Source of the DNA: an uncultured Clostridia bacterium
Lineage (GTDB): Bacteria > Bacillota > Clostridia > Oscillospirales > Ruminococcaceae
DNA: 64,000 nucleotides
Reading direction: 5' to 3'
Assembly (NCBI GenBank): GCA_944385905.1
Contig: CALWZA010000007.1
Span: forward strand, 1-64,000
The position numbers were made by a program, and so were the translations under genes. Each line of letters starts with the position of its first letter. Position 1 is the first letter of the stretch. A model generated the notes under the pieces. It was not told the DNA's origin and made no database searches. It was given only the letters and a program-made list of their open reading frames with translations. Below, piece after piece: positions 1 to 64,000 of this stretch.

Positions 1-152
1 ATTTCCGAAGAAATCTGATTGTTGCAGAACAATGCCTTGCCTTCGTTTTCGCTGATTACAGCATTATCGGCAAAAGCAGTAAACTGTATACTTGCCGCTA
101 GCATTGCTGTGCCTGTCAGCATTGATACAAGCTTTTTTAATTTGCTATGCAT
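1..152 (-). CDS. Secreted protein, N-terminal fragment (runs off the window)
   Basis: The gene starts at ATG 152-150 on the minus strand and continues beyond base 1, so about 50 codons are visible. The first residues are MHSKLKKLVSMLTGTAML followed by a hydrophobic stretch ending in FTAFA-D, a typical signal peptide with an AxA cleavage site near residue 27. A strong Shine-Dalgarno (AGGAGG, about 159-165) lies 7 bases upstream. The visible mature part (DNAVISENEGKALF and onward) is too short to assign. A secreted or wall protein is all that can be said; the function is unknown. Confidence 0.75.
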   Translation of the reverse strand, partial: MHSKLKKLVSMLTGTAMLAASIQFTAFADNAVISENEGKALFCNNQISSE

Positions 153-469
153 ATATTCTCCTCCTAACATTACTTTTAACAATATTATAAGTAGTTATTT
201 TATCGTCTTCAATATCAAAACGTGCTGTTTTAGCTTGCTTTTCATGCAAAATATACGTTTTAGGATAAACATTTTATTTATTTTACAGCTTTTTTACCTA
301 AAAATGCACAATAATGATTTAGCATAATTAGTTTTTTGTATTTTCATCTTTAAAAATTATATGTCATTATGTAACAGCAATATTGACTTTTCAAGCTTTT
401 TGAAGTACTCTTAAATTGTTTGCTAAACCAGAAACTATTTTTTAGGAGGGCCTTTAAGGCTGGATTTAT
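153..469. other. AT-rich divergent intergenic region
   Basis: This 317-base gap lies between the minus-strand secreted protein and maf. Besides the promoter at 184-212, a weak plus-strand promoter for maf may be TTGACT (383-388) and TACTCT (406-411), 17 bases apart. No conserved open frame or RNA gene is seen here. Confidence 0.5.
184..212 (-). promoter_or_regulatory. Sigma-A type promoter for the secreted protein
   Basis: On the minus strand TTGAAG (212-207) and TATAAT (189-184) are separated by 17 bases, about 35 bases upstream of the start codon of the partial secreted gene. Confidence 0.6.
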
Positions 470-1042
470 ATGAACAAAAAAATTATTCTCGCTTCAAAAT
501 CACCAAGAAGAATCGAGCTGCTTAAGCTGATTTACAATGATTTTGAATTCATACCTTCTAATATTGACGAGACAATTCCCGATAATATTGAGGTTCAAAA
601 CGCGGCGGAGTACCTTGCCGTTCAAAAAGCCAAAGCAATAGCTTTAGAAAACAAGGATTCGCTTGTTATAGGCTGCGACACCGTTGTACTGTCAGACGGT
701 GAAATTCTCGGAAAGCCGAAAAGCAGGGAAAACGCTGTTGAAATGCTCATGAAGCTTTCGGGAAAAAGGCACACTGTTATCAGCGGAGTATGCCTGTATA
801 AAAACTCTATGAGCTACTCGTTTTCGGATTCCACGGACGTTGAATTCTACCCTATCTCTTCTGCCGAGGCAATAGCCTATACTGAAACAGGAGAGCCTAT
901 GGACAAGGCAGGCGCTTACGGTATTCAAGGGCGCGGCGCCCTATTTATACGAGGAATTATCGGAGACTATTATAACGTTATGGGACTTCCTATCGCAAGG
1001 CTCAAGCGGGAAATCGCACGTTTTGAACGCATGATAAAATAA
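470..1042 (+). CDS. maf: Maf family nucleoside triphosphate pyrophosphatase
   Basis: The 190-residue product is a cytoplasmic Maf/Ham1-like pyrophosphatase, a family that hydrolyses (often modified or non-canonical) dTTP/UTP-type nucleotides to monophosphate and pyrophosphate and is tied to division arrest in Bacillus. It begins with the family signature ASKSPRR (residues 8-14), has GCDTVV (68-73) and GKP (about 81), and the C-terminal DKAGAYGIQG block (145-154). Length is normal. The Shine-Dalgarno AGGAGG at 444-449 is about 20 bases from the ATG, further than usual, but an in-frame TAA at 455-457 excludes a more upstream start. The stop meets the convergent DUF421 gene base to base. The exact nucleotide specificity cannot be read from sequence. 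Confidence 0.93.
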   Translation: MNKKIILASKSPRRIELLKLIYNDFEFIPSNIDETIPDNIEVQNAAEYLAVQKAKAIALENKDSLVIGCDTVVLSDGEILGKPKSRENAVEMLMKLSGKRHTVISGVCLYKNSMSYSFSDSTDVEFYPISSAEAIAYTETGEPMDKAGAYGIQGRGALFIRGIIGDYYNVMGLPIARLKREIARFERMIK

Positions 1043-1753
1043 TCAGTCAAACACGTTTTTATCATTTTTCTTTTCTATCATTTCAAAGCAAAACAACTGC
1101 CCGTTTTCATCAACCGCCGCAAGAATAACATCTTCGGGCGAGCCAAATCCCTGAATCGAAAGCTGGTTTTTCAGCCACTGCTCTTCTTTTCCGGTTTTCC
1201 TTAAATTCTGCGAAAGCACTTTGCCGTCTATAATTACATTTGAGAGTATACCCTCGGGCTGAGGCGATATGTTAATATCAGATGGATTTACGGGCCTTTT
1301 TTCCGATTTCGCGAGAAACGACACCTTTCCGTTGTTTTCCATAACAGCGTACTGCACGTCGGAAATGTTGTAATAGCCCTCGCACCTCGCCATTGTGAGA
1401 AGGTCGTTTATATCAAGCTTGGCTTTTTTCAAATTGCTTTTGTATATTTTTCCCTTTTCAATAAGCAGGCAGGCTTCTCCCGAAAAGAACCTGCGCCACT
1501 TAATTGATTTCATTGTTATTTCAGACAGAAAAAAGCCGACGAGTCCGTATACGGCAATAGCGGCTAATGTCACAACAAAATCCTTAAAATCTTTCGCAAT
1601 AGCCATTTCAGCGGCAATCGAGCCTATTGTAATCCCGTTGATGTAATCGAACATATTTAACTGCGACATCTGCTTGTTGCCCATAAGCTTTGTGAACGCG
1701 AACAAAACCGAAAGCGACAGAAACGCGGCTATAACCGTACGCAAAATAAGCAT
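1043..1753 (-). CDS. DUF421 (YetF/YcaP family) membrane protein
   Basis: This 236-residue protein has three hydrophobic segments in the first 85 residues (starting MLILRTVIAAFLSLSVLFAF), with the family block around KLMGNKQMSQLNMFDY and GITIGSIAAEMA, followed by a cytoplasmic domain with DLLTMARCEGYYNISDVQYAV and KSEKRPV. This is the DUF421/YetF architecture, found in Firmicutes and often linked to spore or envelope function; the biochemical role is not known. The ATG is preceded by AAAGGAG. It is divergent from the small gene at 1790, with only 36 bases between the two starts, so each promoter probably lies inside the other gene or the regulation is shared. Confidence 0.88.
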   Translation of the reverse strand: MLILRTVIAAFLSLSVLFAFTKLMGNKQMSQLNMFDYINGITIGSIAAEMAIAKDFKDFVVTLAAIAVYGLVGFFLSEITMKSIKWRRFFSGEACLLIEKGKIYKSNLKKAKLDINDLLTMARCEGYYNISDVQYAVMENNGKVSFLAKSEKRPVNPSDINISPQPEGILSNVIIDGKVLSQNLRKTGKEEQWLKNQLSIQGFGSPEDVILAAVDENGQLFCFEMIEKKNDKNVFD

Positions 1754-1789
1754 ATACTCTTACTCCTTTAAGATCTTTGAGGTGATGAT

Positions 1790-2107
1790 ATGTCTTTCCT
1801 TTTTAATAAAAGCAGGAAAAAGCAAATGTCTAAAAAAGAATTATCAAGATATAACGGCAAAGACATTGACTATGCTGTTGAGCGGCTTGACGACGGAAGC
1901 GAGCTTGTAATCGGCAAAAACGGAGGCATTGCTGTTCTTGACGACTGCATTGTTGTTCTCTGCGAGGCGCATGAGGTTTTCAGGTGCAGTCTTGACGGTG
2001 CTGTTATTGCCGAGCTTATGAGCGGCAACGGCGCTGACATTGTCGGATATGACGCTCAAAGCGGCAAAAAAAGACATATTGTCGCTCATTACTCGTATTA
2101 TAGATAA
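1790..2107 (+). CDS. Small conserved-looking hypothetical protein
   Basis: This 105-residue protein is not recognised. The N-terminus is very basic (SFLFNKSRKKQMSKKELSRY), followed by a mixed region with the strand-rich pattern GSELVIGKNGGIAVLDDCIVVLCEAHEVFRC and a C-terminus ending KKRHIVAHYSYYR. There is no signal peptide or membrane segment. A good Shine-Dalgarno (GAGGTGATG) precedes the ATG, and codon use resembles the neighbours, so it is probably a real gene. It sits 110 bases before purA, which has its own promoter. A metal- or nucleotide-binding role cannot be argued from the residues seen. Confidence 0.7.
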   Translation: MSFLFNKSRKKQMSKKELSRYNGKDIDYAVERLDDGSELVIGKNGGIAVLDDCIVVLCEAHEVFRCSLDGAVIAELMSGNGADIVGYDAQSGKKRHIVAHYSYYR

Positions 2108-2141
2108 GATATAATTATATTTGATATAAAAGATATATATT

Positions 2142-2169
2142 TTGCTTATGACTCGCTTTCTGCTATAAT
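2142..2169 (+). promoter_or_regulatory. Promoter of purA
   Basis: TTGCTT (2142-2147) and a perfect TATAAT (2164-2169) are separated by 16 bases, giving transcription from about 2177, some 40 bases before the purA start. No guanine riboswitch or PurR-like box could be recognised in the short leader. Confidence 0.6.
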
Positions 2170-2217
2170 GAAAAAGGATTGTGCAAATCATTTTAAAACC
2201 AAAACGGAGGTTATAAC

Positions 2218-3510
2218 ATGGTAAAGGCAATAGTAGGCGCAAACTGGGGAGACGAGGGCAAAGGCAAAATCACTGATATGCTTGCTCAGGAATCAGACAT
2301 AATCATCCGCTTTCAGGGCGGCGCGAACGCAGGTCACACAATTGTAAACCCATACGGAAAATTCGCTCTTCACACTCTTCCGTCGGGAGTTTTTTATAAC
2401 CACACGACGAGCATTATCGGAAACGGGGTCGCTCTTAATATTCCCGTTCTTTTCAAAGAAATAAACGACATTGTTTCAAAGGGAGTTCCCTCGCCTAAAA
2501 TACTTGTCTCGGACAGGGCTCAGATTGTTATGCCGTATCATATTCTGTTTGACGAATATGAGGAAGAACGTCTTAAAGGAAAGGCTTTCGGTTCGACAAA
2601 ATCGGGAATCGCTCCTTTTTATTCGGATAAATACGCTAAAATCGGTTTTCAGGTTTCCGAGCTTTTTGACGAGGTTTCGCTCAGGGAAAAGCTTGAAAGA
2701 GTGCTTGACACCAAAAACGTACTTATAGAACACCTTTATCACAAGCCAAAGCTCGACGCTGAGGAAATGTTCAAAACAATGCTTGAATACAGAGACATGG
2801 TTGCTCCTTATGTCTGCGACGTTTCTCTTTATCTTGACAAGGCTTTGAAAGAAGGCAAAAAAATTCTGCTTGAAGGCCAGCTCGGCTCGTTGAAAGACCC
2901 TGATCACGGAATCTATCCGATGGTTACCTCATCATCAACCCTTGCCGCTTACGGAGCTATCGGCGCGGGACTTCCGCCTTATGAAATTTCTCAGATAATC
3001 ACCGTATGCAAAGCATATTCAAGCGCTGTCGGCGCTGGAGCTTTTGTTTCTGAAATCTTCGGAGACGAGGCTGACGAGCTCAGAAGAAGAGGCGGAGACG
3101 GCGGAGAATACGGCGCAACGACAGGCAGACCCAGAAGAATGGGTTGGTTCGACTGCGTGGCTTCCAAATACGGATGCAGAATTCAGGGCACTACAGACGT
3201 TGCTTTTACCGTTTTGGACGTTTTGGGCTATCTTGACAAAATCCCTGTTTGCGTCGGATATGAGATTGACGGTGAAATCACCACAGACTTCCCTGTTACA
3301 ACCAAGCTTGAAAAAGCTAAGCCCGTTTTGGAGGTTCTTGACGGCTGGAAGTGCGATATAAGAGGTATCAAAAACTATGAGGATCTTCCCGAAAACTGCC
3401 GCAGATACATAGAGTTTATCGAGAGCCGCATCGGTTTCCCTATCACAATGGTTTCAAACGGTCCTAAACGTGATGATATAATTTACAGAAAGAGCGCTCT
3501 TTCAAAATAA
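2218..3510 (+). CDS. purA: Adenylosuccinate synthetase
   Basis: PurA joins IMP and aspartate, using GTP, to form adenylosuccinate, the first committed step to AMP. The 430-residue length is standard. The N-terminal loop GANWGDEGKGK (residues 7-17) contains the catalytic Asp12, and GGANAGHT (34-41) carries the catalytic His40. Further family blocks are VLSEG-like ILLEGQLGSLKDPDHG in the middle and TTGRPRRMGWFD near residue 301. The start has GGAGG 8 bases upstream. It is monocistronic, with its own promoter and a terminator at 3517-3543. purB and the rest of the purine pathway are not in this window. Confidence 0.97.
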   Translation: MVKAIVGANWGDEGKGKITDMLAQESDIIIRFQGGANAGHTIVNPYGKFALHTLPSGVFYNHTTSIIGNGVALNIPVLFKEINDIVSKGVPSPKILVSDRAQIVMPYHILFDEYEEERLKGKAFGSTKSGIAPFYSDKYAKIGFQVSELFDEVSLREKLERVLDTKNVLIEHLYHKPKLDAEEMFKTMLEYRDMVAPYVCDVSLYLDKALKEGKKILLEGQLGSLKDPDHGIYPMVTSSSTLAAYGAIGAGLPPYEISQIITVCKAYSSAVGAGAFVSEIFGDEADELRRRGGDGGEYGATTGRPRRMGWFDCVASKYGCRIQGTTDVAFTVLDVLGYLDKIPVCVGYEIDGEITTDFPVTTKLEKAKPVLEVLDGWKCDIRGIKNYEDLPENCRRYIEFIESRIGFPITMVSNGPKRDDIIYRKSALSK

Positions 3511-3516
3511 TTTTTC

Positions 3517-3547
3517 GGACGGATATAATTTATATATCCGTCCTTAT
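3517..3547. terminator. Terminator between purA and the convergent permease gene
   Basis: An 11-bp perfect stem (3517-3527 with 3533-3543) has a 5-base loop, with T-rich sequence following on the plus strand and TTTTT on the other side, so it can serve both convergent genes. Confidence 0.8.
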
Positions 3548-3548
3548 T

Positions 3549-4742
3549 TTATCTTGACAGAGCTTCAACGGGTGTCAGCTTTGAAGCTAGGAACGCAGGA
3601 TACACTCCGGAAACAAGCCCGATTGTCATTGAGACAAGCGTTATTGCCGCTATTGTTTCAAAACTGATTGAAAACGTGATTCCTATAACGGCGCAAGCCG
3701 CGAATACCGCTCCCGTGCCTAAAATTATTCCTATCCCCGCTCCCATGAGAGTTATCAGTACAGACTGAAGAAGAAATTCAAAAAGAACATCTTTGTCCGA
3801 CGCCCCGATAGCTTTTTTTATTCCTATCTCCCTTGTCTTTTCTTTAACCGACGTCAGCATTACCGTCATTATAGACAATCCTGATACGACAAGCGATATT
3901 CCGGCAATTACTGATAAAACCAGCGTAACGGTTTCAAGAAGCGATGTAAGCTGTTCCTTTTGATTTATGAGATTTTGGACACTTATGCCGTCCGAGCTGT
4001 TTCTGCTTTCACTTTGCGATATCGCCGCCTCCAAAGACTCAGCCGCATTTGAATCCTTAACAGCTTCGGAAAGCTTTACGGCTATTGTGTCAAAGCTGTC
4101 GGAAATCCCGTCTTCGCATATTGCCGTGTAAGGGATGTATACAAACGCAGGTATATACTCGCCGAATAGATTCTGAAGCATACTCACTCCGCTTGTAACT
4201 ACTCCTACAACCTCAAATTCCTCTACTTGCCCGTTTAATGGAAGAATAACTTTTTTACCTATTATGTTGCTTCTGCCATAAAAATCAACGGCAAGCTGCT
4301 CTTCCATAACACATACCTTTGAAGCTGATGCCGTATCGCCGCGGTTTATCATTCTCCCGTGCATAACCGAAAAACTGATAACTTTATCGGCATCCTCGTT
4401 TATTCCCCACGCCATGCAGTCAAAGCTTTTTCCGGCAGCCCTGATTTCAGTCAGTCTGCTCATCAGCGGAACCGCATTTTCAACCGCGCCTGAACACTGC
4501 ACCGCTTCAAGGTCGTTTTCATCAAGCCCCTGTGTTTCGGAAGACGCAGTTATCATCACGCTGTCAATACCCATATTCTCAAGCTTTGAGGTTATCGTTT
4601 GTCTGCCTATTTCACCAACCGCAGATATAATCACAACCGACATTACTCCTATGACAATTCCGCCTATCGTCAGAACTGAACGAAGCTTATTGCGTGAAAT
4701 CTCGGTAAGCTGTGCCTTTATATCGTCAAGCAAGCTCGTCAC
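3549..4742 (-). CDS. MacB/FtsX-type ABC transporter permease
   Basis: This 397-residue membrane protein has the MacB permease plan: a transmembrane helix at about 20-45 (the segment SVLTIGGIVIGVMSVVIIS), an extracytoplasmic MacB_PCD-like region to about 235, then three further membrane helices with the FtsX signature KEKTREIGIKKAIGASDKDVLFEFL. Such permeases work with a membrane-fusion protein and an ABC ATPase in export of peptides, antibiotics or lipoproteins. Its start lies inside the fusion-protein gene (17-base overlap), so the two are translationally coupled. The ATPase that normally sits between or beside these two genes is absent here. The substrate is unknown. Confidence 0.9.
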   Translation of the reverse strand: MTSLLDDIKAQLTEISRNKLRSVLTIGGIVIGVMSVVIISAVGEIGRQTITSKLENMGIDSVMITASSETQGLDENDLEAVQCSGAVENAVPLMSRLTEIRAAGKSFDCMAWGINEDADKVISFSVMHGRMINRGDTASASKVCVMEEQLAVDFYGRSNIIGKKVILPLNGQVEEFEVVGVVTSGVSMLQNLFGEYIPAFVYIPYTAICEDGISDSFDTIAVKLSEAVKDSNAAESLEAAISQSESRNSSDGISVQNLINQKEQLTSLLETVTLVLSVIAGISLVVSGLSIMTVMLTSVKEKTREIGIKKAIGASDKDVLFEFLLQSVLITLMGAGIGIILGTGAVFAACAVIGITFSISFETIAAITLVSMTIGLVSGVYPAFLASKLTPVEALSR

Positions 4743-5697
4743 CTCTTTCGATAATAACTATACTGCCGTCGGCACGAATTACTGACGGATCAGCTATTAT
4801 CTCTTCTGTTTCGCTCAGCCCGCTTAAAATCTCAACTCCGTTTGCAAGCTCTTCTCCTGTTTCTATATATCTTTTATAGGCTCTTCCGCTTTCATAGACA
4901 TAAACATACTCCCCTTTTTCATCCTGAGACACTGCCTCATAAGGAAGTATGCTTGCGATTTTCACTCCGCTTGTATCAATTTTTCCCTTAACGGTATATC
5001 CAGGTTTAATAGAGTCATCGGGAGAATCTATTGAACAAACGACGTCAACAACCGTCTTTTGAGTTGTGCCTGAATATGTTTTTCTTGCAGAATTCCCAAT
5101 ACTTATAACTGTTCCGGTATATTTCTTTTTTCCAAAAGCATTTCCCGAAAGTGTTACTTTTTGTCCGACTTCTATTCCCGGCATATTGCTCTCGCTTACC
5201 GCAAGACTTGCGATATACTTTTCACCGCTGTCAAGACGAATAATTGTATCGCCTGATTCGACGTAATCCCCGGGCTTTACACAAACCTCGCTCACTACAC
5301 CTTCTGATTCGGCATAAACCGCTTCTGGAATTGTCCCCGCAAATGAAGCCTCGGCTATCGACTGAGACAGACCGGGCGATGAAACTGCTATCGCCGACGT
5401 TATTTTATTTATTGTCTGAGCTTTATCTATACTGGCTACCGCCTGCCCTATTTCTATCCTGTCGCCTTCCTTTACAAGCGCATCACCTACCACATATGAT
5501 GACTGAGCCTTCACAGCGCCCGCTCCGTCTGAACAGATTTCACCGTTTGCCGAAACCTGCACGCAGTAGCTGATTTTTTTAAGTGTAAGTCCGGACGATT
5601 TCGGTATTTGGGCACGTATAACGCTTGGAAACAGCCATATTGCTGCAAATCCTGCAAAAATTATTATCAGAAGTATTAATAAACGGCTATTTTTCAT
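4726..5697 (-). CDS. HlyD/MacA-type membrane-fusion (efflux adaptor) protein
   Basis: This 323-residue protein has one N-terminal membrane anchor (LLILLIIIFAGFAAIWLFP, residues 5-23). Two half-motifs of a biotinyl-lipoyl-like domain follow (around GDALVKEGDRIEIGQAVASI and SEGVVSEVCVKPGDYVESGD), then a beta-barrel domain (VGQKVTLSGNAFGKKKYTG) and a C-terminal MacA-like domain. The alpha-helical hairpin between the lipoyl halves is short, as is common in Gram-positive adaptors. It is the first gene of a pair with the permease at 3549-4742. The Shine-Dalgarno AAAGGA lies within a 10-base tandem repeat at 5712-5731. The partner ATPase must be encoded elsewhere. Confidence 0.88.
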   Translation of the reverse strand: MKNSRLLILLIIIFAGFAAIWLFPSVIRAQIPKSSGLTLKKISYCVQVSANGEICSDGAGAVKAQSSYVVGDALVKEGDRIEIGQAVASIDKAQTINKITSAIAVSSPGLSQSIAEASFAGTIPEAVYAESEGVVSEVCVKPGDYVESGDTIIRLDSGEKYIASLAVSESNMPGIEVGQKVTLSGNAFGKKKYTGTVISIGNSARKTYSGTTQKTVVDVVCSIDSPDDSIKPGYTVKGKIDTSGVKIASILPYEAVSQDEKGEYVYVYESGRAYKRYIETGEELANGVEILSGLSETEEIIADPSVIRADGSIVIIERGDELA

Positions 5698-5711
5698 TTT
5701 ACAGACAATCC

Positions 5712-5731
5712 TTTCGGTTAATTTCGGTTAA
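5712..5731. repeat. Perfect 10-bp tandem duplication upstream of the adaptor gene
   Basis: TTTCGGTTAA occurs twice head to tail. On the minus strand the last bases of the repeat (ACCGAAAGGA) form the Shine-Dalgarno region of the adaptor gene, so a further copy would change the spacing only of upstream sequence. Confidence 0.7.
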
Positions 5732-5838
5732 TCTATTTTATCTCATCATCACTTAAATATACTGAAATTCCTGTTGTATAATAGACCCTTTCAGCGTAAT
5801 AATATAAATAATAATTCACAAAGAAAGGACTGCGAAAT

Positions 5839-5964
5839 ATGAATTTAATTCAGTGTTCGCTCAACTGCAAATATCAGAAGAACGGTGTTTGCGGTCTTGA
5901 AAACTCAGCTCTTGCTACTACAGATTCCGCTAAAGATTGCATTTATTTTACAAATCCTGACTGA
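5839..5964 (+). CDS. 41-residue cysteine-rich small protein
   Basis: An ATG at 5839, preceded by AAAGGAC at a good distance, opens a 41-codon frame: MNLIQCSLNCKYQKNGVC is followed by ENSALATTDSAKDCIYF. Four cysteines (6, 10, 18, 34) with spacing CxxxC-x7-C-x15-C suggest a small metal-binding fold, like the many 40-60-residue cysteine-rich proteins of Clostridia such as DUF1540, although the DUF1540 pattern itself is not met. It has a possible TATAAT box at about 5777-5782. It is short, so coding status rests on the ribosome site, codon use and cysteine pattern. The function is unknown. Confidence 0.7.
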   Translation: MNLIQCSLNCKYQKNGVCGLENSALATTDSAKDCIYFTNPD

Positions 5965-5969
5965 TAATC

Positions 5970-5998
5970 TTGACAAAGAATATACAATATATTAAAAT
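5970..5998 (+). promoter_or_regulatory. Strong promoter of the lipid kinase gene
   Basis: A consensus TTGACA (5970-5975) and TAAAAT (5993-5998) are separated by exactly 17 bases, about 60 bases upstream of the kinase start. Confidence 0.75.
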
Positions 5999-6059
5999 AA
6001 TAATTAAGATTGCACGTAAATATTAGATTTAACAAAACAACCGCAAAGGAGTATACCAG

Positions 6060-6959
6060 TTGAACAATAAAAGGCTTCTTCTGATTTTTAACCCCCTTTC
6101 AGGAAAACAGCAAATTAAAAAACATCTCTCTGACATTATTGATGTCTTTACTAAGAATAATTACGACGTTACTGCTTATCCGACGCAGTGCAAAGCCGAT
6201 TGTATAAAAAAAATAACCTCATGCTTCGACGATTTTGACCTCATTGTCTCAAGCGGCGGAGACGGCACTCTCAGCGAAACAATATCCGCTTTTATGAATA
6301 TAGGCTATACAAAACCGTTCGGATACATACCTGCGGGTTCTACCAACGATTTTGCTTACAGTGTTTCTATTCCGTCAAATATGATTGAAGCAGCTCGAAA
6401 TATTATGACCGGAAAGCCTTTCGCATATGACGTCGGTTCGCTTAACGGCTCATATTTCACTTATGTCGCTGCTTTCGGGGCTTTTGTCGATGTTTCTTAC
6501 CAAACTCCACAGGAATCCAAAAATGCTTTAGGGCATCTCGCCTATGTTCTTGAGGGTATCAAGCGGCTCCCGACAATATCTTCTTATGACGTCACGGTTG
6601 AGCATGACGGTTTTGCTATTCGTGATTATTTTATTCTCGGGCTGGTTACAAACGCTTATTCCATTGGGGGATACAGAAACACATCTGAGCTTAACATTTT
6701 GCTTGATGACGGATTGTTCGAAGTAACTTTGGTTAAAACTCCGAAGAACCCCATTGAGCTTCAAAACATTATAACCTGTGCCCTTAAGCAGGATTTTTCA
6801 CCAGATTACTTCTATTCTTTTAAGACAAACCGTATTTCTTTTAAATCCGAAAAGCCAATCGCTTGGACTCTTGACGGCGAGGACGGAGGGATTCACACCG
6901 ACTGCGAAATAATTTGTCACAATAAAGCCCAAAAAATTATTATTAATACAGGCTACTGA
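6060..6959 (+). CDS. Diacylglycerol kinase-family lipid kinase (YegS/DagK-like)
   Basis: This 299-residue cytoplasmic enzyme belongs to the DAGK_cat family, which phosphorylates diacylglycerol or related lipids to recycle them into phosphatidic acid. It shows the nucleotide-binding start LLLIFNPLSGK (residues 5-15), the SSGGDGTLSETI motif near 63-74, and YIPAGSTNDFAYS near 91-103, all hallmarks of the family. A C-terminal beta-sandwich includes WTLDGEDGG. The start codon is TTG at 6060, chosen because AAGGAG lies 7-12 bases upstream and the conserved domain starts at once. It is a single-gene unit with its own promoter and terminator. The exact lipid substrate is not determined by sequence. 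Confidence 0.92.
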   Translation: MNNKRLLLIFNPLSGKQQIKKHLSDIIDVFTKNNYDVTAYPTQCKADCIKKITSCFDDFDLIVSSGGDGTLSETISAFMNIGYTKPFGYIPAGSTNDFAYSVSIPSNMIEAARNIMTGKPFAYDVGSLNGSYFTYVAAFGAFVDVSYQTPQESKNALGHLAYVLEGIKRLPTISSYDVTVEHDGFAIRDYFILGLVTNAYSIGGYRNTSELNILLDDGLFEVTLVKTPKNPIELQNIITCALKQDFSPDYFYSFKTNRISFKSEKPIAWTLDGEDGGIHTDCEIICHNKAQKIIINTGY

Positions 6960-6970
6960 CTGTTTTCATA

Positions 6971-7010
6971 AAAAAATGAGCATACAGAAAGAATTCTGTA
7001 TGCTCATTTC
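6971..7010. terminator. Bidirectional terminator after the lipid kinase
   Basis: A perfect 14-bp stem (6976-6989 with 6994-7007) encloses a 4-base loop. The six A residues at 6971-6976 become a T tract on the minus strand, so it can also stop transcription from the GH5 gene. Confidence 0.85.
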
Positions 7011-7078
7011 AGCTTAGGCATACGCCAGTTAAGACAAACCATAAAAGAAGTAGAAACGATGGTCCTTTGACAGGCCGA

Positions 7079-7106
7079 GGCAATGTATCTTACATTGCCT
7101 TTTATT
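7079..7106 (+). terminator. Second hairpin with T tract between convergent genes
   Basis: A 9-bp perfect stem (7079-7087 with 7091-7099) and 3-base loop is followed by TTTTATTT. It lies 72 bases after the first terminator; a short transcript could in principle run between them, but no promoter or frame was seen. Confidence 0.65.
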
Positions 7107-7146
7107 TGTATAAAATTTATCACATCACAATACGAATACACGGTTT

Positions 7147-8601
7147 TTATTTTAAAGAAACCAGCCTTTCTATAAAATCCTCATGTGTAAACTTACACGC
7201 TGTTCTATCATATTCACCGCCGGGCGTGTCCCAAAGTATCGGACAGAGGCCATGCTCAACAGCTGACGTGGCGACGCTTAAAATATAATTTTCAAACTGG
7301 GATCTGGTTTTATTTTTACTAGTAGCTCCATACTCTCCTACAATTACCGGTATTCCCTTGTCTGAATACCATGTTTTCATTTTTTGCATATTGTTGTTAA
7401 GCTCGCTTTTATCCGCAGCTGTCCCCCAAGTTGTCTGCACTTTGCCCCAATCGGCATCCTCTTCAAGTATGGCAAATGTCGCAGGCGAATAATAATGAAC
7501 CGATATAGCCATGCGATTAGCGGGATCATTCGGCATTATGAAAAGCGAATCACAAACAAGTCCGATATCCGTCCAGTATCCTGCAATCAAAAGATGGCGC
7601 TCAGGATTGTTTCCCCCGGAAGCTCTGACTACGTCAACAAACTTCTGGTTTACTGAGTTGAACATTTTATATGCTTCGCTTTTTCCGGATGTTCCTCCGT
7701 ATCTGTTCCACAGGCTGTCAAAGCCGATTTCATTCATTGACTCGAACATAAGCCTATCGCCGTAATCCTTGAACGCGTCGGCAATCTGTTTCCACATATA
7801 GGCATATTTGTTCAGAGTTCCTTCATAGTCTTCAGGCATATCCTCGCCGATCCAACCCTCATGGTGCATGTTCAAAATGCAGTACATTCCGTTATCAAGT
7901 ATCCAGTCAACTACCTGCTTTACTCTATCTATGTACGCGTTGCTGAGCGTTCCGTCCTCTTTCATAAGGTTAGACCAAGTTACAGGAAGCCGCATAACGC
8001 CGAAACCTGCGTCAGCATATCCCTTTATCATTTTTTCAGTAACAACAGGGCTTCCCCATGCGGTTTCATAGGCTCTTGGAGTTCCGTCTCCCCACTGATC
8101 TATCCAGTCTCCGCAGGAATCAAAAGTGTTTCCGAGATTTATGCCTATACCCATGTCATCCACAAGCTCAGCGGTTGATATGTCTCTCATTTCGTCTGAT
8201 GACGATATATTTGAAGACACAGCTGATACTGCTGCAGTTGCAGATGTTGCAGTCGTTTTAGCTGTGGTTGTGGTCGCCTGAGTTGTGGCCGCTGTTGTAG
8301 TAGGCTTTGTTGTCGCAGTTGTCGCCTCAGTTGTTGTAACTGTTGTCGCAGCTGTAGTCTGTTCGGTTGTAGTTACAATCGTGGTTGTTGTCTGCGTCGT
8401 TGTTGTCGCCTCAGTAGTTGTGCTTTGCTCAGCGGTTTGGGACTCAGTCGGAAGTTTTGAAACAGTTGAGATTTCTGTCCGCTCACCGTTTTTATTATCA
8501 TCATTTGATGTGCAGCCGGTCACCATAAACGAAGACGCCAAGGTCAATATACTTGCCAGCAGCGCTACTGACTTTAGAGAAATTTTCTTAAAAGCATTAA
8601 T
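7147..8601 (-). CDS. GH5 family endoglucanase (cellulase), lipoprotein with Thr-rich linker
   Basis: The protein joins a lipoprotein signal (lipobox VTGC), a long Thr/Ala linker and a GH5 catalytic domain that opens with GIGINLGNTFD. Counting from the first TTG (8547), Glu273 in ESMNEIG is the acid/base and Glu405 in VIVGEYG the nucleophile, so it should cut beta-1,4-glucans at the cell surface. The start is unclear. A proper signal (KKISLKSVALLASILTLASS) extends upstream of TTG 8547 to a TAG, with no ATG, GTG or TTG in frame; an ATT at 8601 would fit, and an ATG at 8597 is out of frame by one base. Either a rare start codon or a one-base deletion is implied. The 5' limit given here is the ATT. 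Confidence 0.85.
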   Translation of the reverse strand: MNAFKKISLKSVALLASILTLASSFMVTGCTSNDDNKNGERTEISTVSKLPTESQTAEQSTTTEATTTTQTTTTIVTTTEQTTAATTVTTTEATTATTKPTTTAATTQATTTTAKTTATSATAAVSAVSSNISSSDEMRDISTAELVDDMGIGINLGNTFDSCGDWIDQWGDGTPRAYETAWGSPVVTEKMIKGYADAGFGVMRLPVTWSNLMKEDGTLSNAYIDRVKQVVDWILDNGMYCILNMHHEGWIGEDMPEDYEGTLNKYAYMWKQIADAFKDYGDRLMFESMNEIGFDSLWNRYGGTSGKSEAYKMFNSVNQKFVDVVRASGGNNPERHLLIAGYWTDIGLVCDSLFIMPNDPANRMAISVHYYSPATFAILEEDADWGKVQTTWGTAADKSELNNNMQKMKTWYSDKGIPVIVGEYGATSKNKTRSQFENYILSVATSAVEHGLCPILWDTPGGEYDRTACKFTHEDFIERLVSLK

Positions 8602-8659
8602 TTTCTAACACACTTCTTTCAAGCAGTATATTCATTTTTTACTTTTGGCGCGCTTTAAA

Positions 8660-9010
8660 CTACTCATCTTTAAGCCATAAGTCCCATATTTCAGGGCAAT
8701 AGCCGACTGTCGCCGCCTTGCCGTTACGAACTATGGGGCTTATTAACAATGAAGAATTTTCAATAAGCTTTTCGAGTTTGGCACTATCGCCGGATAAGTA
8801 CCTGATGAGAACAGCGTCTTGCGATTTAGAATTATTATCAATAAGTCTGTCAATTGAGCCGACGCTTTGCAAAACGCTCGTAAGCTCCCCTCTGCTCATT
8901 CCCTTTTGATTTAGGTCGATATACTGATATTTAATTCCTCTTTCCTTAAACCACCGCTCAGCTTTTTTTGAATCAAAGCTTTTTGTTTTTCCGAAAATCT
9001 GTATATTCAT
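8660..9010 (-). CDS. ArsC/Spx-family thioredoxin-fold protein lacking the catalytic Cys
   Basis: This 116-residue protein has the ArsC/Spx fold pattern: IQIFGKTK at the N-terminus, KKAERWFKERGIKYQYIDL, a GELTSVLQSVGSIDRLID middle block, and LLISPIVRNGKAATVGYCPEIW at the end. Family enzymes carry the active Cys just after the first strand (GxxxCxxxRKA); here that segment reads GKTKSFDSKKA, with Ser11 where Cys is expected, so arsenate reduction by the usual route is unlikely. It may be an Spx-like regulator or an orphan scaffold. It is the last gene of an epimerase-dtd-arsC-like unit, 14 bases after dtd. The function is therefore uncertain. Confidence 0.85.
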   Translation of the reverse strand: MNIQIFGKTKSFDSKKAERWFKERGIKYQYIDLNQKGMSRGELTSVLQSVGSIDRLIDNNSKSQDAVLIRYLSGDSAKLEKLIENSSLLISPIVRNGKAATVGYCPEIWDLWLKDE

Positions 9011-9024
9011 AAAGACCTCTTTTA

Positions 9025-9483
9025 TCAGAGAAAAAATTTAACCCCGTTAGTTTCAAGAATCACCGTGAAAGGCCCGTCGTTGACGAGTTCAACTTTCATA
9101 TCTCCGCCGAATTTTCCTGTTTCAACCTTGAAGCTTTTTCGCCGGCAGTAATCGACAAAGTATTCATATAAGCTGTTTGCTTTTTCTGTGCCCGCCGCGT
9201 GAGTAAAGCTTGGACGGTTGCCCTTTCTTGAATCCGCGTAAAGAGTAAACTGGGAAACAACAAGCAAATCGCCGCTGACATCTTTAATTGATAAGTTTGT
9301 CTTTCCGTTTGAATCAGCAAAAATGCGCATATTGATAATCTTCTCAGCTAATTTTTCCGCACACTTTTCATTATCGTCTGTCCCGATACCCAGCAAAACA
9401 AGATAACCTTTATTAATCTGCCCTGTAATAACGCCTTCTACCGCAACAGATGCTTTTGAAACCCGCTGCACTACCGCTCTCAC
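9025..9483 (-). CDS. dtd: D-aminoacyl-tRNA deacylase
   Basis: Dtd hydrolyses D-Tyr-tRNA and other D-aminoacyl-tRNAs as well as mis-acylated Gly-tRNA(Ala), protecting translation. The 152-residue length is standard. The N-terminus MRAVVQRVSKASVAVEG, the SQFTLYAD block and the GNRPSFTHAA motif (active-site region near residues 91-100) identify it, and the C-terminal GPFTVILET (the family's cross-subunit GP motif) is present. The ATG overlaps the last base of the upstream mutarotase gene, showing translational coupling. Confidence 0.96.
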   Translation of the reverse strand: MRAVVQRVSKASVAVEGVITGQINKGYLVLLGIGTDDNEKCAEKLAEKIINMRIFADSNGKTNLSIKDVSGDLLVVSQFTLYADSRKGNRPSFTHAAGTEKANSLYEYFVDYCRRKSFKVETGKFGGDMKVELVNDGPFTVILETNGVKFFL

Positions 9484-10352
9484 TATTTTATCACCACCGA
9501 AAATTCATATATAAACTCGCAGCCGCCATCAAGTGATTCGACATTTTTTCTTTTAGTTAATTCTTCAAGGCCGTCATTTTCGCTCAAATCCACTTCCCGC
9601 AGCATAGGCTGAACACTTATATAATCGTCGCAGTCACTGTTTGGAACAGCGTATATTCCGACAGCACCACTGCCTGTAAACTCAACTGAAGCACTGTGAT
9701 TAGACATATCGCTTACTAAACTTACAGATGTCGAATCGGGGTTGATCAAGTCAATCCGTCCGAAATCAAACAGTCTTCTTGAAAGTCTCAGCCTTCTTTG
9801 AGAGTCAAGCACAGTTCTCTTCACAGACACGGGTATATGCTGAGTAATTGTTTCCTTCTTTTCATACTCAACCGAATAATTAGTAAAAGAAAGACATTTT
9901 TCTAATGGTACTCTAAGTCTCATATCAGCGCCGACGTAAAAATACATCCTATCTCTTCCGGTATTTTTAATTTTGAGTGTGCATATCAGCCTGTTATCTG
10001 AGATTGTATATTTAACATATGACATAAAACTAAACGGATAAAGGGAGTACGCTTCCTTGTCCGATTTAAACAGATATGTTACAGAATTATCATTAAGCTC
10101 TTCCAGTGTGTATTCACGGCTCTTTAAAATATCCGTGTCATATGGAACTGTATACGGCGCGCCGTTTATTTTAAGCTTTAATCCGCCTGTTCCGGATATA
10201 AACGGAAACATAAATGTGGAACTGCGAAAACTACTATCTTCGGGCTGCCACAAATACTCCACAGATGAATCTCTTGATAATATTGAGCACAGCAAAGCGC
10301 CTTTGCTGTCTGACACGACAGTTAACATGTCGTTTTTTAATGTTGTCTGCAT
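9483..10352 (-). CDS. Aldose 1-epimerase (galactose mutarotase)-like protein
   Basis: This 289-residue beta-sandwich protein resembles the LacX-type aldose 1-epimerase family, which interconverts alpha and beta anomers of sugars or binds phosphosugars. Visible features are the N-terminal strand pair ending VEYLWQ (the usual EYLWQ motif, near residue 35), an FPFISGT block in place of the classical NR-containing motif, and a C-terminal SVQPML. The catalytic His/Glu pair is not clear by eye, so enzyme activity is uncertain. It is the first gene of a unit with dtd and the ArsC-like gene. Its promoter is at 10386-10414. Confidence 0.8.
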   Translation of the reverse strand: MQTTLKNDMLTVVSDSKGALLCSILSRDSSVEYLWQPEDSSFRSSTFMFPFISGTGGLKLKINGAPYTVPYDTDILKSREYTLEELNDNSVTYLFKSDKEAYSLYPFSFMSYVKYTISDNRLICTLKIKNTGRDRMYFYVGADMRLRVPLEKCLSFTNYSVEYEKKETITQHIPVSVKRTVLDSQRRLRLSRRLFDFGRIDLINPDSTSVSLVSDMSNHSASVEFTGSGAVGIYAVPNSDCDDYISVQPMLREVDLSENDGLEELTKRKNVESLDGGCEFIYEFSVVIK

Positions 10353-10385
10353 ATAATCTGTCCTTTCGGTACATTTATTAATATT

Positions 10386-10414
10386 ATGATAACATGTTAT
10401 GCATAAAATTTCAA
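10386..10414 (-). promoter_or_regulatory. Promoter of the epimerase-dtd operon, with palindrome
   Basis: On the minus strand TTGAAA (10414-10409) and TATCAT (10391-10386) are 17 bases apart. The 12-bp perfect palindrome ATAACATGTTAT (10389-10400) overlaps the -10 box and could be an operator; no regulator is assigned. Confidence 0.5.
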
Positions 10415-10439
10415 TATATCTTTTTCTGAATTTTTTTAA

Positions 10440-11933
<1,494 letters not shown>

Positions 11934-11963
11934 TCTTATTTGAAGAATATAATTTTTGAAATC

Positions 11964-12008
11964 AACAGGCAGCTACAGGTTAAATTTAACCCGTAACTGC
12001 CTGTTATT
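11964..12008. terminator. Bidirectional terminator after gdhA
   Basis: A long, nearly continuous stem pairs 11964-11972 with 11997-12005 (9 bp perfect) and has an inner perfect 14-base palindrome at 11978-11991. It lies between gdhA and the convergent small gene. Confidence 0.75.
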
Positions 12009-12207
12009 ATCCTGTTACCTTTTCAATTGCGTTGCTACAACTAAAAAGTTTATTTCTGCACCCCTTACGAATATAGTCGCACCTTTCTTTACTCAAACAT
12101 TCACCGCAAACCAACTCCCCTGTTGAATATGCTCTCTCAAGAACAATGTTGCATCCAAGCTCTGAACAGTACAGCAGTACTTTTGTTTTACATTCTCTCA
12201 TGTCCAT
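12007..12207 (-). CDS. 66-residue cysteine-rich hypothetical protein
   Basis: This small protein, starting MDMRECKTKVLLYCSELG, has eight cysteines in 66 residues, with pairs such as CGEC and scattered CNIV, CDYI, CRNK and CSNA. The CxxC pair suggests a metal-binding or disulfide fold. It has no signal peptide or membrane segment. GGAGG lies 8 bases upstream of the ATG, and a TATAAT is present about 40 bases further up. The function is not recognised. Confidence 0.65.
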   Translation of the reverse strand: MDMRECKTKVLLYCSELGCNIVLERAYSTGELVCGECLSKERCDYIRKGCRNKLFSCSNAIEKVTG

Positions 12208-12421
12208 ATTTGCCCTCCTTAATATACTATTATCGTTCTTTATTATATGCTAAGCACGCTTGTTTATATTATCTGCTTGATTTTATCTTGATATTATTTA
12301 ATAAATAAACTTTATTCATTGTATTTATTGATTTTATATAAATAAATATAATTTAATCTAAACATTTTAAACAATTATGTATTATTGGCGCTATTGTTTA
12401 TTAAAAAAGTATTATAGTTCA

Positions 12422-12450
12422 TTGAAATTCAAACCAAAATATTATATTAT
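12422..12450 (+). promoter_or_regulatory. Promoter of the CBM9-like surface protein
   Basis: TTGAAA (12422-12427) and TATTAT (12445-12450) are separated by 17 bases in very AT-rich DNA, about 37 bases upstream of the start codon. Confidence 0.6.
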
Positions 12451-12486
12451 ATTCCTAAATTAAATCAATGAAAGGTGGATATTTAT

Positions 12487-13218
12487 ATGAAAAAATTGTT
12501 ATCTCTTGCAGCCGCAGCTGTATTATTAACCGCTGTTACTGCCACTTCTGCTTTTGCAGCTGCCGACACAGTTTTTTACGCCGCTAAAGGAACAGCTACA
12601 ATAGATGGTGTTAAAGACGCTGCTTATGACGCTGCTACAGCTATCAACCTGAACACAACCGATGACCTTGCAACTGATGACGGTACTGAAGGCGTCGCCT
12701 ACATTATTGCAGACGACACAAATATTTATGTATTTGTCAGTGTTACGGATTCGGCTGTTGATTCAACATCTGCGACTACATACGAAAGAGATTCTCTTGA
12801 GGTCTTTACAACTATGGACGGAACAACCATTGAGCAGTCCAGAATTTTCGCGGAGGGTGACGCTCATGAGCTAAAAGACGGCTTGGAAGCTGTTTCAGTT
12901 AAAACCGACGCGGGATATGACGTTGAAGTAAAAGTTCCTCTTGCCAACACAAACGTTTCTGACGGTAAACTTGCTTTCTGTCTCCAGCTGAATGCTGCTT
13001 CTGAAGGAAAGAGAAACATGACTGTTCACGCTGAGGGAAACTCAGACGGATACACAGCATGGACTAACGCGGAGTCATATTTCACTCTTTCTCTTGACGG
13101 AAGCGATGTAACCGTTGATAACGCCGGAACAGCTCCGGAAACAGGTGCTTCAGCAGCATTGGCTCTTGCTGTTGTTTCAGCTGCCGGTGCAGTTATTGTT
13201 GCCTCAAAGAAAAAATAG
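12487..13218 (+). CDS. Cell-surface protein with CBM9-like domain and LPXTG-like tail
   Basis: The 243-residue product has a signal peptide (MKKLLSLAAAAVLLTAVTATS, cleavage AFA near residue 24) and a single beta-sandwich domain resembling family 9 carbohydrate-binding modules or DOMON folds. Typical CBM9 marks are GTATIDGVKDAAYDAA near the start, a strand with DDTNIYVFVSVTD, and RDSLEVFTTMDG. The C-terminus reads APETG followed by a hydrophobic helix and KKK (216-243), a sortase-type wall anchor. It therefore probably displays a glycan-binding module on the surface. The ATG at 12487 is preferred to the in-frame GTG at 12475, which sits within the AAAGGTGG ribosome site. No catalytic domain is present. 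Confidence 0.8.
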   Translation: MKKLLSLAAAAVLLTAVTATSAFAAADTVFYAAKGTATIDGVKDAAYDAATAINLNTTDDLATDDGTEGVAYIIADDTNIYVFVSVTDSAVDSTSATTYERDSLEVFTTMDGTTIEQSRIFAEGDAHELKDGLEAVSVKTDAGYDVEVKVPLANTNVSDGKLAFCLQLNAASEGKRNMTVHAEGNSDGYTAWTNAESYFTLSLDGSDVTVDNAGTAPETGASAALALAVVSAAGAVIVASKKK

Positions 13219-13231
13219 TTTTTCCTAATCT

Positions 13232-13265
13232 TAAAATGGCATCGGATATATCCGATGCCATTTTA
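13232..13265 (+). terminator. Terminator of the CBM9-like gene
   Basis: A perfect 34-base palindrome (17 bp arms 13232-13248 and 13249-13265) begins with TAAAATGG and ends CCATTTTA, giving a strong hairpin with T-rich flank. Confidence 0.8.
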
Positions 13266-13270
13266 GCGTG

Positions 13271-13313
13271 TCAAAAAATGTCACCTAAAGCTTTGCTTTA
13301 GGTGGCTTTTTTG
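13271..13313 (+). terminator. Second strong hairpin with T6 tract
   Basis: Arms 13282-13291 and 13295-13304 form a 10-bp perfect stem with a 3-base loop, extended by TCAAAAAA and TTTTTTGA flanks. It lies immediately before the transposase remnant and may have belonged to the element end. Confidence 0.7.
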
Positions 13314-13339
13314 ATAAAAAAATATAATAGAACCATAAA

Positions 13340-13458
13340 GGACGGTGGAGATGGGAAGAATGATTTAAAAGAGTCATGATATGCGAGAAGAAATAAAGAT
13401 AGTAGACATAGAAAGTCTGATGCCAAAGGAACATTTGCTGAGAAAACAAACAGTGTAA
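13340..13458 (+). pseudogene. Remnant of an IS1182-type transposase gene (5' end only)
   Basis: A GGTGGAG-preceded ATG at about 13351 starts a 5-codon frame that breaks, and an overlapping frame at 13381-13458 reads MREEIKIVDIESLMPKEHLL followed by RKQTV and a stop. The VDIESLxPKxHLLRK pattern is the N-terminal signature of IS1182-family transposases. Everything after the first ~25 codons is missing, so this is a decayed fragment. The junction at about 13455 meets the 3' region of the DHHW gene. Confidence 0.65.
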
Positions 13459-13477
13459 TACTCTATGCTAATTTTAA

Positions 13478-14629
13478 TTATTCTCCCGCTGCTCCTTTGA
13501 CATATCCGAGTTTTTTAATATTGGTATCTTCAGAAAAGCTTTGAGCGTTGTAAAGCACTAACACCTTGTCATATTCGGAAATATCGACTACCAGTTCGGG
13601 ATTCATCATATATCTTAAATCTATCATCGTTACTTTTGAAAAGTGCTGCGTCATAAAGGGAACAAAGCAATGCGCATATGAATCCTTGATAACCAGCAGC
13701 TTTTCACCCTGGTTATCGGAATTCACTGTAACCATAGGAGTGTTTGATCCGAGAAATGATGAATACTTATCTTTCTTTGAAAGAAACTCTCTGAAATACA
13801 TACTATTGTATTCTTTTTCTTCACGTCCGTCATTGACAATTACCGACGTGACCTGAGAACCGTCTTTGTACATATAGTAATCAATGACATCGGGTGTAAT
13901 TCCATTATACAGCACTTTGGAGTAAAATGTTCCCAAAAAGTCACTGCTAGCATGCTCAACATCAAATTTTTCAAGCGGAATAGGGGTAATGCCCATTGCA
14001 TTAGCTATTGACTTATAAGCATATCCCGCTCCGAGAGTCGTCCAATGATGATCGGTGCGGTAATATACATACTCGTCTCTTACCGAAAACAATGTTTTAT
14101 ATAAATCAACCTTAGTTATTTCCTCGGAAAGATTATTGTATATATAATCTATATACGCCTTTTGATCTTCCATTGAAGAATTTTTAGGAAGCTCATCGCT
14201 GTAAATGCACGCTGATGTAGGAGCTACCGCTACATATACCGGCTTGCCTATAACTTGAGCAAAATGGTTTATACCGTTAATACTTTTATCTGTTTCCGTA
14301 TAATCCGGTGTTTCAAACTTTTGAACCAGTCTGTCATCAAGGAAATAAATCCCCTTAAGTTCTTTTTTTCCCTGAGCAAGCTCAAGCCTGGTTTTAAGTG
14401 CTATCCAGTCCTCTCTGAAAACAAAGTGGTCAGAAACATATGAGTCTATGCCTGTCATAAAGTCGGTCGAAATTACGCTGTCAAAACTGAATTTAGGAAA
14501 AGTCGCCAAAACCTTGTTCTCAGCTTCCGAAAACGTCTCTTTTGGTAATATCACCGTCAATATCGGTAAAATAAATATAAAAGCAAAGAACACTATTATT
14601 GATAATGTCTGTGAAACTTTTTTGCTCAT
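13478..14629 (-). CDS. DHHW-family protein (AlgJ/AlgX-like SGNH hydrolase relative)
   Basis: This 383-residue protein has an N-terminal membrane anchor (residues 8-30, rich in I/F/L with ILPILTVILP), then an extracytoplasmic domain with the defining RTDHHWTTLGAGYAY motif near residues 191-205 and a C-terminal SYAHCFVPFMTQHFSKV segment. DHHW proteins pair with MBOAT acyltransferases and are thought to pass acetyl groups from membrane to an exported polysaccharide. The MBOAT partner is 12 bases upstream in the same direction, which supports this role. The acetylated polymer (wall polysaccharide, teichoic acid or capsule) is unknown. It is the last gene of the alaS-headed run. Confidence 0.9.
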   Translation of the reverse strand: MSKKVSQTLSIIVFFAFIFILPILTVILPKETFSEAENKVLATFPKFSFDSVISTDFMTGIDSYVSDHFVFREDWIALKTRLELAQGKKELKGIYFLDDRLVQKFETPDYTETDKSINGINHFAQVIGKPVYVAVAPTSACIYSDELPKNSSMEDQKAYIDYIYNNLSEEITKVDLYKTLFSVRDEYVYYRTDHHWTTLGAGYAYKSIANAMGITPIPLEKFDVEHASSDFLGTFYSKVLYNGITPDVIDYYMYKDGSQVTSVIVNDGREEKEYNSMYFREFLSKKDKYSSFLGSNTPMVTVNSDNQGEKLLVIKDSYAHCFVPFMTQHFSKVTMIDLRYMMNPELVVDISEYDKVLVLYNAQSFSEDTNIKKLGYVKGAAGE

Positions 14630-14641
14630 CTGTGCGCCTCC

Positions 14642-16045
14642 TTAAAATCTGAAATACATAAACGGGTTATATGTGGCGTCAACAAGATACGCAGTACACA
14701 TCACCATTATCAAAAGCTGAACAACCGGAGCTGATACTGATACAATATCAAATTTCTTTGATTTAAGTCTCTCGCAAATTTTCTTTGTCACATCGGTTGA
14801 ACCAAATATACATATAACAAATATTACGGCATAGCTTGCGAGCAGATACCACGAGGTTGAATCGGCAAAAGCTCCCGCTCCACCAAACATAGCTTTAAAA
14901 TATCTTCCTGAAGCAGGAAGCGTATCAATATCGAACAGCACCCAGCCGAAAACCACAAGTATAAACGTATACGCCGTTGACAGAAATGACGGCAGCTTTT
15001 GAAGTATTTTTCCGAGGAAAAGTCTCTCTAATATTATCAATACACCGAAATAAAGTCCCCAAAGTATAAAATTCCAGCTTGCGCCGTGCCACAAACCTGT
15101 AAGGAACCACACGATTATCAAGTTGCGCAGTGTCTTCGCCATGCCATGACGGTTTCCTCCGAGCGGAATATATACATATGAACGGAACCAGCTTCCTAGG
15201 GTTATATGCCATCTGCGCCAAAATTCGCTTATGCTTTTTGAAATATACGGATAATTAAAGTTGTTCGGGAAATTAAACCCAAGCATTTTTCCTAGTCCGA
15301 CAGCCATATCAGAATATCCGGAAAAATCGTAATATATCTGGAACGTAAAGGCAAGTATTCCGAGCCATGCGGTAAGCGCCGGAATTGAAGCGTAATCCAT
15401 CGCTTTTACCTGAGTCCACAAGAGTCCTATATTGTTTGCAAGCAAAACTTTTTTTCCAAGCCCCTTGACAAAAAACGCTACTCCCTCGGCAAGCATCGGC
15501 TTTGTAATTTTCCTGTCATCAATTTCCTTTGCAACGTCCTCATACCGAACGATAGGTCCGGCGACAATCTGCGGGAACATAGACACATAAGCGGTAAAGC
15601 TGAAAACGTTTTTCTGAACCTTTATGTTGCGAAGATACAGGTCGATAGTATACGACATGCTTTGGAAAGTATAGAATGAAATTCCTATCGGCAGAGGAAG
15701 CTGGGGATCGTATATGTTTGTGCCGAAGATTGCGTTAATATTCGTAATAATAAATGAACTGTATTTGAAAATGCTCAGCATTCCTATGTTCAATATTACA
15801 GACATAAGCAGACACAAAGTTCGTATTTTGGGCTTGCTGTCAAACTTATGCATAAACATTCCCGCTGTATAGTCAACAAGAGTGGAAAACAGCATTATAA
15901 CTACATAAACCGGTTCGCCCCAAGCGTAGAATATCAGTCCTGATATCAAAAGAATAATATTTTTAATTGTCTTTGTGCCTATGAAGTACAATATAAGCAC
16001 TATTGTAAGATAGAAAAAAAGAAATGTCAGACTTGAAAACACCAT
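14642..16045 (-). CDS. MBOAT-family O-acyltransferase (AlgI/DltB-like)
   Basis: This 467-residue protein has about ten membrane helices and the MBOAT core: SFYTFQSMSYTIDLYLR, PQIVAGPIVRY near residue 155, SEFWRRWHITLGSWFRSYVYIPLGG, and the catalytic His in LTGLWHGASWNFILWG near residue 320. It probably moves an acyl (usually acetyl) group across the membrane onto a surface polysaccharide, with the DHHW protein encoded next as its outside partner. The two genes are 12 bases apart, and the gap to the upstream Toprim gene is 11 bases. The polymer substrate cannot be inferred because no glycan biosynthesis gene lies beside it. Confidence 0.93.
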   Translation of the reverse strand: MVFSSLTFLFFYLTIVLILYFIGTKTIKNIILLISGLIFYAWGEPVYVVIMLFSTLVDYTAGMFMHKFDSKPKIRTLCLLMSVILNIGMLSIFKYSSFIITNINAIFGTNIYDPQLPLPIGISFYTFQSMSYTIDLYLRNIKVQKNVFSFTAYVSMFPQIVAGPIVRYEDVAKEIDDRKITKPMLAEGVAFFVKGLGKKVLLANNIGLLWTQVKAMDYASIPALTAWLGILAFTFQIYYDFSGYSDMAVGLGKMLGFNFPNNFNYPYISKSISEFWRRWHITLGSWFRSYVYIPLGGNRHGMAKTLRNLIIVWFLTGLWHGASWNFILWGLYFGVLIILERLFLGKILQKLPSFLSTAYTFILVVFGWVLFDIDTLPASGRYFKAMFGGAGAFADSTSWYLLASYAVIFVICIFGSTDVTKKICERLKSKKFDIVSVSAPVVQLLIMVMCTAYLVDATYNPFMYFRF

Positions 16046-16056
16046 AGATTTTTACC

Positions 16057-16656
16057 TCATTGTTTTTTTAATTTACCCACGGTTTCTTTATACTCCTCAC
16101 GGGTCACTGCGGAGTTTAATAAATCAAGCATTGCGCCTGTTGACATGAGCTCGGGAAACTCAAACTGTTTAAGCAGCTGTCTGCGCATTTTTGTACTTTC
16201 TGGTTTTCCCATCAGACCGTCTTCGTAAAGATCAGCCCTTGTTATAGGGTCTTTGTTTTCTTTATGTTCCCCTCCCTCAATTCCTGCTTTTTCGAAGGCT
16301 TTAATCAGCGTCTGAGTATCGACTCCCTCAACGCCGAGCTTGCCTTCCTTTGACGGCTTGCTCTTTCGCCGTTCCTTGCCAAAAATATCGGGAATATAAA
16401 CATTGATTATCTTATCTTTGCTTTCATTTCCGACTATGTTCTTTAAATAGCCGCGAATTTGAAAGCCGGCGCTGTCGCTGTCGGTCAGAATTATTATGCC
16501 CGTTGTTTTCGCATAATGCCTGATGAGCGCGCACTTTTCTTTGTCTTTATAAATTCTGAAGCCGTCTGTCGCTATTATTACTCCGTCAATTATGCTGGAC
16601 AGCTTGATTTTATCATATCTTCCCTCAACTATTACCGCCTGTCTGACATATATCAA
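16057..16656 (-). CDS. Toprim-domain protein, RNase M5-like (DUF4093 type)
   Basis: The roughly 199-residue product begins with a Toprim domain: VRQAVIVEGRYDKIKL holds the catalytic Glu, and IIILTDSDSAGFQIRGYLK holds the DxD pair. The C-terminal half (VEGVDTQTLIKAFEKAGI) matches the DUF4093 extension seen in clostridial RNase M5-like proteins, which mature 5S rRNA. No ATG is available; of several TTG codons, the one at 16656 is favoured because AAAGGG lies 9 bases upstream, while the first (16665) touches the ribosome site. It is within the alaS-to-DHHW run, 21 bases after holA. Confidence 0.85.
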   Translation of the reverse strand: MIYVRQAVIVEGRYDKIKLSSIIDGVIIATDGFRIYKDKEKCALIRHYAKTTGIIILTDSDSAGFQIRGYLKNIVGNESKDKIINVYIPDIFGKERRKSKPSKEGKLGVEGVDTQTLIKAFEKAGIEGGEHKENKDPITRADLYEDGLMGKPESTKMRRQLLKQFEFPELMSTGAMLDLLNSAVTREEYKETVGKLKKQ

Positions 16657-16677
16657 CAGCAACAACCCTTTCCGTTT

Positions 16678-17718
16678 TTATAAATTAAGCATCCGCACTA
16701 TTGCTTTTTCAACGATAAGCCGGCTGTCTGTTCGCAAAGACTTTAGCTCAACGTCGGTTTGAGCGAGAATACCTATGCACTTTCTGAGCTTTTCGGCGGA
16801 AAACTTTCGGCAGTCGTTCATAGCGTATCTCACAACGAATTCTCTTCCCTTATATCCGAAGTCATTTACAACTTCATTCTGAGGGCGGTTTGTTTCCAGA
16901 GCAAGTCTTGCCCTGTACAAATCCATAAACGATGAAGCAATCGCCGAGCATATCTGCAAAGGGTCGGTATTTTCAGCAAACAGCTCCGGCAAAATCCGAA
17001 AAGCCTTGTGCGAATCCATTTCCGCTACTGCTTTTGCCAGCTCATAAGAGTTGGTATCAACCTGTTTTGATACAAGCAGGTCAATAGTTGAAACTGTTAT
17101 TTCCTGATTTCCGGAGTAATCGCAAAGCTTGTCTATCTCATTATTTATCTGCATCATCGAGCACAGACACTGCCCGGCAAGATACTCAGCCGCAAACGGA
17201 GATATCGTCGAGCCTTTTTTATTTACTGACGCTACAATCGGCTTTACAAGCTCCTTTGCCGTTTTGTAGTCAAAAACGCACACCGTTCCGATTTTTGCGC
17301 AAAGGTCGCATAGCTTTTTGTTGTTGTCGGACATTGTTTTTTTACCGTTTGCGGGGTCAAATCCTGTGGCGTATATCACAACGGAAGTTGTGTCAGCAAG
17401 TCCGTTTAAAATATCGGAAAGGCGCTTGAAATCAGAAGCGCTCATCTGCTGAACATTTAAATCGTTTATGGTTACGCACACTCTTTCAGAAAACATCGGA
17501 AGCGTTTCGCAGACATCCTCAAGCTCTGACAAACTTAATTCCGAACCTCTGAAAGCATGGAGATTATACATTTGAGCGTCCGGCGGGATAAGCCTTGACA
17601 CGAGTTTTCGGGTATAAGCTTCAAGAGTTGCGGTATCTTTGCCGTAGAAATAATACAGCTTTGAAAACTCGCCGCTTCTTACGGCTTTTGCAAGTTCAGT
17701 GTCACTCACGCAGGGCAT
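16678..17718 (-). CDS. holA: DNA polymerase III subunit delta
   Basis: HolA is the clamp-loader delta subunit that opens the sliding beta clamp. With the ATG at 17718 (GGAGG 8 bases upstream; the TTG at 17724 is too close) it has 346 residues, normal length. The N-terminal AAA-like domain shows KLYYFYGKDTATLEAYTRKL and a PMFSERVCVTINDLNVQ segment; the middle has the YLAGQCLCSMMQINNEIDKL helix and the C-terminal collar domain ends with LRTDSRLIVEKAIVRML. The start lies inside the end of comEC, and the Toprim gene follows at 21 bases, a conserved comEC-holA order in Firmicutes. Confidence 0.93.
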   Translation of the reverse strand: MPCVSDTELAKAVRSGEFSKLYYFYGKDTATLEAYTRKLVSRLIPPDAQMYNLHAFRGSELSLSELEDVCETLPMFSERVCVTINDLNVQQMSASDFKRLSDILNGLADTTSVVIYATGFDPANGKKTMSDNNKKLCDLCAKIGTVCVFDYKTAKELVKPIVASVNKKGSTISPFAAEYLAGQCLCSMMQINNEIDKLCDYSGNQEITVSTIDLLVSKQVDTNSYELAKAVAEMDSHKAFRILPELFAENTDPLQICSAIASSFMDLYRARLALETNRPQNEVVNDFGYKGREFVVRYAMNDCRKFSAEKLRKCIGILAQTDVELKSLRTDSRLIVEKAIVRMLNL

Positions 17719-19729
17719 TGTCAAGCCTCCTCACTTTACAGTCGTTTTCATGCACAGTCACAGATACTGCGGTTTCAAACTCCCTGTCAAACTCGTAAAT
17801 TCTTACTCCGCTTTCATCGCTGACCTCAAGCGTCATAAATCCTGAATCATCAATCTTCAAAACAAATTCACAACCGGAATACACAACGGCAACACCGCTG
17901 TCCGTCTGCTTGATTTTCGCTCCCAAAGCGAAAAACTCATCTTCAAACCTATTTATCCTTTTATCTGACTTCGGCACATACTCATCTGTCAAAAAAATTT
18001 CAGGCGCACATGAGAGCGCTGAGTTATATCTTGTTACAAGGCTCAGCGGATTTTCAAGCATCACGACAGCCTGCACGGTATTAATTCCTCTGAGCTTCAC
18101 GATTCTTTCCGCCGCGTCGCACAGCCCGCCTTTACCTTCAACGTCAATTATAACAGCATTTTTGTTTTTATACAAGACCATCACGGCGCTATTTTTATCG
18201 CTCATAATTACCGATTGAATATCGTCTCGGCTTATGACTGCAGAGAAAGCAAACGCCGCAGCAATAGCTGCAACCGAAACAGCCGCCGTTATAAAGACAA
18301 AACGTATGTTTTTATATCGCATTATCGAAAAAACTACTGCCGCTGAATACAAAAGCGCTCCGAAGACAAGCGCACTGCTTCCTGTCTGAACATATGAAAA
18401 AGGTATTTTCACTATAAGCCTGGCGATTACTATAACAATTTGAACGATAAAGCCCGAAATCTTAATTAATATAACCGCTAATGCAGGAATTTTATAAAGC
18501 AAGATCACAGGCAGAACTATTGTAAGAGCCGCCGAGCAAAGAGGCAGCAAAATTAAGTTTGAAAGCCAAAAAACAAGTGAACACTCCGAAAACCAAAATA
18601 CGCAAAACGGAAAAGTAATTACGAAAACGCAAAATGAGACGACAAGAGAATACTTTACGGCTTTAAATCCACCGCCGATTTTATACTCCCTGATTACAAG
18701 CGGAGCGATAACTCCCGCTCCGACCGCGCCGGCCATTGAAAGCACAAAAGACATATCGGCTGCGGAATAAGGCTCTAAAAACGTCAAAACAAAAGCGCAC
18801 ATTCCGAGCGAATTGAGCAAATCGGCTTTTCTGTGAAACAGCGGCGCCGCTAACACTATTGTAACTACAAATACCGCTCTCAGCACGGATTTTGAACATC
18901 CGGCAAACAAGGCGTAAAACAAGACAGCGGTTTCTGTTACCGCGAAGATTTCAGCCCTACTTCTTTTAAACAACTTTAGAAGCAAAAATATTGCACTTGC
19001 GAAAATCCCCACATGCGTTCCCGAAACGGCAAAAATATGCCCGATACCGCTGCGATAAAGGCTGAGTTTAACATTTTCAGGAAGAAGATTTTTCTCTCCG
19101 CATAAAATCGCGCATAGAAATCCTGCCGAGGATTCGGGCAGAGTACCGCTGATAAGCGAAACTATATCGCTTTTAATTTTCACTGTTTCTCTTTTCAGGC
19201 TAAACGACGGTCTGCTCAGTACTTCTATGTTTTCCGCATTTGCCGAAAGGAATATTCCCTGAGGTTTATAGTACGACTCCTGCTGAAAATTAAGGCTGTC
19301 GGTTATCTTTTCAAGCTTGGCGCTGAAGGATATTTCATCCGAAACCTCAATGTCAAGGCTTTCGCAAAAGCATATTATTTCAGCTTTTGCTCCGTTAATC
19401 TCGCTTTTCACATTTAAAAGCATTTTTCCGCTGCTCAATTCGGTTACCTCAGATACAGTGCCTGCAAGCTTTAATTCAGAGTCGGCGCATTCGATTATTT
19501 TATCATATACATTTTCAGTATAAACAATATTTGCAAAAATTGCTGTCATGAAAAAGAAAAGTGAAACCGAAAGTCTAACTCTTTTTTCTGCTCTCAGAAG
19601 AAAAACTCCGAGAATTAAAACCGCGGATAGCGAAATCAAGGCTGTGTACTTAACTTCCTTTTCAGCAAAAAACGCGAAAAAAGACCCGATTGAATATGAA
19701 AATCCAACCCATGCCATTTTCCGCGTCAT
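17702..19729 (-). CDS. comEC: ComEC/Rec2-family DNA-uptake channel protein
   Basis: The 675-residue membrane protein has two N-terminal helices, an OB-like DUF4131 region to about 170, then the Competence domain with the signature GLLPES-like GTLPESSAGFLCAILCGEKN and YRSGIGHIFAVSGTHVGIFAS and about ten helices. The C-terminal segment (about 530-675) occupies the place of the metallo-beta-lactamase domain but lacks HxHxDH: where it is expected the sequence reads VVMLENPLSLVTRYNSAL. ComEC moves single-stranded DNA across the membrane; other com genes are not in the window. It overlaps holA by 17 bases. Confidence 0.9.
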   Translation of the reverse strand: MTRKMAWVGFSYSIGSFFAFFAEKEVKYTALISLSAVLILGVFLLRAEKRVRLSVSLFFFMTAIFANIVYTENVYDKIIECADSELKLAGTVSEVTELSSGKMLLNVKSEINGAKAEIICFCESLDIEVSDEISFSAKLEKITDSLNFQQESYYKPQGIFLSANAENIEVLSRPSFSLKRETVKIKSDIVSLISGTLPESSAGFLCAILCGEKNLLPENVKLSLYRSGIGHIFAVSGTHVGIFASAIFLLLKLFKRSRAEIFAVTETAVLFYALFAGCSKSVLRAVFVVTIVLAAPLFHRKADLLNSLGMCAFVLTFLEPYSAADMSFVLSMAGAVGAGVIAPLVIREYKIGGGFKAVKYSLVVSFCVFVITFPFCVFWFSECSLVFWLSNLILLPLCSAALTIVLPVILLYKIPALAVILIKISGFIVQIVIVIARLIVKIPFSYVQTGSSALVFGALLYSAAVVFSIMRYKNIRFVFITAAVSVAAIAAAFAFSAVISRDDIQSVIMSDKNSAVMVLYKNKNAVIIDVEGKGGLCDAAERIVKLRGINTVQAVVMLENPLSLVTRYNSALSCAPEIFLTDEYVPKSDKRINRFEDEFFALGAKIKQTDSGVAVVYSGCEFVLKIDDSGFMTLEVSDESGVRIYEFDREFETAVSVTVHENDCKVRRLDNALRE

Positions 19730-19747
19730 AACATTTCTCCGTAATCG

Positions 19748-20290
19748 TTACTTAAAAAACAAAGGCAGCTTTTCAAGATATATAATATCATGTCTTTCAG
19801 CAGCATCGCCCTCAGCCAAAACCGCAGCCTTCGCGACAATTTTTCCGCCCGCACGGTTTACAAGTGTTTCCACCGCTGCAAGCGACTCGCCGGTTGAAAT
19901 AACGTCATCGACAATAACTATTCTCTTATCCTTCATAAAGTCAGCTTCCGTGCTGTCAAGCCAAAGCTTTTGAGATGAGGCTGTTGTAATAGACTTGACG
20001 TCTACGCTCATGGGATTTTTCATATAAAGCTTAGCCATTTTTCTCGCTACTATGTACTGAATTCCCGACTCTCTTGACATTTCATACGCAAGCGGTATTC
20101 CCTTTGATTCCGCTGTTATGATAACGTCGCACTCCGGGAGCTTTTTTAAAAGCTCCTTGGCGCAGCTAACCGTAAGTTCAACATCGGAAAACATAATAAA
20201 CGCAGCGATATCAAGCTTGTCGTCTACCTTACAGAGAGGAAGTTCTCTTGTAAGCCCCGCAACTTTCAAAGTATAATAACTGTCACTCAT
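19748..20290 (-). CDS. Adenine phosphoribosyltransferase-like protein
   Basis: This 180-residue enzyme carries the type I phosphoribosyltransferase PRPP-binding motif RIVIVDDVISTGES (near residues 122-135) and the Apt-like segment DVIITAESKGIPLAYEMSRESGIQYIVARK. It should transfer the phosphoribosyl group from PRPP to a purine base, most likely adenine (salvage to AMP). The PMSVDVKSITTAS stretch corresponds to the flexible hood. Because the base-specificity region is not fully diagnostic, xanthine or a regulatory ligand cannot be excluded. It is 18 bases after the comEC start side and 12 bases after the HIT gene. Confidence 0.87.
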   Translation of the reverse strand: MSDSYYTLKVAGLTRELPLCKVDDKLDIAAFIMFSDVELTVSCAKELLKKLPECDVIITAESKGIPLAYEMSRESGIQYIVARKMAKLYMKNPMSVDVKSITTASSQKLWLDSTEADFMKDKRIVIVDDVISTGESLAAVETLVNRAGGKIVAKAAVLAEGDAAERHDIIYLEKLPLFFK

Positions 20291-20302
20291 AACTTTCTCC
20301 TT

Positions 20303-20641
20303 TTATGCCATTATTCCGCATTTTCTTCCGCCGATAATATGAAAGTGAAGATGGAATACCGTCTGCCCGGCGTCCTCGCCGCAGTTGTTTACAACTCTGA
20401 AGCTTTCGATTCCCTTTTCCCTTGCGATTTTTCCAATAACCTCATAGATGTGGGCAATAACAGACGAATTTTCTTCTGTTATCTCCAAAGCATTCGCGAT
20501 ATGCGTTTTCGGGACGACAAGAATATGAACGGGAGCAACCGGCGCTATATCCTCAAACGCATAAACCGTCTCGTCCTCGTACACTTTTTTGCTCGGAATT
20601 TCTCCGCTGATTATTTTACAAAAAATACAGTCGTTATTCAT
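20303..20641 (-). CDS. HIT-family nucleotide-binding protein (HinT-like)
   Basis: The 112-residue protein begins NDCIFCKIISGEIPSKKVYEDE and ends with the HIT motif HLHFHIIGG (about residues 96-104), the hallmark of Hint purine-nucleoside phosphoramidases, small cytoplasmic hydrolases of AMP-lysine and similar phosphoramidates. The CxxC near the N-terminus is typical of zinc-binding Hint members, with the metal completed by later His residues. It sits 23 bases downstream of alaS and is followed closely by the phosphoribosyltransferase gene. Hint proteins remove adenylate adducts made by aminoacyl-tRNA synthetases, so the alaS neighbourhood may be meaningful. Confidence 0.95.
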   Translation of the reverse strand: MNNDCIFCKIISGEIPSKKVYEDETVYAFEDIAPVAPVHILVVPKTHIANALEITEENSSVIAHIYEVIGKIAREKGIESFRVVNNCGEDAGQTVFHLHFHIIGGRKCGIMA

Positions 20642-20664
20642 TTCAACACCCTCCGAAATACTAT

Positions 20665-23310
20665 TTACTTTATAAATTCCGCAACAATGTTCTCTGCCTG
20701 AGCGATTGCGTCCTCAGCCTTTGAGCTGTCACCGATTCCGGCCATTGCGTTATCTGGACGTCCTCCGCCCTTTCCTCCTGTAAGCGCCGCAACCTTTCCG
20801 ACTATTTTTCCGGCATGTGCGCCCTTGGCGACCGCCTCGCTTCCGCAGGCTGACGCGATATTTCCGCTTGCTCCGTTTACTGAAGCTATTACGACTACTG
20901 AATTCGGAACTTTTTCTTTGATGTCCTCAGCCATTTTTCTTAAAACGTCGAGAGCGATTGAAGTCAAAACCGCCTTGATAACCTTTACCCCTTTGACCTC
21001 AGCCGCAGAATCAATAAGGCTTGCGCTCTTCATGGACGCAATTTCTCCGAGAAGTCTGTCCTTTTCCTTTTCAAGCGCCTTTATTTCATCTGCCGCGGCA
21101 TGGCATTTATTTACAAGCTCCGCCTGATTTCCTACTTTGAAGATATCGGCAACAGCAGAAAGCGTTTTATGCTGCTCGTTCATAAGCTCAAGAACTCCGC
21201 TTCCCGTTACCGCCTCAATTCTTCTTACTCCAGCCGCAACGGAATTTTCGGAAACTATTTTGAACAAACCTATTTTTGAAGTGTTATCAACATGAGTTCC
21301 GCCGCAGAATTCGATTGAAGCGTCTCCCATTGTGACAACTCGAACTCTCTCGCCGTATTTTTCTCCGAACAAAGCCATAGCTCCGAGCTTTCTTGCCTCG
21401 TCAATCGGCATTTCAACCATTGAAACAGGCATTGCGGCAAGAATATATTGATTTACAATTTTCTCAATTTTCGCAAGCTCTTCAGGAGCTACGGCGCTGA
21501 AATGCGCAAAGTCAAACCTGAGTCTTGCAGAGTCTACAAACTGACCTGCCTGATGAACATGCTCGCCTAATACCTTTCTCAAAGCAGACTGAAGAAGGTG
21601 AGCGCATGAGTGGTTTCTCATTATTTTGCGGCGGTTTTCTCCGTCAACTTCAAAGTGAGCTTTCTGTCCCTTTTCGATTGCCCCTTCAATCACCTCTGCG
21701 GTGTGAGCGATTTTTCCTGCGACAGCTTTTTTGGTGTCTGTCACTCTGCACTTACCGGTTGAGGTTGTTATATATCCTATATCCCCCACCTGTCCGCCGC
21801 TTTCGGCGTAAAAAGGAGTTTTATCAGAAACTATATAGACCTTATCACCGCATCCGGCGTTTTCCAAAAGCTCGTCGTCGCTTGCGATGAATGAAATTTC
21901 AGCGTCGCACTCAAGCGTGTCGTATCCTACAAATTCAGTTGTAAACGCCTTGTCTATCTTGTGGAAAACGGTTTCGTCAGCGCCCATATATTTTGAGCCG
22001 CCTCTGGCGTTTCTCGCGGTTTCCTTCTGGATTTCAAGAGCTTTTTTGAAGCCATCCTCATCGCAGGAAAGACCTTTTTCCTCAAGGATTTCCCTTGTAA
22101 GGTCTATCGGGAAACCGTAAGTGTCTGAAAGTGAGAAACAGCTTTCTCCGTCGAGAACCTTTTTGCCCTCGGCAGTCATTTTCTCTATATAGCCGTTGAG
22201 TATATTCATTCCTCGGTCAATTGTGTTGTTAAAATTCTGTTCCTCGTTTGAAAGAAGCTTTACAATGTAATCGTACTTTTCTTCAAGCTCTGTGTATTCA
22301 GACTTTGAGTTATCAACTACGGTTTTTACGAGGTCCTTAAGGAAAAGTCCGTTGATGCCGAGGAGCTTTCCGTGTCTGACAGCTCTTCTGAGAAGTCTTC
22401 TCATAACGTATCCCCTGCCCTCGTTTGACGGCAGAACTCCGTCGGAAGCCATAAAGGTTACCGAGCGGATATGGTCGGTGATGACTCGAACAGAAACGTC
22501 TTTTTTCTTGTCCTTGCCGTATTCACAGCCTGCGATTTTACAAACATGGTCTCTGATAGCCTTAACAGTATCGACGTCAAAAATAGAGTCGACTCCCTGC
22601 ATAAGAGCGGCAAGTCTCTCAAGTCCCATACCCGTATCTATATTTTTCTGCTTAAGCGGAGTATATGTTCCGTCCTCGTGCCTTTCAAACTGAGTAAAAA
22701 CAAGATTCCAAAACTCCATATACCTGTCGCAGTCACATCCGACCTTACAGTCAGGCTTTCCGCAGCCGTATTCCTCTCCGCGGTCATAATAAATCTCGGA
22801 GCAGGGTCCGCAGGGCCCGTCGATGCCCGCTTCCCAGAAGTTATCCTCCTTGCCCATTCTGACTATTCTGTCCATCGGGAGCCCGACTTTTTCATGCCAT
22901 ATCTTTTCTGCCTCGTCATCGTCCTGATATACAGAAACATAAAGCCTGTCCTGAGGAATTTCCAGCACCTTTGTTACATACTCCCATGCCCATGTGATTG
23001 CTTCCTCTTTGAAATAGTCTCCGAACGAAAAGTTTCCGAGCATTTCAAAAAAGGTTCCGTGTCTTGCGGTTTTTCCGACGTTTTCAATATCGCCTGTTCT
23101 GATGCACTTCTGACATGTCGTCATTCTGACTCTCGGCGGAACGTCCTGTCCGGTAAAATAAGGTTTAAGAGGCGCCATTCCAGCGTTTATCAGCAAAAGA
23201 CTGTTGTCGTTTTGCGGAACCAGCGGGAAGCTTTTATGTCTTAAGCATCCTTTGCTTTCAAAAAACTTCAGGTATGACTCTCTTAAATCATTAAGTCCTG
23301 TCCACTTCAT
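20665..23310 (-). CDS. alaS: Alanyl-tRNA synthetase
   Basis: AlaS charges tRNA(Ala) and clears mischarged Ser and Gly. With the ATG at 23310 (GAGGAG upstream at the correct distance; an in-frame extension to 23337 lies within the leader) it has 881 residues, normal length. The protein starts KWTGLNDLRESYLKFFESKGC, then the class II core with HGTFFEMLGNFSFGDYF and the ATP-binding GPCGPCSEIYYD. The editing domain has NHSCAHLLQSAL (HxxxH) and CGGTHVDNT. The C-terminus has the DHH-associated GGGRPDNAMAG. It is preceded by a T-box leader and starts a run of eight genes. Confidence 0.98.
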   Translation of the reverse strand: MKWTGLNDLRESYLKFFESKGCLRHKSFPLVPQNDNSLLLINAGMAPLKPYFTGQDVPPRVRMTTCQKCIRTGDIENVGKTARHGTFFEMLGNFSFGDYFKEEAITWAWEYVTKVLEIPQDRLYVSVYQDDDEAEKIWHEKVGLPMDRIVRMGKEDNFWEAGIDGPCGPCSEIYYDRGEEYGCGKPDCKVGCDCDRYMEFWNLVFTQFERHEDGTYTPLKQKNIDTGMGLERLAALMQGVDSIFDVDTVKAIRDHVCKIAGCEYGKDKKKDVSVRVITDHIRSVTFMASDGVLPSNEGRGYVMRRLLRRAVRHGKLLGINGLFLKDLVKTVVDNSKSEYTELEEKYDYIVKLLSNEEQNFNNTIDRGMNILNGYIEKMTAEGKKVLDGESCFSLSDTYGFPIDLTREILEEKGLSCDEDGFKKALEIQKETARNARGGSKYMGADETVFHKIDKAFTTEFVGYDTLECDAEISFIASDDELLENAGCGDKVYIVSDKTPFYAESGGQVGDIGYITTSTGKCRVTDTKKAVAGKIAHTAEVIEGAIEKGQKAHFEVDGENRRKIMRNHSCAHLLQSALRKVLGEHVHQAGQFVDSARLRFDFAHFSAVAPEELAKIEKIVNQYILAAMPVSMVEMPIDEARKLGAMALFGEKYGERVRVVTMGDASIEFCGGTHVDNTSKIGLFKIVSENSVAAGVRRIEAVTGSGVLELMNEQHKTLSAVADIFKVGNQAELVNKCHAAADEIKALEKEKDRLLGEIASMKSASLIDSAAEVKGVKVIKAVLTSIALDVLRKMAEDIKEKVPNSVVVIASVNGASGNIASACGSEAVAKGAHAGKIVGKVAALTGGKGGGRPDNAMAGIGDSSKAEDAIAQAENIVAEFIK

Positions 23311-23344
23311 AAATCTTCTCCTCAATAGAATTTTCAATACGCCT

Positions 23345-23574
23345 GCAAAAAAATAAACCCCGCCCCCATAATTTTGGGACGAAGTCTAACTTCCGTGGTA
23401 CCACCCAACTTGCCGGCATATACCGACCGCTTTTTTTCACCTTTAACGCAGGTTTACGCTGCGGTTTTCCGCAAAGCTCCGAGGCAGCACCCGTGTATCG
23501 GCTGAAAGCTTTCACCAAACGCTTTCTCTCTTAAAGCCGAAAATTACCACAGTCAATCTCTTCACAGCATTTTC
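23345..23574 (-). promoter_or_regulatory. T-box riboswitch leader of alaS
   Basis: The alaS leader (about 230 bases) contains the conserved T-box GGGTGGTACCACGG at 23407-23394 on the minus strand. Its UGGU bulge would pair with the ACCA end of uncharged tRNA(Ala). It is followed by a GTCCC...GGGGC terminator stem and a T-rich tract (TTTATTTTTTT near 23356-23346). A GCU/GCC triplet within GGTGCTGCCTCGG (about 23487) is a candidate alanine specifier. The expected function is transcription antitermination when charged tRNA(Ala) is low. Confidence 0.9.
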
Positions 23575-23580
23575 TATATT

Positions 23581-23608
23581 ATTATACCACTGTGTCGCAT
23601 TTTGTCAA
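23581..23608 (-). promoter_or_regulatory. Promoter of the alaS T-box leader
   Basis: A consensus TTGACA (23608-23603) and consensus TATAAT (23586-23581) on the minus strand are separated by 16 bases and start the T-box transcript near 23574. Confidence 0.8.
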
Positions 23609-23660
23609 GCATTTTTTAAGTATGTTCCCAAGCTCTATTTAATTATTATCGGCCGATTGA

Positions 23661-23689
23661 TTTACTTTTATGCTTTAGTCTGTTATAAT
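23661..23689 (+). promoter_or_regulatory. Promoter of the broken beta-helix gene
   Basis: TTTACT (23661-23666) and a perfect TATAAT (23684-23689) are separated by 17 bases, upstream of the AAAGGA ribosome site of the pseudogene. The promoter is intact although the gene is not. Confidence 0.5.
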
Positions 23690-23727
23690 ATTTCCATTCG
23701 CATTTTAAATGAAAGGAACAAACTATT

Positions 23728-24138
23728 ATGTCTGACAGTAATAAATACATTTACGGAAAGAACAGCCCGTCAGTTTTTATATCTCCTCGCGGAGACGATA
23801 AAAATCCGGGCGCATTTGAGCTTCCTTTAAATACCTTAAAAAGGCTGTCGAAATTTGCCGTGCGAAAAATATTAAAGATATTGTCGCATTTGAGGGCGAA
23901 TATGAGTTCTGCGAGCCGATTGAGCTTAACGAAAATGACTCCGGTTTAAAAATTTCGTCATATAACAATGAAAAAGTTATATTCAGCGGCTCAAAGAATC
24001 TTTCCTGTTTAAAATGGCATGAATTTCCCCAAAACCCGTCAATTAAAGCAGCTCAGATTGATAAAGGTCTTTGGATAGACAGGCTCTTTATAAACGGCAA
24101 GGAACAGATAATCGCAAGATACATTTTATTAATCTTAA
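23728..24138 (+). pseudogene. Broken right-handed beta-helix (pectate lyase-like) gene
   Basis: The ATG at 23728 begins a frame reading SVFISPRGDDKNPGAFELPLNTL, matching the typical N-terminus of beta-helix polysaccharide lyases/hydrolases (VSPxGxDxNPGTxxxPxxTL). Around 23840 the frame breaks; the continuation in another frame reads KAVEICRAKNIKDIVAFEGEY and later GLWIDRLFINGKEQIIARY, the usual sequence of this family. The homology ends at about 24120, where hundreds of residues are missing and the sequence runs into a terminator. The fragment therefore has a frameshift and a 3' deletion. No signal peptide is present. It is a degraded relative of a carbohydrate-active protein. Confidence 0.75.
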
Positions 24139-24144
24139 TATTAT

Positions 24145-24170
24145 GCGCCTGCTTTTTGCGGGCGCTTTTT
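24145..24170 (+). terminator. Terminator of the former beta-helix gene
   Basis: GCGCCTGC (24145-24152) pairs with GCGGGCGC (24158-24165) with one G-U pair, followed by TTTTT at 24166-24170. Confidence 0.8.
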
Positions 24171-24266
24171 ATTTTTCACACTTTTTAATTATAAAGCTCA
24201 CCCGCCATGTTTGCGTATTTTTCAGCTCTGTTTGTTAATAAATATCAGGAGAAATATTTACATTTT

Positions 24267-24318
24267 ATATTAAGAACATTTGTTCTTAATATGGTATACT
24301 AAATAAAAACATATGTTC
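24267..24318 (+). promoter_or_regulatory. Double LexA (SOS) box in front of dinB
   Basis: A 26-base inverted repeat (12-base arms 24267-24278 and 24281-24292, 2-base centre) contains GAACATTTGTTC (24274-24285), an exact GAAC-N4-GTTC Gram-positive LexA site. A second site, AAACATATGTTC (24307-24318), has one mismatch. A TATACT -10 box (24295-24300) lies between them, so LexA bound to both would cover the promoter. Confidence 0.85.
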
Positions 24319-24339
24319 TTATTATGTGAGGTTCTATAT

Positions 24340-25584
24340 ATGGACAGGGTAATACTGCACTCAGATCTCAACAACTTTTTTGCGTCTGTTGAAACGCTCT
24401 ATAATCCGAAACTTCGAGGAACACCTATGGCGGTACTGGGAGATCCTGAAGCAAGGCACGGAATTGTGCTGGCTAAAAATAATGAGGCTAAAGCTTACGG
24501 AATAGCCACAGGTGACGCTATGTGGCAGGCAAGAGAAAAATGCCCGTCGGTGGTCTTTGTTCCTCCTCATTATGACAGATATGTGACTTATTCAAAAGCT
24601 GTCCGCCAAATTTACTCACAATACACTGATTTGGTTGAGCCGTACGGCCTTGACGAATGCTGGCTTGATGTAACATCAAGTACAAATCTGTTCGGTTCTG
24701 GTATTGAGATTGCTGACAAGATACGCGATAATGTCAGAAAAAGTACAGGACTTTCGGTATCCGTCGGGGTTTCATACAACAAGATTTTTGCAAAGCTCGG
24801 TTCGGACATGAAAAAGCCTGACGCTACTACCTTAATTGATAAAAATCATTTTAAACAGAGAATATGGGGACTTCCCGCAAGCGACCTGCTTTACGTCGGA
24901 CGCTCAACATCCTCAAAGCTCAAAAAACACGGAATTGTTACCATCGGAGACATAGCAAAAACCAATCCCGAGATACTCCGTTCCTTATTGGGCAAGCACG
25001 GAACAACCCTTTGGAATTTCGCTAACGGATATGATAACTCTCCTGTTTTGAACTTTGATTCACGCTCTGTTATAAAATCGGTTTCAAACTCAACTACTCC
25101 TCCCCGTGACCTTGTGACCGAAGAAGATGTGAAAATCACACTGACTCTGCTTGCGGAAAGCGTATCCTCAAGGCTCAGAGATTACGGATACATCTGCAAA
25201 ACCGTTACAGTTTCGATAAGAGACTGCGAATTATGCAGATATGAACGTCAGGCACAGCTTGAAATTCCAAACAGGACCGCTCAAAGTCTGATGAAAACAG
25301 CATTTGCACTTTATAAAAACAACAAGCCTGACAAGCCGATAAGAAGCATTGGAATAAGAGCAAGCGGACTTATTCCTTTCGGCTATGTTCAGGAGTCGAT
25401 GTTTGAGGAAGTAAATAAAATTCAAAAGCGGGAAGACCTTGAGCAGGCTGTTGATAAAATAAGAGCCAAGTACGGATATTTCTCCGTAAGGAACGGAACG
25501 GTTCTTTCCGACAGGGATCTTTCCGCTCTTGACGCCAAAGAGGAACACGTTATTCTTCCGTTTGGTTTTCAGGCGCAAAATTAA
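24340..25584 (+). CDS. dinB: Y-family DNA polymerase IV
   Basis: This translesion polymerase is 414 residues when started at the ATG at 24340, preceded by GTGAGG; the in-frame ATG at 24313 lies on the second LexA box and is less likely. The palm domain opens RVILHSDLNNFFASVETLYN with the metal Asp, and YGLDECWLDVT holds the second acidic pair. The finger block GIVLAKNNEAKAYGI, the SVGVSYNKIFAKLGSDMKKPD segment and GLPASDLLYVGRSTSSKL helix-hairpin-helix are standard. The C-terminal little-finger domain ends with FQAQN. It is under predicted LexA control and stands alone. It should make error-prone copies of damaged DNA. Confidence 0.95.
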   Translation: MDRVILHSDLNNFFASVETLYNPKLRGTPMAVLGDPEARHGIVLAKNNEAKAYGIATGDAMWQAREKCPSVVFVPPHYDRYVTYSKAVRQIYSQYTDLVEPYGLDECWLDVTSSTNLFGSGIEIADKIRDNVRKSTGLSVSVGVSYNKIFAKLGSDMKKPDATTLIDKNHFKQRIWGLPASDLLYVGRSTSSKLKKHGIVTIGDIAKTNPEILRSLLGKHGTTLWNFANGYDNSPVLNFDSRSVIKSVSNSTTPPRDLVTEEDVKITLTLLAESVSSRLRDYGYICKTVTVSIRDCELCRYERQAQLEIPNRTAQSLMKTAFALYKNNKPDKPIRSIGIRASGLIPFGYVQESMFEEVNKIQKREDLEQAVDKIRAKYGYFSVRNGTVLSDRDLSALDAKEEHVILPFGFQAQN

Positions 25585-25613
25585 ACCGCACAAAGCTTTA
25601 AACTCTGCGCGGT
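25585..25613 (+). terminator. Weak hairpin after dinB
   Basis: ACCGCACA (25585-25592) can pair with TGCGCGGT (25606-25613) with one mismatch, but there is no T tract, so terminator function is only possible. Confidence 0.35.
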
Positions 25614-25638
25614 CGGGAGTTGTATTCAGTTTAACTTA

Positions 25639-26493
25639 TTACTCGTCAGCCTCATCAGCCGTTATTCCCAGCTTTTCATTAATCTGAGCAAGCTGAGCTT
25701 TTATTTCATCAAGCTGCTCATCATATGCAGCAAGAGTTTTCTTCTGATTCGAAACATGAGTGGTATATCTCTCATTTAGGGCAACGCCGTATGTAATTGA
25801 AACCGCCAATCCTATTAATGTGAGAGCTACAATAAGCATAACCGCTCTGAACCCTTTATATGATTTAAAAAGTTCATTAGGATAATCGCTTGTTCCCGCA
25901 TCATAATATTTGCTTTTTCCGAAAGTTGAAATATATGCTTTTTTAACAATCGGAAGAACAACGCAAAGCAAAAATACATCAACCGGAAGCTGGACAAGAT
26001 TTTTAAGTATCTTTGGAGGGATCATTGCCCAAAAGCCTTCCGATGTTGCCGATGAAACGGTATATACAAAATATGTAGTAAGGAAAAGATTGCAAACTAT
26101 AATTACAATAACCTTACTTAAAATAACTCTAGGAATAAAGGTTTTATTGAATTTAATATTATAGAAACACATTCCGTAAATAAATCCGGCAAGAAGCTCA
26201 ACCAGAGTAAATCTGATATCAAACGCGCCAAACGACTGTGTTGTCGCAAAATATCCGACAAGATCGCACACCACTCCGGCTATTGCGCCTACAACAGGTC
26301 CGTAAAGCATTCCGACAGATGCAAGAGCCAGAAACGCAAATGAAATTTTCATATTAGAGCCGAGTGCCGGAACGGGAATAGTGACAATTTTGATCGCAAT
26401 GTCAAGTGCGATAAGCATTGCAGTAACCGTAAGGCAGCGTACACTTTTCAGCTCTTTGAGAGAGCGCGGAAACATAGATAAAAAGCTTTTCAT
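25639..26493 (-). CDS. folT: Folate-specific ECF transporter S component
   Basis: This 284-residue membrane protein has six hydrophobic segments and FolT-like features: KSVRCLTVTAMLIALDIAIK, PVPALGSNMKISFAFLALASVGMLYGPVVG, GVVCDLVGYFATTQSFGAFDIRFTLVELLAGFIYG. S components bind vitamin and dock on the shared EcfAA'T module, which is not encoded here. Folate is assigned from the sequence pattern and from the THF riboswitch directly upstream. The C-terminal ~45 residues form a coiled coil (AAYDEQLDEIKAQLAQINEK), an extension found in only some FolT proteins. Start is the ATG at 26493 with AAAGGA upstream, inside a hairpin that may hide it. Confidence 0.9.
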   Translation of the reverse strand: MKSFLSMFPRSLKELKSVRCLTVTAMLIALDIAIKIVTIPVPALGSNMKISFAFLALASVGMLYGPVVGAIAGVVCDLVGYFATTQSFGAFDIRFTLVELLAGFIYGMCFYNIKFNKTFIPRVILSKVIVIIVCNLFLTTYFVYTVSSATSEGFWAMIPPKILKNLVQLPVDVFLLCVVLPIVKKAYISTFGKSKYYDAGTSDYPNELFKSYKGFRAVMLIVALTLIGLAVSITYGVALNERYTTHVSNQKKTLAAYDEQLDEIKAQLAQINEKLGITADEADE

Positions 26494-26499
26494 ATTATA

Positions 26500-26593
26500 C
26501 CGTCCTTTCTTGATTGCTTAGTGCATAAGAAAGGCCGGTCAGATTACAACAATCTGACACAGATAAAATATGAAAAGCCTTATGATATGCATT
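26500..26593 (-). promoter_or_regulatory. Translation-control hairpin (expression platform) of folT
   Basis: On the minus strand CCTTTCTT (about 26535-26528) can pair with AAGAAAGG (about 26512-26505), which contains the folT Shine-Dalgarno. A second hairpin TCAGATT/AATCTGA lies just upstream (about 26561-26541). The first hairpin would sequester the ribosome site, consistent with control at translation rather than termination. Confidence 0.6.
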
Positions 26594-26719
26594 CAGCGGG
26601 ATTCGGGAAACAAACCGCAGCCTTTAACATTGCGTAAAGGCGTTTCGTCCGAACAGCAACTCCCCGTCTGCACGGCACTGCAAGCATTCTCACGCTTCAC
26701 GCTTGCTTCCCTACTCTGT
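26594..26719 (-). promoter_or_regulatory. Tetrahydrofolate (THF-I) riboswitch aptamer
   Basis: The minus-strand RNA starts ACAGAGTAG and ends AATCCCGCTG. P1 pairs CAG with CTG; the P2 stem pairs GGGAAGCAA with TTGTTTCCC (9 bp with one G-U). Between them lie GCGTGAAG, the GGGGAGTTG core, GGACGAAACGCC and GGCTGCGGT, in the order and spacing of the known THF riboswitch (Rfam RF01831), whose S. mutans/E. siraeum examples share GAGUAG, GCGUUAAG, GGGAUGUCG, ACGAAGCG and GCGCGGU. Placement in front of a FolT gene supports it. The identification was made by eye. Confidence 0.8.
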
Positions 26720-26784
26720 TTGCTTGTTTTTTTGTTATGTCAAGTCACGGCAAAACTTGATTTATGCCGCAAGCCCAATAACCT

Positions 26785-27843
26785 CTAGAATGAAATTTCG
26801 TTGACAATATCCTCAAGATGCTTTTGATATCCTTTTTTCATCGACAAAGCCTCCTGAATATCAAAATCAACTATTTTGTTGTCCTTCATTCCTACAACTC
26901 TGTTCTTTACTCCGTCCACAAGCAGCTGCACTGCATAGTGACCCATCTCTGTAGCGACAACTCTGTCTCTCAAAGTCGGATTTCCACCTCTCTGAACATG
27001 TCCGAGAATGGTTGCTCTTGAAATTATACCGCAGTTGTCGACATCTGTTACACCATTTTCGTTCTTGTCGATCTCAACCGTCTTATCATGCAAATACTCA
27101 GCGATTTCTTCTGAATGTCCGATTCCCTCAGCGACGACTACGATGAAATGAGTTTTTCCGGTCTTTCTCTCGTCCATCATTTTTCTTGCAAGTTCATCGA
27201 GCTTATTACGGAGAATCTCCTCTCTGTTTTCAAGCGGAATAGATTCCTCACACAGAACCGCTGTTGCTCCGCACGCAGCCGCAACATTTACAGCGATATG
27301 TCCGGCATGTCTTCCCATTACCTCTATAACCGAGCAGCGGTCGTGCGATTGCGAAGTATCTCTTATTCTGTCAATCATATCAAGTGCAGTGTTCATCGCG
27401 GTATCAAAGCCGATTGTATAATCCGTACACTGAATATCGTTGTCGATTGTGCCCGGAAGTCCGATACAGGCTATTTCACGGTTCCTTTTATCGAGATGCC
27501 TTGCCAAATCAGCCGCGCCTCTGAATGAACCGTCGCCTCCGATTACTACCAATCCGTCTATGCCAAGCGCCTCAACCTTATCCGCCGCAATCTCCAAGCC
27601 CTCTTCTGTTTCAAACTTTTTGCAGCGCGCTGTATAAAGTATTGTTCCTCCTCTGTTAATTATATCTGAAACCGACCTTGCGTCCATTTCATACATATCG
27701 CCGTTTATAAGTCCGTTATACCCTCTGCGTATTCCGATGACCTTTATTCCTTTAGATATTGCTGTTCTGACAACGGCTCTGACCGCTGCGTTCATTCCAG
27801 GCGCGTCTCCTCCGCTTGTCAAAACTCCTATCGTCTTTACCAT
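26785..27843 (-). CDS. pfkA: ATP-dependent 6-phosphofructokinase
   Basis: PfkA phosphorylates fructose 6-phosphate in glycolysis. The 352-residue protein has GVLTSGGDAPGMNAAVRAV (ATP loop, residues 6-24), RRGYNGL, VVIGGDGSFRGAADLA (Gly, not Asp, after GGD, as in ATP-using enzymes) and GLPGTIDNDIQCTDYTIGFDTA with the catalytic Asp. The PGTIDND motif (not PKTIDND) also argues for ATP rather than pyrophosphate. The C-terminus has LGHVQRGGNPTLRDRV. The folT riboswitch starts about 65 bases beyond its stop with no terminator in between, so partial read-through into the riboswitch is possible. Confidence 0.97.
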   Translation of the reverse strand: MVKTIGVLTSGGDAPGMNAAVRAVVRTAISKGIKVIGIRRGYNGLINGDMYEMDARSVSDIINRGGTILYTARCKKFETEEGLEIAADKVEALGIDGLVVIGGDGSFRGAADLARHLDKRNREIACIGLPGTIDNDIQCTDYTIGFDTAMNTALDMIDRIRDTSQSHDRCSVIEVMGRHAGHIAVNVAAACGATAVLCEESIPLENREEILRNKLDELARKMMDERKTGKTHFIVVVAEGIGHSEEIAEYLHDKTVEIDKNENGVTDVDNCGIISRATILGHVQRGGNPTLRDRVVATEMGHYAVQLLVDGVKNRVVGMKDNKIVDFDIQEALSMKKGYQKHLEDIVNEISF

Positions 27844-27955
27844 TTCTTATACCTCCAGCCATATACTCAAACAATTTCACAAGCAATATACACATTTAAA
27901 TTACCACCATTTTTTCAGTATGTCAATAGATTTTCCGCCGATTGCCCTCGTTTTT

Positions 27956-28006
27956 CATAAAAAAGACAAAGTCCGTTCGGAATTTGAACAGGCTTTGTCT
28001 ATTTTT
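27956..28006 (-). terminator. Terminator downstream of the PASTA kinase-like gene
   Basis: The hairpin arms 27964-27978 and 27986-28000 pair along about 12 positions with one mismatch; on the minus strand they are followed by CTTTTTTATG, a good T tract. It lies just past the stop at 28018. Confidence 0.8.
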
Positions 28007-28017
28007 ATCTGATTTTA

Positions 28018-29805
28018 TCAGCCGTAATATATAGGATTACCGTTTTCGTCAAATTCAGGCATATTATCGTTTTGATTGCCCCACCAGGGATCACCGGGAA
28101 ATACATTTCCGGGGGACACGTATACAGAAACATAAACCGTCAAAATTTCACCGTCTTTTACATTTATCTCGTCGCCGATATTCTTGCTGCATCTGACGAC
28201 ATAGTCGGTCTGAACTGTAGTTGATTCAACCGTCTCAACAACATATTTTATGTTCAGCTTTGTCAGTTTATCCAGATAGTCCTTTTTGCTCATTCCCAAA
28301 TAGTCAGGCACAAGAGCTGTTTCGGGTCCAAGGCTTACCTTTACCTTAACTACCTGCACCGGGTAGAGATTTGTACCAGCGTCTATATCCTGCTCATATA
28401 TAACTCCGTTTTCATATTCAGCATTATAGTCGTATTCTGCTTCAATCCGAATCCTGTCCGTCCATACTGTATTCGCATTGACTTTTTCAAGCACCTGTCC
28501 TACAAGATTAGGCATTTCAAACATAGTGCCCTGCGGTTCGGTAGTCAGTGATGTTTCGGATGTTGACGCCGTTGTAGGTGCTGTTGTGGCTGACGTCGTA
28601 GTCGTAGTAGCCGGCCTCAGCGAATCCGACGTGCTTTCCGGAGGCTGAGTTACTACCGGCTGATTTCTTTCGCCGGACGGCAAAAGCATAACAACCAGAA
28701 CCAGCAAAACTATCGCTACAAGCACTACAAGCGCCGCAGCTCCGACAATAGCAGCGACATTGATTCGCTCGCTGCCCGCCTTATTCTGAGGAAGTCTCTG
28801 AATAGGTATAGTCTGTGTTGCACCTCTCGGAGGCTTATCCATATATTCGGGCTGCTCAAAAAGTTTTGTCACAAACTCTGTCACTGTCTGTATTCTCGAA
28901 TTGCATGACAAAGTCATAGCCTGCATTATTACCTTTGAAACATTCGGCGGCACATTGCTGTTAATATAAGCCGGCTCTCTTAAATTATCATCTGCGACTC
29001 TTGCCATCGCTTCTGGAGGCATACATCCGGTCAGAAGCCTGTATAAAACTGCCGCAACAGCGTAAACATCAGTCCATGTTCCCTGCCACTCCTTTGAGGA
29101 GTACTGCTCAGGCGCTGTATATCCCACAAAAAGCTCAGGCGAAAGATCGGTATTTGCCATTCTCTCTTCGGCGATAGCAAACCCTGTGAGTTTCAGTTCG
29201 CCTCTGTTTGTAACAAGTATTGTATCAAGACTTATTCCTCTGTGTATTATTCCGGCGTTATGTATCAGGCTGAGCGTTGTCAAAATCGGCGGGAACATCT
29301 TTTTAATCTGCTCCCATGAGAGTTCCCCGGCATTATCCTGCAAAAACTGTTTCAGCGTTATTGCCTCCACATACTGCAAAACAACGTATTCGGTATTATT
29401 TGCGTTAAACATATCCACAGCCGGCACTATATGAGAAAGAGTCCTCATTCTGGACAGCGTTTTGTTCAGCTCAATAAATTCAGACATATAATTTTTATAC
29501 TGAACCACGCAGTTTTGATTTACTGTAATCTCTGTACTCTCCTTTGTTCTTGTACACAGCGCATCCGGCATATATTCCTTAATCAATACCTTTTCACTCG
29601 CCACCATGTCGTAGCCGATATACACAGCGGATTCCCCGTTATATGACAATAATTTTCCGGCTATATATCGTCCGTCCAAAACAGTTGCGGGGGGAAGATA
29701 AGATTGCAGGTAAGGCAGTGAAGGATTATAGCTGCAGTGATTACAGAAACCGTGCTCATCAAGCGGTTCCATACAACCCATACACAGCTTAATTTTATCG
29801 TTCAT
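28018..29805 (-). CDS. PASTA-domain Ser/Thr kinase-like protein, predicted pseudokinase
   Basis: With the ATG at 29805 (AAAGGA at 8-9 bases) the product has 595 residues. It opens with a zinc ribbon (C8, C11, C21, C24). A kinase-fold domain follows (about 40-300), with VLIKEY holding the beta3 Lys. The catalytic loop reads HRGISLDTI (188-196) where HRDxKxxN is expected, and the DFG position reads TGFA (207-210). APE is present. A membrane helix (about 355-380) leads outside to a Thr-rich stretch and two PASTA repeats, opening MPNLVGQVLEKVNA and VPDYLGMSKKDYL. PASTA kinases sense peptidoglycan precursors; this one lacks the catalytic Asp and the DFG Asp, so a scaffold or sensor role is more likely. 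Confidence 0.88.
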   Translation of the reverse strand: MNDKIKLCMGCMEPLDEHGFCNHCSYNPSLPYLQSYLPPATVLDGRYIAGKLLSYNGESAVYIGYDMVASEKVLIKEYMPDALCTRTKESTEITVNQNCVVQYKNYMSEFIELNKTLSRMRTLSHIVPAVDMFNANNTEYVVLQYVEAITLKQFLQDNAGELSWEQIKKMFPPILTTLSLIHNAGIIHRGISLDTILVTNRGELKLTGFAIAEERMANTDLSPELFVGYTAPEQYSSKEWQGTWTDVYAVAAVLYRLLTGCMPPEAMARVADDNLREPAYINSNVPPNVSKVIMQAMTLSCNSRIQTVTEFVTKLFEQPEYMDKPPRGATQTIPIQRLPQNKAGSERINVAAIVGAAALVVLVAIVLLVLVVMLLPSGERNQPVVTQPPESTSDSLRPATTTTTSATTAPTTASTSETSLTTEPQGTMFEMPNLVGQVLEKVNANTVWTDRIRIEAEYDYNAEYENGVIYEQDIDAGTNLYPVQVVKVKVSLGPETALVPDYLGMSKKDYLDKLTKLNIKYVVETVESTTVQTDYVVRCSKNIGDEINVKDGEILTVYVSVYVSPGNVFPGDPWWGNQNDNMPEFDENGNPIYYG

Positions 29806-29898
29806 CGCAAGTATCCTTTCCGTTTGAGATTGCAATTTTTTTATCTTTACTTTCAAATTACAATTCTTTTAGAATTATCTATACTTTTTCATCTATTT

Positions 29899-29927
29899 AT
29901 AATAGCAACTCAGAGTGTTTTTGTCAA
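29899..29927 (-). promoter_or_regulatory. Promoter of the PASTA kinase-like gene
   Basis: Consensus TTGACA (29927-29922) and TATTAT (29904-29899) on the minus strand are 17 bases apart. The start codon is about 95 bases downstream, leaving a leader of roughly 85 bases. Confidence 0.7.
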
Positions 29928-30021
29928 GAATATAGGTCAATCTGTATTCTTTTTGAAACCAAACCGTTAATTTTGTAATCGATTTTTCATTTTTATTTTC
30001 TCAGTTTATTAAGTTTAAAAT

Positions 30022-30070
30022 AAAACTGACCCGATTTTATCAGCCAACAAAGTGTTCGGATCAGTTTGCT
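30022..30070 (-). terminator. Terminator of the homoserine dehydrogenase gene
   Basis: AAACTGA(C)CCGA-type arm at 30023-30034 pairs with TCGGATCAGTTT (30056-30067) with one bulge; on the minus strand TTTTATTTT follows. Confidence 0.75.
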
Positions 30071-30081
30071 CATATTAAAAT

Positions 30082-31326
30082 TTATAATACTCTTATTTTA
30101 CTTTCAATTTTGCATTTTTTCGATATTTGCTCAAGTCTCTTATCTATTTCAAACTCTGCAAGCTTAGGTGTGATAAACGCAAGTTCTTTTTCACATCTGC
30201 GTTTTCTCGGTATAAAATCGACATATCCGAACATTTCGGATATCTCCTCTTTATAACTGTCAACTTCATCAGCCGTTATTCGCACGTATATTGATACTGC
30301 CGACTCTTTATATCTAATGATAAAATCACGACTGCTGCTGTCTTCCCAAGCAAGTGAAACAATAGGTCTTCCGATGTGCTTTGCAGCGTCAACAATATCT
30401 CCGACAACCGCGCTTGCAGTCGCAAGCTTTCCGGCTCCCCTTCCGTAAAACAAAACCTCGCCTACTCCGTCCCCTGTTACCGATATCGCATTATAAACAT
30501 CGTTTACAGAAGCAAGCATATTGTTTTTGCTGACAAGTCTCGGACAAACCATCGCATTGAGTTTATCGCCCTCGGCTTCTACAGAACCTATAAGCTTTAT
30601 GGCATATCCTGCGTTATCCGCATATTCCACATCGTCGAGTGTCACCCTTGTAATTCCGGAGCAGTGAACATATTCTGGATATATATGCTTACCAAACGCA
30701 AGCGAACCGAGTATACAAATCTTCCTGCAAGCGTCGTATCCCTCGATGTCAGCTGTCGGGTCTTTTTCAGCATAGCCGAGCTGTTGAGCAAGCTTCAACG
30801 CCTCGTCGAACGAAAGCTGGTCGTAAATCATCTTTGTCAAAATAAAGTTTGTAGTACCGTTTAATATGCCTGCGATTTTTTCAATCTTATTTCCGACAAG
30901 GCACTGATGAAGCGGTCTGATTATCGGTATTCCGCCGCCCACGCTTGCCTCGAAAAGATAGTTGCATTTATTTTTCTTCGCAATCGCAAGAAGCTCAGCT
31001 CCGTGAGCCGCTACAAGCTCCTTGTTTGATGTTACGACGCTTTTTCCTTTTGATAAAAGCTGTTTGGTGTATTCATAGGCGAAAGTTTTGCCGCCCATAA
31101 GTTCAGCAACAATTTGAACCTCATCATCATTTAAAATAACGTTAAAATCTTTAGTGAGCTTATCCTCAAATGGGTCTCCCGGAAAATCTCTCAAATCAAG
31201 AATATACTTTATATCAAGCTCTCTGTCTGCTTTTTTACATATACTTTCCTTATTTTTATAAAAAAGTTCAACCGTTCCCGAACCTACAACGCCGTATCCC
31301 ATTACGGCGATTTTTGTTATACTCAT
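30082..31326 (-). CDS. hom: Homoserine dehydrogenase
   Basis: This enzyme reduces aspartate semialdehyde to homoserine, branch point to threonine and methionine. With the ATG at 31326 (AAAGGG upstream; an in-frame ATG at 31359 lies within the ACT gene end) it has 414 residues. The NAD(P) domain reads KIAVMGYGVVGSGTVELF (residues 5-22), then VTSNKELVAAHG, the signature block ACRKICILGSLAFGKHIYPEYV and the catalytic lysine region. The C-terminal domain (from about 330) resembles an ACT-type regulatory domain. The small ACT protein encoded 26 bases upstream forms a conserved pair with hom in Firmicutes. Confidence 0.95.
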   Translation of the reverse strand: MSITKIAVMGYGVVGSGTVELFYKNKESICKKADRELDIKYILDLRDFPGDPFEDKLTKDFNVILNDDEVQIVAELMGGKTFAYEYTKQLLSKGKSVVTSNKELVAAHGAELLAIAKKNKCNYLFEASVGGGIPIIRPLHQCLVGNKIEKIAGILNGTTNFILTKMIYDQLSFDEALKLAQQLGYAEKDPTADIEGYDACRKICILGSLAFGKHIYPEYVHCSGITRVTLDDVEYADNAGYAIKLIGSVEAEGDKLNAMVCPRLVSKNNMLASVNDVYNAISVTGDGVGEVLFYGRGAGKLATASAVVGDIVDAAKHIGRPIVSLAWEDSSSRDFIIRYKESAVSIYVRITADEVDSYKEEISEMFGYVDFIPRKRRCEKELAFITPKLAEFEIDKRLEQISKKCKIESKIRVL

Positions 31327-31351
31327 CACAATTATCCCTTTCAATATATAA

Positions 31352-31792
31352 TTATTCACCTGAAACTACCTTGCATTTAACAACGCCGTAGACTGTTTTA
31401 AACGCGGACTCTATCTGCGCTGTAGATATAATATCACCGTTAAACCTTACAGTTATTGTTACCGCCGCCGCAGAGTCAATAGGAATACTTTGATTCAGAG
31501 TCAGTATGTTTGCGTTTAGCTCATAAAGCTTAGACAAAACCGCAGACAAAACTCCACGCTCGTCTTTCAAGACAAAATTCAGAGTAATAATTTTATTTGT
31601 CAGCTTCTCTTCATATGTAAACACGCAGTCTTTATATTTATAATACGCGCTCCGTGAAATGCCTACTTTCCTGCACACCTCGGTTGAAGTGCGGCAGTCT
31701 CCTCGTGCCAAAAGCTTTTTGGCTTCAAGCACTTTAAGCACTATTTCCGGCAAAACTTCTGCGTCTGCAACAACAAAATGCTGTTCGCTCAT
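31352..31792 (-). CDS. ACT-domain regulatory protein (PheB/UPF0735 family)
   Basis: The 146-residue protein begins with a helix-turn-helix-like N-terminus (VLKVLEAKKLLARGDCRTSTEVCRKVGISRSAYYKYKD) followed by an ACT domain (LNFVLKDERGVLSAVLSKLYELNANILTLNQSIPI). This is the UPF0735/PheB architecture. ACT domains bind amino acids. Its pairing with hom (26-base gap, same strand) suggests control by an aspartate-family amino acid, while B. subtilis PheB is beside pheA. The AGAGGTGA ribosome site supports the ATG. Whether it regulates transcription, through the HTH, or enzyme activity is unknown. Confidence 0.9.
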   Translation of the reverse strand: MSEQHFVVADAEVLPEIVLKVLEAKKLLARGDCRTSTEVCRKVGISRSAYYKYKDCVFTYEEKLTNKIITLNFVLKDERGVLSAVLSKLYELNANILTLNQSIPIDSAAAVTITVRFNGDIISTAQIESAFKTVYGVVKCKVVSGE

Positions 31793-31861
31793 ACTGTGTC
31801 ACCTCTTTGGCAGTCCGTATGCGAAATACAAATGTACTAAATACAAATACAAATATACCAT

Positions 31862-31900
31862 AAAAAAGCTTCCGTGTCAACAGCTGACCGAAAGCTTTCA
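31862..31900 (-). terminator. Terminator of rmuC
   Basis: The stem 31865-31876 with 31888-31899 pairs AAGCTT(T)C(C)G elements; the minus strand ends GAAGCTTTTTTATGG, a clear T tract. It separates rmuC from the ACT-hom genes. Confidence 0.75.
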
Positions 31901-31935
31901 TATCAAATTATTAACCTTAAATCGCAGATATTTTA

Positions 31936-33234
31936 TTAATCTTCACTACTGAAAGAGTTTTCGATTCCTAAAATCGAGTTGGACTCGTTCATATCAAGCT
32001 GCTCGATTTTTGCCATACGCCTGTTAATCATATCAGAGCGCTCTCTCAGCTTTTCGGTTGACGACACCGCGTCGCTCAGCTTTTTCTGAGTCTTTTCAAT
32101 CAGCTCTCCGAATGTTATATACTGCGTCTTTATAGCCTGAAGAAGCTTCAATACCTCTTGGCTCTTTTTATTAAGTGCCATATTAGAGAAGCCGATTCTG
32201 AGACTGTTTAACAAAGCTGTAACTGTCGTAGGTCCTGCTATAACTATTTTGCAGTTTGTCTGACACCACTCTGACAATCCGTTTATTCTCAGCGCCTCGG
32301 CATATAATCCTTCGGTAGGCAAAAACATTATCGCGAAATCGGTAGTTTTCGGCGGGTCTATGTACTTGTCGCGAATTGTTCTCGCCTCGGTTTTAATCCG
32401 CTGTTCAAGCTCTTTAACGGCTGCCGAGGTTGCCGCTGCGTCTGCCGCCTCGGACGCATCAACTATCCGATTATATATATCAGTCGGGCATTTTGAGTCT
32501 ATCGGCAGATATATGAAATCATTCGGATTTTCCTTTGACGGGATTTTAACCGCAAACTCTACCCTGTCGTTTGAGTTTTTCTTGGTTGGCACATTTATAT
32601 CATACTGAGATGATATCATGGTTTGCTCCAAAATAGCTCCGAGCTGAATTTCTCCCCAGACCCCCCTCGTCTTGACATTTGAAAGGGTTTTGTTCAAATC
32701 GCCTACTCCGGTTGAAAGCTTGTTAAGCTCGCCGAGAGATTTGTAAAGCTCGCCGAGACGGTCGCCTATCTGCTTGAAATTGCTGTCAAGACGCTCGTTA
32801 AGAGTTTTTGAAAGCTTTTCATCAACAACAGCCTGCATTTTTTCAAGCCGCTGTTCATTTGACGCCTGAATTTCCTTTAAACCTTTTGTAACAGTATCAA
32901 CAATTTTATCCTGCCCCTCGGAATTATTCGCCATCATTTTGGCGAGCTGTTCGCTTTGCATCCTTGCGGTTTCAAGAAACTGTGAGCGCTGGTTTTCCAT
33001 TATCTTGTTCAGGGTATTGACCTGCGATTCATTTCCCCTGCTGATTGCCGCCGACATTTCCTCTCTCAAAAGCTTATCTGAATTTTGTGACGTTTTCATA
33101 CTGTTTTCAACAGTTAAACGAAGATTTAAAAGCTCGTCCTTGTCAGAGTGAGGTTTGTTTTTTAGGCATAGCGCAAGCACGGCAGCGAGCATTGCTATCG
33201 CGACAATGAGCAAAATTAAAATGACTGTATCCAT
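31936..33234 (-). CDS. rmuC: DNA recombination protein RmuC
   Basis: The 432-residue protein has an N-terminal membrane segment (ILILLIVAIAMLAAVLALCL, residues 5-24), a long coiled-coil region (about 35-180) rich in E/K/Q, and the PD-(D/E)XK-like RmuC core with VKTRGVWGEIQLGAILEQTMI, VEFAVKIPS and IDSKCP, followed by FLPTEGLYAEAL. RmuC restrains recombination between short inverted repeats in E. coli; the nuclease activity has not been shown clearly. It is monocistronic with a terminator at 31862-31900. Confidence 0.95.
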   Translation of the reverse strand: MDTVILILLIVAIAMLAAVLALCLKNKPHSDKDELLNLRLTVENSMKTSQNSDKLLREEMSAAISRGNESQVNTLNKIMENQRSQFLETARMQSEQLAKMMANNSEGQDKIVDTVTKGLKEIQASNEQRLEKMQAVVDEKLSKTLNERLDSNFKQIGDRLGELYKSLGELNKLSTGVGDLNKTLSNVKTRGVWGEIQLGAILEQTMISSQYDINVPTKKNSNDRVEFAVKIPSKENPNDFIYLPIDSKCPTDIYNRIVDASEAADAAATSAAVKELEQRIKTEARTIRDKYIDPPKTTDFAIMFLPTEGLYAEALRINGLSEWCQTNCKIVIAGPTTVTALLNSLRIGFSNMALNKKSQEVLKLLQAIKTQYITFGELIEKTQKKLSDAVSSTEKLRERSDMINRRMAKIEQLDMNESNSILGIENSFSSED

Positions 33235-33259
33235 AAAAGTCCTTTCGTGAAAATAATCA

Positions 33260-33415
33260 TTAAACTCTTTTAACTACACTATTGCAAACATGTCTGTTTT
33301 GAGTTATAATGATTTTGGTTCTTTTTGCTTTCGGCGATTCAAGAGCCTCGGCAAAATTACAAACCGATTTTACAAACACCAGTATCATACTTATAATAGC
33401 CGTAAATTCAAACAT
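33260..33415 (-). CDS. 51-residue predicted small membrane-associated protein
   Basis: An ATG at 33415 with GGAAAGGG nine bases upstream opens 51 codons: MFEFTAIISMILVFVKSVCNF followed by a basic tail (SPKAKRTKIIITQNRH and ending VVKRV). The hydrophobic first half followed by a positive tail looks like a small membrane protein. The upstream 27-base inverted repeat at 33439-33465 lies where a promoter or operator would be. It is short and unsupported by homology, so confidence is moderate. Confidence 0.45.
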   Translation of the reverse strand: MFEFTAIISMILVFVKSVCNFAEALESPKAKRTKIIITQNRHVCNSVVKRV

Positions 33416-33438
33416 GCAATCATTCCCTTTCCGTTTGA

Positions 33439-33465
33439 TACACTTATTTTAACTTGTTAAGTGTA
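33439..33465. promoter_or_regulatory. Inverted repeat, possible operator or attenuator
   Basis: TACACTTA (33439-33446) and TAAGTGTA (33458-33465) are a perfect inverted pair separated by 11 bases, immediately upstream of the 51-codon frame. Either an operator bound by a dimeric regulator or a short RNA hairpin is possible. Confidence 0.5.
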
Positions 33466-33514
33466 CTATAAAACGGATTTATCGAATCAAGTGCTGGAAT
33501 AACTGTACGTTTTT

Positions 33515-33542
33515 TTGTACTGATAATTTTACGGCTTAATAT
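33515..33542 (+). promoter_or_regulatory. Promoter of the plus-strand ppa-xylB cluster
   Basis: TTGTAC (33515-33520) and TAATAT (33537-33542) are 16 bases apart, about 100 bases before the first gene; this leaves a leader with no recognised structure. Confidence 0.45.
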
Positions 33543-33641
33543 ATTTTATCACATTTTCATTTATATTTCAATATCCTATATTATTTTATATCATTTTATC
33601 CGATAAGGAACCGGGTTTTCCGTTGCTATTTGGAGGTTATT

Positions 33642-34244
33642 ATGCGGTTTAAGCTCTTTGAAGGAATAAACGCCGAAGGCTGTGAAAAGCTGCGCAGCTC
33701 TTACAAGCTTTATAATAATCAAATTGAAATATGCTGCTCAGCTGATGATTATCAGAAATTTTTCAGCGGAATTTTGAATATACTTTCTGAGCCCGTATTT
33801 TTCTTTACCGAGATCCCTTGTTCTGACGACAAGGAGCTGAGTCTCAGAAGCTGTGAAGACAGTCCGTATCATTATGAGCTTTATTATCTTGACAACTGCA
33901 CAAGGGAAGTCGCAAAAGCTATTGTTAAAAGATACGGGAGTATTTTGTTTAACGACGGATTAATAAGGTTCGGATTCGGTTCTCACTCAACAGACGACGA
34001 GGTTTTTTCAAAACGCTTTCAGGAAATCAGTATATACAGCAAAGACGGTATAAATGATTATAAGAGTTTGCTGGACTCTTGCGGATTTACGGAAACTTCA
34101 GACCTGAAAACTCTCTCTGACTTAATCAGTGATGAAAATCCTGCGGAGTGCTGTACGGTTGAGAGCGACGGCGAGACAGTTTTTGATATGATTGAAAATT
34201 TAAAAGAAGCCGGACTTTATTTTGCTGATACTGTTGAAGAATAA
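33642..34244 (+). CDS. Hypothetical protein of about 200 residues
   Basis: This gene is not recognised. The ATG at 33642 is chosen because GGAGG lies 8 bases upstream; a TTG at 33630 overlaps that ribosome site. The 200-residue product is acidic and globular, without signal peptide or membrane helix. It contains patterns such as FKLFEGINAEGCEKLRSSY, LNILSEPVFFFTEIPC, and DDEVFSKRFQEISIYSK. It may be a member of a Clostridia-specific family. It is the first gene of a plus-strand group and stands 27 bases before the pyrophosphatase gene, so it is probably co-transcribed with it. Confidence 0.75.
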   Translation: MRFKLFEGINAEGCEKLRSSYKLYNNQIEICCSADDYQKFFSGILNILSEPVFFFTEIPCSDDKELSLRSCEDSPYHYELYYLDNCTREVAKAIVKRYGSILFNDGLIRFGFGSHSTDDEVFSKRFQEISIYSKDGINDYKSLLDSCGFTETSDLKTLSDLISDENPAECCTVESDGETVFDMIENLKEAGLYFADTVEE

Positions 34245-34271
34245 ATATATTTTAGGAAAGGCGGATGTTAT

Positions 34272-34802
34272 ATGAACATATGGCACGATTTTTCACCGAA
34301 AAAAATCTCGACAAGCGATTTTCACGCTGTAATTGAAATTCCTAAAGGCTCAAAAACAAAATATGAGCTTGACAAAAGCACGGGACTTTTGCTTTTGGAC
34401 AGGATTCTTTACACATCTACTCACTACCCTTCCAATTACGGCTTCATACCGAGAACTCTTGCCGAGGACGGTGACCCTCTTGACGTTTTGGTACTGTGCT
34501 CGGAAACTATTTATCCGCTTTCGCTTGTCCGCTGTTTTCCTATCGGAGTGATTTCCATGATTGACAACGGCTCCCCCGATGACAAAATAATCGCAATTCC
34601 GTTTAATGACCCTACATACAACGGATACACCGACATCTCACAGCTTCCTTCTCACATATTTGACGAAATGAAACACTTCTTTTCGGTATACAAGGCTCTT
34701 GAACAAAAAGAAACTGCTATTGACGAGGTGAAAAATGCCGAAGTTGCAAAAGATATAATCTCCAAGTCAATTGACAGATATATTGAAATCTACTGCAAAT
34801 AA
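34272..34802 (+). CDS. ppa: Inorganic pyrophosphatase (family I)
   Basis: Ppa hydrolyses PPi to drive biosynthetic reactions. The 176-residue cytoplasmic protein has the standard family I features: FHAVIEIPKGSKTKYELDK with the first Lys and Glu, DRILYTSTHYPSNYGFIPRTL with the Tyr, and the metal-binding signature DGDPLDVLVL, followed by GVISMIDNGSPDDKIIAIP. AGGAAAGG lies upstream of the ATG. It precedes xylB by 19 bases. Linking it to an α-galactosidase/xylulokinase operon is unusual but not informative on its own. Confidence 0.96.
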   Translation: MNIWHDFSPKKISTSDFHAVIEIPKGSKTKYELDKSTGLLLLDRILYTSTHYPSNYGFIPRTLAEDGDPLDVLVLCSETIYPLSLVRCFPIGVISMIDNGSPDDKIIAIPFNDPTYNGYTDISQLPSHIFDEMKHFFSVYKALEQKETAIDEVKNAEVAKDIISKSIDRYIEIYCK

Positions 34803-34821
34803 TTTTGAAAGGATTGTTATT

Positions 34822-36345
34822 ATGGCTTTTATCATTGGAGTTGATATCGGAACAAGCGGTACTAAAACCGTTTTGTTCGACGAGGCAGGCGCTGTTATAG
34901 CTTCAAAAACTATCGAATACCCTCTTTATCAGCCTAAAAACGGCTATGCCGAACAAGACCCCGAAGACTGGGCTAACGCCGCGGTTAACACTATCAAGGC
35001 GGTTATGGCCGAAAGCGGAGTAAAAAAAGAGGACGTCAAAGGAATCGGTCTTTCAGGTCAGATGCACGGTCTTGTAATGCTTGACAAGGACAACAATGTT
35101 ATCCGCAAGTCGATTATCTGGTGCGACCAGCGAACTGCCGACGAGGTTGCTGAGATGAACGCAAAACTCGGAGAAAAAAAGCTTATAGAGATTACAGCCA
35201 ACCCTGCTCTGACAGGCTGGACTGCCGCAAAGATACTTTGGGTTAAGAACAAAGAACCTGAAAACTATGAGAAATGCCGACATATTCTTCTGCCAAAGGA
35301 CTACATACGATTTATACTTACCGGCGAGTACGCAACAGAGGTTTCCGACGCTTCGGGCATGCAGCTTCTTGATGTTCCTAACCGCTGCTGGTCTGACGAA
35401 GTTATTTCAGCTCTCGGTTTGGACAAGTCCATGCTCGGAAAGGTATATGAGAGCTGTGAAGTTACGGGCAGACTTACTAAAAAAATGGCTGAGCTTACAG
35501 GCCTTTGCGAAGGAACCATCGTTGTAGGCGGCGCGGGAGACAATGCGGCTGCCGCAGTCGGTACAGGCGTTGTTGAGGACGGCAAGGCATTTACTACAAT
35601 CGGCACAAGCGGAGTTGTTTTCGCTCACACATCAAAGATTTCAATCGACCCCAAGGGCAGAGTTCACACCTGCTGCGCCGCTGTTCCCAACTCATGGCAT
35701 GTAATGGGAGTTACTCAGGGCGCAGGACTTTCACTCAAGTGGTTTAGGGATAACTTCTGCTCGGCTGAAAAGGAAACAGCTAAATATATGGGAGTTGACG
35801 AGTACTACCTCATGGACAAGGAAGCCGCTACCGTTTCAATCGGAGCAAACAGACTTCTTTATCTGCCATATTTGATGGGTGAAAGAACGCCTCACCTTGA
35901 CCCGAACGCAAGGGGAGTTTTCTTCGGACTTTCTGCTATGCACACTAAGAAAGAAATGCTCAGAGCTGTTATGGAGGGTGTATCATATTCTCTCCGTGAC
36001 TGCGTTGAGGTTTTTAAACAAATGAGTATCAGCGTTTCGGACATGATGGCTTGCGGAGGAGGAGGAACTTCACCCCTTTGGAGACAGATGCTTGCCGATT
36101 TGTACGCCTGCCCTGTTAAAACTGCAGCGTCAAAGGAAGGTCCGGCTCTCGGAGTCGCTCTTCTCGCCTCGGTCGGAGCAGGAATTTACTCAAGCGTTCC
36201 CGAAGCCTGCAAGGCTGTCGTAAAAACCGACAAGGTTCAGGAACCGGTTGCTGAAAACGTTCCGCAGTATGAAAAGTACTATAGGCTTTACACTGAAATT
36301 TACCCTAAGCTTAAAGAGAAGTTTGCTTTGCTTTCTTCTCTTTAA
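34822..36345 (+). CDS. xylB: Xylulokinase
   Basis: XylB phosphorylates D-xylulose with ATP to feed the pentose phosphate pathway. The 507-residue FGGY-family protein starts with IIGVDIGTSGTKTVLFDEAG (phosphate loop, residues 4-23) and has the catalytic Asp in VGGAGDNAAAAVGTG (near residue 236), SGQMHGLVMLD and the C-terminal ACGGGGTSPLWRQMLADLY. XylB rather than GlpK is indicated by the SGQMHGLV and GDNAAAAVGTG motifs. The ATG at 34822 has AAAGGA upstream; an earlier in-frame ATG at 34771 lies inside ppa. Neighbouring GH27 and GH5/GH74 genes fit a plant-fibre diet. Confidence 0.94.
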   Translation: MAFIIGVDIGTSGTKTVLFDEAGAVIASKTIEYPLYQPKNGYAEQDPEDWANAAVNTIKAVMAESGVKKEDVKGIGLSGQMHGLVMLDKDNNVIRKSIIWCDQRTADEVAEMNAKLGEKKLIEITANPALTGWTAAKILWVKNKEPENYEKCRHILLPKDYIRFILTGEYATEVSDASGMQLLDVPNRCWSDEVISALGLDKSMLGKVYESCEVTGRLTKKMAELTGLCEGTIVVGGAGDNAAAAVGTGVVEDGKAFTTIGTSGVVFAHTSKISIDPKGRVHTCCAAVPNSWHVMGVTQGAGLSLKWFRDNFCSAEKETAKYMGVDEYYLMDKEAATVSIGANRLLYLPYLMGERTPHLDPNARGVFFGLSAMHTKKEMLRAVMEGVSYSLRDCVEVFKQMSISVSDMMACGGGGTSPLWRQMLADLYACPVKTAASKEGPALGVALLASVGAGIYSSVPEACKAVVKTDKVQEPVAENVPQYEKYYRLYTEIYPKLKEKFALLSSL

Positions 36346-36372
36346 ATGAATATGTAAAGGACGGAATTTGAC

Positions 36373-37524
36373 ATGAATACTAAACTCGGACTCACCCCTC
36401 CTATGGGATGGAACTCATGGAACACTTTCAGTTGGAATATTAATGAGGAGCTTATTAAGACCGCCGCTGACGCTATGATTGAAACAGGGCTTGCCGCCGC
36501 CGGATATGAGTATATTGTTATTGACGACTGCTGGAGCGAAATGAAGCGAGACGAAAACGGCAGGCTTGTTCCTGACAAAAACAAGTTTCCAAACGGCATG
36601 AAAGCAGTAGCTGACTATATACATTCAAAAGGCTTGAAATTCGGAATGTATTCCTGTGCCGGAACTCATACGTGCGCAGGATACCCTGCTTCGTTTGAGC
36701 ATGAGTTTACTGACGCTGAAACTTTTGCTGAATGGGGCGTTGACTATCTCAAATACGATTTCTGCTACAAACCTGCCCACATTCCCGGTGAGCTGCTTTA
36801 CAAGCGCATGGGAATGGCTTTAAGAAACTGCGGAAGAGACATCCTCTTCTCTGCCTGCAACTGGGGCTGCGACGACGTTCACAAATGGATAAGAGAAACC
36901 GGCGCTCATATTTTTCGTTCGACAGGCGACATTCAGGACAACTGGGAATCAATCAAAAACCTTGCGACTTCTCAGTTCGGCAAACAAGGTTACGGCGCTC
37001 CGTACTGCTACAACGATATTGACATGCTTGTTGTAGGTATGTACGGCAAAAGCTGTAATGAGTGGGTAGCCTCAAAGGGATGCACTGATGTCGAGTATAA
37101 AACCCATTTCTCGCTTTGGGCAATTATGAATTCTCCCCTTATGATAGGCTGCGACATTAGAAACATGAATGACGCCACAAAAAACATACTCATGAACAAG
37201 GATATAATTGCTATCAACCAGGATCCTGAAGGAAGAGCGCCTTATAGAATTAATCAGTGGAACAATCCCGAAAGGTCGTTTGCGCTTGTGAGACCCCTTG
37301 CTGACGGTGATTATGCTATCGGACTCTTTAACTTCGGAGACAACAAATCCGAAATGTCTCTTCAGTTCTGGGATATCGGTCTTCCTGCAGCTTCGGGAAG
37401 AGGTCTTTCTCTTTACGACTGCTGGGAGCACAAGGATGAAGGCGTTTTCACAGAAAGATACTGCACTCAGATAGAGCCTCATGACTGCAAGGTTTTCAGA
37501 GCAAAGGTTGTAAAAGTTAAATAA
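36373..37524 (+). CDS. GH27 alpha-galactosidase
   Basis: The 383-residue enzyme lacks a signal peptide, so it acts in the cytoplasm on imported alpha-galactosides such as raffinose or melibiose-type oligosaccharides. The N-terminus GLTPPMGWNSWNTFSWNINE and VIDDCWS block are the GH27 hallmark. YLKYDFC (near residue 127) carries the nucleophile Asp, and the acid/base Asp lies in STGDIQDNW. The C-terminal beta-sandwich completes the fold. It lies 27 bases after xylB and its stop overlaps the start of the zinc-ribbon gene. A beta-galactosidase or galactokinase is not in the window. Confidence 0.96.
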   Translation: MNTKLGLTPPMGWNSWNTFSWNINEELIKTAADAMIETGLAAAGYEYIVIDDCWSEMKRDENGRLVPDKNKFPNGMKAVADYIHSKGLKFGMYSCAGTHTCAGYPASFEHEFTDAETFAEWGVDYLKYDFCYKPAHIPGELLYKRMGMALRNCGRDILFSACNWGCDDVHKWIRETGAHIFRSTGDIQDNWESIKNLATSQFGKQGYGAPYCYNDIDMLVVGMYGKSCNEWVASKGCTDVEYKTHFSLWAIMNSPLMIGCDIRNMNDATKNILMNKDIIAINQDPEGRAPYRINQWNNPERSFALVRPLADGDYAIGLFNFGDNKSEMSLQFWDIGLPAASGRGLSLYDCWEHKDEGVFTERYCTQIEPHDCKVFRAKVVKVK

Positions 37525-37727
37525 TGTCTAATTACAAAACCTGCAAAAAGTGCGGAAGCGAGCTTACTGACGATGCTATCGCTATTTACCGCAAAATGGT
37601 ATTCAGAGGCGCTGACGAGTTTTTATGTATTCCGTGCCTTGCTGAATATTTTAAGGTTGAGGTCAGTGAAATTGAAGCGAGAATAAGATTTTACCGCGAG
37701 AGCGGTCACTGCACTTTATTCAGATAA
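37524..37727 (+). CDS. Small zinc-ribbon protein
   Basis: This 67-residue protein has two CxxC pairs (CKKCGSE near residue 7 and CIPC near 35), a compact treble-clef or zinc-ribbon arrangement, plus a basic/acidic helix (VEVSEIEARIRFY). The ATG overlaps the GH27 stop by one base (TAATG), so the genes are translationally coupled, and a terminator follows. It might be a small DNA- or RNA-binding factor. The function is not recognised. Confidence 0.75.
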   Translation: MSNYKTCKKCGSELTDDAIAIYRKMVFRGADEFLCIPCLAEYFKVEVSEIEARIRFYRESGHCTLFR

Positions 37728-37770
37728 TAAAGATAGCCATGACAAAAAATCTCATGGCTATCTTTATTTT
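37727..37770. terminator. Bidirectional terminator between plus-strand cluster and metal exporter
   Basis: A perfect 16-bp stem (37727-37742 with 37752-37767), 9-base loop and TTTT after it terminate the xylB-GH27 unit, and the A/T pattern permits use by the convergent exporter gene. Confidence 0.85.
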
Positions 37771-37773
37771 ATA

Positions 37774-38625
37774 TCAGAGAAGCATATTTATCAGCATTCC
37801 GCTTAGCGCGCCGGCAATATACAGAACAGCTGCTATCGAAATATTTTGCTTAAAATGCTTATTGGTCTTAAAAAGAACCACCAGTCCTAATCCAGCGCCG
37901 GTTGAAAGTCCTGCGACAAGCGAACCAAACGTAAGTCCGCCCTCAATAAAAAGCTGAGTAAGGATTACCGAAGCCGCACAGTTTGGAATAAAGCCTATGA
38001 GCGCCGCAAGAAACGGCTGAAAAACGCTGTCTGTAAGCAAAAGCTTTGATAGATTTTCCTGCCCGATAATCTCTATCAATCCTCCGAGCACCACAGATAT
38101 CGCAAGAATGAAAAGGAAAATACTTACTGTATGCTTTACAGCCGAGTATAGTATTCCGTGATTTTCGCATCCGCAGTGCTCGCAAAGCTGCTCGCACGGT
38201 TTTTCCAGCACAGGCTTATTCAGCGCTTTCAAAACCAAATCACATATAATTCCCACAACAATTGCTATTGCGACCTTGACCGCTAATAATTTAATGGCGG
38301 TTTTTGCGTTTTGAGGGTTTCCAAGAATAATTGGCACAGCTTCATCACTGGTTGAAATAAATACGGCGATAAGAGTTCCTGCGCTTATCATCCTGCCCGA
38401 ATACAGATTTGCGGCGGCAACCGAAAATCCGCACTGCGGCACGCACCCGAGCAACGCTCCTCCCACAGCTCCGAAAGGCCCGAGCTTTTGAAGTGTACGC
38501 ACCATTTTCCCCGATGACTTATGTTCCAAAAACTCGATAAGCAAATATACCCCGAATAAAAACGGAAGCATTTTAAGCGAATCAATCAAAGCTTCCGTCA
38601 AAACGTCAAGCAAAATATCAAACAT
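37774..38625 (-). CDS. Putative 10-TM heavy-metal exporter (ArsP_2/DUF2899 family)
   Basis: The 283-residue protein has around eight to ten hydrophobic segments. Between them lies a repeated motif: GALLGCVPQCGFSVAAANLY and FIPNCAASVILTQLF, two inverted half-repeats that carry cysteines, plus a Cys/His-rich cytoplasmic loop (PCEQLCEHCGCENH). This is typical of the PF11449 ArsP_2 family, annotated as arsenic or heavy-metal/manganese exporters. The cysteine-rich loop suggests metal sensing or transfer. The metal is not known. It is a single gene with no recognised metal riboswitch or regulator in the 88 bases upstream. Confidence 0.83.
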   Translation of the reverse strand: MFDILLDVLTEALIDSLKMLPFLFGVYLLIEFLEHKSSGKMVRTLQKLGPFGAVGGALLGCVPQCGFSVAAANLYSGRMISAGTLIAVFISTSDEAVPIILGNPQNAKTAIKLLAVKVAIAIVVGIICDLVLKALNKPVLEKPCEQLCEHCGCENHGILYSAVKHTVSIFLFILAISVVLGGLIEIIGQENLSKLLLTDSVFQPFLAALIGFIPNCAASVILTQLFIEGGLTFGSLVAGLSTGAGLGLVVLFKTNKHFKQNISIAAVLYIAGALSGMLINMLL

Positions 38626-38676
38626 TATAATTTAGTCTCCTTGAATCCTTTTAAACCTTGTGACTCAAATGTGCGA

Positions 38677-38706
38677 ATAAAAGAATAGCGGCAGATTAAC
38701 TGCCGC
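38677..38706 (-). terminator. Terminator of rplS
   Basis: GCGGCAG (38688-38694) and CTGCCGC (38700-38706) form a 7-bp G/C-rich stem with a 5-base loop; the minus strand continues TATTCTTTTATT. Confidence 0.75.
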
Positions 38707-38713
38707 ATAGTTC

Positions 38714-39061
38714 TTACTTCTGGATTGCTTCCTTTACCTTTGCAGCTTTTCCTACTCTGTCGCGGAGATAGTAAAGCTTTGCACGTCTTACCTTACCTGT
38801 TCTGATAACTTCAATCTTGTCAACAGAAGGACAGTGAATCGGGAATACTCTTTCAATTCCGCAGCCGTGAGCAACTCGACGAACAGTAAATGTTTCGTTG
38901 ATGCCGCCATGCTTTTTGCAGATTACGGTTCCTTCAAATGCCTGAAGTCTGTACTTTTCGCCTTCCTTAATGCGTACCCATACTCTGATTGTGTCTCCGA
39001 CTTCAAATGCGGGAACATCATTCTTAAGGCTTGAGTTTGAGATAAGTTTCAATGCGTCCAT
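38714..39061 (-). CDS. rplS: 50S ribosomal protein L19
   Basis: L19 sits at the 30S-50S interface. The 115-residue protein is normal length, with [33 protein letters not shown] (residues 13-45), [35 protein letters not shown] and the basic [18 protein letters not shown] end. AGGAGG lies 8 bases upstream of the ATG. It has its own promoter (39211-39239), a leader RNA and a terminator, so it is independent of the usual trmD/rimM operon, which is not in this window. Confidence 0.98.
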
Positions 39062-39204
39062 TTGTTTTCCTCCTAAATTTTCAGATATTCATACACTATT
39101 ATCGCCGAATTGGCTAAGTCAGAGGACTATCCGCTTTAATGTCAGTCTGTTAAGACAGGCACTAACCCCCATCCGCCGAAATCGACAGACGGATATTCAA
39201 ATGC
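39062..39204 (-). ncRNA. 5' leader RNA of rplS, candidate L19 leader
   Basis: The 140-base leader between promoter and rplS contains competing pairings. ATATCCG near its 5' end can pair with a local CGGAT or with a second CGGATA further down, and GTCTTAACAGAC is a local hairpin. This suits the Firmicute L19 leader (Rfam RF00556), in which the L19 protein is thought to regulate its own synthesis. I did not verify the consensus base by base, so the family is a tentative call. Confidence 0.45.
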
Positions 39205-39210
39205 TCAAAT

Positions 39211-39239
39211 ATTATATCACAATCACATTACATTTGCAA
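39211..39239 (-). promoter_or_regulatory. Promoter of rplS
   Basis: TTGCAA (39239-39234) and consensus TATAAT (39216-39211) on the minus strand are 17 bases apart. Confidence 0.7.
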
Positions 39240-39245
39240 GCACAT

Positions 39246-39920
39246 CTAAATAAAAATATTTCCGTTTAAATCGAGAATTTTTGTGCGCTTTACACTAACA
39301 TTTGATATTGGAGCACTTGAAGTACTCAAAAATGAGTCGATGAGCAGCTGAGGATTGATATTTATTTCTACTCCTGCGGGCAGTGCGACCTTCAGCAAAA
39401 CCCTGTCGTCTGCTGCTTTAACTTCAGGATTTTTAATATGCTCCTTTAGATTTATGGCAGTCACTCCGCCTTTTTTTGTTTTCTTTTCAACCGGGATTTC
39501 TTGCTGTGACAAATAGTTCTTTAGTTCTTCAGACAACTTTACAGGCTCGTCGCTGAAAAATGAAATCTCATATTCCGCCGCTGAAATAAGCTTGTGACTT
39601 GTTTGGGGAGCATATGCTCTGACAACTTTCAAACCTTGCGGAAGCGTTGAATTAAGCCTGTCCGCAACCTCCTGAGGAGTCATAGGCGTATCCATATTGA
39701 TGCCGAAGTCCATGATCTCGCACTCGCTTTCGGCGCCTAATGACAACGCAAGCGGAAACATAATGTAGACGTGCGGATTGTAGCCTTTTGTGTGCCAAAC
39801 GGGAATCTTCGCGCGCTTAAAAGCTCTTTGCATGGTTCTCATAAGGTCAAGATGAGAAATAAAAACAGCTCTGCCCTCTTTTGAAAAAACCGCTCTTATA
39901 TCAATATAATCCTTAACCAC
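39246..39920 (-). CDS. Radical-SAM-associated protein (TIGR03936/DUF2344 family)
   Basis: The 224-residue protein has the DUF2344 pattern FSKEGRAVFISHLDLMRTMQRAFKRAKIP and a KGYNPHVYIMFPLALSLGAESECEIMD block. Its partner is the radical SAM gene just upstream, a conserved pair in Firmicutes and Actinobacteria. Family members are sometimes fused to that enzyme; the product is not known, though a role near ribosome or RNA modification is often suggested. Start is the GTG at 39920, with GGGGGAG six bases upstream, which overlaps the stop of the partner by 8 bases. The in-frame ATG at 39995 lies inside the partner gene and has no ribosome site. Confidence 0.88.
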   Translation of the reverse strand: MVKDYIDIRAVFSKEGRAVFISHLDLMRTMQRAFKRAKIPVWHTKGYNPHVYIMFPLALSLGAESECEIMDFGINMDTPMTPQEVADRLNSTLPQGLKVVRAYAPQTSHKLISAAEYEISFFSDEPVKLSEELKNYLSQQEIPVEKKTKKGGVTAINLKEHIKNPEVKAADDRVLLKVALPAGVEININPQLLIDSFLSTSSAPISNVSVKRTKILDLNGNIFI

Positions 39921-41751
39921 AGTAGACTCCCCCGCACTCCTTTTTAATTCCGCATCCCGAACAACCTTCTTTGCAGTTTCTTGTAGTAATTGCAAGCCGC
40001 GCCTTTTTATTCTCTCTTATTAAAAACTCTTTGGAAATCATATAGTCAATATGTTCCCACGGCATGATTTCATCAAAGCTTCTCTTTCTGTTAGCGTAAA
40101 ACTCCGGATTTACTCCGCACCTTTCAAACGCCTTTTGCCAAAGCTCAAAATTAAAGTGCTCGTCCCAGCTGTCGAGATTGCACCCAAGCCTCCATGCCTC
40201 ATAAATAACATCGCAGAGCTTTCTGTCGCCTCTCGCAAGCACCGCCTCAAGAAGGCTTACATTTTGATTATGGTAACTGCACTTGATTTTCCTTGTTGAA
40301 ATACAGTCCAAAAGGTGCTTTTGCCGCTCCTTAATCTCCTCCTCTGTTGCCTGGGGTTCAAATTCAAACGGAGTATGCGGCTTCGGAACAAATGTCGCGG
40401 TAGATATAGAAATATTTACGGTTTTGCCCTTTTTGCCTTTGTTGATTTCATAAAACAAATCTACTATCTTTTGTGTTAATACTGCTATGCCCTCAATATC
40501 CTCGAGCGTTTCTGTAGGCAGTCCGAGCATAAAATACAACTTAACGCTGTTATATCCTCCCTCAAACGCGGTTTTGCATGTGCTTAAAATCTCATCCTCG
40601 GTTATGTTTTTGTTTATAACATCTCTCAGCCGTTGTGTGCCTGCCTCTGCGGCGAATGTCAGACCGGTTTTTCTAACCTTCTGAATTTTTTCCAAAAGCT
40701 CCTCACTGAAATTATCAATGCGAAGTGACGGCAGTGCAAGGCTTATCTGCTCTTTATCGGTGTAATCGGCGAGAGTGTTAAGCATTTCGTTGATTTTTGT
40801 ATGGTCGCTTGTTGACAATGAAGAGAGAGAGACCTCTTCATAGCCCGTATTATCACAAAGCGCTTTAGTTTCTTTGGCTATTGTGTCAACGCTTTTCTCC
40901 CGAAAAGGTCTGTAAATATATCCTGCCTGACAAAAGCGGCATCCTCTGATGCAGCCGCGCAAAACCTCAACAACAGCTCTGTCGTGAACAATATCAGTAA
41001 ACGGTATTACGAAATTCTCCGGATAGTACACGCTGTCGAAATCCTTTATGACTCGTTTTGTTACCTTTTGGGGAGCTCCGTTTTTCGGGGTAATTGCTTT
41101 TACGGTTTTATCATCATTATATTCTACGTCATAAAACGATGGGACATAAATTCCTCCGATTTTTGACGCGGCAATCAGGAATTCCTCCTTTGAAGCTCCT
41201 TTTTTCTTCATTTCATTGTATAAATCCATTAGCTCAAGATTGACTTCCTCGCCCTCGCCGAGGATAAAAATGTCAATAAAATCGACAAGAGGCTCAGGAT
41301 TGCAAACACACGGACCTCCTGCCACAACAATCGGATACAAGCCGTGCCTGTCCTTCGCTCTGACCGGAAGTCCCGCCAAGTCAAGCATATTTAAAACAGT
41401 AGTGTAACAAAGCTCATACTGAAGTGTAAAGCCGATAAAATCAAAATCCTTAATCGGGTCCATGCTTTCAAGCGCATAAAGCGGTATGCCGTTTTCACGC
41501 ATGAGCTTCTCAAAATCTTTTTCGGGCGCAAAAACTCTTTCGCACCAGAAATTTTCCCTTGCGTTTTTAAGTCCGTACAAAATTTTCATTCCGAGATGCG
41601 ACATTCCGACGTCATACGTATCGGGAAAGCAAAACGCGAATCTTACGTCTATTTTCGATTTATCCTTAATTACGCTTCCGTACTCTCCGCCGACATATCT
41701 TGCAGGCTTTTGGGCTTGGAGTGCGATTTGCTGAATTTTATCCTTAAGCAT
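39913..41751 (-). CDS. Radical SAM protein with B12-binding-like N-terminus (TIGR03960 family)
   Basis: The 612-residue protein has an N-terminal domain with the cobalamin-binding-like fold (about residues 30-230, IDIFILGEGEEVNLELMDL). The radical SAM core follows with CIRGCRFCQ (C267, C271, C274), binding a 4Fe-4S cluster, then LPSLRIDNF and GLTFAAEAGTQRLRDVINKNI. The C-terminus has a Cys cluster (CKEGCSGCGIKKECGG). This matches TIGR03960, always beside the TIGR03936 gene. The substrate is unknown. Its promoter (41786-41814) lies inside the end of the M50 gene, so the two are separate units. Confidence 0.92.
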   Translation of the reverse strand: MLKDKIQQIALQAQKPARYVGGEYGSVIKDKSKIDVRFAFCFPDTYDVGMSHLGMKILYGLKNARENFWCERVFAPEKDFEKLMRENGIPLYALESMDPIKDFDFIGFTLQYELCYTTVLNMLDLAGLPVRAKDRHGLYPIVVAGGPCVCNPEPLVDFIDIFILGEGEEVNLELMDLYNEMKKKGASKEEFLIAASKIGGIYVPSFYDVEYNDDKTVKAITPKNGAPQKVTKRVIKDFDSVYYPENFVIPFTDIVHDRAVVEVLRGCIRGCRFCQAGYIYRPFREKSVDTIAKETKALCDNTGYEEVSLSSLSTSDHTKINEMLNTLADYTDKEQISLALPSLRIDNFSEELLEKIQKVRKTGLTFAAEAGTQRLRDVINKNITEDEILSTCKTAFEGGYNSVKLYFMLGLPTETLEDIEGIAVLTQKIVDLFYEINKGKKGKTVNISISTATFVPKPHTPFEFEPQATEEEIKERQKHLLDCISTRKIKCSYHNQNVSLLEAVLARGDRKLCDVIYEAWRLGCNLDSWDEHFNFELWQKAFERCGVNPEFYANRKRSFDEIMPWEHIDYMISKEFLIRENKKARLAITTRNCKEGCSGCGIKKECGGVYCG

Positions 41752-41783
41752 TTATCAGACCGTTCCTTTATTTTATTTCCCTG

Positions 41784-42395
41784 TTATTTTAACACAGCTT
41801 TGCGATTATTGCAACCTCCAAACAGATCGACCGCTGAAATAAAAATGACCGCCGCAAGCAGTGACGGACTGGCTTCGCTTTTATAGAAAGCTACGGCGCA
41901 AAAAGAAAAAATCAAAAGCGTCGAAGCTGAATTTAAAAAAGTCTTTATCCGAAAGGCCGTTGTTGAATTTTTCTCGCAAAAAATTAAATCTACAAGTCTT
42001 CCGCCGTCAAAATAATCAACGGGCAAAAGGTTAAAAACGCCTATGGCTCCGTTTAGTGCGGCGAAAACCAGCATTTTTGTTTCAGTAAATATCAAAGCTG
42101 TAATTATACACAGCACTATATTTACAAAGCTTCCCGCAATAAGAATAATTATAGTTGCAGATTTTTTCACATTAAAATTATCGGCGCAAATTTTTATTCC
42201 TCCGCCGTAAAACGCTATTTCCTTAACTCTCACCTTGAACAAACCCATCGCAAGCAAGTGTCCGCATTCATGAAGCAAACAGCACAGCAGTGATACGGCG
42301 ATATAGTTTTTGTCGCGCAAAAGCACTGAAATACCTATCAATGCAAAAAAGCTGAAATCAAACCTAAAGTTTGTCTTCATCAGCGTAAAATTCAC
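41784..42395 (-). CDS. Site-2 protease (M50) family membrane protein
   Basis: The 203-residue protein has four or five hydrophobic segments and the intramembrane metalloprotease motifs: LLHECGHLLAMG (HExxH at His42-His46) and, in place of the NPDG motif, NLLPVDYFDGGRLVDL (near residue 120), which supplies the third metal ligand Asp. It is closest to the SpoIVFB type of compact M50 proteases, which in spore formers cleave pro-sigma-K, but the assignment is not certain: many Clostridia have several such genes. It starts 78 bases after the ftsH terminator. Confidence 0.88.
   Translation of the reverse strand: MNFTLMKTNFRFDFSFFALIGISVLLRDKNYIAVSLLCCLLHECGHLLAMGLFKVRVKEIAFYGGGIKICADNFNVKKSATIIILIAGSFVNIVLCIITALIFTETKMLVFAALNGAIGVFNLLPVDYFDGGRLVDLIFCEKNSTTAFRIKTFLNSASTLLIFSFCAVAFYKSEASPSLLAAVIFISAVDLFGGCNNRKAVLK
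41786..41814 (-). promoter_or_regulatory. Promoter of the radical SAM gene pair
   Basis: TTGCAA (41814-41809) and TAAAAT (41791-41786) on the minus strand are 17 bases apart. It lies within the last codons of the M50 protease gene. Confidence 0.6.
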
Positions 42396-42442
42396 AAAAT
42401 CACCTCAGATAAGTGTATTCGTTCACTCATGTCAATATAACA

Positions 42443-42468
42443 AAAAGCCCCGGAAATCCGAGGCTTAA
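42443..42468 (-). terminator. Terminator of ftsH
   Basis: AAGCCCCGGA (42445-42454) pairs with TCCGAGGCTT (42457-42466) with a G/A mismatch; the minus strand continues TTTTTG. Confidence 0.75.
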
Positions 42469-42473
42469 GTTTT

Positions 42474-44411
42474 TTAATTTTCCTGTTTAGGTTCTTCCTG
42501 AACCTCTTCATGTGATTCCGCGTCAATATTGCTTATTTCAGGCTGAGTTTCAGGGGTGTCATTTTTAATTTCGCCTCTCATCAGCTTATAGAAGGTTGCG
42601 CCGTCAATCTTCTCATGCTCCATAAGATATTTCGCAACCGTATGAAGCTGGTCAAGATGCTCTGACAGGATGTCTTCCGCCGACTGGAAAGCGTCCTCAA
42701 TTATTGCTCTCATTTCGCTGTCAATTTCGGTGGCAACGTGTTCGGAATAATTCTTATTAGCTGTATAGTCCCTGCCCAAGAACACTTCCCTCTCGTCGTT
42801 TCCGTAAACGATAGGTCCGAGCTTTTCGCTGAAGCCGTAGCGTGTCACCATGCTTCTTGCCGTGCTTGTAGCTCTTTCAAGGTCGTTTGAAGCTCCGGTT
42901 GATATATCGTCAAGTATAAGTTTCTCAGCCACGCGTCCGCCGAGCAGAACAACAATAGAATCACGCATTTCCCTCTTGCTGACATATGATTTGTCCTTTT
43001 CGGGAAGATGCATTGTATATCCTCCTGCCTGACCTCTAGGAATAATCGAAACCTGATGTACCTTATCCTGTGACTGACAGTAATAGGTACAAATTGCGTG
43101 ACCTGCCTCATGATAAGCGGTAAGGCGCTTTTCATCTTCATTTATTACTTTTGATTTTTTTTCCGGACCGACGATTACCTTTACGGCCGCTTCCTCAAGG
43201 TCTTCTTTAGTTATTGCTTTCTTTCCTTTTCTTGCAGCAAGCAAAGCGCCCTCATTAGTGAGATTTTCAAGATCTGCGCCGGTAAATCCAACCGTTTCCT
43301 TGGCTATAGTCTTCAAATCAACGTCGGGTGCGAGAGGTTTATTTTTTGTATGAACTTTAAGAATTTCCTCTCTTCCCTTAACGTCGGGATAGTTAACGTA
43401 AATCTGCCTGTCAAAACGTCCCGGGCGCAAAAGCGCTGGGTCAAGCACGTCACGGCGGTTTGTAGCCGCCATTACTATTACGTTTTCATTGCCTACAAAT
43501 CCATCCATCTCAACAAGGAGCTGATTCAGGGTCTGCTCACGCTCGTCGTTTCCTCCGCCTAAGCCTGCGCCTCTCTGTCTTCCGACGGCGTCAATTTCAT
43601 CGATGAAAATAATTGCAGGAGCAGCTTTTTTAGCCTGTTCAAACAAATCTCTTACTCGCGAAGCTCCGACTCCGACAAACATCTCGACAAAATCCGAACC
43701 TGAAATCGAGAAAAACGGGGCATTCGCCTCGCCGGCAACAGCTCTTGCGAGAAGAGTTTTTCCTGTACCCGGAGGTCCCAAAAGAAGCACGCCTTTAGGA
43801 ACTCTTGCTCCAAGCTCGGAATATTTCTTTGAGTCTTTTAAAAATCCGACTATCTCTCTTAGCTCTTCCTTTTCTTCATCGGCTCCGGCAACATCTTCGA
43901 ACGTAACCTTTTTAGCATTGCTCTGAAGGCTTCGTGTATTAGCCTTTCCGAAGGAGTTAAGCTTGCCTGTGCCGGCTGCGTTTTTCATCATGAAAACTAT
44001 TATGAATACAGTTACTCCAAAAAATCCTACCGTCATCAGCAAATTCAGCCAAAAACTGTTGTCCTGAATCTTTTTTAAATTATATTTCAGCGGTGCGTCG
44101 GGGTGAGCCTCGTTGTAGGCCTCACGGTAATTATAGTTATCGTTAAAAAGCTCCGACATAAACACCGACACATTCGGAATCTCATATGATATCTCCTGCT
44201 CTTCGCCCTCAACCTTCATCTGAAGGCTTCCGGTTCCCAAGTCAAGAGTAAATTCCGAAACCTTTAAATCGTCAAAGTACTGCATTACCTGCGACAAGTC
44301 CATACTGTTCTCGGCGCGGCTCATCCTTTGAAATACATATACCAGCCCTGATATGACCAGTGCAGTGACAAGCAGATATATCAATGCTCCTTTATTATTC
44401 TTCTGTTTCAA
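42474..44411 (-). CDS. ftsH: ATP-dependent zinc metalloprotease FtsH
   Basis: FtsH degrades membrane and regulatory proteins. The 645-residue protein has two N-terminal helices (about 8-27 and 115-137) around an extracytoplasmic domain, then the AAA module with GPPGTGKT near 213-220, DEIDAVG, and the SRH block; the protease domain carries the zinc site HEAGH near 434. The C-terminus is an acidic tail ([10 protein letters not shown]). It ends a large operon and is followed by a terminator. The hpt gene upstream is 20 bases away; this tilS-hpt-ftsH order is common in Firmicutes. Confidence 0.98.
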
Positions 44412-44431
44412 AAAAGTCTACCTCACAATTC

Positions 44432-44947
44432 TCAGAGTATAACCTCTCCGACATAGTCAAGATTTCTGTAATTTTCATCATAATCGAGTCCGTACCCGAC
44501 AACAAACTTGTTTTCTATTGTAAAACAGCTGTAATCAGCGTCTATCTCAACTACTCTTCCTCCGGGTTTATCCAGAAAAACGGCTATTTTCACACTCTCC
44601 GCTCCATCGTTTTTAAAACGCTCCTTAAGCGCTTTCAATGTTCTGCCCGTATCGAGTATATCTTCAACAATGATAACATGTTTTCCTTTAATGTCAAGCT
44701 CATAGTCCATTTTAATATTGACTATTCCGGTACTTGAGCTTCCGACATAACTTTTGCAGTGCAAAAAATCAAGATGCAGCGGTATAGTCATTGCACGAAC
44801 CAAATCAGCCATGAATATAAAAGCTCCCTTTAACACCCCAACAACTACTACATCTTTGCCCGAGTACTCATCAGAAAGACATTTGCCGAGTTCAGCTACT
44901 TTTTTTTCTATCTCATCTTTTGATATCATTACTCTAATGTCATTCAT
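44432..44947 (-). CDS. hpt: Hypoxanthine phosphoribosyltransferase
   Basis: Hpt salvages hypoxanthine and guanine to IMP and GMP. The 171-residue protein has VGVLKGAFIFMADL, the PRPP site GKHVIIVEDILDTGRTL (near residue 88), and the C-terminal VGYGLDYDENYRNL typical of Firmicute Hpt proteins. The ATG at 44947 is chosen because AAGGAG lies 8 bases upstream, while an in-frame ATG at 44968 lacks one. It sits between tilS and ftsH, a conserved order. Confidence 0.97.
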   Translation of the reverse strand: MNDIRVMISKDEIEKKVAELGKCLSDEYSGKDVVVVGVLKGAFIFMADLVRAMTIPLHLDFLHCKSYVGSSSTGIVNIKMDYELDIKGKHVIIVEDILDTGRTLKALKERFKNDGAESVKIAVFLDKPGGRVVEIDADYSCFTIENKFVVGYGLDYDENYRNLDYVGEVIL

Positions 44948-44976
44948 AGCAATCTCCTTAACTGTCATGCCTAAAT

Positions 44977-46287
44977 TTATCCTTCAATTTCAACAGTCAT
45001 TATCCGTTTTGTTTCCTCACAGCACTTTACTCTGTCCGCACAGCCAAATCCTTCAACCCAAAAAAGTCCGGCGTCATCTTCAAGCATCAAACGAGTACCT
45101 CTTTTATCCTTTTCAACAGAAGATCCAAAAAGCTTTTTTACGCTTGACGTAAAATTTCTGCCGCACAATTTTATCCTGTCGCCGTCTTTTTTGTTGCGAG
45201 CAAATACCGTTCCTTTTAGTTTATCACAATCGACCAAGGAATTTGCAAACTTTTTGTTAATATTGCAAGCGTTTATATTTACATTTTTTATTATAACCTT
45301 TCTTCCCGCAAAATCAAACATTTTATTTTCAATAACCGGAATTTTTATTTGCAAAACAATATTATTATTCTCGTGATTAAACCTCAATATGCCATTTTCG
45401 GAAACTGCGTAGATATGATTTTTTATATTCAGCTTTCCGCCTTTTCTTATCAATTTAATCAGCCTATTTATTTTTTCATATGACGGCTCAACTCCTTCAG
45501 ACACCAGAGCTGTTTTAATTACTCTTGCGGCTGAAGCGTCGCTCAAATCGACCGATGAAAAATCATACCCTCCGGTTATCTTTATCTTTTCAGCCAAACT
45601 TCTTTCGGCTTTGTCAAGCACGGCGTTTTCAGCCCGAAGCGTTTCAAGAGTCTGACAAAAGGTTTTCATCAGGTTTGGGTTTATTCTCATAAGCTCAGGC
45701 ACAACATTCAGGCGGATTATATTTCGGCTGCAATCATCCACAAAATTTGTCTTGTCGGTTACATAATCCTGTCCCTCTGCCTTTAAATATTGTTCAATCT
45801 CAGCTCGTGAACATTCAATCAAAGGTCTGATATAACAATCTCTGACAGGAGGAATTGAACACAAGCCTTTAAGTCCGGTTCCCCTTATAAGATTAAAAAC
45901 AGCTGTTTCAAAACAGTCTGACAGGGTATGGGCGGTTGCTATTTTTCCACCGTCGCGAACTTCCTCAAACGCGTTGTATCTTAATTTTCTTGCGCCCTCC
46001 TCAAGGGACAAACCATTTTTTTCACAGTAATCGGCGACATTTACGCTTATCACTGTCAGTTCAACGCCGAGCTTTTTACAAAGTTCTCTGCAAAAAACCT
46101 CATCTGCGTCGCTGTCAGAGCCCCTCAAGTTGTGATTTACATGAACCGCCGAGACGTCATATCCTAGTTCTTTTAATGCAAAAAGCAGTGAAACGCTGTC
46201 CGCTCCGCCCGAAAGCGCAGCGACAACCTTTTCACCGCCGGAAAGCATATTAAATTTTTTTATTGTTTGCTTAACTTTTTCTATCAT
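44977..46287 (-). CDS. tilS: tRNA(Ile)-lysidine synthetase
   Basis: TilS converts the wobble cytidine of tRNA(Ile2) to lysidine, so the tRNA reads AUA. The 436-residue protein has the PP-loop SGGADS (residues 26-31) after MIEKVKQTIKKFNMLSGGEK, the HVNHNLRG block, ATAHTLSDCFETAVFNLIRGTGLKGL and the C-terminal substrate-binding domain (RTKKDGDRIKLCG-like sequence ARNKKDGDRIKL). dnaB ends only one base before its start and hpt follows 29 bases after its stop. Confidence 0.95.
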   Translation of the reverse strand: MIEKVKQTIKKFNMLSGGEKVVAALSGGADSVSLLFALKELGYDVSAVHVNHNLRGSDSDADEVFCRELCKKLGVELTVISVNVADYCEKNGLSLEEGARKLRYNAFEEVRDGGKIATAHTLSDCFETAVFNLIRGTGLKGLCSIPPVRDCYIRPLIECSRAEIEQYLKAEGQDYVTDKTNFVDDCSRNIIRLNVVPELMRINPNLMKTFCQTLETLRAENAVLDKAERSLAEKIKITGGYDFSSVDLSDASAARVIKTALVSEGVEPSYEKINRLIKLIRKGGKLNIKNHIYAVSENGILRFNHENNNIVLQIKIPVIENKMFDFAGRKVIIKNVNINACNINKKFANSLVDCDKLKGTVFARNKKDGDRIKLCGRNFTSSVKKLFGSSVEKDKRGTRLMLEDDAGLFWVEGFGCADRVKCCEETKRIMTVEIEG

Positions 46288-46288
46288 A

Positions 46289-47644
46289 CTAAGTCCTGTT
46301 TATCTCAAGATTTCGGAACAAGGTATACTCGCCGAGCCATGCCAACGACACAGTTCCCGTTTCACCATGACGGTTTTTTGCAACTATACACTCAGAAACC
46401 GACTGGTCTGCCGATTGCTGATTATAGTATGCGTCACGATACAAAAACAGTATTATGTCCGCATCCTGCTCAATCGAGCCGGATTCACGAAGGTCTGAGA
46501 GCATCGGTCTGTGATCCTGTCTGCTCTCCGGGCTTCTTGAAAGCTGCGACAGGCATATTACCGGCACATTGAGCTCTTTCGCCATCAGTTTAAGCTGACG
46601 GGTTATCTCCGAGACTTCGGTAACACGGTTTGTGTGCCTGTTAGGGCTCTCCATAAGCTGCAGATAATCTATAACAACAAGGCCTAAATTTCTCATTCGC
46701 CTAAGCTTTGCTTTCATTTGCGGTACGGTAACTCCGGCAGTGTCGTCGATATATATCTGCATCTGAGACAAAGCGTCTGCCGCCTCCGCAAGCTTCAGCC
46801 AATCATCCTGCGTAACCATGCCGCTTCTCAATACATTGTTGGACACAAGCGCCTCCGAAGACAGCATCCTTGTCACAAGCTGCTCCTTTCCCATTTCGAG
46901 AGAGAACACTGCGACATCTTTTTTTAAATCCCTGCGGCATACATTTGCGACTATATTAAGGGCAAACGCAGACTTTCCCATTCCGGGTCTTGCCGCAACT
47001 ATAATCAAATCAGAGTTGTTTAAACCTGTAGTATAGTTGTCGAGCATTGAAAAACCTGTTCGTGCGCCCTGAAACTGTTCCTTTTCCTCACTTGAAAGCT
47101 TCTGTATTCTGTCGTACGCCGTGAATACGATATCGCTGATTTTTGTAAGACCGTCGATTTCCTTTCCCTGTCTTATATCGTATATTTTCTGCTCTGCCAG
47201 ATCAAGAAGCTGTGAAGCTTCCGTGTCGCCGCCCGTCGCTGTGTCTATTATTTCCTTAGAGGCGTTTATCAAAGCTCTGATATAATACTTTTCCTCGACA
47301 ATTTTGCAGTAGCTTTCGATATTAGCAACAGTCGGCACACTTTCCATAATGCCTTTGAGATATGTTTTTGCCATCGCGGATGTCTCAAAAACTCCGGCTT
47401 CGACCGCTTCGTTCATAACTGTGATTATATCGGCAGTTTTTCCGTTAGAAAACATCCTTAAAATTATTGTAAATATCTCTCTGTGCTGTTCACGGTAAAA
47501 GCTTTCCGGTTTAAGATGAATAACGGCGGTCGGTATAACGTCGGGATTTAAAAGCAAAGCGCCCAAAACTGTCTGCTCAGCCTCAAGGCTGTAAGGCAGT
47601 TCGTTTCCGAGAAACTCCGCTCCCGTTAAATTGTCCTCAGCCAT
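46289..47644 (-). CDS. dnaB: Replicative DNA helicase
   Basis: The 451-residue hexameric helicase has the N-terminal domain PYSLEAEQTVLGALLLNPDVI and the RecA-like core with IIVAARPGMGKSAFALNI (Walker A, Lys224), VVIDYLQLM (Walker B) and SQLSRSPESRQDHRPMLSDLRESGSIEQDADIILFLYR. In Firmicutes this gene is often named dnaC. The ATG at 47644 is chosen because AAAGGAG lies 8 bases upstream; the in-frame GTG at 47662 overlaps that ribosome site. It is one base away from tilS and 38 bases after rplI; rplI-dnaB is a classic order. Confidence 0.97.
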   Translation of the reverse strand: MAEDNLTGAEFLGNELPYSLEAEQTVLGALLLNPDVIPTAVIHLKPESFYREQHREIFTIILRMFSNGKTADIITVMNEAVEAGVFETSAMAKTYLKGIMESVPTVANIESYCKIVEEKYYIRALINASKEIIDTATGGDTEASQLLDLAEQKIYDIRQGKEIDGLTKISDIVFTAYDRIQKLSSEEKEQFQGARTGFSMLDNYTTGLNNSDLIIVAARPGMGKSAFALNIVANVCRRDLKKDVAVFSLEMGKEQLVTRMLSSEALVSNNVLRSGMVTQDDWLKLAEAADALSQMQIYIDDTAGVTVPQMKAKLRRMRNLGLVVIDYLQLMESPNRHTNRVTEVSEITRQLKLMAKELNVPVICLSQLSRSPESRQDHRPMLSDLRESGSIEQDADIILFLYRDAYYNQQSADQSVSECIVAKNRHGETGTVSLAWLGEYTLFRNLEINRT

Positions 47645-47682
47645 ATCAACCGCTCCTTTCACATTAATTAAAACTCACCGAA

Positions 47683-48129
47683 TTATTCTTCCTCAACACG
47701 AACCTTCATTTTGCAGGAAACGCCCTGTGTGAATTTGATTTCGCACTCATAATCGCCGTAAGCCTTGATGTCAATGTTTGTAGATATTTTCTTCTTGTCA
47801 AGCTCTACGTTATACTGCTCTTTAATAGCATCAGCGATAGTGGCGTTTGTAACAGCGCCGAACAGTTTTCCGCCCTGACCTGCCTTAGCTTTAATTATTA
47901 CATCCTTGTTTTCAAGAATTTTAACTGTCTCCAATGCGTTTTCCTTAGCAACATCAAGCCTATGCTGTTCGGAAGCTTTTTTTCCTGCGATGTCGTTTAA
48001 GTTTTTAGCATTAGCCTCAACCGCAAGACCCTGAGGAAATAAAAAGTTTCTTGCGTAGCCATCTGCAACATTTAAAATAGTTCCCGCTTTTCCTGAGCCT
48101 TTTACGTCTTTTAACAATACTACTTTCAT
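47683..48129 (-). CDS. rplI: 50S ribosomal protein L9
   Basis: L9 stabilises the L1 stalk region of the 50S subunit. The 148-residue protein starts with the N-domain [20 protein letters not shown] and [19 protein letters not shown], then has the long connecting helix and C-domain with [20 protein letters not shown]. It sits in the conserved gdpP-rplI-dnaB order. A good ribosome site (AAGGGGA) is 9 bases upstream. Confidence 0.98.
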
Positions 48130-48142
48130 AATAGCACTCCCC

Positions 48143-50104
48143 TTAACCTTTTATAAGAAAATCTTCTATTGCCTTTTTAACCGCTATCTTTCCTTCCTCA
48201 ACTGTTGTGTTGTACAGCTGAGCGCCTGCCATTGTCTGGTGTCCCCCGCCGCCGATAGCCTCCATAATCAGCTGAACGTTGAAAACTCCCATTGAACGCG
48301 CTGAAACATTGACTACTCCATCAACTTTATATATAACAAACGAAGCCTTTACCCCTATGATACCTAAAAGTTCGTCAGCTGCCTGAGGAGCAGCAATTCT
48401 CAGCTCCTGAGCCTGCGATACCGTGCTGGCGATAGCACAGCTGTGAAAAATTTCAGCGCTTTCTATCAAAAGGCTCTTTTCCTGATAGGTCTCAATTGAA
48501 TTTGAGAACAGTTCCTTTACAGCTACCGTGTCGGCTCCGAGCTTTCGAAGATATGCGGCAGCCTCAAAGGTTCTGACTCCTGCCCGCATTACAAAGTTTT
48601 TAGTATCGAGCATGATTCCCGAAAGCAGCGCCTCTGCTTCTGTTGACGAAATAGAACAGCTCTCTCCGAAATACTGTATCAACTCCGAAACCATTTCTGA
48701 TGCGGAAGAAGCGAACGGCTCGTGGAAAAATATTACAGCGTTATCAATGTAGTTGACCATTTTTCTGTGATGATCTATTACAACTACGCTCTTGCAGCTT
48801 TTATACAGTTCGGGGCTGTCAAGAAAATCAGGATTATGCGTATCTACGATAATAAGCAGCGAGTTCTCGGTAAGCATTGAGTTTGCTTCTTCAGGTGTCA
48901 CCACTATATCGTTAAGATTTCTTGATGCCACATAGTCAAGCAGAGTTTTCGCCAGGGATTTCTCGCTGTTTAGAGCGACATAAGCTTTTTTGCCCATACT
49001 TCTCAGCGCTCCGCACAATCCGATAGACGAACCTACGCTGTCAAGATCTCCGTATCTGTGACCCATGATAAACACATCGCCGCTTGCGCTCGCTAGTTCT
49101 TTAAGGGCGGTTGCAATGATCCTTGTTTTAACTTTTGTCTGCTTTTCAATGCCCTTAGATACTCCTCCGAAAAACTCAAAGCCCATATCGGTTTTCAATG
49201 CCGCTTGGTCTCCTCCGCGCCCCAAACACATATCTAGCGCCTGTTTGGCAAACTGATAGCTTTCAGACAGGGTTTTCGAACCGTGCCCAACTCCAATGGA
49301 CAGCGTGACCGACAGGCGGTCGTTGACCATTATTTGCCGTGCTTTATCTAGAATGTCAAATCTGCTTTCTATAAGCTTTGCCAGATGACGTTCTTCGATT
49401 ACAACTATAAATTTATCATTTGAAACTTTATTAATTATTCCGTTTGTATTGGCCATAAAATTTTCAAAAAGCTGTTCAAGCTGAACCAGTATATGAGCCT
49501 TATTGCTTTCTTTTACATTTGAAAGCATATCGTCGTAATTATCAATCATGATAATCATTACGGTCTTTGCAGAAAGCCTTGTCTCGTTTTGCAGAAGCAC
49601 ATAATCCGTTACGTCCTCAAAGCTCACCATTGCAAGGTTAATATTATCGTCGTGCGGCCTTGTGGCAAGCACACGGTAATATTTTTCTGAAAAACATATT
49701 ATCCTGTTACTGTCACCTATCAGATTCTTTACTGATGTGCCTATCAAATCACGTATATGTAGGCCGTACGCCTTATCATTGCCGACAAGACGTTCCTCAA
49801 AAAGCCTGTTATACCATATTACAACATCGTGCTCATCAACTATTACAGCAGGAGACGGATAATGGTACAGCGTTTCCCTTTCGGTAGTAGCTATATCCTT
49901 ATCCATTTTTGTCACATATTTTTTTAAATTCCTTCCGTATATAAAAGTCAGAATTATTACGCCCAGAGACGAAGCTGTCAGCACGGCTAAAAGTATCCAT
50001 GAGAATGCCTTTTCAGAATTAAAGTTATTTAATACCGACACAAATCCACACAGTCCCGCTATAAACACAAACGCCTGATATAAGGCGCCGCTGCGCATTT
50101 TCAT
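48143..50104 (-). CDS. gdpP: Cyclic-di-AMP phosphodiesterase GdpP
   Basis: GdpP hydrolyses c-di-AMP to pApA, affecting wall homeostasis and potassium handling. The 653-residue protein has two N-terminal helices (about 7-57), a degenerate PAS region (about 80-160), a degenerate GGDEF domain (about 170-300, with no GGDEF motif) and the DHH/DHHA1 phosphodiesterase domain: [38 protein letters not shown], and the [11 protein letters not shown] near the C-terminus. This order is the canonical GdpP plan. It sits between rnj and rplI as in many Firmicutes. Confidence 0.96.
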
Positions 50105-50134
50105 TTCTCTGACCGCCTTCCATATTATTTTCTG

Positions 50135-52183
50135 TTATACATCCATTATGATAGGGAGTATCATCGGACTGCGCTTAGTCCTCATATAAATATAGTCGGA
50201 CAGCGCGTCTCTAAGCTTATTTTTTATTGTTGTCCAGTCATGCATATTGTTATCAAGACATTCATGAAGCGTTTTCGACATCAATTCTCTCGACTTGTCC
50301 ATCAGCTCTTCGCTTTCTCTGACGTATACAAAGCCTCTGGAAACGACTTCAGGTCCGGATATCACTTCTTTCGTTGACCGGCTTATTGCCGCTACGACTA
50401 TTATTAATCCATCCTGAGCCAAATGCTTTCTGTCCCGAAGCACTATAGCTCCTACATCGCCCACTCCGAGTCCGTCAACTAACACCATTCCGGCAGGAAC
50501 CTGACCTGTTACTCTCATTTCCTCACCGTCGGTCTCGATGACATTTCCGATTGAACCTATTATTATATTCTCTCTCGGTATTCCCACTTCGCTTGCCGTG
50601 TTAGCGTGCTTTAACAGATGCTTATATTCGCCGTGCACCGGAATAAAAAACTTAGGCTTTGTCAGTGTAAGCATCATTTTTTGCTCTTCCTGACAGGCGT
50701 GTCCGGAAACATGCACCTCATACATTGCCTCATATACGACCTCTGCTCCCGATTTAAGCAGTTCGTTCACCACTCTTGTAACATACTTTTCGTTTCCGGG
50801 AATCGGGGTAGCAGAAATAATAATAAAGTCCCGGTTAGAAATACTCACCTGCTTATGGTCGTTCATCGCCATTCTTGTAAGTGCCGACATCGGCTCGCCC
50901 TGACTTCCTGTGGTTATAAGAACTATCTTTTCAGGCGGGTAGTTATTCATTGTATTAATGTCGATGATAATGCCGTCGGGAACTTTCAGGTAACCAAGCT
51001 CGATTCCCTTTCCGATGACGTTTATCATGCTCCTTCCGAAAATAGCGACTTTTCTGCCGTATTTGACCGCATTGTCCACTATTTGCTGAACTCGATGTAT
51101 ATTTGACGAGAATGTCGCGATTATTATTCTTTTTCCGTCGGCCCTTGAAAAAAGCTTTTCAAAGCTTTCCCCAACTTTTCTCTCAGATGGTGTGAAGCCC
51201 GGACGCTCTGCGTTTGTCGAGTCGGACATAAGCGCTAACACGCCCTTGCTGCCAAGCTCTGCAAACCGCGCAATGTCTATTATTCCGCCTTCAATCGGCG
51301 TATAATCCACTTTAAAGTCGCCCGTATGAACTATAACACCTGCGGGAGTATGAAAAGCAAGCCCAACCGCGTCAGGAATCGAGTGGTTTACACGAATAAA
51401 CTCAACAGTCATACATCCGAGCTTGACTGTTTGCCTAGGAGTAACTACATTAAGCTTAACGCTTCCGAGCAGTCCGTGCTCTTTTAGCTTACCCTCGACA
51501 AGTCCGACAGTGAGTCCTGTGCCGTATACCGGAACATTTATTTTTTTCAGAAAATAAGGAAGTCCTCCTATATGATCCTCATGTCCGTGTGTCAGAACTA
51601 TTCCTCTTACTTTTTCGGCATTCTTTTCTACATAAGTATAATCGGGTATAACTATATCGACGCCAAACATCTCAGTATCAGGAAACGCCAAGCCGCAGTC
51701 GATGATAACTATATCATCGCCGCACTCTATAACGGTGAAATTTTTTCCGATTTCGTTTAATCCTCCGAGAGGAATTATCTTTACCGGAACTTTTTTTTGA
51801 GTCTGTCTGCGCCTTGGAGTCTGCTTTTTGTTTTGCTTTGCCGGTGATTCTGTCTCAGCAGACTCACGCGGCGAATAATCAGTGCCGGACAGAGCGGCTA
51901 TCGCCTGTCTGATTTGCTGCTGTTTTTCACTGATGCTTTTGACATCTCTGCTTTTTGGCGCAACTCTTCCCTTGTTTTGATTGATCTTTGAGCTGTATGA
52001 GCCTGACGGCTTTTGCTGCCTCTGTGTTTTTTTATTGACTGCTTCATTAGCGTTCTCCGCCGCTTGTGAACCCGGCTTAAGCTTATAACCAGCCTGCCTT
52101 TTTCCGCCGCCCGCACCTGCGCTTAGTTTTTTCTCATTAGAATTTGAAGCCGGCTTTTTCTCCGTGTTGATTTCGTTATTCAT
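50135..52183 (-). CDS. rnj: Ribonuclease J with long disordered N-terminus
   Basis: RNase J is a 5'-3' exo- and endoribonuclease of the beta-CASP family. The core begins at about residue 133 (PVKIIPLGGLNEIGKNFTVIE), has LTHGHEDHIGG (His199-His204), AVFGRSM-type beta-CASP motifs and the RNase J C-terminal domain ending PMILPIIMDV. The first ~130 residues are rich in K, Q, N, R and S and low in hydrophobics, so are probably disordered and may bind RNA or partners. Length 682 against about 555 in B. subtilis. It heads the rnj-gdpP-rplI-dnaB-tilS-hpt-ftsH group, all on one strand with short gaps. Confidence 0.95.
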   Translation of the reverse strand: MNNEINTEKKPASNSNEKKLSAGAGGGKRQAGYKLKPGSQAAENANEAVNKKTQRQQKPSGSYSSKINQNKGRVAPKSRDVKSISEKQQQIRQAIAALSGTDYSPRESAETESPAKQNKKQTPRRRQTQKKVPVKIIPLGGLNEIGKNFTVIECGDDIVIIDCGLAFPDTEMFGVDIVIPDYTYVEKNAEKVRGIVLTHGHEDHIGGLPYFLKKINVPVYGTGLTVGLVEGKLKEHGLLGSVKLNVVTPRQTVKLGCMTVEFIRVNHSIPDAVGLAFHTPAGVIVHTGDFKVDYTPIEGGIIDIARFAELGSKGVLALMSDSTNAERPGFTPSERKVGESFEKLFSRADGKRIIIATFSSNIHRVQQIVDNAVKYGRKVAIFGRSMINVIGKGIELGYLKVPDGIIIDINTMNNYPPEKIVLITTGSQGEPMSALTRMAMNDHKQVSISNRDFIIISATPIPGNEKYVTRVVNELLKSGAEVVYEAMYEVHVSGHACQEEQKMMLTLTKPKFFIPVHGEYKHLLKHANTASEVGIPRENIIIGSIGNVIETDGEEMRVTGQVPAGMVLVDGLGVGDVGAIVLRDRKHLAQDGLIIVVAAISRSTKEVISGPEVVSRGFVYVRESEELMDKSRELMSKTLHECLDNNMHDWTTIKNKLRDALSDYIYMRTKRSPMILPIIMDV

Positions 52184-52201
52184 AGAACCTCTTTCCGTTG
52201 T

Positions 52202-52217
52202 TTCAGCAAGCTGAAAT
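52202..52217 (-). promoter_or_regulatory. Small hairpin just upstream of rnj
   Basis: TTTCAGC and GCTGAAA (about 52201-52217) form a 7-bp hairpin directly in front of the ribosome site of rnj. It might influence translation or mRNA stability. Confidence 0.4.
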
Positions 52218-52269
52218 CAATTTACATTAATAACACAGACCATGTTTTAATTAACATATGACTGCGCAC

Positions 52270-52310
52270 AAAGATAAAGACGGTGCTAACGTTCCGCCGC
52301 CTTTACCTTT
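52270..52310. terminator. Stem-loop downstream of the nucleotidyltransferase gene
   Basis: The 14-bp arms 52270-52283 and 52297-52310 pair fully with two G-U pairs around a 13-base loop. The T-run is short, so it may be a terminator or an RNA-stability element. Confidence 0.55.
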
Positions 52311-52424
52311 ATACGATTTTGCTATTAATTTATTCACGTGATCTCAGCACAGTATATTTTTATTTTTTATTAACAAATAATGCGTTTGACATTCAAAAAC
52401 CGAACAAATATATTTATTAATATA

Positions 52425-54758
52425 TTACACCATTTTGTCCTCATTGTCAATAGCCGATGGCTGTCCGGATATTATGCTTTCCAATTTGTCGCACAGTGCT
52501 GACGCGGCTTCAGCTTTAAAAGATTCGGCAAATAAACAAAGACCTTTTCCGGATTTTAAAGGCCTTATCAACGCCCGTGAGCCATCGTAATAATATTTTA
52601 CCCCTTCACCGAGGTCACAATTTGATGATTTTGCGAACCTTTTCAAGGTTTCGGTAACAGGAGCGGTTAAATTGATTTTTCTTGTTATGCAGCTAAAACT
52701 TGGTATTTCTTTTAACAAGTTAGACAATGTTTCCTTACGCTCAGCCAAAATCCTTACGATCATACACGCTAAAGTCAGTCCGTCGGTTACATACCTGTTG
52801 GATATTTTCTGAGCAAGTTTACGAGCTTCGACATCCGAGCCGCATGATGTATTGAAGTACCTCACCGGAATCAAATGATTAACTGTGATGTCTTTATCGA
52901 ATGCGGACGGAAAACTATAAGGCACTGACGATTGCACGCCTTTTTCCGCATTATATTTACATACTATCATCGCAAGCTGTTCATAGCCAACTTCTGTTTT
53001 GTCATTTAGTTTTGCTGAGGCTGAGCACCCGTCGTTTGCTAAAATTACAGTATCTGAGTTTTTATCTTTATAAAGCTCTCCAGGCAGAGACTTTAAAATT
53101 TCCGCAATAACATGTGAATCACACTTGATTGTTATGTTTTCAAAGCTGTCACGGCAGTTTTCACCGATTAAATTTTTAAGATAATCCTTGTATTTTTCCT
53201 TCAGGTCATCAGCATATTCGAGTTCTCCGAAATCCATTATATTTACCGATCTCCGCTCTCCTCGGTTTAGTGCTGATTCTATTTTTCGCTCAGCAGTCCG
53301 AGTCACGCACAATCCGCCGCGGTCACGCACATATATCCCCTCATCAGGATTTCCGCCGACAAATATTACGGCATCGGCATTTGTAACATCACAGCAGTAT
53401 ATTAGCTCCGGCAGGCAAGTATCTGTAATGCTGAATACTTTTACACCGCTTTCCGATAAACCCGAAGCGACCGCAGAAGAAACAGATTTTGAAAATCCGC
53501 CGCCCTCGCACCCTATTACGACCGAGCTGTTTCTCTCTATCGATGAGCCCACCGCTGTGCCTACTTTTGCCGCAAAAATCGAATAGCAGCTTCCTTCAAA
53601 ATTTAATCTGCCTGCTTCGTCTAAAAATGAACTGCTGGCCTTACCGCTTTTAACATCATAAGATACGGATGTACTGTCCTCTATCTCAATTCCGTTCCAT
53701 ATTCTGACACCTCTTTCCACGCAGCAATTTCTTCCTATTACTGAATTATCGCCGATAACAGCGCTCTTTTTTATATTTGTCTCCTGTCCTATTCTCACGC
53801 CGCCGCACACAACACAGCCGTTAATATCAGCTTTGTCTCCTATTACAGATTTGTTCATTATAACACAATCTGTTATTCTTGCTCCGTTTCCGATTATAAC
53901 ATTGTCTCCGATTACGCACTCCCCGCCTATCAGTACGCCGTCTCCTAATACAACATTTTTTCCTATAAAGGCTTTACCGTTTACAGCGTTTTCAATACAC
54001 TTCAGGCCGCTTGAAATATATGATCCTGACAAAGTCTTGAATCCGTCCAAAATGAGGTTTGCTCTGCCATTAAGCACGTCTTTATTGCACCTCAGATACG
54101 ACTCAATATCTCCTATGTCGCACCAATAGCCGCATTCGTTATAACTGTAAAGCTTTTTTCCTTTACGCATCAGTTTCGGAAACAGGTCTTTGGCGAAATC
54201 TTCTTGTCTGCCGATTGTTATTTCGTTCAACGCTGGTACCGACAAAAAGTACACACCGGTATTCGCGCTGTCAGTTATACAGCTTTCATAGGAAGGCTTT
54301 TCTATAAAGCCTTTAATACGCCCGCTTTCTTCCGCAAGCACAAGTCCGTACTCTCTCGGATCGCTTACTGATTTTGTGACGATTGTAACATCAGCATTTT
54401 TTGTCTTATGATAATTATACGCTGATCTTAAATCAAAATCGCATACTGCGTCACCGCTTATGACCAGAACCTCGTCACCGTTCCACGCTTTTCTTACACA
54501 CCCAGCCGTTCCCAGCGGACTTTCCTCAACACAATAGCTGAGCCTCATCTGAGAAAATGACTCACCATACCGTTCCATTATTTTTTCCGCCTGATACATA
54601 AGAGTTACTGTAGCTTCTCTGAATCCGTTTCTGATAAGCAGATCAAAAATATGTTCGAGAACCGGTTTTCCGCATATTTCGGCAAGAGGTTTCGGTCTTG
54701 CGCATGTTATCGGGCGAAGTCTTGTTCCTTCTCCTCCGGCAAGAATTATAACCTGCAT
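52425..54758 (-). CDS. Sugar nucleotidyltransferase fused to a degenerate phosphohexomutase
   Basis: The 777-residue protein combines a nucleotidyltransferase (LAGGEGTRLRPITCARPKPL, residues 6-25, and the VISGDAVCDFD metal site near 98), a left-handed beta-helix of hexapeptide repeats (about 245-350, I/V-GDN-type) and a C-terminal phosphoglucomutase/phosphomannomutase fold (about 375-777). The expected mutase catalytic loop TASHNP is replaced by FVGGNPDE (466-473) without Ser, and the metal loop DGDGDR by NDGCSASA (575-582). So the first half probably makes an NDP-sugar, such as GDP-mannose or a related sugar, while the second half is likely inactive or regulatory. It is a single gene. Confidence 0.9.
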   Translation of the reverse strand: MQVIILAGGEGTRLRPITCARPKPLAEICGKPVLEHIFDLLIRNGFREATVTLMYQAEKIMERYGESFSQMRLSYCVEESPLGTAGCVRKAWNGDEVLVISGDAVCDFDLRSAYNYHKTKNADVTIVTKSVSDPREYGLVLAEESGRIKGFIEKPSYESCITDSANTGVYFLSVPALNEITIGRQEDFAKDLFPKLMRKGKKLYSYNECGYWCDIGDIESYLRCNKDVLNGRANLILDGFKTLSGSYISSGLKCIENAVNGKAFIGKNVVLGDGVLIGGECVIGDNVIIGNGARITDCVIMNKSVIGDKADINGCVVCGGVRIGQETNIKKSAVIGDNSVIGRNCCVERGVRIWNGIEIEDSTSVSYDVKSGKASSSFLDEAGRLNFEGSCYSIFAAKVGTAVGSSIERNSSVVIGCEGGGFSKSVSSAVASGLSESGVKVFSITDTCLPELIYCCDVTNADAVIFVGGNPDEGIYVRDRGGLCVTRTAERKIESALNRGERRSVNIMDFGELEYADDLKEKYKDYLKNLIGENCRDSFENITIKCDSHVIAEILKSLPGELYKDKNSDTVILANDGCSASAKLNDKTEVGYEQLAMIVCKYNAEKGVQSSVPYSFPSAFDKDITVNHLIPVRYFNTSCGSDVEARKLAQKISNRYVTDGLTLACMIVRILAERKETLSNLLKEIPSFSCITRKINLTAPVTETLKRFAKSSNCDLGEGVKYYYDGSRALIRPLKSGKGLCLFAESFKAEAASALCDKLESIISGQPSAIDNEDKMV

Positions 54759-54828
54759 ATATATTTCTCCAATACTTTTTAGTAAAATTAGTATTATCGT
54801 GGAATCAATATTTATGCAGATGACATGT

Positions 54829-54861
54829 AATTTCGGGCGGCGCGCTTTAAAAACGCACTGC
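54829..54861 (-). terminator. Hairpin between hflX and the nucleotidyltransferase gene
   Basis: GCCCG-type arms, CGGGC (about 54834-54838) and GCCCG (about 54859-54863), enclose an inner CGCG/CGCA pairing. The T tract is short, so terminator function is likely but unproven. Confidence 0.45.
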
Positions 54862-54870
54862 CCGTTAAAG

Positions 54871-56118
54871 TCAGGTTTGATAAGCTTTTATCTTAGGAAG
54901 TATTTTGATGTCAACAAGAACGTCGGCATAAATGCCGTCTTCACGGTACTCTTCAGAATACACTTTTCCTTTCTCACGAATCAGATTTAAAAGTCCAGCC
55001 ATATTAAACGGCAAACAAATTTTCATTCGTTTTGATGTTTCGGGAAGTGCTTTTTCTATTGCCTCCAACAGCTGAGGTATTCCCTTGCCTAGCTTAGCGG
55101 AGATTTTAACTGTATCGGCAATACCGGCTGTATCAAGATTGTCAATTCCTTCGACAAGGTCGCATTTATTGAGAACTGTTATTACAGGGATTCCCTCACA
55201 CCCAAGCTCTGAGAGCAGTTTCATAGTTACCTCAGCCTGATCTTTTACGTCTTCGGCTGAGGCGTCGCAGATATGAAGTATTACATCGGCGTTTGCCGCT
55301 TCCTCAAGGGTTGACTTAAACGCTTCGACAAGGTGATGAGGCAGACGCCGTATCAAACCGACTGTGTCTACAAGCATAACGCTTCGTCCGTCCGGAAGTT
55401 CAATCGCTCTGGATGTTGTTTCAAGCGTTGCGAACAGTTTGTTTCCCGCAAGCACTCCGGCATCCGTTAATGTGTTGATCAAAGTAGATTTTCCGACGTT
55501 TGTATACCCAACTATCGCGCAGACAAGCACGTTATCCTTTTTTCTGCGCTCCCTCGCAAGTCCTCTGCGCTTTTCGATATCCTTTAGCTCCTTTGAAAGA
55601 GTTTGTATTCTTGCTCTAATATGCCGTTTATCAGTTTCAAGCTTTGTTTCTCCGGGTCCTCTCGTTCCGATACCTCCTCCGAGACGTGAAAGCTTTAATC
55701 CCATTCCCGCAAGTCTAGGAAGTCTGTATTTATTTTGCGCAAGCTCAACCTGAAGTCTTCCCTCTTTTGTAGTCGCGCGCTGAGCGAAAATATCCAAAAT
55801 AAGCATTGTTCGGTCGATTGTATAACAGTCGGTCGCTTTTTCGATGTTTCTTATCTGAGTTGCTGTCAGTTCGCTGTCAAAAATAATTTGGTCTACGTCA
55901 AGTTCTTTGCATTTATCCGCTATTTCTGCAAGCATTCCAGAACCGATGCAGCTGGCGCTGTCATATGTCGGGCGCTTCTGAATTATTTTTATTACAGTTT
56001 CTCCGCCTGCTGTATCGACGAGCTCGGCAAGCTCTGCTATAGATTGTTCGGCGTCATACTCCCCGATATCTACCGAAACCAGCATTATTTTAGGCTTTTT
56101 TATTTCTGTTTCGAACAA
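54871..56118 (-). CDS. hflX: GTPase HflX
   Basis: HflX is a ribosome-associated GTPase that splits stalled ribosomes after heat stress. The 415-residue protein has an N-terminal HflX domain (AELAELVDTAGGETV), a linking region RLPRLAGMGLKLSRLGGGIGTRGPGETKLETDKRH (the family GGxGxRGPGE signature near residue 150), a G domain with VGYTNVGKSTLINTL, DTVGLIRRLPHHLVEAFKSTLEE, and NKCDL. The C-terminal domain is typical. It is 25 bases downstream of the aminopeptidase. Confidence 0.97.
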   Translation of the reverse strand: MFETEIKKPKIMLVSVDIGEYDAEQSIAELAELVDTAGGETVIKIIQKRPTYDSASCIGSGMLAEIADKCKELDVDQIIFDSELTATQIRNIEKATDCYTIDRTMLILDIFAQRATTKEGRLQVELAQNKYRLPRLAGMGLKLSRLGGGIGTRGPGETKLETDKRHIRARIQTLSKELKDIEKRRGLARERRKKDNVLVCAIVGYTNVGKSTLINTLTDAGVLAGNKLFATLETTSRAIELPDGRSVMLVDTVGLIRRLPHHLVEAFKSTLEEAANADVILHICDASAEDVKDQAEVTMKLLSELGCEGIPVITVLNKCDLVEGIDNLDTAGIADTVKISAKLGKGIPQLLEAIEKALPETSKRMKICLPFNMAGLLNLIREKGKVYSEEYREDGIYADVLVDIKILPKIKAYQT

Positions 56119-56143
56119 TCAAATCAATTCCTATCTTGAAAGA

Positions 56144-57373
56144 TTATATGCTCCAGTTTCCGTCTTTAAACACCTGCACAGCCTTGCCGTCCTTTGTATA
56201 TCCTACTATGCTTAAGTCTGATGCTCCTACCATAAAATCAACATGAATCATGGACTCGTTTACACCGTAATCTTTAAGCTCGTCTCTCGTCATATTCTCA
56301 TATCCGTCTATGCAGTTTGAGTAGCCTTCTCCGAGAGCTATATGACAGCTCGCGTTTTCGTCAAACAGAGTTGAATAATACAAAATATTCTGATTTGATA
56401 TGGGCGAATTATACGGAACAAGCGCAACCTCACCAATCATACATGAGCCTTCGTCGGAGTTTATCATTTTTTCAAGAGCATCTTTCCCCTTTTCAGCCTC
56501 ACAGGAAACCGCTTTTCCGTCCTTGAAAGTTATTGAAAAGTTTTCAATAAGCTGTCCCTGATAAGACAATGGCTTGGTTGAGACAACTTTTCCCTCCGCC
56601 TTGCCCTTCATCGGAGTTGTAAACACCTCAATAGTAGGCATATTCGGATTAAAATAGTGTCCCTTTAAATCTGTTTCTCCTCCGCCGCACCAATTCGATT
56701 TGGGGGTGAGCCAAACTTTAAAGTCGGTTCCGTTTGAGCTTTTATACTCAAGGCGGTCAAAGCGGTATGAATTAAGCTTTGCGCATATGTCCTTGAAGTT
56801 TTCGTTTACGTTCTTCCACACCGCAATTGGGTCATTGTCTTTTGTAACATAAACGGTTTCCAAAATAGCGTTCCAGAGCTTTTCAACCGCAACTGACTTT
56901 CTCTCGTTTTTGAAAACTTTTTTTGCCCACTTTTCGGAAGGTACCGCCGCAATTGTCCACTGATGCTTATTCTCCATCAAATCAGTGTATTTTTTTGTTA
57001 CCTTATAAATATTTCTGTTTGACTTCTGCATTTTTTCGGCGTTTACACCGTTAAGCCCGTCGGGATCGTCTGAAGATATATGAATCCTGACCGGTAGCTC
57101 CTCGGACATCCACTTGAATTTCTCCTCCTGCCACGGCAAAACCTCGGAAAGAGCGGATACGCTTTGATGACGGTAATTGAGCTTTGTGACAGCCTGATCT
57201 CTCCACTCGACCCTCACGTTTTTCGCACCGGCTTTATATGCCTCGTCTACAACCATTTCGGCAAATTTATGCTGGTCTACCGCCGCATATACGAGGACGT
57301 ACTGCCCTTTTTGAACGTTTGCTCCGACTCTGACTATCAGCTTTGCGTATTTTTTCATTACTGACTTCAACAT
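56144..57373 (-). CDS. Aminopeptidase, M29 family (AmpS/PepS-like)
   Basis: The 409-residue cytoplasmic enzyme resembles clan MQ aminopeptidases: the N-terminal domain KKYAKLIVRVGANVQKGQYVLVYAA, and the C-terminal metal domain with GGETDLKGHYFNPNMPTIEVFTTP, EVALVPYNSPISNQN, and the ligand block ENASCHIALGEGY followed by NESMIHVDFMVG (with the typical H-D ligands). Such enzymes remove N-terminal residues from peptides, using Zn or Co. The long N-terminal half is somewhat divergent. It lies 20 bases after the cyclase gene and 25 before hflX. Confidence 0.9.
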   Translation of the reverse strand: MLKSVMKKYAKLIVRVGANVQKGQYVLVYAAVDQHKFAEMVVDEAYKAGAKNVRVEWRDQAVTKLNYRHQSVSALSEVLPWQEEKFKWMSEELPVRIHISSDDPDGLNGVNAEKMQKSNRNIYKVTKKYTDLMENKHQWTIAAVPSEKWAKKVFKNERKSVAVEKLWNAILETVYVTKDNDPIAVWKNVNENFKDICAKLNSYRFDRLEYKSSNGTDFKVWLTPKSNWCGGGETDLKGHYFNPNMPTIEVFTTPMKGKAEGKVVSTKPLSYQGQLIENFSITFKDGKAVSCEAEKGKDALEKMINSDEGSCMIGEVALVPYNSPISNQNILYYSTLFDENASCHIALGEGYSNCIDGYENMTRDELKDYGVNESMIHVDFMVGASDLSIVGYTKDGKAVQVFKDGNWSI

Positions 57374-57393
57374 TTAACATTATTCCTTTCTGT

Positions 57394-57954
57394 TTATATC
57401 TTTATAAGCACAGCTCTGCAAGGCGCTCCGTCAAATCCTCTTATTTTCAGCGGCGCTGCCGAAAGTAGGTAATCACCTTTCTCAACGCTGTTTAAAACCA
57501 GTCCTTCGAGCAGTGCAATACCCTTACCTAGCAGTATTTTATGAACATCCGATGCTCCGACGGTTTGGTTTTCAACGCCTATCAGCATAATATTACTGAC
57601 AGCAAATATCTCGGCCGCTTTATCGGTTATATTAGGATTTCCTTTTAACAAAATGCGCTTTTTTGAGCAGCCGCATATCTTTTCAGCGTCCTTTGCCGTC
57701 ATCATCCCGTTAAACGACACTACCGAAGCTTCTCCCACAAAAACATCTGCAGGTATCTCATCAATTGTTTTTCCGCCTGATATAAAATGAAAAGGCGCAT
57801 CGGCATGGGTACCGTTATGAGCGCACATTGATAAAGCCGATAAATTACATATATCTCCTTTATCTGTCGACATTATTCTTTCATATTCAGGCTTTGGATC
57901 CCCTGGATAGACCTCAGCAGAAAAGAGCTCTTTTGAAATATCATAAACTTTCAT
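57394..57954 (-). CDS. Cyclase family protein (arylformamidase/KynB-like hydrolase)
   Basis: This 186-residue protein belongs to the cyclase/KynB metal-dependent hydrolase fold. The N-terminus KVYDISKELFSAEVYPGDPKPEYERI matches the (D-[IV]-[ST]) strand and the PGDP loop. The metal site HNGTHADAPFHF (His-x3-His-x-Asp-like, HxGTHxDxPxH, near residue 53) is complete, and the end includes RGFDGAPCRAVLI. Kynurenine formamidases, other amidases and cyclases share this fold, so the substrate is unclear. The ATG at 57954 is favoured over an in-frame ATG at 58005, which lies inside the upstream gene. Confidence 0.85.
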   Translation of the reverse strand: MKVYDISKELFSAEVYPGDPKPEYERIMSTDKGDICNLSALSMCAHNGTHADAPFHFISGGKTIDEIPADVFVGEASVVSFNGMMTAKDAEKICGCSKKRILLKGNPNITDKAAEIFAVSNIMLIGVENQTVGASDVHKILLGKGIALLEGLVLNSVEKGDYLLSAAPLKIRGFDGAPCRAVLIKI

Positions 57955-57973
57955 ATAAAAATTCCTGTTATTC

Positions 57974-58648
57974 TCACGGATGAGGCTTTCCTTCGCGGTA
58001 GGCACGCATTATATCCTTAAAAATCTCTCCGCTTGACGGAGGCGTCCATGTTATAGCGTTTGCTCCTGCGCTGACTGTTTGAGCTATAGACTCGTCTGTC
58101 GGGCCGCCTGTGGCAATTACAGGGAAATCAGGATATCTCTTTTTTATTTCTGCAACTATTTTTGGGGTGTTGGCGGCGGCTGAGACGTTAAAAATTGTCG
58201 CTCCCGCCCTTATCCGGCTTTCAAAATCTGTTTCCTCATTTACAACCGTCACAACAACCGGAATATCAATTCGTTTTGTTATTTCCGCAATAACCTCATC
58301 CTTTGTAGGCGCATTTACTACAACGCCGATTGCACCCTGCATTTCAGCATATGAAGCAAGATGCTCGACTCTGTTTCCCTGAGTAAGTCCTCCTCCTACC
58401 CCTGCAAAAACAGGAATATCCGATGCCAAAAGAAGCGCTTGCGTAATAACAGGCTGCGGAGTAAACGGGTATACCGCTATTACCGCATCGGCGTTTACAT
58501 TTTTTATTATTGACAAATCCGTTGAAAAAACCAACGATTTAATAAGCTTTCCGAATATTGTTATACCGGTGCACTTGCTTATAGGCTCGGGTACTCTAAG
58601 TGCGAACTTTCTCAATGTTCCGCTTACATTCGGAGGATTAGTTATCAT
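57974..58648 (-). CDS. TIM-barrel hydrolase-like protein (uncharacterised family)
   Basis: The 224-residue single-domain protein reads VSGTLRKFALRVPEPISKC, IFGKLIKSLVFSTDLSII, DAVIAVYPFTPQPVITQAL, PVFAGVGGGLTQG and FPVIATGGPTDESIAQTVSAGANAITWTPPSSGEIF. The alternating strand-helix pattern and ATGG/GAN loops suggest a phosphate-binding TIM barrel related to tryptophan-synthesis or NanE-like barrels. A widespread clostridial family, often labelled simply 'hydrolase', matches; no activity is known. It has a strong promoter at 58707-58735 and is 19 bases from the cyclase gene. Confidence 0.85.
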   Translation of the reverse strand: MITNPPNVSGTLRKFALRVPEPISKCTGITIFGKLIKSLVFSTDLSIIKNVNADAVIAVYPFTPQPVITQALLLASDIPVFAGVGGGLTQGNRVEHLASYAEMQGAIGVVVNAPTKDEVIAEITKRIDIPVVVTVVNEETDFESRIRAGATIFNVSAAANTPKIVAEIKKRYPDFPVIATGGPTDESIAQTVSAGANAITWTPPSSGEIFKDIMRAYREGKPHP

Positions 58649-58706
58649 AATAATTTATCCTTTCCCATAATATTTATATAATTACTTCTATTATATTCTA
58701 TTTGAT

Positions 58707-58735
58707 ATTTTACTACAAACGCACCGGATTGTCAA
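58707..58735 (-). promoter_or_regulatory. Promoter of the TIM-barrel to hflX operon
   Basis: Consensus TTGACA (58735-58730) and TAAAAT (58712-58707) on the minus strand are 17 bases apart, about 60 bases upstream of the first start codon. Confidence 0.75.
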
Positions 58736-58856
58736 ACCGATATCAAACAACTCATATTCGATGTGCCAATATTCCAGATTATTAACATACAAGTCATATT
58801 ATAAACATTTCATGTGTTTAAGCACTAAAGTACTATTACATTTATACACATAAAAA

Positions 58857-58886
58857 AGCCTGCCGTCCTATTTAAGACCGCAGGCT
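58857..58886 (-). terminator. Terminator of the coaX-S component operon
   Basis: The stem 58857-58867 with 58876-58886 has one mismatch; on the minus strand it is followed by TTTTTT. It lies 16 bases after the transporter stop. Confidence 0.85.
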
Positions 58887-58902
58887 CCTCTGCTGATTAT
58901 GA

Positions 58903-59520
58903 TTACTTTAGCTTTGCAATTTTTCTGAGCGGAAGCGCTATTGCCGCAGCTACCGCCCCTGCAACTATTATTTCCATTACAGCGTTAAGTCCGCCCCACG
59001 CTATTATAAAGCTGATATAATTGTCTCCCATCATTGCTGATACGTCGCTGTTTCCGACAAAGCAAATATATATCAATGACAGAACCATTGCTGAATGAAG
59101 CAGTGTGGCTAAAACTGCCGACACAGCGGCCGCGGGCACTGCTTTAATTTTTGTACTAAGAAATGAAAAAATTATTGTTGCAGCAACCGGAAAAATAATT
59201 CGCGGCACAAGACAAATAAACAAGCTCCACATATTTCCGAACTGAGAAAGAGGAGTGAACGCAAACGCTGACGGCTGTGCTATACCGATAGTAGACCACC
59301 AAATCAATGAGCACACTCCCATGACTCCGCCCATATATAATGAAATTTTTTTGCTGCCCATCAGCGCAAGACAAAGCGGCGGTATATGAGCCAATGTCGC
59401 GACTATTCCCGGGCCCAACGGCAGTGAGCCGAGCGGAGTGAAGCAGAAAATTACTTCAATCGCTGTAAATAATGCCATGATTGTTAAGGTTCTGATGTTC
59501 AGTTTTTTTGTAGTTGACAT
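58903..59520 (-). CDS. ECF transporter S component, probably for pantothenate
   Basis: The 205-residue protein has six hydrophobic segments and ECF S-component features: RTLTIMALFTAIEVIFCFTPLG, PLGPGIVATLAHIPPLCLALM and GVMGVCSLIWWSTIG. Fifty bases upstream lies coaX (pantothenate kinase), and in several Firmicutes the pantothenate S component PanT has this context, so pantothenate is the most likely vitamin. The general EcfAA'T module is not in the window. No vitamin riboswitch was found. The assignment of the ligand is inference from neighbours. Confidence 0.8.
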   Translation of the reverse strand: MSTTKKLNIRTLTIMALFTAIEVIFCFTPLGSLPLGPGIVATLAHIPPLCLALMGSKKISLYMGGVMGVCSLIWWSTIGIAQPSAFAFTPLSQFGNMWSLFICLVPRIIFPVAATIIFSFLSTKIKAVPAAAVSAVLATLLHSAMVLSLIYICFVGNSDVSAMMGDNYISFIIAWGGLNAVMEIIVAGAVAAAIALPLRKIAKLK

Positions 59521-59570
59521 ATTATTACTCCTTGCTGCTGTCCGTTTCGGTACAGCGCTTTTATTCAGGC

Positions 59571-60341
59571 TTAATCAACATTCTTCTTGTAAATAAGATA
59601 CAGTCCGTCAACCAACAGATTTGAATCGATTATTACCTCTCTTCTGCAATGCTCGACAATTGACGGCGCAAGCCCTCCGGTGGCTATTACAGCTGCGTCT
59701 TCGCCGAGAATCTCTTTATAGCGGTCAATCATTCCGTCAATCATCGACGCTGTTCCCAATACTATTCCGGATTTCATACAGTCTATTGAGTTAGTTCCTA
59801 TTACAGTATTGCCTGTCAGCTCCGTATTGATGTGGGGCAACTGCGCAGTTCCGGAAGAGAGGGCGGATAATGACACGCGCACTCCAGGAAAAATAGATCC
59901 CCCCAAAAACGCTCCGTGGCGGTCTATTGCGGATATAGTAGTCGCTGTACCTAAATCAAAAATAATCATCGGACAGCGGTACTTTGCAAGCGCCCCTACC
60001 GCTCCGCAAACCAAGTCCGCTCCGAGTGTCGCCGGATTATCAATTTTTATATCCAATCCGGTTTTTATGCCCGGACCCACTACCATTACTCTGCATGAGA
60101 ATAATTTCGTAAGCGCTTTCTTGAGAGTTGGTACTAACGGTGGTACAACAGTTGAAACAATCGCTCCCGTAAAATCAGACGGAGAATATCCGTATAGTCT
60201 TATGATATCAGCAAATTCAATCGCATACTGATCCTCCATTTTAGAGGCTTCGGTTGCAACTCTCGATGTGAATCTGAGCTGATCGTTTTCAAAAGCTCCT
60301 AGTACAATATTCGTATTTCCGACGTCAACAGTAAAAATCAT
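59571..60341 (-). CDS. coaX: Type III pantothenate kinase
   Basis: CoaX phosphorylates pantothenate, the first step to coenzyme A, and unlike CoaA is not feedback-inhibited by CoA. The 256-residue protein has the ASKHA phosphate loop MIFTVDVGNTNIVLGAF (residues 1-17) and the conserved blocks GADLVCGAVGALAKY, IIFDLGTATTISAI (near residue 125) and GGSIFPGV, ending ATGGLAPSI. It starts an operon with the ECF S component. Type III enzymes need a monovalent cation. Confidence 0.96.
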   Translation of the reverse strand: MIFTVDVGNTNIVLGAFENDQLRFTSRVATEASKMEDQYAIEFADIIRLYGYSPSDFTGAIVSTVVPPLVPTLKKALTKLFSCRVMVVGPGIKTGLDIKIDNPATLGADLVCGAVGALAKYRCPMIIFDLGTATTISAIDRHGAFLGGSIFPGVRVSLSALSSGTAQLPHINTELTGNTVIGTNSIDCMKSGIVLGTASMIDGMIDRYKEILGEDAAVIATGGLAPSIVEHCRREVIIDSNLLVDGLYLIYKKNVD

Positions 60342-60383
60342 TTCAACTCTCCTATTATTATAAAGCTGATTGCCTGTATTTAA

Positions 60384-60412
60384 AGTATACTACAATCTAC
60401 AAAAAAATGCAA
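60384..60412 (-). promoter_or_regulatory. Promoter of coaX
   Basis: TTGCAT (60412-60407) and TATACT (60389-60384) on the minus strand are 17 bases apart; the region is shared with the divergent GH74 promoter 50 bases away. Confidence 0.65.
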
Positions 60413-60461
60413 GCAGGTTTAATTTTTTTCGCAGGTTTAATGAAAATAAATACATTTTATA

Positions 60462-60490
60462 TTGACAACTGAGCATTATGCTGATAATAT
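60462..60490 (+). promoter_or_regulatory. Promoter of the GH74 gene
   Basis: Consensus TTGACA (60462-60467) and TAATAT (60485-60490) are 17 bases apart. The transcript leader to the start codon at 60603 is about 105 bases. Confidence 0.7.
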
Positions 60491-60602
60491 TTACTTAGCT
60501 GTTTTGAAAATCGGTATCAGTCGCATCTGCTATCAGTTTTTATTCGGCTTAATATTTTGAAAATGCTTATATTTGCCGTTTATCGGCGGAAAGGATGAGG
60601 TC

Positions 60603-62813
60603 ATGAATAATTTAAAACGATTATTATGTCTTCTGGTAGCTGCGGCGTCACTTATCTCTTTCAGTGCCTGTGGCAATAATGATGAAAGCGAGTCTGACAA
60701 CATAAATGGTTCAGCAGAGCAAAGTCAAAATGTTCCGTTATTTATTAATGATGATTGGACGTACGGACAGGTTGCTATGGGCGGAGGAGGATTTGTGTCG
60801 GGCGTATTTTCAACTCCTGAGCAGAACCTGTTTTACGCAAGAACTGATGTTGGCGGAGCTTACAGATGGGACAGCGAACTCGAGCAGTGGGTGTCTATCA
60901 GCAGCTTTGTAAGCGAAATGGACAAGGGGCTTCTCGGAATTGACGGCTTGGCATTCGACCCAAGCGCTCCTAACAAGGTATACCTTCTTGCGGGAACCGA
61001 TTACTTCAGCGACGGTAAAACTGCCGTTCTCAGGTCCGACGACTATGGCAAAACTTTTGAACAGACAGATGTCACTAACCTTATCAAAGTTCACGGCAAC
61101 GGCAACCTCAGAGGTTCAGGCGAGAGAATTGCTGTCGACCCAAATGACGGCGACATTATTTTTGCCGGCGGACGCACGGGCGGCCTGATTAAAAGCACGG
61201 ACGGAGGAAAAAGCTGGTCAAAAGTTGAATCTCTCGCTGTCAATGAAACCGAAAGCGGAGCGGGAATAAACGGAATTGTTTTTGATCCGTCAACCGGAGA
61301 AAAGGGTAAGGCAACTCAAAGAATTTACGTTACTGTGGCAAGAAGCAACGACAGCAATGTTTATGTTTCCGAAGACGGAGGAAAATCGTGGAACCCTGTC
61401 GAAGGCTTTCCAACTCAATATGAACCATATCGCTCAAAATTGGATTCAGAGGGCAACCTTTACATTACATTCGGCGAATCGTCATCATATAAAGGCGGCC
61501 TCTATCGTCTCAACGCTTCTGACAAGAGCGTAGAAGATATATCTCCTGTTGACAAGAGCATGGGCGACGTGGTTATTGACCCTGAAAATCCGCAGAGACT
61601 GGTTGCATGCACTATATATGTTTGGAGTCATCAGCCAAACGGCGGTTACGGTGATGAGTTCTACACATCGGAAGACGGCGGAAAAACATGGAGATATCTC
61701 AATGAAGACATGAAAATTAGCGACGGCGGAATTGAATGGATTAACGGTTATGCTATCCACTGGGCCGGCTCACTGGCAATGGATCCTTACAATACAAATA
61801 CTGTCATGGTTATTTCAGGAAACGGTATATTCCGCTGTGATAATATTTGGGATGAATCGCCTGAATTCTATTTCTTTGTTAGAGGTCTTGAGGAGACGGT
61901 TCCGTTCGACTGTATCAGCATCCCCGGCGGAACTTTATTTACCGCTATCGGCGACTATGACGGCTTTGACAACACTGACGTAAATGAATACGGCAGATAT
62001 CACACGACTAATGTAGGAACAACTACAAGCATCGCAGTTGCGGGTCTTGACCCGAACATCAGAGTAAAGCTCGGCGGTTCTTCAACTGAACAGCAGCTTC
62101 TTTACACTGAGGACGGAGGAGAAACCTGGACGTTTATTACCAACTCTCCTGAAGAAGGCAAGGTTATGGGCGGAGGAAAAGTAGCTGTTACCGCCGACGG
62201 AAAAACTATTATCTGGTGTCCTTCTGATAACCTTAATTCCGCTTACTATACCACGGACCGCGGAGCTACATGGAACAAGGTTATCGGCATCAGAGGAGGA
62301 TATTATGTTATAGCGGACCCGGTAAACCCTGACTATGTTTACGCTAACGGTCAAAACGGTTTTATGGTAAGCTCCAACGGCGGTCAGACTTTCAGCGCAA
62401 AGAGTATGCTGAGCAATATCGCCGCGAGAGTTACTGTCTCGGCCGGACAAGAGGGCGTTGTTTATATCCCGTGCAATGATTTCGGTCTGTTTGTCTCAAA
62501 TGATCACGGTAAGACAGTGACAAAAATAAACACTGTTGAAAATTGCCTGGCGGTAGGTGTTGGAAAGGGAAAAACCGATGACGCTCAGCCTGTTATTTAC
62601 GTTTTCGGAAAAGTAAAAGATCAGCCGGACAACGCTATATATATGTCTGAGGACGGCGGAGAAACGTGGGAGAGGGTCAACGATGACCTGCACCAGTACG
62701 GAGGTGTCGGAAACGGTGGCTTCATTGTCGGCGACAACAATATTTACGGCAGATGCTATATGGGAACTGTAGGTCTCGGTCTTGCCTATTTTGATAAAAT
62801 CGATAAGAACTAA
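60603..62813 (+). CDS. GH74 xyloglucanase, lipoprotein
   Basis: The 736-residue product has a lipoprotein signal (MNNLKRLLCLLVAAASLISF, lipid Cys23 in FSAC), a short linker rich in N, E and S, and a two-beta-propeller GH74 domain with many sialidase-like blade motifs (SEDGGKSW/ SEDGGKTW / TEDGGETW / SNGGQTF / SNDHGKT). The catalytic region YARTDVGGAYRW has Asp82 as base, and Asp451-453 in AIGDYDGFD lies in the second propeller where the acid is expected. GH74 enzymes cut the backbone of xyloglucan, a hemicellulose. No carbohydrate-binding module or dockerin is present. The start is the ATG at 60603, with AAAGGATGAGG upstream. Confidence 0.95.
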   Translation: MNNLKRLLCLLVAAASLISFSACGNNDESESDNINGSAEQSQNVPLFINDDWTYGQVAMGGGGFVSGVFSTPEQNLFYARTDVGGAYRWDSELEQWVSISSFVSEMDKGLLGIDGLAFDPSAPNKVYLLAGTDYFSDGKTAVLRSDDYGKTFEQTDVTNLIKVHGNGNLRGSGERIAVDPNDGDIIFAGGRTGGLIKSTDGGKSWSKVESLAVNETESGAGINGIVFDPSTGEKGKATQRIYVTVARSNDSNVYVSEDGGKSWNPVEGFPTQYEPYRSKLDSEGNLYITFGESSSYKGGLYRLNASDKSVEDISPVDKSMGDVVIDPENPQRLVACTIYVWSHQPNGGYGDEFYTSEDGGKTWRYLNEDMKISDGGIEWINGYAIHWAGSLAMDPYNTNTVMVISGNGIFRCDNIWDESPEFYFFVRGLEETVPFDCISIPGGTLFTAIGDYDGFDNTDVNEYGRYHTTNVGTTTSIAVAGLDPNIRVKLGGSSTEQQLLYTEDGGETWTFITNSPEEGKVMGGGKVAVTADGKTIIWCPSDNLNSAYYTTDRGATWNKVIGIRGGYYVIADPVNPDYVYANGQNGFMVSSNGGQTFSAKSMLSNIAARVTVSAGQEGVVYIPCNDFGLFVSNDHGKTVTKINTVENCLAVGVGKGKTDDAQPVIYVFGKVKDQPDNAIYMSEDGGETWERVNDDLHQYGGVGNGGFIVGDNNIYGRCYMGTVGLGLAYFDKIDKN

Positions 62814-62864
62814 CTGACAGAATATTATATGGCTTATTAAGGAGTGCTCTTATACAAGATACTT

Positions 62865-63860
62865 TTAGCTTAAATTTTCGGAAAGCTCTGTTCCTGAAAA
62901 ATAATGCGCCAGTATTTCCTTGTATGATGAGCCTCCTTTTGCCATTTCATTAGCTCCGAACTGTGACATTCCGGCAAGGTGCCCTGCTCCCTTAACATTA
63001 AAAACAAACGTGTTTTCTTCAGCGTCATATTTAAAGGTGAAGCACGCGGACGGCAGATTTAATATTCGGGCAGCTTCAACACCGGAAATTGATAAGCCGC
63101 TGTCATCAAGCCAAACTTGTTTGACATAACCGGCTGCGGTTTTGTCACCCAACGCAAGCCAGTGCGACTTATTCTCGCTTAGTGTCAATCCCTCAATACT
63201 TGTTACAAGTCTTGCGAAAACCTCATCGGCGCTCATTTCTTTGACTGTAAGATAGTTTTCCGCGAGAATATCTCCGGGGCTCTCAACGCTCTGCATATAA
63301 GGAAGAGGTATTCCCCATACATCCTCGGCACTGACTGTTTTCCCCGGTGAAACCGCATGAAACGCTGCTACGATCGGCTCTCCCTCATACGTAAGAATCT
63401 GACCGGATGTTTGATTTACGGCTTCGCTAATTTTAGCGTACATCTCGGAATAGCTGTCACCGTAATAATTTTCTGCCTGTTCATCTGTAAAATATTTTTG
63501 ATACTTTGTAAAATCATTTGATAAATCTGCTCCTAGTAGCTCTGCAGTTGGATTTGTTTTTTCACTCTCCTGACGCAAAACCGCATATGTGCGCACCAAA
63601 ACCGCCTGAGCTTTTAATGCCTCTTCCGAATAGCTCGCAGGCATCAGAGCAAAAACGGAGTCTATTACATATTTTTCGACAGGCACTTCTATTATTTCCC
63701 CGCTTGCTTCATCAAGAATCTTAATATCTCTGATTGTACCCACCTCACCAATTACAGGATAGGCTTCATTATCTCCCACGGGTTTTATAAATATAACCGC
63801 GGCGGGTATTATTACGACAAGAATTCCGAATAGTGCGATTATTTTTAAATAGTTTTTCAT
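62865..63860 (-). CDS. spoIID: Stage II sporulation protein D (SpoIID)-family
   Basis: SpoIID is a lytic transglycosylase that cleaves septal peptidoglycan during forespore engulfment. The 331-residue protein has an N-terminal membrane anchor (LKIIALFGILVVIIPAAVIFI, residues 4-24), then the SpoIID/LytB domain: VEKYVIDSVFALMPASYSEEALKAQAVLVRTYAV (the Glu-region near residue 75), and FHAVSPGKTVSAEDVWG, ending GAGHLAGMSQFGANEMAKGG. SpoIIM/P/Q are not present. It implies that the organism may sporulate, although SpoIID alone is not proof. It is divergent from what follows beyond the window. Confidence 0.93.
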   Translation of the reverse strand: MKNYLKIIALFGILVVIIPAAVIFIKPVGDNEAYPVIGEVGTIRDIKILDEASGEIIEVPVEKYVIDSVFALMPASYSEEALKAQAVLVRTYAVLRQESEKTNPTAELLGADLSNDFTKYQKYFTDEQAENYYGDSYSEMYAKISEAVNQTSGQILTYEGEPIVAAFHAVSPGKTVSAEDVWGIPLPYMQSVESPGDILAENYLTVKEMSADEVFARLVTSIEGLTLSENKSHWLALGDKTAAGYVKQVWLDDSGLSISGVEAARILNLPSACFTFKYDAEENTFVFNVKGAGHLAGMSQFGANEMAKGGSSYKEILAHYFSGTELSENLS

Positions 63861-63987
63861 TTCAGACGTCCTTTCTTATCATTATTGTTAAGCGTTCAAT
63901 ACTATATTAATCCAGCATTCTTAATAACAACGTCGAAATTACAGACATGCTGTTTTTATGCGATTACTATTAATTTTAATTTTATTT

Positions 63988-64000
63988 GAAAGGAGTTTTT
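63988..64000 (+). promoter_or_regulatory. Ribosome site of a gene starting beyond the window
   Basis: The last bases read GAAAGGAG followed by TTTTT, a strong Shine-Dalgarno for a plus-strand gene whose start codon should lie within about five bases of the window edge. Confidence 0.6.

Follow-up and report, generated by a model that had tools for sequence, protein, structure and literature searches.

Why would a bacterium keep a membrane receptor that has the fold of a PASTA kinase but has lost the residues of a working catalytic site, and what could such a protein do? The question is raised by a gene at positions 28018-29805 of the window (the whole 64,000-nucleotide stretch of DNA analysed here), which encodes 595 amino acids from an ATG at 29805 to a TGA stop at 28020-28018. 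A sequence-only reading made earlier had placed the gene correctly and called its product a pseudokinase; the strand, which it left unstated, is minus, as for every feature given with window coordinates below.

From its N terminus the protein consists of a four-Cys ribbon (C8, C11, C21 and C24; 29734-29784), a kinase domain (residues about 41-318; 28852-29685), a disordered linker, a single transmembrane helix (residues about 350-375 from the sequence, 350-374 in the model; 28681-28758), a Thr/Ser-rich stalk, two PASTA repeats (28333-28518 and 28126-28311) and a short tail. Pfam matched both the kinase domain (PF00069, 2.2e-21) and the PASTA repeats (PF03793, 6.9e-14), each repeat scoring above the Pfam cut-off (27.1 and 35.5 bits, respectively). 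The AlphaFold2 model was confident in the PASTA repeats and had a pLDDT of about 97 in the kinase domain, whose bilobal protein-kinase fold was best matched in the PDB by Serratia PpkA (5hnv; TM-score 0.83 by target length), also the best PDB match by sequence. The kinase fold, ribbon, membrane helix and two PASTA repeats that had been read from the sequence are all real. PASTA was found in 40/40 family members scanned. NCBIfam and Pfam see only a generic kinase with PASTA.

The fold is that of a Hanks-type Ser/Thr kinase, whereas the HRD Asp, the DFG Asp and the Lys-Glu pair of the active enzymes are absent. A bacterial pseudokinase is defined in general by a kinase fold in which at least one of three residues, the Lys, the HRD Asp and the DFG Asp, is missing, and the protein falls under this definition. 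In HRGISLDT (29221-29244; HRGISLDTIL spans residues 188-197) the catalytic Asp is replaced by Gly190 and the catalytic Asn by Thr195, and TGFA (29176-29187; KLTGFA at residues 205-210) stands for xDFG, with Gly208 at the position of the DFG Asp. These three replacements had been noted before; two further degraded sites had not. The glycine loop, SYNGESAVY (29620-29646), begins SYNGES, compared with GYGGFG in active relatives, and carries a clade-specific Glu58 (Glu in 152/174 dead sequences, Phe in 54/57 active relatives). The alpha-C Glu is replaced by Leu113 (29467-29469; Leu in 136/174 dead, Glu in 56/57 active), which breaks its pair with the beta3 Lys76 (29578-29580). Lys76 and the APE motif are both present, as previously described, but the Lys is atypical, since 74 of 119 relatives have Arg and 33 have Lys. 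The APEQ motif (residues 231-234; 29104-29115) is a structural anchor together with Asp246 and Arg304; Glu233, Asp246, Arg304 and His188 were kept in 174/174 sequences, some genomes being counted twice. A misalignment of the Asp positions, named earlier as what would overturn the pseudokinase call, was rejected: the alignment with active relatives (HRDISPDN...LLDFGAAR) is free of gaps, and Asp194 in ISLDT corresponds to the ordinary Asp in ISPDN and not to a shifted catalytic base. On this alignment the loss of catalytic residues is strongly supported, and the protein is predicted to be without kinase activity.

The loss is not private to the window's species. Matches to the protein, PrkC included, were found in 193/198 genomes of the same taxonomic family, and the best matches of 119 relatives were read at each site. 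The HRD Asp was never present (Gly 110, Ala 8, Ser 1, Asp 0), which speaks against chance, the DFG Asp was gone in 102 (86%; Gly in 87, Asp in 17), the alpha-C position was Leu in 97 with no Glu among the residues listed, and the catalytic Asn position was most commonly Thr (74), with Asn in 39. All 119 best matches were dead, so that the loss is conserved family-wide and the pseudokinase call is supported. A dead query biases a best-match search towards dead members. Weaker matches brought in dead members from about 25 more genomes, and among the best and weaker matches read in the family genomes we saw none in this clade with full HRD and DFG. A pseudogene or an assembly error was rejected because identical losses are seen in over 140 genomes and selection is strong. 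The gene thus appears to be near-core, not universal, in the family, with a few genomes incompletely read; one near-complete genome (G179) seems to hold PrkC only. At one locus (L099, G143:C8) the gene is interrupted by one in-frame TAG, which leaves frames of 295 and 282 amino acids; the genome is 64% complete, and the TAG is either a sequencing error or a real break.

To what lineage does the protein belong? Its nearest relatives outside the order are active, with a CxxC ribbon, GYGGFGVTY, VAVKEYLP, HRDISPDN and DFGAAR, and occur in Lachnospiraceae, other Clostridia and one genome labelled Bryobacterales. In a tree for which the columns of the glycine loop, Lys, alpha-C, HRD and DFG were masked, with a single PrkC as outgroup, all dead members fell into one clade, supported at 100/100 and set off by a long branch (0.55), among the active ribbon kinases (HRDISPDN/DFGAAR). 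The catalytic residues were lost once, anciently, in this clade. Both its N-terminal CxxC...CxxC and the kinship of its kinase domain place the protein in the four-Cys ribbon kinase lineage. Its score against NF033483 (PrkC/Stk1) was 154.5, far from the cut-off of 450, whereas the genome's own PrkC scored 575.9. The earlier description as a PASTA kinase that lost its motifs is therefore misleading if a PrkC-type ancestor is meant: both this score and the trees, with their one PrkC outgroup, point to a separate ribbon-kinase lineage. Among 398 genomes of the phylum, full-length matches to the family profile came from just two families of one order, the window's own and f5; other families matched through the kinase part only, and the proteins read there keep HRD. 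The named members of the dead clade are Oscillospiraceae, Ruminococcus and Candidatus Faeciplasma.

The active ribbon kinases, found in Clostridia and other phyla, are uncharacterised, and PpkA (5hnv) is their nearest solved relative. They share with the window's clade the ribbon, the subfamily (KEYxP after beta3, HRDISPDN, GYxPxEQ) and, in many, the membrane layout; PASTA is present in some of them as well, with six repeats in L174. They keep GxGGFG, the alpha-C Glu, HRD and DFG, all four of which the window's clade has lost. PrkC, PknB and Stk1 (NF033483) resemble the window protein in kinase fold, single membrane helix, PASTA repeats and expected role in wall sensing; the window protein, in contrast, has a ribbon, two PASTA repeats instead of three and a dead site, and groups with the ribbon kinases.

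Several unusual members were seen in these surveys. L232 (G124, a 1.1 Mb genome), which lies inside the dead clade, is short, lacks PASTA and reads HTD...NN and SFE for DFG, perhaps by partial reversal or by chance; L145 (G003, 1.2 Mb) is a short member from the same reduced-genome genus. In a Lachnospiraceae tandem of ribbon kinases, a 356-amino-acid copy (L173:5998-7065, plus strand) keeps HRD but has SGFEAA for DFG, possibly a second, recent loss. Two to four adjacent ribbon kinases form operon-like clusters at L175, L179, L180 and L237.

Selection was measured as dN/dS (NG86) in four closer pairs of related genomes and a more divergent fifth. The dead domain gave 0.013-0.083 in the four closer pairs and 0.056 in the fifth, compared with 0.06-0.47 in the linker and 0.045-0.19 in PASTA where these were computable. 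The dead domain was below the linker in every pair in which both could be computed, and below PASTA in all pairs but L004/L005, in which PASTA was marginally lower. A dead kinase kept under strong selection in nearly all sampled relatives points to a useful non-catalytic role. In addition, nine positions distinguish the dead members from the active ones. Losses account for three (Phe58 to Glu, Glu113 to Leu, Asp190 to Gly); others resemble gains (Lys104, Trp164, Arg215, Ser290 and a shifted APE context), which we infer could form a novel surface for binding or a remodelled site free of nucleotide.

The gene lies between hom upstream and pfkA downstream. A sigma-A type promoter, TTGACA-17-TATTAT (29899-29927), matches the consensus at 11/12 positions, the best of the region, and an intrinsic terminator (27958-27999, seen in the sequence; scan match 27991-27973) directly past the stop consists of a 14-bp imperfect dyad, GACAAAGCCTGTTC ... 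GAACGGACTTTGTC, and a T run. The near-consensus promoter and the terminator make the gene look like a single-gene unit, and its position alone between pfkA and hom with its own promoter, as first read, was borne out. An operon with wall genes was rejected on the same promoter, terminator and neighbours and because no gene neighbour was consistently conserved among 119 relatives.

Both an intact PrkC and a PrpC, which had been proposed as a check, were found in the genome. A profile search gave exactly two Pkinase matches, the window pseudokinase and a PrkC with HRD, DFG and three PASTA repeats on contig C8, preceded by a gene for a Stp1/PrpC phosphatase. PrkC and the pseudokinase are on different contigs, without any physical tie in the genome. 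Because PrkC is near-universal (above the curated cut-off in 196/198 near-complete family genomes), its co-occurrence with the pseudokinase is weak evidence. The only other PASTA protein in the genome is a 760-residue frame on contig 31, presumably a penicillin-binding protein.

We favour, at about even confidence, the reading that the protein is a wall-reading, single-pass pseudokinase receptor with non-catalytic signalling, most probably through docking on PrkC or its substrates, or through tuning of PrkC. We infer ligand binding by the two PASTA repeats, which outside the cell would read the state of peptidoglycan or wall precursors, and a partnership with PrkC. Inside, the ribbon and a rigid, non-phosphorylating kinase fold would offer a binding surface, and docking on PrkC or its substrates at the site of wall building would tune which substrates are phosphorylated. 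The juxtamembrane linker might itself be a PrkC substrate. Its short motif TQTIPI (28801-28818), conserved mainly in the window's subclade, is a plausible phosphosite, equally compatible with simple docking; [TS]Q[TS][IVL] occurred in 37/172 linkers (36 with TQT), compared with 1.1 expected after shuffling, in related sequences that are not independent. PrkC is the favoured target because the genome has no other active PASTA kinase, pairing of kinases with pseudokinases is common, and CD2148 of C. difficile offers a precedent.

CD2148 is a second Hanks protein with its catalytic Asp and Asn replaced, is septal and alters the PrkC-dependent phosphorylation of CwlA (PMC9674922, PMC8262956). Like the window protein, it is a membrane Hanks protein additional to the only PrkC, with both these residues replaced. 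However, compared by description only, it has no PASTA, its Asp is changed to Ser and not to Gly, and no ribbon is reported. A further-reaching form of the favoured reading, less probable but not negligible, is that the PASTA pseudokinase, near-core in this family and in one sister family, and PrkC would form an obligate pair of one live and one dead receptor, the nucleotide site having been remodelled around the P-loop Glu and an activation-segment Arg.

The main rival, a substantial possibility that we nevertheless hold to be less probable, is a scaffold independent of PrkC, which would recruit wall-synthesis or division proteins directly while PASTA targets it to sites of wall growth, in the manner of MviN with FhaA, or of EssB/YukC in assembling the type VII machine. 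The constraint on the dead domain and its clade-specific signature fit a fixed protein partner. One could be an unnamed membrane protein of 260-290 amino acids encoded directly upstream of the pseudokinase and co-directionally in about 14 relatives (L036, L041, L045, L048, L050, L053, L054, L059, L069, L072, L074, L081, L093). It has an N-terminal four-Cys ribbon in most of them, one transmembrane helix and an outer domain of about 170 amino acids; it had no Pfam or NCBIfam match, and fold comparison of the outer domain yielded nothing beyond weak BamE-like matches. It is a possible partner, but was rejected as a universal one, being present in about half of 60 relatives searched and not found full-length in the window's genome. 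The MviN pseudokinase domain (ActPs3, Mycobacterium tuberculosis) is likewise membrane-bound, fully degraded and linked to cell-wall control; it is, however, an actinobacterial fusion with a hallmark deletion in the activation loop and works via FhaA. The window protein has an activation loop of ordinary length, and no FHA domain was found in the genome, which rejects an MviN-like FHA recruitment; phospho-docking would need another reader.

It is improbable that the protein still binds ATP to carry out other chemistry, such as AMPylation as in SelO or glutamylation as in SidJ, or weak phosphotransfer. The kept beta3 Lys or Arg means that ATP binding may persist, and the catalytic-loop Asn remains in 39/119 relatives. 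However, the degraded glycine loop and the losses at the alpha-C, DFG and HRD positions leave the P-loop Glu58 as the sole widely kept acidic residue at the site. Still less probable is a sponge for PASTA ligands in which the intracellular part is irrelevant, the decoy role first suggested. Two PASTA repeats without catalysis would suit it, but the sequences lend it no support: the strongest selection acts on the intracellular dead domain and not on PASTA, which argues for a protein-binding role of that domain, and all four ribbon Cys are kept in about 97% of 119 homologues. That the protein is the degenerating remnant of an active kinase, as the loss of several catalytic residues might suggest, can be dismissed, since the frame is open in nearly all genomes, the gene has its own promoter and terminator, and a single ancient loss in the masked tree with dN/dS far below 1 refutes it.

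The protein also stands apart from published pseudokinase families (ActPs1-3, GLW, CP1, DYD, DLHK), judged by their described motifs as far as these were accessible. GLW pseudokinases have GLW for HRD, whereas the window protein reads HRG with the His that is invariant in its clade. The description of the DYD family (PMC12599244) gives a DYD motif with canonical HRD and/or DFG kept. That family resembles the window protein in being membrane-associated and from Firmicutes, and most relatives of the window protein in having a beta3 Arg and no alpha-C Glu; by the same description it is set apart from a clade with HRG and GF[CSA] (TGFA in the window protein).

Bacterial pseudokinases are a known kind, and this dead PASTA ribbon clade is a variant for which we found no description in the open literature, subscription papers lying outside the scope of the search. 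Functions are known for only a few bacterial pseudokinases, and PASTA-kinase wall sensing is generally presented as relying on a single receptor. A family-wide dead PASTA receptor next to the live one would open non-catalytic control of PrkC signalling to direct tests in common gut bacteria; an obligatory pair with PrkC, if it exists, would resemble eukaryotic kinase-pseudokinase receptor pairs in its logic. The finding is also a warning against annotating such proteins as kinases, as only one of the two PASTA receptors in each such genome would be expected to phosphorylate.
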